Made by a program: the position numbers and the translations under genes. This document shows positions 1-32,073 of a stretch of DNA of 32,073 bases, one piece after another (within the stretch, counting starts at the first letter, position 1; every line of letters begins with the position of its first letter). The notes below the pieces were generated by a model. It was not told where the DNA came from. It searched no databases and worked only from the letters and a program-made list of their open reading frames with translations. The stretch is taken from positions 1 through 32,073 of the forward strand of contig LBWY01000004.1 of the NCBI GenBank assembly GCA_000995135.1, in the 5' to 3' direction. The stretch is from Parcubacteria group bacterium GW2011_GWE2_39_37 (GTDB lineage: Bacteria > Patescibacteriota > Patescibacteriia > Patescibacteriales > GWE2-39-37).

Positions 1-1035
1 GCTTTTATTTCCGTTGGGTGGTGGGCATAATCATCGATGATTATCGCGCCTTTATATTCACCCATCTTCTGCATCCGTCGAGCTGTCCCTGTGAATTCTG
101 CCAAATTTTTTCTGATATCAACCAAATCGACTTCTAGTTCAATGGAAGCGGCGATGACGGCTAGGGCATTATAAATATTATGGATACCGGAAAGTTTTAT
201 ACTGAAGCTACCAAGCTCGCTTTGACTTTTGTTAAAATCTTCCTTCGCTTTTTCATCAGAAAAATCAGCTGCATCAGCATCCACGGCCATTCTTACTTTG
301 AAAAATTGCTGTCCATCTTGCTGGCTGATATCATAGGCCATAAAATCTGCAGTATTATTGATGGCATAGCTGATCACATGGCCTCGGCAATTAACTTTGG
401 CAACCTTGTTAATCGTTTCATCATCGAAATTGGCAACCAAAAAACCTTTGCTAGGAATTTTCTTGATAAAATCAATAAAAACATTTTGATAATCTTCTAC
501 AGTAGGAAAATAATCCGGATGATCATACTCGATATTATTTAGCAAGACACCTTTGGGGTTGAAATATTGCAGCTTGTTCTGGTACTCGTCTGCTTCAACT
601 ATTAGATAATGGGAGGTATTTACTAAGCTTGAACCGTTGAACTGAGGAACCACCGAACCCACCATCACATTCGGCTTTTTCCCGGCCTGCTCCAATACAA
701 AGCCAAGCCACGCCCAAGGCAATGGCATATGGAATCGCTCGAATCTTTCCGGTTACGGCTTTGGCTACCTCTGGATTGGTCTTGCTATTATACGAGCTTG
801 AATAAACAATCAAATCGGCATCTTTGGGAATATTATTTTCATCAAATTCTTCAATGACTTTTATTCCTGCTTTTTTCAAAACCTCATCGGTCATAAAGAT
901 TTCTTTGGTGTCGCTACCGATTACTTCGATGCCGTTATCAGCAAAAAATTGAGCAAGCATTGTCATGCCAACTCCTTTTATGCCGATCATGTAAATTTTT
1001 TTAAGTTTTGTTGTGTCCATTTTATTCTCTGTCAT
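1..1035 (-). pseudogene. murC: UDP-N-acetylmuramate--L-alanine ligase MurC, frameshifted with internal deletion, truncated by window edge
   Basis: N-terminal part (frame of ORF 595..1125) reads MDTTKLKKIYMIGIKGVGMTMLAQFFADNGIEVIGSDTKE...IPYAIALG. From about 712 down to 1 a second minus-strand frame is open and reads AWLGFVLEQAGKKPNVMVGSVVPQFNGSSLVNTSHYLIVEADEYQ...GAIIIDDYAHHPTEIK. The P-loop segment expected between them is absent. Confidence 0.88.
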
Positions 1036-1186
1036 CTCGAATCCCTCAGCTGAGGGTGAGAGATCTCGGATAAAGGTAAAAGGTTTAATTAAGCCAAAGT
1101 TATTTTCTATTAAATTATTAATCAAAATATAGAATTTATACTTATCCGAGAGATCTCTCCTCGTCTGCTGACTCGTCGAGATGACA
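1033..1186. repeat. Imperfect inverted repeat (family A), arms about 43 bp
   Basis: Left arm tgtcatctcgaatccctcagctgagggtgagagatctcggata; reverse complement of right arm tgtcatctcgacgagtcagcagacgaggagagatctctcggata; about 65 bp AT-rich spacer. Confidence 0.8.
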
Positions 1187-1239
1187 GGTGTTTATTAATA
1201 AGTATTGTTAATATTTTACCCTTATTTAACTAAAAAATC

Positions 1240-1267
1240 AAATAAAAAGACCAGTTTTATACTGGTC
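1240..1267 (-). terminator. Rho-independent terminator of the 51-aa ORF
   Basis: Minus strand GACCAGTATAAAACTGGTC followed by TTTTTATTTGATTTTTT; the stem begins within the ORF stop codon. Confidence 0.75.
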
Positions 1268-1421
1268 AGAAGGGTTGAGGTTGATGATCGGAAACGGAAT
1301 TCGCTACTGTGATTCTCGTTGCCTTACCGCCCTCTTCTTCGCTTGGGAAATAGCCGATACATCCTTCGGGTGTATAGACCTTGCCTTCGCGGTCGATGGT
1401 GACATCATTTACGGTTGACAT
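1266..1421 (-). CDS. 51-aa small orphan protein downstream of SAM riboswitch
   Basis: Minus-strand ORF MSTVNDVTIDREGKVYTPEGCIGYFPSEEEGGKATRITVANSVSDHQPQPF*, preceded by GGAGGAG-tcc-ATG and followed by a terminator. Confidence 0.6.
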   Translation of the reverse strand: MSTVNDVTIDREGKVYTPEGCIGYFPSEEEGGKATRITVANSVSDHQPQPF

Positions 1422-1500
1422 GGACTCCTCCATTCCTCAAGCTACCCTTGAGGTGGTCTTTGATTGAATTGTAGTCTTTAATTTCAAAATGAGCATTAAA

Positions 1501-1531
1501 CAAAAAATCCTTCCTCCATTTTGGAAAAAGG
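1501..1531 (-). terminator. Riboswitch expression-platform terminator hairpin
   Basis: Minus strand CCTTTTTCC-AAAAT-GGAGGAAGG (9 bp including two G-U) followed by ATTTTTTG. An outer 9-bp stem AAATGAGCA/TGCTCATTT (1534-1542 with 1487-1495) could extend it. Confidence 0.65.
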
Positions 1532-1544
1532 TTTGCTCATTTAG

Positions 1545-1650
1545 CTTTATCTTTCCTCCAAATTGGGGGTCTAGTGGCACCTTCCAACTTGGTTGGGGTT
1601 GTCGGCAGGTCTTTGGGCTAGTTCCCTCGCTGCGCTCTTGATAAATATTT
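1545..1650 (-). ncRNA. SAM-I-clan (S-box-like) riboswitch aptamer, divergent
   Basis: Minus strand TTTATCAAGAGCGCAGCGAGGGAACTAGCCCAAAGACCTGCCGACAACCCCAACCAAGTTGGAAGGTGCCACTAGACCCCCAATTTGGAGGAAAGATAAAG. Matches S-box landmarks: P1 TTATC/GATAA, AAGAG, GAGGGA-ACT-GCCC, GCAG/CTGC P2, CAACC, P3 CCAAC/GTTGG, AGGTGCC, P4 hairpin. Confidence 0.82.
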
Positions 1651-1663
1651 TATTGTTAAAATT

Positions 1664-1692
1664 ATATTAAGTTAAAATCAAGGGTAAGTCAA
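1664..1692 (-). promoter_or_regulatory. Sigma-70-like promoter for the riboswitch transcript
   Basis: Minus strand TTGACT (1692-1687), 17 nt spacer, TAATAT (1669-1664), ending about 14 nt upstream of the aptamer. Confidence 0.5.
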
Positions 1693-1888
1693 GTACGAAA
1701 TACTAGTTAAAAGTAATTAAAAACAACAACCTAAATTTTAAATATATTTGTAATTTTCTTTGTCTTCTCTTTAATTGTTGATTAACGTCAACTTTTACCA
1801 AAGGATGAAAATTTGGCGTAGGGACAATTTCACGTATTAAATTGGCTATTATAAGCTGTCGCAACCCCTTCCTTATTTTATTTGGTAT

Positions 1889-2401
1889 TTATTCTATGTT
1901 TATTCCATTGCAGTCTGTTGGAGAATTAAAATTTGTTCCATCAAATGAGATTATTTTAAGATCACTTACGCTTGGGTCAAAACAATATATTATTTTTTGA
2001 TTAGATGGTTTTATTTTTATAACATAATTTTGTTTCGTGGTAAAAACTTCGTATTCGACTTCGGCACTTTTTATTTTTCCAGCTAATGAAGGTGTTAGTT
2101 TAGAAATATCAACACCTTCTATAAAATTTGAATAATCGCCATGTTTTATTTTCCAGTCCTCTAAACCAATAACAATAGTACTGCCTATAACTCTTATCGC
2201 TGCTTCCCTTGAGCGGTCCCTTGAATCAGTTGCAAATTTAGAAAACTCATTTGCGGTTGATTTAATTTGAAAGTAAAGCGCGATTCTAATTATTGTACCG
2301 ATTAAAAATAGAATGGCAACAATAATTATTATTTTCTTCCAGTTCATGTTTTTTAATTTCATATTCATTTTTTTAGATAAGTTAATTATCCCATATCCCA
2401 A
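1889..2401 (-). CDS. Membrane-anchored pilin-like hypothetical protein (true start may be internal, e.g. MNMKLKN)
   Basis: One N-terminal TM, then ATDSRDRSREAAIRVIGSTIVIGLEDWKIKHGDYSNF, resembling pseudopilin R..RxxxIxxI...L..Y...G.Y spacing; no G-[FM]TLxE cleavage site. Confidence 0.6.
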   Translation of the reverse strand: MGYGIINLSKKMNMKLKNMNWKKIIIIVAILFLIGTIIRIALYFQIKSTANEFSKFATDSRDRSREAAIRVIGSTIVIGLEDWKIKHGDYSNFIEGVDISKLTPSLAGKIKSAEVEYEVFTTKQNYVIKIKPSNQKIIYCFDPSVSDLKIISFDGTNFNSPTDCNGINIE

Positions 2402-2479
2402 GATTATTTAAATAAAATTAATAAATAAATTCTCATATTAACTACTAATATTATACAAAATATTAAAACAAATTTCAAA

Positions 2480-3571
2480 TCAAAACGGCTTATGATTTAA
2501 TATCTTTCCGATGATTTTAACTATTTCTTTTTTGGCGTCGCTTTTCATGATTTTCCTAATATTCTTACTCAATTCCTCTCGCAAGGCTTTATCTTCCAAA
2601 ATGGATTTTGTCACCATTACCAATAATTGTTCTTTTAAATCTGCTTGTTCGATTACTATTGCCGCATGGGCTTTTTTAAATATTGCTGCGTTTTCTTCTT
2701 GGTGAGTACCTGGCATGGGAATCAATAATGAGGGTTTGGCCAAATAAGCTAATTCACTTAAGAAACCGATGCCACAGCGAGAGATTACCAGATCAGCCAT
2801 TATTAAGGCCTCGGCAATTTGATCGGCATTTAAAAATTCAAAAGTTTTATAATTGTTGTGGCGGAGATTTTTCAAACCTTTTCCTTTGCCGGTAATGTGG
2901 ATAATCTGGCAAAATTTAGCTAATTGATTGACAGACTTTTCCACGACTTGATTTATCGCTTCCGCTCCCGTGCCGCCGCCGACTATCAAGACTAGCGGCA
3001 GGTTGTTTTTTAGCCCTAGTGTATTTTTGATTTTTTTGACGGGAACCATCAATTCTTTTCTGATCGGGTTGCCCACTAGCCTGGCTTTTGCTCCATAATC
3101 TGCTAAGGATTTTTCAAAAGTTACGGTGACAACATCACTAAATGGGCTCATTAGCTTGTTGGCCAAGCCTGGGCGAATATCCATCTGATGTGTAATGATC
3201 GGTTTTCGCAAAAGCCAGCCAGCCCAAATCACCGGTACGCTGACAAAACTGCCGGCATTCATGATCAAATCCGGTTTCCACTTTATCATTAGCCAAAGAG
3301 CTTCAAAAAACCCGAGCAAAATAAATAATGGGTCAATTAAATTTTTTAAATCAAAGTATCTTCTGAACTTTCCGTTGTGGATATGGCGGAATTGGATGCC
3401 TGCTTTTTTGACCATTTCTGATTCGACTCCTTTTTTTGAACCGATCCACAAAAAATTATATTCGCCTGGTACTGAATTGTTTTTCAACTCCTCGGCAACA
3501 GCCAATAAAGGAGTGACTGATCCACCCGTACCACCGCCGGTAAGAAGAATTTTGTAATGTTTTACAGTCAT
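2480..3571 (-). CDS. murG: UDP-GlcNAc:undecaprenyl-PP-MurNAc-pentapeptide transferase MurG
   Basis: ILLTGGGTGGSVTPLLAVAEEL, MNAGSFVSVPVIWAGWLLRKPIITHQMD, GGGTGAEAINQ, SRCGIGFLSELAYLAKPSLLIPMPGTHQEENA. Confidence 0.93.
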   Translation of the reverse strand: MTVKHYKILLTGGGTGGSVTPLLAVAEELKNNSVPGEYNFLWIGSKKGVESEMVKKAGIQFRHIHNGKFRRYFDLKNLIDPLFILLGFFEALWLMIKWKPDLIMNAGSFVSVPVIWAGWLLRKPIITHQMDIRPGLANKLMSPFSDVVTVTFEKSLADYGAKARLVGNPIRKELMVPVKKIKNTLGLKNNLPLVLIVGGGTGAEAINQVVEKSVNQLAKFCQIIHITGKGKGLKNLRHNNYKTFEFLNADQIAEALIMADLVISRCGIGFLSELAYLAKPSLLIPMPGTHQEENAAIFKKAHAAIVIEQADLKEQLLVMVTKSILEDKALREELSKNIRKIMKSDAKKEIVKIIGKILNHKPF

Positions 3572-3584
3572 AAACGAATTTTAT

Positions 3585-3710
3585 CCCCTCTCCTTACGAA
3601 GGAGAGGGCTAGGGTGAGGTTTGTCGTTAATAAATCATGCTCATAAATCGAAAAATTTACAAACTATCAACCAACCTCACCCCTCCCTCTCCTTAGTAAG
3701 GAGAGGGGGA
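3585..3710. repeat. Inverted-repeat element family B, copy 1
   Basis: cccctctccttacgaaggagagggctagggtgaggtt ... aacctcacccctccctctccttagtaaggagaggggg. Each arm contains its own hairpin and the arms are mutually inverted. Confidence 0.88.
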
Positions 3711-3711
3711 A

Positions 3712-4845
3712 TTAATATTTCGCCTGCCGGCTGATATTTGCCAAGATGCCGACTGCAGCAAGAGCGGACATGATTGCCGATCCACCACTGCTGATAAACG
3801 GAAGCGGTACGCCGGTCATCGGCATCAGGTTGATCATACCGCCGATATTGATGATGGCCTGGATAGTGATCCAGGATACAATACCGATAGCCAATACTTG
3901 GCCGAAATGGTCTGGTGAGTTTTTTGCGATAATGTAACCTCGATAAAATAATATCAAAAACAAGATTACTAGAAGACTTGAAAAAACAAAGCCCATTTCC
4001 TCACCGATTACCGGGAAAATCGAATCACCGCTAACCTCTGGAAGGTACATTAATTTTTGCCTGGAAGCCCCGAATCCTCTGCCCCAGAGACCGCCGGAAC
4101 CGACTGCAATCAAAGATTGATTGACTTGATAGCAGGTACCTGCAGAATTATAGCTAGGATCCATAAAGCAGCGGAAACGTTCCGCCTGATAGGGCTTTAA
4201 CTGCACCATTATGAATAGGGCGATAATGCCGGCTAAAATGATCATAAAAATATGGCTCACCTTGCCTCCACCAACAAAATATGCGATTAAAGAAGTGATG
4301 ACAATAATTGAGAGTGTACCGAAATCCGGCTGCATCAACATCAGGAAAGCAATCACGCCAAGCACTGCCAAGAAAGGACCGACACCCTGGGAAACTGATT
4401 CTAGTTTCTTATTCCTTGCCTCCAGCCAAGCAGCTAAATATATTAGAAAAGTTAATTTTACGAATTCTGAAGGTTGAAGCGAAAAACCGAAAATATTTAT
4501 CCAGCTTTGAGCTTTAAAATTTGCCGATGAAGAGATACCAGGAATAAACACTAATATCAACAAGACAACAGAGAAGATTAATAAATGGATAGAATATTTC
4601 TTCCAGATATGATAATCGGTTTTTGAAAAATAAAAAAATAATCCGATGCCGATCAAAAGAGCCAGAAATTGATGTTTAATAAAGTAGTAGCCGTCATTAA
4701 ACCTGGAATAAGCAAATGTTCCAGAGGCACTTGAAAGCATGATCAAGCCCAAAAGTATGATTATGGAAACTGTGACTAACATGGCAATATCGGGCTCCCC
4801 ATTTCTGCCGATAAGCTTGTTGAATTTTTGCTTGAATTGAGCCAT
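3712..4845 (-). CDS. ftsW: SEDS-family peptidoglycan polymerase FtsW
   Basis: Start at MAQFKQKF. QSWINIFGFSLQPSEFVKL, MLMQPDFGTLSII, GLWGRGFGASRQKLMYLPEVSGDSIFPVIGEEMGF, PFISSGGSA; multi-TM. Confidence 0.92.
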   Translation of the reverse strand: MAQFKQKFNKLIGRNGEPDIAMLVTVSIIILLGLIMLSSASGTFAYSRFNDGYYFIKHQFLALLIGIGLFFYFSKTDYHIWKKYSIHLLIFSVVLLILVFIPGISSSANFKAQSWINIFGFSLQPSEFVKLTFLIYLAAWLEARNKKLESVSQGVGPFLAVLGVIAFLMLMQPDFGTLSIIVITSLIAYFVGGGKVSHIFMIILAGIIALFIMVQLKPYQAERFRCFMDPSYNSAGTCYQVNQSLIAVGSGGLWGRGFGASRQKLMYLPEVSGDSIFPVIGEEMGFVFSSLLVILFLILFYRGYIIAKNSPDHFGQVLAIGIVSWITIQAIINIGGMINLMPMTGVPLPFISSGGSAIMSALAAVGILANISRQAKY

Positions 4846-4846
4846 G

Positions 4847-5896
4847 TTAAAAAGTTTTATCCAAAAGGAAGACAAATAAGCCGATTGCAGCACATATCTG
4901 AGCGATTATCCAAAAGCGCATCACGATTTTCGGTTCAGACCAGCCGATCGCTTCAAAATGATGGTGGATCGGCGAGGATAAGAATATTTTTTTGCCTCTT
5001 AATTTTTTTGATAATAATTGAATGATTACGGAAGCGGATTCTATGACAAAAATAAATCCGATAATCGGCAGAATCAATGCGCTGTTAGTCAACATGGCAA
5101 TAACACCGAGAGTAACCCCTAAACTCATTGAGCCGGTATCGCCCATAAAAAAACGTGCCGGATGAATATTGAACCACAAAAAGGAAAGTAAGGCACCCAC
5201 AATTACGCCACAAAAAGTTGCTAGATCATATTTGCCTTGAACAAAGGCGATAACGCCAAAAGCGCTGAAGCAGGTCATTAAGACTCCGCCAGCTAGGCCA
5301 TCCAGTCCGTCTGTCTCATTGACAGAAAAAGCTGTAGCTACGATTACCAGGATAAAAATCAGGATATAAGACCAACCCAACTGTAAATTGCCATAAAAAG
5401 GAATGTGGAGAAAATCCCAACCTAGTTTATAATAAAACCACCAAGCACCGACAGCGGCAATTCCGGAATATATCATTAAACGGTGTCTTACTTTAAGTCC
5501 GCCCCCACCCAAGACTCCTTTTCCCTTTACATCAAGCCAATCGTCAACCATGCCGACCAAAGCGGAGGCAACCAAAGCACCTAAAGGTAGAAGAGTTTGG
5601 CTTCTGGATAAAAAATTCAGATCATCAAGAATCTGCCAGGAAAAAAATTTGCTCAAGTAATAAAATAATAAGGAAAAGATAAGTACTGTAACCCAGATCA
5701 ATAATCCGCCCATCACCGGCGTACCCGCCTTGGCTGCATGTAATTGGGTAAATACTGGCGTTGCGCCACTACTGCGAATATTCTTCCCCATTTTGTATTT
5801 GTACAAAAAATGAGTTAGCAATGGGGTCCAGGCAATGGCAAAAATAAAAGCCAAGGAAGTCAAAAATAGGATTCGAACGATATAAAAAGTCTCCAT
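4847..5896 (-). CDS. mraY: Phospho-N-acetylmuramoyl-pentapeptide-transferase MraY
   Basis: HAAKAGTPVMGGLLIW, VNETDGLDGLAGG, NIHPARFFMGDTGSMSLG, SSPIHHHFEAIGWSEPKIVMRFWI. Confidence 0.94.
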   Translation of the reverse strand: METFYIVRILFLTSLAFIFAIAWTPLLTHFLYKYKMGKNIRSSGATPVFTQLHAAKAGTPVMGGLLIWVTVLIFSLLFYYLSKFFSWQILDDLNFLSRSQTLLPLGALVASALVGMVDDWLDVKGKGVLGGGGLKVRHRLMIYSGIAAVGAWWFYYKLGWDFLHIPFYGNLQLGWSYILIFILVIVATAFSVNETDGLDGLAGGVLMTCFSAFGVIAFVQGKYDLATFCGVIVGALLSFLWFNIHPARFFMGDTGSMSLGVTLGVIAMLTNSALILPIIGFIFVIESASVIIQLLSKKLRGKKIFLSSPIHHHFEAIGWSEPKIVMRFWIIAQICAAIGLFVFLLDKTF

Positions 5897-5903
5897 AGCG
5901 TGG

Positions 5904-6311
5904 TTATCTAAAATTTATTAAATATAATGTCGCATGAGCGATCAACAAAAATATATTTGCCAAAAGGGCGCTCATTAGCAAGATGTGAGAAATGAACTTA
6001 TCGTTCCGGTAATTATTGACTAAGATCAAATTGACCAAAAAGATAGTAAGGGCCAACAAAGGAAGCGTGTATAGCTGTTTTTCATTCCCTATAAGATTGG
6101 CACCGAAGTCTACGTTGTAATGTAGGATTACTTGATCTGCGGTGTTTTTTTGGTTGATGAATATCGCCAAGATCCAATTAAGTAGATTGATAAATATGGT
6201 CGCCGAGAAATAGATTTTGAAATACAAAAGACCGAAAAGATTACTTGCTAATCCTTTCAGCCATTGCCTGAATAAAAAAATGTTGTTTAAAATTTTAGAA
6301 AAAAATATCAT
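5904..6311 (-). CDS. Small multi-TM hypothetical membrane protein
   Basis: 135-aa ORF with three or four hydrophobic segments directly upstream of mraY. Confidence 0.55.
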   Translation of the reverse strand: MIFFSKILNNIFLFRQWLKGLASNLFGLLYFKIYFSATIFINLLNWILAIFINQKNTADQVILHYNVDFGANLIGNEKQLYTLPLLALTIFLVNLILVNNYRNDKFISHILLMSALLANIFLLIAHATLYLINFR

Positions 6312-6397
6312 AAGAGGCTTTACTTTGCATCCGTTCCTTTATTACATTAACACATTTATTTTTTTTTATAAAGATATTTTATATTAATACTGATTTA

Positions 6398-6406
6398 TGT
6401 TATAAT
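6398..6406 (+). promoter_or_regulatory. Extended -10 promoter element for pilus operon
   Basis: TGTTATAAT (TGnTATAAT) about 29 nt upstream of the pilB ATG in an AT-rich divergent intergenic region. Confidence 0.5.
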
Positions 6407-6434
6407 AAATTTACTATAAAATTACTCGGAATAA

Positions 6435-8159
6435 ATGCTTAATGCTCAACAAATCAAGGATATAATAATCAAATCAAAAATCCTTAAAGATGCCGATTTC
6501 CTTAAGATGGAAAAAGAGGCAGTAGCGGCCAATGTCAAGCTTGAAGATTATCTGCTTGATAAGAAAATAATAACTCAGGCATCGTTATACGAAAATGCTG
6601 CCAAAGTGTTTGATTTATCCTTTGTGAATATCAAGGATCTAGCAATCCGCAAAGACGTCTTATTCATCATTCCTGAACCGGTTGCCTCGACTCATGGTCT
6701 GATTGCCTTTGAGGCAAATGACAAAGAAATAAAATTAGCAACTCTCGATCCGTTTAATTTAGAAATTTTTGAATTCATAAAAAAGAAAACCGGTTTGGAG
6801 CCGATCATCCATCTTACTTCTCCGGATGGTATTCAATTCGCTCTAAAGCAGTATCATGAGAATTTAAAAGCAGAGATAGACAATCTGGAGGCGGGTGCTA
6901 TCAAAGAGCAACAAAGCGGAGAAGATTTGAAAAAACTTGCTGCCGACCTGCCGGTAGTAAGAATCGTCGATACCCTCTTGGAATATGCGATTTTTGAAGA
7001 TGCCAGTGATATCCACATTGAGCCGGAAGAAAAAGAAATCAATGTCAGATATAGGATTGATGGAATAATGAGGAATGTGATGACGTTACCAAAAACAGCA
7101 CAGCTCGGCCTGATTGCTAGAATAAAAATATTGGCAAATCTCAAGGTTGATGAACATCGCCTGCCGCAAGATGGCCGTTTTAAAGTAAATAATAAAGATT
7201 ACAAAGTCTCCTTCAGGGTATCCATAATTCCTACTTTTGATGGAGAAAAAATCGTCATGCGTCTTTTGAGAGAAAAAGCGCAAATTCTAAACCTTGAACA
7301 ATTGGGCTTTCAACCTAGCCAACTGGAAATAATCAAAAGAAATATTAACAAGCCGCATGGCATGACCTTGGTAACCGGACCTACCGGGTCGGGTAAAACC
7401 ACCACTTTGTATACTGTGTTGAATATCCTTAATACACCAGAGGTAAATATTTGTACGATTGAAGATCCGATAGAGTATCGCATGCCACACGTCAATCAAT
7501 CCCAAGTGAACACTAAAGTCGGTTTTAATTTTGCCAATGGACTCAGAGCTTTTTTACGACAGGACCCAGACATTATCATGGTCGGTGAAATTCGTGATGA
7601 AGAAACCGCTGAAATCGCTATCCATTCCGCCATGACCGGTCATTTGGTACTTTCAACTCTTCATACTAATAATGCGACTAACACCTTGCCCAGGCTCTCG
7701 GATATGGGTGTGCCGGCTTTTTTGATTGCAACGACGACAAATCTGATCATCGCACAAAGATTGGTGCGAAAAATATGCACAAACTGTATCCAAAGTTATA
7801 AGTTGGATCATCAAACTGTCGTCGATCTGTCAAAGCAATTCAATATTGATTCGATTCTGGATACTATGGAGCGGGAAAAAATTATTCCTGAAAACAATGG
7901 CATGGAAGACTTGCTTTTTTATCATGGTAAGGGTTGTAAACAATGTAATAATACCGGCTTTAAGGGTAGGATAGGTATATACGAGACCTTGGAGATAACA
8001 CAAAATATATCAGAATTAATCTTAAAGAAGGCCACGGAAAATGAAATAAGAGCGGCGGCTGTTGAACAAAATATGATCACTATGGTTGAAGATGGATTTA
8101 TCAAGGCAAAAAATGGCATAACTACGATTGAAGAGATAATGAGAGTAACCAAAGAATAA
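6435..8159 (+). CDS. pilB: Type IV pilus assembly ATPase PilB (GspE/PilB family)
   Basis: GspE N-terminal domain; Walker A GPTGSGKTTTLY, Asp box, RQDPDIIMVGEIRDEETAEIA, HTNNA, tetra-Cys CTNC...CKQC. Confidence 0.95.
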   Translation: MLNAQQIKDIIIKSKILKDADFLKMEKEAVAANVKLEDYLLDKKIITQASLYENAAKVFDLSFVNIKDLAIRKDVLFIIPEPVASTHGLIAFEANDKEIKLATLDPFNLEIFEFIKKKTGLEPIIHLTSPDGIQFALKQYHENLKAEIDNLEAGAIKEQQSGEDLKKLAADLPVVRIVDTLLEYAIFEDASDIHIEPEEKEINVRYRIDGIMRNVMTLPKTAQLGLIARIKILANLKVDEHRLPQDGRFKVNNKDYKVSFRVSIIPTFDGEKIVMRLLREKAQILNLEQLGFQPSQLEIIKRNINKPHGMTLVTGPTGSGKTTTLYTVLNILNTPEVNICTIEDPIEYRMPHVNQSQVNTKVGFNFANGLRAFLRQDPDIIMVGEIRDEETAEIAIHSAMTGHLVLSTLHTNNATNTLPRLSDMGVPAFLIATTTNLIIAQRLVRKICTNCIQSYKLDHQTVVDLSKQFNIDSILDTMEREKIIPENNGMEDLLFYHGKGCKQCNNTGFKGRIGIYETLEITQNISELILKKATENEIRAAAVEQNMITMVEDGFIKAKNGITTIEEIMRVTKE

Positions 8160-8163
8160 ATAT

Positions 8164-9318
8164 ATGAGTGTAAACCTTACTAATTTTAATCAAACCGGTG
8201 CAGAGGCAGTCTTGGTAAAAAAAAGTGAAAATAAGCAACCTGGGCTGGTAGAGAAAATTAATAATTTTCTGCTTATTTTTTCAAGAATTTCATCTTCGGA
8301 AAAACTTTTTTTTGTACAAAACCTTGGCATCATGCTTAAAGCAGGAGTTTCTTTACTGATGTCATTGAGAACTTTGGCGAAGCAGACCAGTAGCAAGAAA
8401 TTTGTCGGCGTAATCGAGGACATGGCTGATAATGTAGAAAAGGGCAAGACCTTGACTGAAAGTCTGGCGCCACATGAGAAAATTTTCGGAGAGTTATTCA
8501 TTAACATGGTGGAGGCGGGAGAAATTTCCGGTAAACTCGAAAGCGTACTTACCCAACTTTTTACCCAGATAAAAAAACAACATAAACTCGTATCAAAAGT
8601 GAAAGGGGCGATGACCTATCCGATCGTTGTTCTTACCGCCATGGGTGCGATCGGTACTTTCATGATGATGGTGGTCGTGCCCAAACTTACCGGCATGTTA
8701 AAAGACTTTGGTGCTCAACTACCCTTGCCCACCCAGATCCTGATTACTGTCAGTGATACGCTGGTAAATAACGGTCCGTTAGTTTTTGCTATCATATTTG
8801 TCTTTGTGGTTGTCTTTATAAGAGTTTTAAAAACTTATCGAGGCAAATATTATTTCCAGGCCTTGATTTTAAAGCTGCCGGTCATCTCACCGATCGTAAA
8901 AAAAATTAATCTTGCTAAGTTTTCCCGAACGATAAGTTCATTACTCAAAACAGATATCATGATCATAAAAAGTTTTCAGATTACCGCCAATGTATTGGGA
9001 AATTTACATTACCGGAAAGCCGTAAATGAGATCGCAGAAAAGATAAAAAAAGGCAGCACTATCAATGAAGTTATCTCTCAATACCCGAAACTTTTTTCTC
9101 CGATAGTCGTCCAAATGGTGAACATCGGAGAGCAGACTGGTGAATTGGATGAAATACTTGAAGAATTGGCCCAATTTTATGAAGAGGAAGTGGACCAGAT
9201 AATGGATACCTTGCCTTCAATTTTGGAACCGATATTGATCTTAATACTCGGCACTACGATCGGTGGTATGGCAGTTGCCATAATCATGCCGATGTATTCA
9301 TTATCAAATGCCATTTAA
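8164..9318 (+). CDS. pilC: Type IV pilus inner-membrane platform protein PilC (GspF family)
   Basis: FFVQNLGIMLKAGVSLLMSLRTLAKQT, GEISGKLESVLTQL, VPKLTGMLKDFGAQLPLPTQ, repeated GspF domains. Confidence 0.93.
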   Translation: MSVNLTNFNQTGAEAVLVKKSENKQPGLVEKINNFLLIFSRISSSEKLFFVQNLGIMLKAGVSLLMSLRTLAKQTSSKKFVGVIEDMADNVEKGKTLTESLAPHEKIFGELFINMVEAGEISGKLESVLTQLFTQIKKQHKLVSKVKGAMTYPIVVLTAMGAIGTFMMMVVVPKLTGMLKDFGAQLPLPTQILITVSDTLVNNGPLVFAIIFVFVVVFIRVLKTYRGKYYFQALILKLPVISPIVKKINLAKFSRTISSLLKTDIMIIKSFQITANVLGNLHYRKAVNEIAEKIKKGSTINEVISQYPKLFSPIVVQMVNIGEQTGELDEILEELAQFYEEEVDQIMDTLPSILEPILILILGTTIGGMAVAIIMPMYSLSNAI

Positions 9319-9322
9319 ATCA

Positions 9323-9769
9323 ATGAACAAATATCAAAGGGGTGCGCTATTGATGAATGTGATGGTTAGCATATCTATTATGGTCATGTTGACCGCACTT
9401 TCAATTCCCTATTTCAGAGAATACCAAACCAATCTTAAACTCAGTACAGCTATAAAAACTTTGGGCTCAGATTTACGTTATGCGCAACAGCTGACCGTAT
9501 CGGAGCAGATACCTCATCAAGTCGCCATAGATCGTTTGAATGGCAGCTATGATCTATTAAAGATCGATCTTGCTACCACGACTATTAAGTCAGTTGAACT
9601 GGATCCGGACATTTCCTTTCAACAGATAAATAGTTTGACTAATGATAGGGTAATTTTTAATTCTTACGGTGGGGTTTCTGAGGCGGGGCAGATTATCTTG
9701 CAAAATCCAGCCGGTCAAACTAATTTAATCAATATAAAGCCTTCGGGCTATATAGAGTTATCTCAATGA
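9323..9769 (+). CDS. Pilin-like protein (GspH/FimT-like) lacking Glu+5
   Basis: KYQRG-ALLMNVMVSISIMVMLTALSIPYFREYQ; ORF can start upstream at 9308, overlapping the pilC stop. Confidence 0.7.
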   Translation: MNKYQRGALLMNVMVSISIMVMLTALSIPYFREYQTNLKLSTAIKTLGSDLRYAQQLTVSEQIPHQVAIDRLNGSYDLLKIDLATTTIKSVELDPDISFQQINSLTNDRVIFNSYGGVSEAGQIILQNPAGQTNLINIKPSGYIELSQ

Positions 9770-10176
9770 GTATAAAAAACAACAAACGAGGCTTTTCCTT
9801 GCTTGAATTAATCACTGCTTTTTCCATTCTGGGTCTGGTTACCATCGCCTTGCTTCAGGCATTCCCTTTCGGCCTGGCTGCAAATCGTGAAGCGGAAAAC
9901 AATTCCGTCGCTTCTTATTTGGCTCAGCAGAAAATCGAAGACCTAGGCTCGGTGGCCTATTCTGATCTCAACGTAGGTGTAATTGAGCCAAAAAATAGTA
10001 TCCCTAATTATCCTGGATTCCAGCGACAATCAGTAGTATCTTATGTTGATGGCAATTTGAATGAGATTGTTTCTGATTTAGACCTGAAAAAAATATCGAC
10101 CACAGTTTATTATACTAGTCCGCAATCACAAACAGAAAAAATTTTTAACTTGACTACTTTGGTAAGTAAAAAATAA
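9766..10176 (+). CDS. Type IV prepilin-like protein (PilV/GspI-like)
   Basis: NKRG-FSLLELITAFSILGLVTIALLQAFPFG; ATGA overlap with preceding gene. Confidence 0.8.
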   Translation: MSIKNNKRGFSLLELITAFSILGLVTIALLQAFPFGLAANREAENNSVASYLAQQKIEDLGSVAYSDLNVGVIEPKNSIPNYPGFQRQSVVSYVDGNLNEIVSDLDLKKISTTVYYTSPQSQTEKIFNLTTLVSKK

Positions 10177-10752
10177 ATGAAGAAAAACATCTTTAAAGAA
10201 ACTGGGTTCACATTGGCGGAAATTGTCGTTAGCATTTCCCTCTTTCTAATTATTATCCTGATGGTTTCTTCCATCTACAGCATTGTTCAGAAGGCTTATA
10301 ACCAAGGTTCGAATGAAGCTGAACTTTTACAGAATGCCAGAGTCACCCTAGATAGGATGTCCAGAGAGTTGAGACAATCGGTTAAAATTGTCACCAGCTT
10401 GCCAGTTTCGGAAAACGACCCCCTGATTCCGCCGATTAACTCGATCCAATTTCAGGATGGACATGATTTAAGCCAGATTTCTTACATCAGATATTATCTC
10501 GATGGCACAAGCCTTAAAAGATCTCAAATCGGCTATTACTTCAATTCAGATCCCACTACGTACGTCTACTGGAACAGTGTTGATGTTGGCGGCGGTCCAC
10601 CGGTAGAGGTGGTCCTCAACTCCAGCGTAGTTGGGGAATACTTTGAAGATTTAAATTTTTGGGGTTCGGCAGGTGTGATCAATATTTCAATATCGCTCCA
10701 AAAAAATCAAAAAAAATTCCATGTTAATTCCTCTGTATTTACAAGAAACTAA
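10177..10752 (+). CDS. Type IV prepilin-like protein (PilW/GspJ-like)
   Basis: ETG-FTLAEIVVSISLFLIIILMVSSIYSIVQKAY; LDRMSRELRQS. Confidence 0.8.
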   Translation: MKKNIFKETGFTLAEIVVSISLFLIIILMVSSIYSIVQKAYNQGSNEAELLQNARVTLDRMSRELRQSVKIVTSLPVSENDPLIPPINSIQFQDGHDLSQISYIRYYLDGTSLKRSQIGYYFNSDPTTYVYWNSVDVGGGPPVEVVLNSSVVGEYFEDLNFWGSAGVINISISLQKNQKKFHVNSSVFTRN

Positions 10753-11955
10753 ATGAAAATAATCGATCAAAAAGGAGTTGCACTCATCTTGGCGATGATA
10801 ACCATGTCATTAATCCTGTTTTTAATGATGTATTTTTTGAATTTTACAGCAACCGAAACAAAGATCTCAAAAAGTCAGACTTTTAGCACTAAAACTTATT
10901 ACTTGGCTGAAGCCGGAGTAAATGAAATGATCTGGAAAATAAAAAACGATCCTGTTTACAAAAACAATTTTGAAAATATCCCCAATTGGGAGGCCACCTT
11001 TATCCGTAACAATCCTTTCGGGATAAACTCCGGTTCATACGAGGTCACTATCAAGAATACAAGTCAAGCTCATGGAGAAATCGTTTCCAGGGCGAATTTT
11101 ATTGTAAACGGAAACAAAACCAGTCAAAGAATAATAAAAACTTCTATTTATAAAGCACTTGGCCAATCCGGCATCGGCAATAATGCAGGTTATTCTGACG
11201 GTAATATCGAAATTTCTAATAGTAGAGTAAATTATCAAGGCGGCGCACACTCTAATAATGTTTTTAATATAAAAAATAATAGCATTGTGAATATTGTCGG
11301 TAATTTGGAGGCAGTCGGTAATTTTTTAACTTCCGGTGCATTTTCTACCATAAATATCAGCAGCTCTACTTACGCTGCCAATTATCCTTTAGGACCGGCA
11401 GCAGAAATCGAAATGCCTGCAATAGATTTTAATTCTGCCTCCTCCTCATCTTTCAAGAATTTGGCAGTCAATGTTTATACTGCCAACCAGTTCGAAGATC
11501 TATTGAGTGATAATGAAGACGTCGTCTTGGGACAAGGCATCACCTATGTAGTCGGAAATACGAGAATATCTGAAGTTAATAATTTGACCGTACCCGGAGC
11601 ATTAGTTATCGAAGGTGATTTATTGATCAATGAAGATGAAGTGAATATAAATATCACCCATTCTGCCGGACAACCGTCAGGCTTGCTAGCGACTAATAAG
11701 ATTGATTTTGATGGTGATGTCGGCAACATAGACATTCAGGGAATTATTTACGCTGCAAATTTGGTTAATATAAATAACCTAGATAACAGCGGTACTTTTA
11801 ACGTATTGGGGGGTATCGTGGGAAGAAAAGTCACTATTGAAGGGGTGTCCAGAACAGTAAACATCATTCACGATAACCAGATTTTGGTCGACGTATTGAA
11901 AGCAACGGAATTTTCTCCGGTGATTCTTGTCGATCATTGGGAAGAAGAGTATTAA
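10753..11955 (+). CDS. PilX/GspK-like minor pilin with C-terminal bactofilin/beta-helix-like region
   Basis: DQKG-VALILAMITMSLILFLMMYFLNFTATETKISKSQTFSTKTYYLAEAGVNEM; C-terminus rich in short V/I/N/D rungs (ALVIEGDLLINEDEVNINIT...GGIVGRKVTIEGVS). Confidence 0.75.
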   Translation: MKIIDQKGVALILAMITMSLILFLMMYFLNFTATETKISKSQTFSTKTYYLAEAGVNEMIWKIKNDPVYKNNFENIPNWEATFIRNNPFGINSGSYEVTIKNTSQAHGEIVSRANFIVNGNKTSQRIIKTSIYKALGQSGIGNNAGYSDGNIEISNSRVNYQGGAHSNNVFNIKNNSIVNIVGNLEAVGNFLTSGAFSTINISSSTYAANYPLGPAAEIEMPAIDFNSASSSSFKNLAVNVYTANQFEDLLSDNEDVVLGQGITYVVGNTRISEVNNLTVPGALVIEGDLLINEDEVNINITHSAGQPSGLLATNKIDFDGDVGNIDIQGIIYAANLVNINNLDNSGTFNVLGGIVGRKVTIEGVSRTVNIIHDNQILVDVLKATEFSPVILVDHWEEEY

Positions 11956-11986
11956 TCATTATGGATTTATATGTTAAAATAAAATA

Positions 11987-13084
11987 ATGATACTCCATAA
12001 TTCATCAAATTTTCCTATAGGGATCGATATTTCCGACCTGTCGATAAAGATTTGCCAAATCAATAAGATCGGCAACAATGTTTTTATACAAGCAAGTGCA
12101 AAATCCAATTTGCCCAAGGGCATGATCGAAGACAGTCGGATCGTTAAAAAAGAAGAGCTTGGCGAATTGATCCGTGATCTAGTATCAAATCCTAAAATAG
12201 GAAAATTTACCTCTACAGATGTTGCTGTGTGCTTACCTGAAAACAAGACATTTGTTAAGCTCATCACTATTGAAAAAAATCCGAACGATATCGCTGAAGT
12301 GATAAAGATTGAGATTGAGAAATATATTCCTATGGCAATCGATGAAATGTATTTCGATTGGCAGATAATAAAAACTTTGCCTCAAGGACAATTAGTTTTG
12401 ATCGGTGCTGCACCGAAGGCAATCGTTGATGAATATTCCCAATTGTTTGATAGCACAGGTTTTACTGTTTCTGCATTCGAAATCGAGTCCACAGCTATCT
12501 GCAGAGCGCTTTTAAAAGAAGAAAGTAATAAATTCAAGGATAATGAAACCGGAAATTATGGCATTATTGATATCGGGGAAAAACAGACCAGCATGATTGT
12601 TTATGCTGCTGGAACGATTTTATTCACTGTTTCCATGCCTGTTTCCGGAGAGATGATAACTCAAAAAATATCAGATACTCTTCAGATTGATTTTGCTCAG
12701 GCAGAAAAAGCAAAAATATTATGCGGTTTAGATAAGGAAAAGGCCAGTGGCGTAGTAAGTGATATTATCGATGAAGTGATCAGTGACCTCGTTGCAAGAA
12801 TAGAGGATGTCAACAAATTCCATATGTATCATTATTCTGAATATGGGAAAATTAACAAGCTTTTGCTTTGCGGTGGCGGATCAAACATATTGGATCTTCA
12901 TCACACCCTTAAAAAGAGGCTTGGAATTGAAGTTGAGATCGGCAATACCCTGAACAACCTGACAGGAAAAGAAATAATTAACGGGTCGCCTTTTTCAAAA
13001 AAAATTGTCCGCTTGGAAAATGAACCAGGTTGGGCGACTGCCATCGGCTTGGCTTTGCGGGGCGTATTTGTTGATGAAATATAA
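11987..13084 (+). CDS. pilM: Type IV pilus assembly protein PilM
   Basis: PIGIDISDLSIKICQINKIG, EIEKYIPMAIDEMYFDWQII, NYGIIDIGEKQTSMIVY, LLLCGGGSNILDLHHTLKKRLGIEVEIGNTL. Confidence 0.9.
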   Translation: MILHNSSNFPIGIDISDLSIKICQINKIGNNVFIQASAKSNLPKGMIEDSRIVKKEELGELIRDLVSNPKIGKFTSTDVAVCLPENKTFVKLITIEKNPNDIAEVIKIEIEKYIPMAIDEMYFDWQIIKTLPQGQLVLIGAAPKAIVDEYSQLFDSTGFTVSAFEIESTAICRALLKEESNKFKDNETGNYGIIDIGEKQTSMIVYAAGTILFTVSMPVSGEMITQKISDTLQIDFAQAEKAKILCGLDKEKASGVVSDIIDEVISDLVARIEDVNKFHMYHYSEYGKINKLLLCGGGSNILDLHHTLKKRLGIEVEIGNTLNNLTGKEIINGSPFSKKIVRLENEPGWATAIGLALRGVFVDEI

Positions 13085-13087
13085 AAA

Positions 13088-13630
13088 ATGATCAAACTTA
13101 ATCTTATTTCTCAAGAATCGAGAAAAGAAATAAAACTTAAACGGATTTATGATATCTTGAAAAGCACTTATCTAACATTGCTTATTCTTGTTACTGTCGT
13201 TTCAATGATATTTTTGGCCGCACGCATCATCCTTCAGCATAATTTTAACGATGTAGTATCACAGACTACATTGATTACAAAAAACAGTCAGGAATACAAC
13301 GCCAAAATCAGAGAAATAAATTCTAAAATTTCTTCCATCAACCAGATACAAAATGAGTATATACCATGGTCCAATGCCTTGGTCGAATTGGCAGAAAAGT
13401 CCCCTTCTGACATTTCTTTAACTTTTTTGGAGATAGTTCAAGAAAAAAACCTGATCAAATTGAAAGGAACGGCTGAAACTCGCGAAAGTCTTTTAAAACT
13501 CAAAAGCAATCTTGAGGATTCTTCAATTTTTTACCAGATAGAAATGCCTCTTTCTAATATATTTGAGAAAAGCAATATCTATTTTGAAATAGATGCAAAG
13601 ATCAAGCAAGAGAATCTAAAATCATTATGA
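13088..13630 (+). CDS. pilN: PilN-like type IV pilus assembly protein
   Basis: Position after pilM; IKLNLISQESRKEIKLKRIY then a TM and coiled coil; TAETRESLLKLKSNLEDS. Confidence 0.7.
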   Translation: MIKLNLISQESRKEIKLKRIYDILKSTYLTLLILVTVVSMIFLAARIILQHNFNDVVSQTTLITKNSQEYNAKIREINSKISSINQIQNEYIPWSNALVELAEKSPSDISLTFLEIVQEKNLIKLKGTAETRESLLKLKSNLEDSSIFYQIEMPLSNIFEKSNIYFEIDAKIKQENLKSL

Positions 13631-14172
13631 AAATCGATTTTAAGAAATTTAAACTAAAGGAGAAGATTGTACTGCTTAATGCGGTGATATTAACGGTCAT
13701 CGCTGTGATCTTGATATTTTTGATTTTTCCAAGCGTTACTTTGATCAGAAAAATACAGATAAATATCCAGTCGCAACTTATTGAACTGGAAAATAAGTAC
13801 AATAAAGCACAGGCCTTGAGACAAACTTCAAGTAATCTAAAAAAAGTAGAACCGCTGGTAGGTTTGTTGGATAGGGGTTATATTAAACAAGAAAAGGAAA
13901 TTGAATTCATCACCAACCTGGAGGAGTTGGCTGTAAAAAATAGGATAACGCAAAAATTGAATCTAGGAAGTATAAAAATTAACAAGACACCACAAAAAGT
14001 GACTTTACAAATATTCACTAAAGGAAAGTTTGAAGATCAGGTGAGATACTTAAAGGGCTTAGAAAAGCTTAACTACTATAGTAATGTAAAGAATGTCGAG
14101 ATAATAAAAGATACTGCTAAAAAAGACGGTGACACCAAAATGGTGCTGCTGGTGGATACTTATTGGCAATAA
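13627..14172 (+). CDS. pilO: PilO-like type IV pilus assembly protein
   Basis: TM plus coiled coil, then GKFEDQVRYLKGLEKLNYYSNVKNVEI; overlaps the pilN stop. Confidence 0.7.
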   Translation: MKIDFKKFKLKEKIVLLNAVILTVIAVILIFLIFPSVTLIRKIQINIQSQLIELENKYNKAQALRQTSSNLKKVEPLVGLLDRGYIKQEKEIEFITNLEELAVKNRITQKLNLGSIKINKTPQKVTLQIFTKGKFEDQVRYLKGLEKLNYYSNVKNVEIIKDTAKKDGDTKMVLLVDTYWQ

Positions 14173-14173
14173 T

Positions 14174-14434
14174 ATGATAACTATTTCAAAAAGATTGATT
14201 TTTTATGTCTATTTATCCGTTTTCACAATAATCGGAGTTGTATTGTTTTTCACATCTTTATTCTTGTATAAGAATGTCTTTAATACTTCGGCTGTTTATG
14301 ATGAAATAATTTCTTTGCAAAGAATAACCGTCGCTGAAACAGTAAATATGAGGAAATTTAATGAAGTGGTAGAAAAAATCGATAAGAAAGTGAGCGCAAA
14401 AGAGACTGCGCAAATCAATGATATCTTCAAATAA
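14174..14434 (+). CDS. Small single-TM protein at end of pilus operon
   Basis: MITISKRLIFYVYLSVFTIIGVVLFFTSLFLY...; in-frame start 45 nt inside the listed ORF, directly after the pilO stop. Confidence 0.6.
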   Translation: MITISKRLIFYVYLSVFTIIGVVLFFTSLFLYKNVFNTSAVYDEIISLQRITVAETVNMRKFNEVVEKIDKKVSAKETAQINDIFK

Positions 14435-14435
14435 A

Positions 14436-14461
14436 AACTGGCCAAGTGGCCAGTTTTTTTA
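14436..14461. terminator. Terminator between pilus operon and cysteine desulfurase gene (convergent)
   Basis: aaaaactggccaagtggccagttttttta: perfect palindromic stem with A/T tracts on both sides. Confidence 0.85.
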
Positions 14462-15694
14462 TAGTTCCGGTGACATTTTTCTTAGCCTTGTAATGATTGG
14501 CGGTAATATCCTAATCAGCGTTTCCACTTCTTCAATAGTGTTATACTTGCCCAAACTGAACCTGATTGAGCTATGTGCGACTTCAATTTTGATTCCCATG
14601 GCAACGACCACGTGAGAAGCCTTTAGGCTGTTAGAGGCGCAAGCAGAGCCTGTAGAAACAGCGATTCCCGCTAAATCAAGTGCAATTAGAATCGACTCAC
14701 CTTCAACGCCCAAAAATGAGAAATGAGCATGAGCTGGGGTTGAATTTTCCCTGTCTGTATTCAAGACGACATCTGGAATATTTTTTTGAATTCCCGCTAC
14801 TAATAAATCTCTGATTTTAGAAATGTTTTGATTGTTTTTTTCTACCTTTTCTTGATCCAGATTCTCTAGTGCCTTTCCCAATCCAATAATGCCGGCAGTA
14901 TTCAAGGTGCCGCTTCGGCGGTTGTTCTCGTGGTGGCCGCCTAATTGACTAGCGATAATCGGAGTACCTGATTTAACAAATAAGAGACCTGCCCCCTTTG
15001 GCCCATAAATCTTGTGTCCAGAAATCGACAGTAGGTCAATGTAATTGTATTGAGTGTCACAGCTTAGAAAATTTGCCGCCTGAGTCGCATCGGTATGGAA
15101 GTATATCAGTTCTGGCTTATCTCCCCTTTCGTTCGGTTCCCTATTCTGCCAGGTCTTCAACTTATTATCGTTTATTTTTTTTATGATTTTTCCGATTTCT
15201 CTGATTGGCTGGATGCTGCCAACTTCACTGTTGACATACATGATTGAAACTAATACTGTGTTTTCTTTGATCGCTTTCTTGAATTCCTCGGGGTCGATAA
15301 CACCGTTGCTCTTGACAGACAGATGGGTGACTTCAAACCCTTCTCGCTCCAAACCGGCAATTGGCTCCAAAACTGAATCATGCTCGATCACTGAGGTGAT
15401 TATATGTAATTTTTTTGCAGCTTTGTTTCTTTTGTTTATTGCTTTAACAACGCCGTTTATCGCTAAGTTGTTCGCTTCGGTTGAACCTGAGGTAAATACT
15501 ATCTCATCAGGTTTGCAATTTAAAAATTTCGCCGCCTGTGCCCTAGCTTGATCTACACCAGTCATCGCTTTCTGCCCAAAACTATGAATTGAAGATGGAT
15601 TACCGAAATTCTTGGTGAAATAAGGCAGCATCACCTTCAACACATCTTTATCCACTGGAGTGGTTGCGCTATGGTCAAAATATATCTTCTTCAT
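14459..15694 (-). CDS. Cysteine desulfurase (NifS/IscS family)
   Basis: YFDHSATTPVD, FTSGSTEANNLAING, HTDATQAA, SISGHKIYGPKGAGLLFV (PLP Lys), RRSGTLNTAGI, VSTGSACAS (catalytic Cys). Confidence 0.95.
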   Translation of the reverse strand: MKKIYFDHSATTPVDKDVLKVMLPYFTKNFGNPSSIHSFGQKAMTGVDQARAQAAKFLNCKPDEIVFTSGSTEANNLAINGVVKAINKRNKAAKKLHIITSVIEHDSVLEPIAGLEREGFEVTHLSVKSNGVIDPEEFKKAIKENTVLVSIMYVNSEVGSIQPIREIGKIIKKINDNKLKTWQNREPNERGDKPELIYFHTDATQAANFLSCDTQYNYIDLLSISGHKIYGPKGAGLLFVKSGTPIIASQLGGHHENNRRSGTLNTAGIIGLGKALENLDQEKVEKNNQNISKIRDLLVAGIQKNIPDVVLNTDRENSTPAHAHFSFLGVEGESILIALDLAGIAVSTGSACASNSLKASHVVVAMGIKIEVAHSSIRFSLGKYNTIEEVETLIRILPPIITRLRKMSPEL

Positions 15695-15703
15695 AAAAAT
15701 TTC

Positions 15704-15928
15704 TTAAACAGCGATAACGCTTTTAACAGCAGGAACTGCTTTCATTACCTCCGCTTCAATTCCCTGTTTCAGGGTAATTTGAGACATCGGACAATGAGAA
15801 CACATGCCCAATAATTCAACCTTTAACACGCCTGTAGACTCACTAAAATCGACTACGTGTACATCACCACCATCCATTTGCAGAGCTGGTCGAATTTTTT
15901 CCAATGCTTGGTTTATTTTATCCATCAT
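15704..15928 (-). CDS. NifU C-terminal/Nfu domain Fe-S scaffold protein
   Basis: IRPALQMDGGDVHVVDFSESTGVLKVELLGMCSHCPMSQITLKQGIEAEV; CxxC motif. Confidence 0.9.
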   Translation of the reverse strand: MMDKINQALEKIRPALQMDGGDVHVVDFSESTGVLKVELLGMCSHCPMSQITLKQGIEAEVMKAVPAVKSVIAV

Positions 15929-15952
15929 ATAATATTTTAAATTAATTTAATC

Positions 15953-16342
15953 TTATTTTTTATCGTAATTTTCTATGGCTTCATGCAAAGCTTCTAAGCC
16001 TAGCATGGAGCAATGAATTTTTGGCGCTGGCAAGCCACCCAAATCGTTCACGATATCGTCTTTGTTTACTGCCAGAGCTTCCTTGAAAGTCATGCCCTTG
16101 ATTCGATCAGTGAGCGCTGACGATACAGCGATCGCTGCAGCGCAGCCTAGTGTTTCAAACTTTATGTTTTTGATGAAGTTCTCACTCTCATGACCATTTT
16201 TTTTCTTTCCGATTTTTAAATATATTTTCATCACATCACCGCAGGCCAGGTTGCCTTTTTGTCCGATTGCATCCGCGTTTTTGATGACCCCTTGGTTGTG
16301 GGGTTTTTTAAAATGCTTGATAACTTGTTCTGTATATAACAT
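15953..16342 (-). CDS. IscU/NifU N-terminal Fe-S scaffold
   Basis: MLYTEQVIKHFKKPHNQGVIKNADAIGQKGNLACGDVMKIYLKI...TLGCAAAIAVSSAL...KIHCSMLGLEAL; three conserved Cys. Confidence 0.92.
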   Translation of the reverse strand: MLYTEQVIKHFKKPHNQGVIKNADAIGQKGNLACGDVMKIYLKIGKKKNGHESENFIKNIKFETLGCAAAIAVSSALTDRIKGMTFKEALAVNKDDIVNDLGGLPAPKIHCSMLGLEALHEAIENYDKK

Positions 16343-16444
16343 ATGGATATAATGTTTAATTTCTAATTTTCAATTTCTAAACAAAAAAATTACTATTTAT
16401 TCATTATAGAATCAAAAATTGTTTTTAAAACTAGATTATTAAAA

Positions 16445-17221
16445 TTAATAAATTTTAACTGGTGTTCCTACCTCTGCCCAGTTGTATAGGATCTTTGCAG
16501 GACCGACTCCGAGACGGATACAGCCGTGTGACACTGGTATGCCTAGATGATTAGCCCCTTCTTTTTTACCGCCTGGCCATTCCGGTAATTCGTGAAAACC
16601 AAACCTTCCGCCTGCAATGCCTTGCCAATATGGCATCCAAAGGCCGTAAGCTTTGGACCAAGCTTTAGGATGTTTATTTCCGATAGTAAAGGTTCCTTTA
16701 GGAGTGGGTGTGCTTGCCTTGCCAGTTGAAACTTTGAATTTATCCATTCTCACTCCGTTTAAAAAATAAGACAGTTCTTGTTTTTTTAAATCAACTTCGA
16801 TCCGCTTGGCTAATTTCACCTTTTCAATGTTTAGTGGATCATAACCTTGCTTTATTTCATCTCCATCTTTATATCCATCCCCATCAGTGTCTGGATTAGT
16901 CGGGTCGGTTTTGAAATTCAATTCCATCCTATCATTTAGCCCGTCTTTATCTGCGTCACTTTTCTCTAACTTGATTTTCGGCTCGGAATTGTAAGGTGAG
17001 TAGCCATTTATTAATTCTTTCCTATCATCATATCCGTCACCGTCAGTGTCAGGGTTGTTCGGGTCAGTATGATAAATCGATATCTCATCAACGTCTTTTA
17101 TGCCGTCTCCATCGGCATCATCCACGCTGGCGGCATTTACTAATCGGACGGATGACAATACGGCAAAAAGAATTAGAAAAAGAAAGATTAATTGTTTTTT
17201 TGTCTTTGTTATATGTTTAAT
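16445..17221 (-). CDS. Secreted L,D-transpeptidase (YkuD) with TSP type-3 Ca-binding repeats; start codon non-canonical or uncertain
   Basis: DADGDGIKDVDE / DTDGDGYDDRKE / DADKDGLNDRME / DTDGDGYKDGDE repeats, then HLGIPVSHGCIRLG. Upstream in-frame ITKTKKQLIFLFLILFAVLSSVRLVNAAS is a signal peptide, but no in-frame ATG/GTG/TTG precedes it after the stop near 17222. Confidence 0.85.
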   Translation of the reverse strand: MKHITKTKKQLIFLFLILFAVLSSVRLVNAASVDDADGDGIKDVDEISIYHTDPNNPDTDGDGYDDRKELINGYSPYNSEPKIKLEKSDADKDGLNDRMELNFKTDPTNPDTDGDGYKDGDEIKQGYDPLNIEKVKLAKRIEVDLKKQELSYFLNGVRMDKFKVSTGKASTPTPKGTFTIGNKHPKAWSKAYGLWMPYWQGIAGGRFGFHELPEWPGGKKEGANHLGIPVSHGCIRLGVGPAKILYNWAEVGTPVKIY

Positions 17222-17621
17222 TTAATAATTCGCTTAATTTGATATCGCTAAGCGATTGATTGATTGATGTTTGGATTTTACCTAACGCAGAATTCACTTC
17301 GCAGCTGCAAGCCTTACTACAATAACGCTTCCCTTTTTCGTTCAGACAGTAAAAAAGCTGATTTTTACCTTCAAGCGCCTCGATTATCTCAAATACACTG
17401 GTTTTTTTTGATTCCTTTGCCAAGCTATATCCTCCGGCGACTCCCTTGTCAGCATTTACTAATTTCGCCTTTTTTAAACGTGAAAAAAGCTTTTCCAAAT
17501 AGGCCAGCGATATTTTTTCTTCGTTTGCAATGCTAGAAAGCGATACATTACCCTCGTTAGCAGTTTTGGCCAATCTGATTATCGCTCGCAAGCCATAAGT
17601 TGTTTTAGTGGAAAATTTCAT
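17217..17621 (-). CDS. Rrf2-family (IscR-like) transcriptional regulator
   Basis: MKFSTKTTYGLRAIIRLA, SLSSIANEEKISLAYLEKLFSRLKKAKLVNADKGVAGGYSLAK, Cys cluster FYCLNEKGKRYCSKACSCEV. Confidence 0.9.
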   Translation of the reverse strand: MKFSTKTTYGLRAIIRLAKTANEGNVSLSSIANEEKISLAYLEKLFSRLKKAKLVNADKGVAGGYSLAKESKKTSVFEIIEALEGKNQLFYCLNEKGKRYCSKACSCEVNSALGKIQTSINQSLSDIKLSELLN

Positions 17622-17757
17622 ATCTTAATACCGCCTAATTTGGTGGGTATTTATACAGTAACAAATATTAATTTAAGTGTCAAATGTACAAGATTAAAAT
17701 AAATTTCTTTATATTTTTTACAAAGCTTTTGTTAATAATTAATTAAGCAAATTATAT

Positions 17758-17904
17758 TTATAAAATAAAAAGGCTGGCTTTTGGGTAGCCAGCAACCTGG
17801 TTGTCTCGGCGGGGGGATTTGCTGTCTTTTTCGTTTAAAGTTTTTCTTGTCTCAAGAATGCCGTAGGAAAAAGTAAGACCCACTGCTTTTTCTTCGCTCT
17901 TCAT
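17758..17904 (-). CDS. Possible 48-aa small ORF (or short ncRNA)
   Basis: GAGGTGAtgcttATG then MKSEEKAVGLTFSYGILETRKTLNEKDSKSPRRDNQVAGYPKASLFIL*; TATACT -10-like box upstream; terminator overlaps the 3' end. Confidence 0.4.
   Translation of the reverse strand: MKSEEKAVGLTFSYGILETRKTLNEKDSKSPRRDNQVAGYPKASLFIL
17762..17793 (-). terminator. Rho-independent terminator at 3' end of the small ORF/ncRNA
   Basis: Minus strand GCTGGCTACCCAAAAGCCAGCC followed by TTTTTATTTTA. Confidence 0.75.
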
Positions 17905-18150
17905 AAGCATCACCTCACTTGAGTTAAATTAGTATATTTTTATTAAAAAAACAAGAAAAGAAATTTAAATGTTGTTTTATAGCTTTTTATTCTGAAATCC
18001 GATGTAATTTTATTAAATTTTGTTACTCACTGAACCGCAACTAACAAGTTTTACTTGTAATTTTTAGACATAAACTTATTTTACATTAATTAAAATAAAA
18101 CGCTAATTAAATAATTACTTAACATTAATAAAGTTTAAATATCGGTATTA

Positions 18151-19002
18151 TTATTTATTACATTCTTTTTTTATCTTCTCTTCATCTTCTGTCCCAACAA
18201 AACCTCCAGTAGCCTCAACTTCGCATATTTTAATATCTTCACATTTCTTTAAAATTTTACCACATAAATCTTTATCTTTTTTGAGTGGTGTTATTTCCTT
18301 TAAACATTTTTCTTTCGCTGAGTTGGATAAAATTTTATCACATACAGCTATATTATTTCCATATTTTTTCGCATAATCCAAAAAACAAAATGTAACCCCA
18401 TTTTTTTTGTCGGATGGGGTATTGCCAAGTTTTTCAAAAAAAGTACAGATGTTTATATCGTTGCTCTTTATTGCAATTGGTGTTATGCAGTTATTGAAAT
18501 TTGCTTGTTGGTTTGTTATCGTTTCACAAAGTTTAAAGTCATTATTTTGACCAGCTACATATCCTAAACAGGAATCTTTAAATTCTGTTGATTGATAACA
18601 TTTTTGCGGATTACTTGTTAGGTCCTTTATTTTATCAAAACAAGAATACTTAACATATTGAAAGGGTAAAAATTTTGAATTATTTATTTCAAGACCGTTG
18701 CAAACACTTATATTTTGAGTAGCTTCTGCAACATCGATAATACATGTTTCTGGTGTTAATTCTTTTCCGTTTGGCAAGGTACATCCAACATAAGCGCTGA
18801 ATAATTCATATCCTGACTTAGTAAAATTAGGTTCGTCGCAATGTTTAATGTCGCCTGAAATTTTTAATGTGTCATGCTGAGCAATAAATTCATTTGAACA
18901 CTTTTTAATCTTTAAGAAGTTATTGACTATAAAAAAGGTCATTAAAAAAAATGCTATCAACAAGACAATTGTTAAGACTACAAATATGATTTTGTTTTTC
19001 AT
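18151..19002 (-). CDS. Membrane-anchored/secreted Cys-rich repeat protein
   Basis: MKNKIIFVVLTIVLLIAFFLMTFFIVNNF TM/signal, then about 18 Cys in spaced C..I/L repeats. Confidence 0.75.
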   Translation of the reverse strand: MKNKIIFVVLTIVLLIAFFLMTFFIVNNFLKIKKCSNEFIAQHDTLKISGDIKHCDEPNFTKSGYELFSAYVGCTLPNGKELTPETCIIDVAEATQNISVCNGLEINNSKFLPFQYVKYSCFDKIKDLTSNPQKCYQSTEFKDSCLGYVAGQNNDFKLCETITNQQANFNNCITPIAIKSNDINICTFFEKLGNTPSDKKNGVTFCFLDYAKKYGNNIAVCDKILSNSAKEKCLKEITPLKKDKDLCGKILKKCEDIKICEVEATGGFVGTEDEEKIKKECNK

Positions 19003-19100
19003 AATTCTTAATATTAAATTAACCAATAATTGAAGGCATGAGTTATTAATTTTATTATATCACTGTTTTTCTCTGAGATAAAGCGAAGATAACGCGAATG

Positions 19101-19130
19101 TTGACAACTGTTGATATTGTATGTTATCCT
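19101..19130 (+). promoter_or_regulatory. Sigma-70 promoter for rpmA
   Basis: TTGACA (19101-19106), about 17 nt, TTATCC/TATCCT (19124-19130). Confidence 0.6.
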
Positions 19131-19229
19131 AAATTTAGTTAAAAATGGTCAGAGATGGCTGTTTTTCATTTATTATTAATTAACTTTGAGAGCTCATGTT
19201 TGGCCAGTCCAAACGTGGAAAACAAAATT

Positions 19230-19520
19230 ATGTCTACAAAGAAATCGGGCGGCTCCACATCTCTTGGTCGAGATTCAAACGCCCAACGCCTAGGAGTCAA
19301 ACTCTATGCAGGTGAAAAAGCCCAAGCTGGTTCTATTATTATTAGACAGCGGGGAACGAAATATCATCCGGGTCGGAATGTGAAAATCGGCAAAGATGAC
19401 ACCCTGTTTGCAATTGCAAGCGGAGTAGTAAAGTACTCAGATAAAAAAATCATGGGCTTTAACAATAAGCTAAGACAGATAAAGGTAGTTAACGTAGTTG
19501 CAGAAAAAAGCGCAGAATAG
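19230..19520 (+). CDS. rpmA: Ribosomal protein bL27
   Basis: [61 protein letters not shown]; start placed at MSTKK, not the listed 19155. Confidence 0.95.
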
Positions 19521-19540
19521 ATTTTGAAAAATCATCAAAA

Positions 19541-19576
19541 AAAGAACATGGAATTTTCCATGTTCTTTTGTTTTTA
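19541..19576 (+). terminator. rpmA terminator
   Basis: aaagaacatggaattttccatgttcttttgttttt. Confidence 0.85.
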
Positions 19577-19580
19577 TCTA

Positions 19581-19703
19581 TCCCCTCTACTTTAGAAGAA
19601 GAGGGTTAGGGTGAGGTTCGTAGTTAAGCAAATACTAATTTCATAACATTTTGTGATTAGCAACCCACCTCACCACTGCCCCTCTCCTTGGTAAGGAGAG
19701 GGA
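19581..19703. repeat. Inverted-repeat element family B, copy 2
   Basis: tcccctctactttagaagaagagggttagggtgaggtt ... aacccacctcaccactgcccctctccttggtaaggagaggga; same architecture as 3585-3710. Confidence 0.87.
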
Positions 19704-19708
19704 GAAGT

Positions 19709-20968
19709 TTACTTCTTCCCACCTCCCAACGCTTCAACGGCAGCGTTCATTTGGGGATCTTTGTTGTTTTCGTAGTCCTCTTGTGTCAAATCGACTATTT
19801 TGTCAGGGGTAATCCCCTTTTCATTTATATTATTGCCCTTGGGGGTCATCCACTGAGCGATGGTGATTTTTAATGAAGATCCATCTTTGAGATTTTCAAT
19901 GATTTGTACAGATCCCTTACCGAATGATTGCATGCCGATAATCTTTGCCTTTCCATAATCCTGCAAGGCACCGGCCACTATTTCTGAAGCTGAGGCACTG
20001 CCTTGATTGATCAATACGACTGTTGGAAAATCCTTCAGCTTGGATAAGCCCTTATTGTAATAGTCATTTTTCTTTTCATCACCGAATTTTTCACTTACTA
20101 TTACACCTTTTTCAATCCATTTACTCGCAACAGTAATAGCCGTATCAAGATATCCGCCCGGGTTATTGCGCAAATCTACGATTATGCCCTTGGGGTTTTT
20201 TTGAATAACTTCTTCTACTGCCTTGTTGAATAATTCTTCCGTATCGTTATTAAAATTAGAGACGGTAATGACGAATAGGTTATCTTTTCTCATTTCTGTC
20301 TTGACGCTGTTTACGGTAATCAAGCCTCTGATAATTTTTATTTCTGCTGATTTTTCCTGCCCTTTTTTTAAAACAGATAATTTCACTTCTGTATCTTTTG
20401 GTCCTCTGATTTTGCTGACTGCTTGGTCAACTGTCATATTCACTGTAGATTCACCATTGATGCTTAAAATCCTGTCACCCGCCATCAAGCCAGATTTTTG
20501 TGCAGGTGAATCCGGTATCGGTGCAATTATGACTAGTCCGCCTTTCTTGATGCCGATCTCTGCACCGATGCCTTCAAAAGTGCCGGCTAAATCATCATCG
20601 AAGCTTTTCGCTTCTTTAGGATCCATAAAGATGGTATAAGGATCATTGGTTGATGCGACTAAACCTTTGATTGCCCCATAAAACATTTCTTTCTCTTTCA
20701 GTTTGTCTTTCATTACATAATCTTTTTTTATTAGTTCCCAGACATCCCAAAAAAGATTAAAGTCTACATCTGCATCCAAATTCTTTGCTTTGCTATTGAG
20801 ATTCAATACTTTCCCGGCAAAACTTGAATCGGTAAAAATTACTTCCTTATCATTTTTATTAGTTAGGTACACTCCGGACAGGAATGAGCCGCTCATTAAT
20901 AAAATTATTAAAAAACTGATCGTAATTTTTTTTAATGTTGAATTTTTTGTTTCTAAATTATTTTCCAT
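19709..20968 (-). CDS. S41-family C-terminal processing peptidase with PDZ domain
   Basis: N-terminal TM, PDZ, VDLRNNPGGYLDTAI, GSASASEIVAGALQDYGKAKIIGMQSFGKGSVQ (Ser/Lys dyad). Confidence 0.93.
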   Translation of the reverse strand: MENNLETKNSTLKKITISFLIILLMSGSFLSGVYLTNKNDKEVIFTDSSFAGKVLNLNSKAKNLDADVDFNLFWDVWELIKKDYVMKDKLKEKEMFYGAIKGLVASTNDPYTIFMDPKEAKSFDDDLAGTFEGIGAEIGIKKGGLVIIAPIPDSPAQKSGLMAGDRILSINGESTVNMTVDQAVSKIRGPKDTEVKLSVLKKGQEKSAEIKIIRGLITVNSVKTEMRKDNLFVITVSNFNNDTEELFNKAVEEVIQKNPKGIIVDLRNNPGGYLDTAITVASKWIEKGVIVSEKFGDEKKNDYYNKGLSKLKDFPTVVLINQGSASASEIVAGALQDYGKAKIIGMQSFGKGSVQIIENLKDGSSLKITIAQWMTPKGNNINEKGITPDKIVDLTQEDYENNKDPQMNAAVEALGGGKK

Positions 20969-21144
20969 ACAATAAATTAATTATAACAATTTAATGATAA
21001 CACACTTTATTTGGGTCAACAATCACATTTTCTGGGGCTTGATGTAAGCTTGATTTTAATCTAAACTTATTAATATAGTTTTAAATAAAATACTTTGAAT
21101 GCACTATAAAATGTGTTTGAAAGTAATAACATAATACATTAAGT

Positions 21145-22410
21145 ATGTCAAAATTCATAATCAAGGGGCAAGTCAGATTGAGCGGTGAAATTGAGGTGAA
21201 AGGAGCCAAGAATGCTGCTTTAAAGATCATTCCTGCAGCATTGCTTTCAGATGAAAAAATAACCATAACCAACCTGCCGGAAATAGAAGATGTAAGCCGT
21301 TCCTTGGAGCTTTTGGAAGATCTTAAGGCAGAGGTAAAAATATCAAAAAATAGATGCGAAATCCAAGTTAAGAATCTCGACAAGAATAGCCTTGATCCAA
21401 AATTTGCCAATAAACTTCGCGCTTCAATAATGTTTGTCGGACCGATCTTGGCAAGAGTCGGCGAGGTTAAATTTTCACATCCAGGAGGTTGTGTTATAGG
21501 TGCAGGTACCAGGCCGATCGATCTGTTTTTGGAAGGTTTTAAGGCGATGGGCGCTGACATCAAATGGGAAGATGGTTCTTATCACCTGAAAGCAAAGAAA
21601 CTTAAGGGCTGTGAATATTTTTTTACAACGGTCAGTGTAACTGGAACCGAAAGCTTGATGATGACAGCCGTCTTGGCAAACGGCACAACCACTTTGAAAA
21701 ATTGCGCCATGGAGCCGGAAATCAAGGCATTGGCAGATTATCTAAATGAACAAGGCGCCAAAATTAAAGGCGCCGGTACGTCGACTATTATCATTGAGGG
21801 TGTAGAACGTATTGGTGCTGGAGTTTTTGATATTATCCCTGATCGGATTGAAACCGGTACCTTTGCGATTATGGCTGCTGCTACCGGATCTGAAATTAAA
21901 ATCACCAAATGTATTCCCGAGCATATTGAATCTTTATTGTCTATTTTCAAAAAGATAGGTATTAAATTTGAAACTGGAGAAGACTGGATCAAAATATTCA
22001 AGTCAGAAGGCTTTTCATCTTATAGTATTAAAACCCATGAATATCCCGGTTTTCCAACCGACTTGCAATCACCATATACTATCTTGGCAACTCAAGCCAA
22101 AGGCAGCTCCATAATCCATGAAACGATTTATGATCGACGCCTTTTATATGCTGATATGTTAACCCAAATGGGTGCAGATATCATCATGTGCGATCCACAC
22201 CGGATCGTAGTCAATGGCCCTTCAAAATTGTACGGCAAAAAATTAACCAGTCCGGATCTAAGAGCCGGAATAGCAATGATTATTGCGGGCTTGATAGCAG
22301 AAGGAGAAACAGAGATTGACAACATCTACCAAATCGACCGCGGTTATGAGAATATTGACACCAGACTACGCGCTTTAGGTGCCGATATAAAAAGAGTAGA
22401 GATACAATAA
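21145..22410 (+). CDS. murA: UDP-N-acetylglucosamine 1-carboxyvinyltransferase MurA
   Basis: LSGEIEVKGAKNAALKIIPAALL, LRASIMFVGPILAR, HPGGCVIGAGTRPIDL (catalytic Cys), PGFPTDLQSP, DLRAGIAMIIAGL, IDRGYENI. Confidence 0.95.
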   Translation: MSKFIIKGQVRLSGEIEVKGAKNAALKIIPAALLSDEKITITNLPEIEDVSRSLELLEDLKAEVKISKNRCEIQVKNLDKNSLDPKFANKLRASIMFVGPILARVGEVKFSHPGGCVIGAGTRPIDLFLEGFKAMGADIKWEDGSYHLKAKKLKGCEYFFTTVSVTGTESLMMTAVLANGTTTLKNCAMEPEIKALADYLNEQGAKIKGAGTSTIIIEGVERIGAGVFDIIPDRIETGTFAIMAAATGSEIKITKCIPEHIESLLSIFKKIGIKFETGEDWIKIFKSEGFSSYSIKTHEYPGFPTDLQSPYTILATQAKGSSIIHETIYDRRLLYADMLTQMGADIIMCDPHRIVVNGPSKLYGKKLTSPDLRAGIAMIIAGLIAEGETEIDNIYQIDRGYENIDTRLRALGADIKRVEIQ

Positions 22411-22420
22411 TCTATTAATT

Positions 22421-23758
22421 ATGACACTAACCACCAGAAGATTCTTATACATCACTTTCATCCTGTCATTTTTAATCATTACACCTTTAGTGATTCTTTA
22501 TGCTAATGGCTATACTTTTAGTTTGAATAAGAAAAGCATCGTTAAAACCGGAATGTTAGTTTTGAATACTAAACCGGAATCGGCAAATATATATCTCAAT
22601 GGTGTGCCTGAAGAAACTTTCCTAGGATCATACTTCGGCAAAAGAATCAAAGTTACCACACCGGCAAAAATCAAGAATATTATTCCTGGTGAATATTTGG
22701 TCAGGGTAGAATTGGAAAATTATTGGCCCTGGGAAAAGAAATTGACGGTCTACCCAGGAGGAACTACTTTTGCCGAAGACGTGATTTTATTTAGAAAAGA
22801 ATTGCCACAAATCATAGCCGCAAATACCAGAATATCTCAACAATCGCCAAACAAAGAATATTCAATAATCTATGATGACAATAATGTATCCTTAGTAAAC
22901 CTAGAAAATGGGAATATCACTAATCTACTAAATTCAACTACTAGCCCCATGATTGTGTGGTCTCCAAGATCTACTAAATTCATAATAAATAATACGATCT
23001 TTGATATTTATAACCCAGAAAAAAGAATCAGCATCTCACAATTGGATTTTCAGCCCGAAAATATCAAATGGAATTTTTCCCAAGATGATATAATATACTT
23101 CAAGGAGAAGAATAAAATCTATAGTTTTAATATTACCAATCAGACGGTCAAAGCTATCGCTGAAATGCAAATTTCTGGGGATTATTTTATCAAAGACAAA
23201 TACATTTTCAGCTTATCAAGGGTCGGTAATGATTCTAATTTGAATGTAGTTGACCTAAACAGTTCGGTTATTGTCAAATCTATCAAACTGCCTAATACCT
23301 TCAACTATGAATTCATAAATACAGATAATGAATTGATAAATCTATATGATAAAGATAAAGAGATTCTTTACCTGATCAATCCTTTCGCTGACTATCTGCC
23401 GATCCGAGAAATAATAAATAATATAAAAATTGCCAAGTGGGTCGGCCCAGCCAAGCTACTTTTTGCTAATGATTATGAAATCTGGCTTTATGATCTTGGA
23501 CAAAACAAGAAAACGATCTTGAACAGATTGAGTGAAAAAATTAAAGATGTCGTTTGGCATCCAAGCAATAATTACATTATTTATTCTACCGAAAAATCGA
23601 TCAATACTCTGGAGCTAGATGAAAGGGATAGATATAGAACGATCGAACTGGTTGCTGGTGAAAATCTGAAGATAATTAACTTGAATAGAAATGGTAGTAT
23701 TCTTTACTTCCAGGGCACATATGGGAATCAGGTAGGATTATTCAGACTAAAGATATAA
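22421..23758 (+). CDS. PEGA-domain membrane protein with beta-propeller-like C-terminus
   Basis: N-terminal TM; GMLVLNTKPESANIYLNGVPEE...IKNIIPGEYLVRVELENYWPWEKKLTVYPGGT (PEGA); downstream repeated SPNKEYSII..., SPRSTKFII..., HPSNNYIIYST. Confidence 0.8.
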   Translation: MTLTTRRFLYITFILSFLIITPLVILYANGYTFSLNKKSIVKTGMLVLNTKPESANIYLNGVPEETFLGSYFGKRIKVTTPAKIKNIIPGEYLVRVELENYWPWEKKLTVYPGGTTFAEDVILFRKELPQIIAANTRISQQSPNKEYSIIYDDNNVSLVNLENGNITNLLNSTTSPMIVWSPRSTKFIINNTIFDIYNPEKRISISQLDFQPENIKWNFSQDDIIYFKEKNKIYSFNITNQTVKAIAEMQISGDYFIKDKYIFSLSRVGNDSNLNVVDLNSSVIVKSIKLPNTFNYEFINTDNELINLYDKDKEILYLINPFADYLPIREIINNIKIAKWVGPAKLLFANDYEIWLYDLGQNKKTILNRLSEKIKDVVWHPSNNYIIYSTEKSINTLELDERDRYRTIELVAGENLKIINLNRNGSILYFQGTYGNQVGLFRLKI

Positions 23759-23765
23759 CAATATA

Positions 23766-23802
23766 TAAAAAAAGTCCGACTTTTGATAGTCGGACTTTTT
23801 AT
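23766..23802. terminator. Bidirectional terminator between PEGA gene and galU (convergent)
   Basis: aaaaaaagtccgacttttgatagtcggacttttta. Confidence 0.88.
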
Positions 23803-23807
23803 TTCAA

Positions 23808-24668
23808 TTAGCCTATAAGCTCCTTGGTGAAAGCTTTTATCTCTTCACCGATATCTTCCCTTTCGATTGCATATTTTAAAATCGTCTTGATGTAATTCAA
23901 TGGATCTCCGGTAGTCAGCCATTCCCCGTCATCAACCGTCTTTGCCATCATTATGCCGCCGTTATTTACATAGGTCTTTACTGCATCGACAATCCAAAGC
24001 TCGTTCCCCTTGCCCAGGGCGGTTTTTTTTAAAATATCTACTATTTCTTGATTGATAATCATTCTGCCGAAATCAGCCAACTGAGAAGGAGCTTCTTCAA
24101 TTGATGGTTTTTCAATAATGTCTTCAATCTCCATATTACCTTCCCTGAGCTTTACGATGCCGTATCGATTGACCTGATCCTTCGGTACTTCTTGCACGGC
24201 GAAAATGGGTTTGCCATGCTTTTCATAATCCTCAACCATCTGCTTGGTGAAAGAAGTTTTTGACTTTACCAGGTCATCACCGAAACAAAAAACGAATGGC
24301 TCATCCTGCACGATACTGGCAGCCGACAAGATCGGTGTCCCGTTGCCATAAGGACCTTTCTGTCTTACATAAATAAAATTAGCCAGATCAGCGATTTTTT
24401 TCGTCTCATCCAATAAATGATCTTTCCCTGCTTGCTTTAATTCATGTATCAAAGCCCAGTTGTGGTCAAAATGGTCTTCAAGTGGTTTCTTGTCCCACTT
24501 GGTCACCAAAATTATGTCTTCAATGCCTGCTTCTACCAATTCTTCAACCACCAATTGAATGATCGGTTTATCAACGATCGGCAACATTTCTTTAGGCATG
24601 GATTTAGTAGCTGGCAATAATCTTGTACCCGAACCAGCTACTGCGACTATAGCTTTTCTAATTTTCAT
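23808..24668 (-). CDS. galU: UTP--glucose-1-phosphate uridylyltransferase
   Basis: KAIVAVAGSGTRLLPATKSMPKEMLPIVDKPIIQLVVEELVEAGIEDIILVT; DNWELE-like VDDGEWLTTGDPLNYIK. Confidence 0.92.
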   Translation of the reverse strand: MKIRKAIVAVAGSGTRLLPATKSMPKEMLPIVDKPIIQLVVEELVEAGIEDIILVTKWDKKPLEDHFDHNWALIHELKQAGKDHLLDETKKIADLANFIYVRQKGPYGNGTPILSAASIVQDEPFVFCFGDDLVKSKTSFTKQMVEDYEKHGKPIFAVQEVPKDQVNRYGIVKLREGNMEIEDIIEKPSIEEAPSQLADFGRMIINQEIVDILKKTALGKGNELWIVDAVKTYVNNGGIMMAKTVDDGEWLTTGDPLNYIKTILKYAIEREDIGEEIKAFTKELIG

Positions 24669-24684
24669 AAATCTATATTAATTA

Positions 24685-25473
24685 TTATTTAAATTTCCAT
24701 TTTATAAAATACTTCCCCCACGAAATTATATGGATTCTTGATAATTTATTCAAAAATGGTGCAAGAAACCAATGTTTTTTTGCGCTAGCTCTTTCATGAA
24801 GATGAAATACTTCAGCCGTTGGCAAATATACTACTTTCCAGCCGGCAAGGCTAATTCTTTTGCATAGATCCGTATCCTCCAAATACATGAAAAATCTCTC
24901 GTCAAACATTCCAACCTTATCAATAACTTCTTTTTTTATCAAGAGACAGGAGCCTTGGATCCAATCGACAGTTTGAGATTTGGTTAAATCTATATTCTTC
25001 AAAAGATAATCATCTACATAATTCTTGGCAAATTTCGCTAAAAAAGTTCTTCGGATTATCGGTATAAAAATTTTTGGAAAACGGTAACAGGATTCTTGGA
25101 CAGTTCTATCTGAGCGCAAGAGCTTCGGCCCTACTAATCCGACATCTAGATTCGCATGCAAATAATCAAGCATTGTTCTTATTGCCGGTGCAGTTACCTC
25201 CGTATCAGGATTAAGGACTAAGATATTCTTTCCAGTAGCTTGTACAATTCCAAGATTGTTCCCCGCCCCCATACCGGAATTTTTGTTGTTTTGGATAAAA
25301 ATTACTTCTGAGTATCTGGTTTTTATTTCTTGATTAATTTTTTCTCGAGAATCATTATCAACAACAATAATCTCATATTCAATTCCATTTAAATCAGCCT
25401 TATAAATAGAATCCAGGCAGTGGAAGGTTTTGATCTTGCTGTTGTAATTCACTATTATTATGCTGATATCCAT
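24685..25473 (-). CDS. GT2-family glycosyltransferase (rhamnosyltransferase-like)
   Basis: MDISIIIVNYNSKIKTFHCLDSI, VDNDSRE, NSGMGAGNNLGI, LNPDTEV, FFMYLEDTDLCKRISLAGWKV. Confidence 0.88.
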   Translation of the reverse strand: MDISIIIVNYNSKIKTFHCLDSIYKADLNGIEYEIIVVDNDSREKINQEIKTRYSEVIFIQNNKNSGMGAGNNLGIVQATGKNILVLNPDTEVTAPAIRTMLDYLHANLDVGLVGPKLLRSDRTVQESCYRFPKIFIPIIRRTFLAKFAKNYVDDYLLKNIDLTKSQTVDWIQGSCLLIKKEVIDKVGMFDERFFMYLEDTDLCKRISLAGWKVVYLPTAEVFHLHERASAKKHWFLAPFLNKLSRIHIISWGKYFIKWKFK

Positions 25474-25474
25474 A

Positions 25475-26569
25475 TTACCAAATTATTATTTTTTTTATAA
25501 TCTTCCAGTATAGATTAAAAACAGGATTAATCGCTCTTAATTTCCAATCATCCACTTCCTGATACCAGATTTTCCCCGTAATCATTTTTACGATTTCTTT
25601 ATCTTTAATTTTACGTGTTTTTTGACAATCTTGTCTAGCCTTTATTATATACCGCCAATTTTTTAAATCCAAAAAATAACTATATATCTTAATCTTATCC
25701 CTTACCCAACCGCCCTTAAGTGCAAACAAGAATAAACCAAATTCCATGATAATCAAAGTCGGCAAGATCAATAAAAGGGTTAAAAGATGATAATTCTTCA
25801 GGATTACTAGTAATCTGTTTCGATCCATCCAGTAATATTTGGTGATGCTTCTGGAAAATTCATATTTGTGATAAACGACCGCCTCTGGCGCCAAAACGCA
25901 GCGGTAGCCTGCTAGCCAAGTACGCCAGCCCAAATCCTGATCTTCATTGTACATCCAAAACTCTTCATCGAAATAGCCGATTTCTTTGATTACTTTTGAT
26001 TTGATTAAAAAAGCTGCTCCAGATGGATAAAAAATATTGCGTATCTCATCAATTTTATAACGCGAAACATCTTCATTATATCCTTCGCAGAATCCGAAAC
26101 CCAAGAAATGCGTAGTATTACCCAAGCTATTTATCTTATTTTCTTCGGGTTGCTTGGAAGAATCCCAAAGCATCAACCGCGCCTGGACTATGCCGATATC
26201 ATCTGCCGATTCAGCCGCTTCGATCATCTTTTTAATAGCATCATTTCCTACAACCGTATCCATATTGAACAAAATCAGATAATCATAACCTTGCTCAATA
26301 GCCAATCTCATTGCCTGGTTATTTCCTTCGGCAAAACCGGCATTGTGCAGGATGCGGACAATTTCATACTCTCTGGAGCTGACAAATTTGTTTTCAATAA
26401 CCTGTTTTAAATATTGGAAACTGGTTTCAGTTGATTCATTATCCACAAAAAAATATTTACCCTCACCGGCAAATTCTTGTTCTACTAAACTATCTAGGCA
26501 GTCAGAAAGATATTTTTCTGCATAATCACGCCAATTTGGTGCGATAATTATGGCTATTTTTTTCCTCAT
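25475..26569 (-). CDS. GT2-family glycosyltransferase
   Basis: FFVDNESTE, NAGFAEGNNQAM, LFNMDTVV, WMYNEDQDLGWRTWLAGYRC; C-terminal TM segment. Confidence 0.88.
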   Translation of the reverse strand: MRKKIAIIIAPNWRDYAEKYLSDCLDSLVEQEFAGEGKYFFVDNESTETSFQYLKQVIENKFVSSREYEIVRILHNAGFAEGNNQAMRLAIEQGYDYLILFNMDTVVGNDAIKKMIEAAESADDIGIVQARLMLWDSSKQPEENKINSLGNTTHFLGFGFCEGYNEDVSRYKIDEIRNIFYPSGAAFLIKSKVIKEIGYFDEEFWMYNEDQDLGWRTWLAGYRCVLAPEAVVYHKYEFSRSITKYYWMDRNRLLVILKNYHLLTLLLILPTLIIMEFGLFLFALKGGWVRDKIKIYSYFLDLKNWRYIIKARQDCQKTRKIKDKEIVKMITGKIWYQEVDDWKLRAINPVFNLYWKIIKKIIIW

Positions 26570-26580
26570 ATTTAAATATT

Positions 26581-27426
26581 TTATTTACAATTCTCTGCCT
26601 TGCGCCAACCTGCTTCAATAGCATTGGCCTCTGTGCAAAACCATTTTTCTCCTGCAGTTTCATCGATCACAGTCTGCTTATAGTATGGACAGTTTAGTGT
26701 GTGGTATATTTTTTCTTTTTTTGAATTAATATTCCCCTTAATACTGCACTTGGCATCAGTCGAAGTGGAAATTACTGCCTCAGTATTCTTAATTCCACAA
26801 ATTCCATTTGCCCATAAACCGACCTGATTTGCCTGGGCATACTTTTGCGCATTTTTAAATTCTGATTGATATCTGTAGGGCAAAAGGTAGGTATATTCAA
26901 AGGCATAGCCTTGTTTGATTATTTCCAAATTATAAAACAAGCCATCTTTTGTTTTAACATATCTTAGTAATCGCCCATACTTATCTTTATCATCCTGACT
27001 CAAATCATTTTCTAGCTCGATTTCATTATTTAACAACATTTCCTTTGCTTTTTCACTTGCCTCTATTCCGAAACATTCAACCGGTTTCCTCGGATCAACT
27101 GATTCAGGAGTATTAATTCCAATCATTCTTACTCTTTGAGTCTTGCCGTCAATGCTTACATCAATCGTATCACCATCTATTACCCTGACAACTTTGTAGT
27201 ACCTTTTATTTTCAATCTTATCGCCTTTAACTTCTTTTGGTTCAACTTTAACCACTTCAGTACTGCTACTAGCTTTTTTTATGATATTTTCACCCGTGTC
27301 AAAATCTATTTTATCTACAGGGTTAACCGGAGTTAAGTCAATTTCTTTTCTTGAAAAAATTGATCCCAGCAAGAATAAAACTGTGAACAAAACAACAATT
27401 TTTAATTTTAAATTGTAATTTTGCAT
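26581..27426 (-). CDS. Secreted thermonuclease-family (TNase/SNc) protein with C-terminal sunset-like domain
   Basis: N-terminal TM; YYKVVRVIDGDTIDVSIDGKTQRVRMIGINTPESV...DKYGRLLRYV; C-terminus IKGNINSKKEKIYHTLNCPYYKQTVID...EKWFCTEANAIEAGWRKAENC. Confidence 0.87.
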   Translation of the reverse strand: MQNYNLKLKIVVLFTVLFLLGSIFSRKEIDLTPVNPVDKIDFDTGENIIKKASSSTEVVKVEPKEVKGDKIENKRYYKVVRVIDGDTIDVSIDGKTQRVRMIGINTPESVDPRKPVECFGIEASEKAKEMLLNNEIELENDLSQDDKDKYGRLLRYVKTKDGLFYNLEIIKQGYAFEYTYLLPYRYQSEFKNAQKYAQANQVGLWANGICGIKNTEAVISTSTDAKCSIKGNINSKKEKIYHTLNCPYYKQTVIDETAGEKWFCTEANAIEAGWRKAENCK

Positions 27427-27434
27427 TAAATCAT

Positions 27435-28310
27435 TTATGTTCTTGCCCTACCCTTGACTCTGACATAATTTAATATCCGGGTAATAAATAACCCAAGCGG
27501 CCATGCTAATTTCAATAACCTATATTCCCAGATTGGCTGCCATTTCTTAAAATATTTTAACATGCTGTCGCGAAAATAAATTTGAGTAGTATTCCGCTTG
27601 ACCTGGCTAAAGCTTTGACCGACGTAGTCGATGCATTCGGCCGCGTTAGTGTACCAGACTTCACCACCTACTTCAGCTACCCTTTTGCAATAATCAACTT
27701 CTTCAAACCAGATAAAAAATTGCTCATCTAGCAGCCCGGTCTTTTCAATAGTTTCCCTTCTGATTATAAAAAAACCACCTCGAATCGAATCGACTTTTTC
27801 AGCTTTATTATAGTCAAAATCCACTCTCAAGTAGTTATCCAAGATAGAAGGTAAAAGATGGGGTAATTTTAATACGATGGCCAATTGATCCAAAAACTTG
27901 GGAAAGCGCCGAACATGCTTTACTATTTCATTTTTTTCATCAAGCAATTTACAGCCAGCGACATCAACATTCTGATTTTGTCGCATCCATTGGACCATAT
28001 TTTTAAAAGTGTCCGGAAATGGCTTCATATCAGGGTTTAATAGTAGGATGTAATCCGACTGACATAGCTTAATGGCTTGATTGTTTGCCTTAGCAAATCC
28101 AACATTCTCTTCGTTAGCGATTAATTTCACTTCAGTAAATTCATCTCTTACCATTTGTACAGTTCCATCAGCAGAATTATTGTCGACAACAAACACCTCA
28201 AAGCTCACTGAATGATCAGAAGCAAAAATCGCTTTTAAATTTTCTTTAAGTTTCTCCTTGACGTTCCAAGAAACAATTACAATTGATAAATCCATATTTT
28301 TTACCGTCAT
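27435..28310 (-). CDS. GT2-family glycosyltransferase
   Basis: MDLSIVIVSWNVKEKLKENLKAIF, VDNNSADGT, NVGFAKANNQAI, LLLNPDMK, EEVDYCKRV; start at 28310 (MTVKN) or 28295 (MDLS). Confidence 0.88.
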   Translation of the reverse strand: MTVKNMDLSIVIVSWNVKEKLKENLKAIFASDHSVSFEVFVVDNNSADGTVQMVRDEFTEVKLIANEENVGFAKANNQAIKLCQSDYILLLNPDMKPFPDTFKNMVQWMRQNQNVDVAGCKLLDEKNEIVKHVRRFPKFLDQLAIVLKLPHLLPSILDNYLRVDFDYNKAEKVDSIRGGFFIIRRETIEKTGLLDEQFFIWFEEVDYCKRVAEVGGEVWYTNAAECIDYVGQSFSQVKRNTTQIYFRDSMLKYFKKWQPIWEYRLLKLAWPLGLFITRILNYVRVKGRART

Positions 28311-28375
28311 CCCGCCCAGGCATGAAGTGTTGGGACAATAAGCTGTTGGATCCCCGCCTTCGCGGGGATGACAGG
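28307..28375. repeat. Inverted-repeat element family C (gtcatcccg ... cggggatgac)
   Basis: gtcatcccgcccaggcatgaagtgttgggacaataagctgttggatccccgccttcgcggggatgacag; inner hairpin ccccgccttcgcgggg. Confidence 0.75.
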
Positions 28376-28390
28376 AAGGGTTTATATAAA

Positions 28391-29407
28391 TTAGTTTTTC
28401 ATAAATTTCTCAATTTCTTTTATTTCAACTCTCAACTTCAGCTCATCTTGTCTTTTTTTAATCTCTGGCAGAAGTTTTTTGAAATTAACCAATTCCTTGA
28501 ATAGATAAGATTCGAAAATTAATGCAAAAACCATACTGCCGATCAGATAGAAATAAGTATTTATTTTTACAGCCCGAGAGAATGGTAAATTTTTTATTTT
28601 ATATAACAAGATCAATTGGTTTAAAAATGACCATTTTTTCAATTGGCGATTTTTATTTTTTCGATTCAAGGCCACGTTCAGCATATTCTGACCGACAATT
28701 GCTGCAGTACGGTCATGATACGCGACCGCTCTCGGCTCTAGCATGATCTTCCAGCCGGCTAATCGCAATCGATAGGAAAGATCGCAATCTTCTTTGTACA
28801 TAAACATCAGTTCATCGAAATATTCATGGTTGTAAGCCATGTCTTTCATTGCCTCCAGATTCAGTAATACGGCTGCACCGGTAAATCCAAAAATTTCTTT
28901 AGCTTCATTAAGCTCTTCATTATTTGGCAGTCCTTGATGGTCATCAAAAAAACGATGTCTTTTGTCGATTATCAGGCCGTAGCTATCGGTTATTGCTGTT
29001 TTCTTATTATTTTCAAAATCCCATTTCAATATTTTTGGCATTACCGCAGCAACTTCATTATTACTACTGATGGTGCCTAGCATTTTTTCAACCATGTCAG
29101 CTTCAAAAACCATGTCAGGATTCAATGCAAGAAAATATTTAGCCCCTGCATCTATCGCTTTTTTGATCATCAGATTAAAGCCTTTTGCAAAACCTAAATT
29201 TTTATGGGCAAAAATTATTTCAATCTCCGGGAAATTCTTATTTATGTATTGTTGATTCTCATTATTCTCATCATCTGAATTATCAACTGTGATCAATTTA
29301 AAATATTTAAAAGTTTGATTGTTTATCGACGGCAAAAAATATGGCAAATACTTTGCAGTGTTTTCGCCATATGAGATAAAACCGATATAAACTTCTTTTT
29401 CCATCAT
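28391..29407 (-). CDS. GT2-family glycosyltransferase
   Basis: VDNSDDENN, NLGFAKGFNLMI, ALNPDMVFEADM, MFMYKEDCDLSYRLRLAGWKI. Confidence 0.87.
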   Translation of the reverse strand: MMEKEVYIGFISYGENTAKYLPYFLPSINNQTFKYFKLITVDNSDDENNENQQYINKNFPEIEIIFAHKNLGFAKGFNLMIKKAIDAGAKYFLALNPDMVFEADMVEKMLGTISSNNEVAAVMPKILKWDFENNKKTAITDSYGLIIDKRHRFFDDHQGLPNNEELNEAKEIFGFTGAAVLLNLEAMKDMAYNHEYFDELMFMYKEDCDLSYRLRLAGWKIMLEPRAVAYHDRTAAIVGQNMLNVALNRKNKNRQLKKWSFLNQLILLYKIKNLPFSRAVKINTYFYLIGSMVFALIFESYLFKELVNFKKLLPEIKKRQDELKLRVEIKEIEKFMKN

Positions 29408-30133
29408 TTAGATCACTAACTTATCTTGTAATTTTTCTTTAGCCAAATTTTGTGCGCGAAGAAGGCTATCAAAAGTTCCGGCATCAATCCACTCACCATT
29501 CACCATGGCTACGTCCAGCTCGCCCATTTCTAGATAAACTTTATTAATATCAGTTATTTCTAGCTCACCACGATCACTCGGCTTCAGATCTTTAGAAATC
29601 TGCACTACTCGATTATCATAAACATAAAGTCCGGTAACAGCGTAATCACTCATCCATTCTTTCGGCTTTTCAACAATTTTTTCAGCTTTCATATTTTCAT
29701 CAAACTTGACCACGCCGAATCTTTCAGGATCAGAGACTTTTTTAGCGAATACTCTAGCGCCTTTTTTGAAGCTCTTTATGTCTTCGCTAAGATCATCCTC
29801 AAAAATATTATCTCCTAGAATCAGAGTAACATCTTCATCATCAATAAAATTTTCCCCGATCAAAAAAGCCTCGGCAATTCCTGTCGGCTTGTCTTGGATC
29901 TCATAAGTGAATCTTACGCCGAATTCCTTGCCGCTGCCAAGGAGATTAAGATAATCCCCGGCTCTTTCTGGAGCCACAATGATCAAAATTTCTTTGATTC
30001 CGGCTTTTATCAAGGTGTTTAGCGGATAATAGATCATTGGCCGATTATACACCGGCAATAATTGCTTGCTGGTTACCTTGGTGCAAGGTCTTAGCCTAGT
30101 TGCTGAACCGCCTGATAAAATTATTCCTCTCAT
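29408..30133 (-). CDS. rfbA: Glucose-1-phosphate thymidylyltransferase
   Basis: MRGIILSGGSATRLRPCTKVTSKQLLPVYNRPMIYYPLNTLIKAGIKEILII; LGDNIFEDDL; GLYVYDNRVV; GEWIDAGTFDSLL. Confidence 0.92.
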   Translation of the reverse strand: MRGIILSGGSATRLRPCTKVTSKQLLPVYNRPMIYYPLNTLIKAGIKEILIIVAPERAGDYLNLLGSGKEFGVRFTYEIQDKPTGIAEAFLIGENFIDDEDVTLILGDNIFEDDLSEDIKSFKKGARVFAKKVSDPERFGVVKFDENMKAEKIVEKPKEWMSDYAVTGLYVYDNRVVQISKDLKPSDRGELEITDINKVYLEMGELDVAMVNGEWIDAGTFDSLLRAQNLAKEKLQDKLVI

Positions 30134-30136
30134 AGA

Positions 30137-31048
30137 TTATTTTTTAATATTTAAATATTCTTTCAATGCCTGTTGCCAGGTCCTAAGTTTTGGTAATTTT
30201 GTATTGATTAAAGCCGAATATTTCGGCCTTTTTGCCGGTCTGGGGAATTTATCACTGGAAATCGCATTCACTTTGATTTTGACCCCGGCAATTTTAAATA
30301 GCTCTTTAGCCGCCTTATACCAAGTAACAGGCTTCGGGTTGATTACATGATAAATACCAAAGCCATAGTCGTCATCAATGATTTTTTTAGTCATCATTGC
30401 TAAGTCGGGGGTATAAGTAAAACAGCCTTCTTCTTCGTCCACCACATCAAGAAATTCTCTCTCTTTGCTCAGATTCAACATAACATCAAAAAAGCTCATT
30501 TTTGATAAATCACTTTCACCTTTCGGTCCAAAAAGTTTTTGTGTGCGGATGATGTACCATTTCAGTCCTCGACCGCTCAAGCGGATAATTTCTTGTTCGC
30601 CCAATAATTTTGTTTCACCATATCGATTGACCGGATCAGGTTCATCATCTTCTTTGTAGCCGGATTCGTTATTGCCATCAAAAATATAATCGGTTGAATA
30701 ATGGACAAGCATCGAGCCATTTACCAAGGCAGCTTGTGCTAGGTAACCTACCGCATCACCATTTATTTTTTTTGAGGCTTCGTAACCGTCTTCTTCTTCG
30801 CATTTATCAACCGCAGTAAAAGCAACTGCATTTATTATTATTTCTGGTTTGAGATCTTTGATTTTTTTTTCGATCAGCCCCTTGTCGGTAATATCGATTT
30901 CACTTCTGTCCCAGGCGATGATCTCATTATCCGTGTCCTCAGAAAAAACTCTTACCAATTGTTGACCTAAATTCCCTTTTGCACCCAAAATCAAAATCTT
31001 AGCACCCGTCACCTGATTAGGAAGCTTCATGTTATTGTTTGTTGCCAT
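30137..31048 (-). CDS. rfbD: dTDP-4-dehydrorhamnose reductase
   Basis: KILILGAKGNLGQQLVRVF, NAVAFTAVDKCEEE, VHYSTDYIFDGNNESGYKEDDEPDPVNRYGETKLLGE. Confidence 0.9.
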   Translation of the reverse strand: MATNNNMKLPNQVTGAKILILGAKGNLGQQLVRVFSEDTDNEIIAWDRSEIDITDKGLIEKKIKDLKPEIIINAVAFTAVDKCEEEDGYEASKKINGDAVGYLAQAALVNGSMLVHYSTDYIFDGNNESGYKEDDEPDPVNRYGETKLLGEQEIIRLSGRGLKWYIIRTQKLFGPKGESDLSKMSFFDVMLNLSKEREFLDVVDEEEGCFTYTPDLAMMTKKIIDDDYGFGIYHVINPKPVTWYKAAKELFKIAGVKIKVNAISSDKFPRPAKRPKYSALINTKLPKLRTWQQALKEYLNIKK

Positions 31049-31994
31049 ATTGCTTTTGGTAGTAATCTTTATATTCTCCGCTTTTGATCTTCTGCCACCA
31101 CTCTTGATTCTGCCTATACCAGACTACTGTCTTAGCTAGTCCGGTTTTAAAATCAACCTTAGGGTACCAGCCAAGCTCATTTTTTGCTTTGCTGATGTCC
31201 ATGGCATAGCGGAAATCATGACCTTTTCTATCTTCTACGTATTCGATCATTTCATCACCGAAGCCCATTAAATTCAAAATATTGTTTGTGATATCTAAAT
31301 TAGTCAATTCATTTTCACCACCGAGGCCATAAGTTTCACCGATTCGGCCTTTTTTGATTATCGCTTCAACCCCGGCATTATGGTCATCCACATGGATCCA
31401 ATCCCTGATGTTTCCACCCTTGCCATAAACAGGCACCTTTTTACCTTCAATAAGATTAGTAACGAATAATGGGATTAATTTTTCCGGGAATTGATAAGGA
31501 CCGTAATTGTTGGTGCAATTAGAAATTGTAATCGGTAACTTATGAGTATGCCAATATGCTCTAACCAAGTGATCAGAAGCGGCTTTGGAGGCGCTATAAG
31601 GACTGCGTGGATCATATGGCGTATTCTCCTGAAACTTAGGATCAACCAAATCAAGTGCGCCAAAGACCTCATCTGTGGAAATATGATGACCCAATACATT
31701 GGTCCTAACAAAAGATCCTCCATCAATTATTGAGCGATCAACATGTGTTTCTGCCGCAAAATGAACAATCAGATCAACTTCTTTCACGATATCATTTACT
31801 AAATCTTTATCGCAGATATCACCTTTGATAAATTTATAATTAGGATTGCCTTCACAGCCTTTTAAGTTTTCTAAATTACCTGCATAGGTCAAAGAATCCA
31901 GATTGATAATAGAATCTTCTGGATTATTTTCCAGCCAATAGTGGATAAAATTTGCTCCGATAAATCCGGCGCCACCTGTTACTAATAATTTCAT
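31032..31994 (-). CDS. rfbB: dTDP-glucose 4,6-dehydratase with apparent internal in-frame deletion
   Basis: KLLVTGGAGFIGANFIHYW, HFAAETHVDRSI, STDEVFG, YSASKAASDHLVRAY, NCTNNYGPYQFPEKLIPL; reads FVRTNVLG-HHISTDEV without the usual intervening helix. Confidence 0.9.
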   Translation of the reverse strand: MKLLVTGGAGFIGANFIHYWLENNPEDSIINLDSLTYAGNLENLKGCEGNPNYKFIKGDICDKDLVNDIVKEVDLIVHFAAETHVDRSIIDGGSFVRTNVLGHHISTDEVFGALDLVDPKFQENTPYDPRSPYSASKAASDHLVRAYWHTHKLPITISNCTNNYGPYQFPEKLIPLFVTNLIEGKKVPVYGKGGNIRDWIHVDDHNAGVEAIIKKGRIGETYGLGGENELTNLDITNNILNLMGFGDEMIEYVEDRKGHDFRYAMDISKAKNELGWYPKVDFKTGLAKTVVWYRQNQEWWQKIKSGEYKDYYQKQYGNKQ

Positions 31995-31997
31995 AAA

Positions 31998-32073
31998 TTA
32001 ATTCTTATTTTTTATGGTCTCAGCTATTTTTTGCATCTGTCCATCTTCATATTTTTTTATCGGCCAAAAATTT
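31998..32073 (-). CDS. C-terminal fragment of an unidentified upstream gene
   Basis: Open minus frame FWPIKKYEDGQMQKIAETIKNKN* running to the window edge. Confidence 0.5.
   Translation of the reverse strand, partial: NFWPIKKYEDGQMQKIAETIKNKN

Follow-up and report, generated by a model that had tools for sequence, protein, structure and literature searches.

A frame-shifted murC lacking its P-loop in a Patescibacteria draft genome most probably reflects a local assembly error that recurs at other sites

The murC gene at the beginning of the analysed window, the 32,073-nucleotide stretch that constitutes the entire contig C4 (G000:C4) of a 970-kb draft genome that comprises 49 contigs and has an estimated completeness of 82.6%, is interrupted at positions 709-716 by what is almost certainly a local assembly error. 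The organism's own murC is in all likelihood intact and ordinary, because frame-blind losses of 40-65 nt are the signature of mis-sized scaffold joins, and an error of assembly is favoured since such losses recur across this genome, whereas two relatives treated alike have none of this size that break the frame. The nearest named relatives of the draft genome are Patescibacteria, many with Falkowbacteria or Parcubacteria labels, and it can be described as a Patescibacteria/Falkowbacteria-like metagenome-assembled genome.

As assembled, murC occupies two frames on the minus strand, an N-terminal one (1020-709) and a C-terminal one (716-3). A preliminary description made from the sequence of the window had placed the passage from IPYAIALG to AWLGFVLEQAG at about 707-720, and had proposed that some 20-25 residues with the P-loop were missing and that the frame changed there; these points held on closer analysis, as the frames meet at approximately 709-716, 21 residues are absent by comparison with intact relatives, and a net loss of approximately 65 nt shifts the frame. 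The features at this end of the window are the following.

Window 709..1020, minus strand: N-terminal part of murC (Mur ligase N domain), starting at 1020 with MDTTKLKKIYMIGIKGVGM and running to ...IPYAIALG; PF01225 at 8.7e-17, TIGR01082 profile positions 1-94, aligned to one relative over residues 1-108.
Window 709..716, minus strand: presumed faulty join; 21 P-loop residues (~65 nt net) absent relative to the relatives' constant 21-residue segment, frame shifted, no N.
Window 3..716, minus strand: middle and start of the C-terminal domain of murC (AWLGFVLEQAG...DDYAHHPTEIK), running off the contig end; PF08245 at 3e-21, TIGR01082 profile positions 117-331.
Window 1..99: exact 99-bp overlap with C18:30740-30838, the end of contig C18, which holds the rest of murC.

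A Mur ligase N domain of the MurC type is present (window 595-1035, minus strand; TIGR01082 77 bits, PF01225 62 bits), as are the middle and C-terminal domains including DDYAHHPTE (window 3-728, minus strand, together with C18:30388-30838), while the P-loop G[TS]HGK[ST]T is missing from murC as assembled. The TIGR01082 scores of 77 and 188 bits are those of the separate, unjoined pieces, and the curated cut-off of 335 bits refers to the whole protein. Together with the part on C18, the pieces line up with MurC in the right order, with identity normal for the group (59-69% for the piece at 3..716 against the majority of intact relatives among the better matches), and no further lesion was seen elsewhere along the gene; the assembled gene differs from MurC of the TIGR01082 family in lacking the 21-residue segment and in being distributed over two frames and two contigs. 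Intact relatives carry between ALG and AWLG a constant segment of 21 residues, xxFNxxYGIAVxGSHGKTTTT. Aligning relatives' MurC, a check proposed in the preliminary description, gave no sister gene with the same junction: the P-loop is kept in 90 of the 90 distinct relatives that cover the segment (as GTHGKTS in L088), the MurC of L084 beginning at a contig start that cuts it, and a natural MurC clade devoid of the P-loop was on this ground rejected. The MurC of G002, a genome of the same family (L006), has GSAGKTTTT for GSHGKTTTT, an otherwise conserved histidine being replaced by alanine. Direct-repeat recombination was likewise rejected as the cause of the junction, as both of the CTTGG-like words beside it are kept, which is not the product expected of recombination.

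The downstream frame is, as previously described, open to the window edge and includes DDYAHHPTEI, but the gene does not end there. A search with the MurC of an intact relative located its C-terminal third at C18:30388-30838, on the minus strand and in one open frame. The 99 bases common to the ends of C18 and C4 lie inside murC and fit a break in a k-mer graph with k of approximately 99 or 100, and their identity therefore indicates that the assembler split murC between C18 and C4 at a point some hundreds of bases away from the faulty join. The neighbouring murG, ftsW, mraY and murA within the window look intact, in agreement with what had been said of the neighbouring mur genes. Apart from that of MurC, Mur-ligase middle domains were found in the bin only in a MurF-like protein on C2, which has a membrane-like N-terminal stretch, and in a MurD-like protein on C11, both of which keep the P-loop. 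MurE was not recognised in the bin, the three Mur-ligase middle domains being those of MurC and of the MurF-like and MurD-like proteins, and this may reflect incompleteness.

The ABC transporter that adjoins murC on C18 lacks 18 residues, and for this reason a survey of the genome was undertaken. It covered ~660 of the 970 kb, which were compared with G002, with G040 (same order) and with further loci, and counted sharp losses between two conserved flanks. Gaps that keep the frame and lie where conservation is loose or the sequence of low complexity (e.g. L130, L231, L234, L236, L135) were left uncounted because relatives have similar ones. Twelve sharp losses of 40-65 nt were found, in unrelated conserved genes on six contigs.

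C4 709-716: murC, loss of 65 nt, out of frame.
C18:5757: P-type ATPase, loss of 50 nt beyond a run of 27 N, out of frame.
C6:742: CAP-domain protein, loss of 43 nt, out of frame.
C10:4683: class I/II aminotransferase, loss of 49 nt over the SPNNPTG motif, out of frame.
C10:9618: Mqo/DAO-like oxidoreductase, loss of 61 nt, out of frame.
C6:36713: Elp3 (elp3), loss of 62 nt, out of frame.
C8:25941: ClpC/ClpB-like ATPase (clpC-like, named from the Clp_N and ClpB domains of the G002 orthologue), loss of 58 nt, out of frame.
C8:32176: methionyl-tRNA formyltransferase (fmt), loss of 46 nt, out of frame.
C8:35225: penicillin-binding (PBP) transpeptidase, loss of 50 nt, out of frame.
C2:38325: UMPH-1 nucleotidase, loss of 40 nt, out of frame.
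Window 31032..31994, minus strand: rmlB-like dTDP-glucose 4,6-dehydratase, loss of 48 nt near 31688 relative to the G002 and G040 orthologues, in frame.
C18:28757: ABC ATPase, loss of 54 nt, in frame.

The mean loss is 52 nt (SD 8), individual sizes carrying an error of a few nt as the relatives used are only ~50-75% identical. The frame is broken in 10 of the 12 cases, where two thirds would be expected without selection (binomial p 0.36). The rmlB-like gene in the window, without 16 highly conserved residues that read TQVLLDAAKNNGNIRF in relatives, belongs to the same class of defect as murC, and the ABC exporter adjoining murC (L116 1163-2893; C18, minus strand) has lost, in frame, 18 residues that include the H-loop (HRLST...). 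A single unlucky lesion confined to murC is ruled out by these twelve sites. Ns occur at just one of them, the P-type ATPase, where a native run of 27 N stands at C18:5761-5787 and ~50 nt are still missing beyond it; this site is a scaffold gap sized approximately 50 nt too short, a shortfall close to what is lost, with no Ns, at the remaining sites. A second N run, of 15 bases, is present at L226 18597-18611 (C6:38597-38611), where the sample offers no clear homologue.

The same procedure applied to the relatives returned no frame-breaking loss of net 30-100 nt, neither in G002 (78,609 and 61,944 aligned residues) nor in G040 (43,141 and 60,912 aligned residues). When genes were compared with those of other relatives, 9 of 230 were affected in this genome and 0 of 368 in its relatives (counts and Fisher p 0.0002 for the G002 comparison alone). 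The in-frame gaps of G002 and G040 fall mostly where the sequence is variable, which is the pattern that natural differences in loops should give. Natural deletions retained in such conserved genes are expected to favour the frame.

Three readings of the junction had been offered initially, namely an assembly error, a very recent pseudogene and the supply of MurC from elsewhere, and it is the first that the genome-wide losses and their absence from relatives strongly support. A real and very recent pseudogenisation, in which a deletion of ~65 nt removed the P-loop and left a cell without MurC or dependent on outside precursors, would agree with the clean junction, devoid of N, with the failure of a bin search to find a second murC or a stray P-loop fragment, and with a contig break 0.7 kb from the junction, which is compatible with strain variation. 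It is nevertheless very unlikely, as a loss of the same size affects at least 11 other genes of the assembly, one of them at an N run, with no frame-breaking counterpart in relatives, as the remainder of murC is undamaged and its neighbours murG, ftsW, mraY and murA are intact, and as no relative covering the segment has lost the P-loop; the biological loss by deletion that had been put forward is unsupported. A real process that deletes stretches of ~50 nt at random throughout the genomes of this lineage, the P-loop of murC being one casualty among many conserved genes truly broken, would account for the clustering of the losses at 40-65 nt and for their indifference to reading frame, and would mean that the lineage survives with many broken conserved genes. 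This is hardly credible, however, given that fmt, the clpC-like gene, the PBP gene, murC and others would be broken simultaneously in a small genome, that one site coincides with a scaffold N-run, and that two relatives are free of frame-breaking events of such size.

That MurC function is provided by another gene, or restored by a programmed frame change over the junction, is an exceedingly improbable proposition. The two murC frames overlap, so that joining them by a change of frame is possible, but no such change could restore 21 absent P-loop residues. The search for a second murC, also proposed earlier, found neither one nor a stray P-loop fragment in the bin, 82.6% complete, and the remaining Mur-ligase middle domains found there are only of the MurF and MurD kinds.

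On the favoured explanation, the assembly would have brought together two pieces of contig from a single ordinary murC and omitted the ~65 nt between them. The likeliest fault is a scaffold join for which the gap estimate was too short and which was written without Ns; a scaffolding or local-assembly step would place neighbouring pieces ~50 nt too close, and no Ns would be inserted where the gap was estimated at zero or below. The sizing of scaffold gaps would then be the step that failed, and reads would be predicted to contain the missing segment. The same fault most likely operated at the other sites with ~50 nt lost each time, although the narrow range of 40-65 nt, mostly without Ns, is not fully explained in this way. 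Chen and co-workers (PMC7111523) describe this class of fault as local assembly errors or unsupported joins in metagenome-assembled genomes. The present case resembles such local assembly errors and mis-sized scaffold joins in its recurrent, frame-blind short losses at many places, one with residual Ns, and in the k-mer-length overlaps between contig ends; it differs in that the portions of the paper drawn on here treat unsupported joins in general and do not report a size of ~50 nt. At least 12 conserved genes of this draft genome seem broken or devoid of active-site motifs, and claims of gene or pathway loss made from it, the absence of a cell wall among them, need read support.

Directly upstream of murC, at approximately 1030-1200 of the window, an element is present with imperfect inverted ends, TGTCATCTCGA...GGATAA and TTATCC...TCGAGATGACAG. 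It looks like a member of a MITE-like or intergenic repeat family, a judgement based on its 27 matches in the genome, which are mostly partial.
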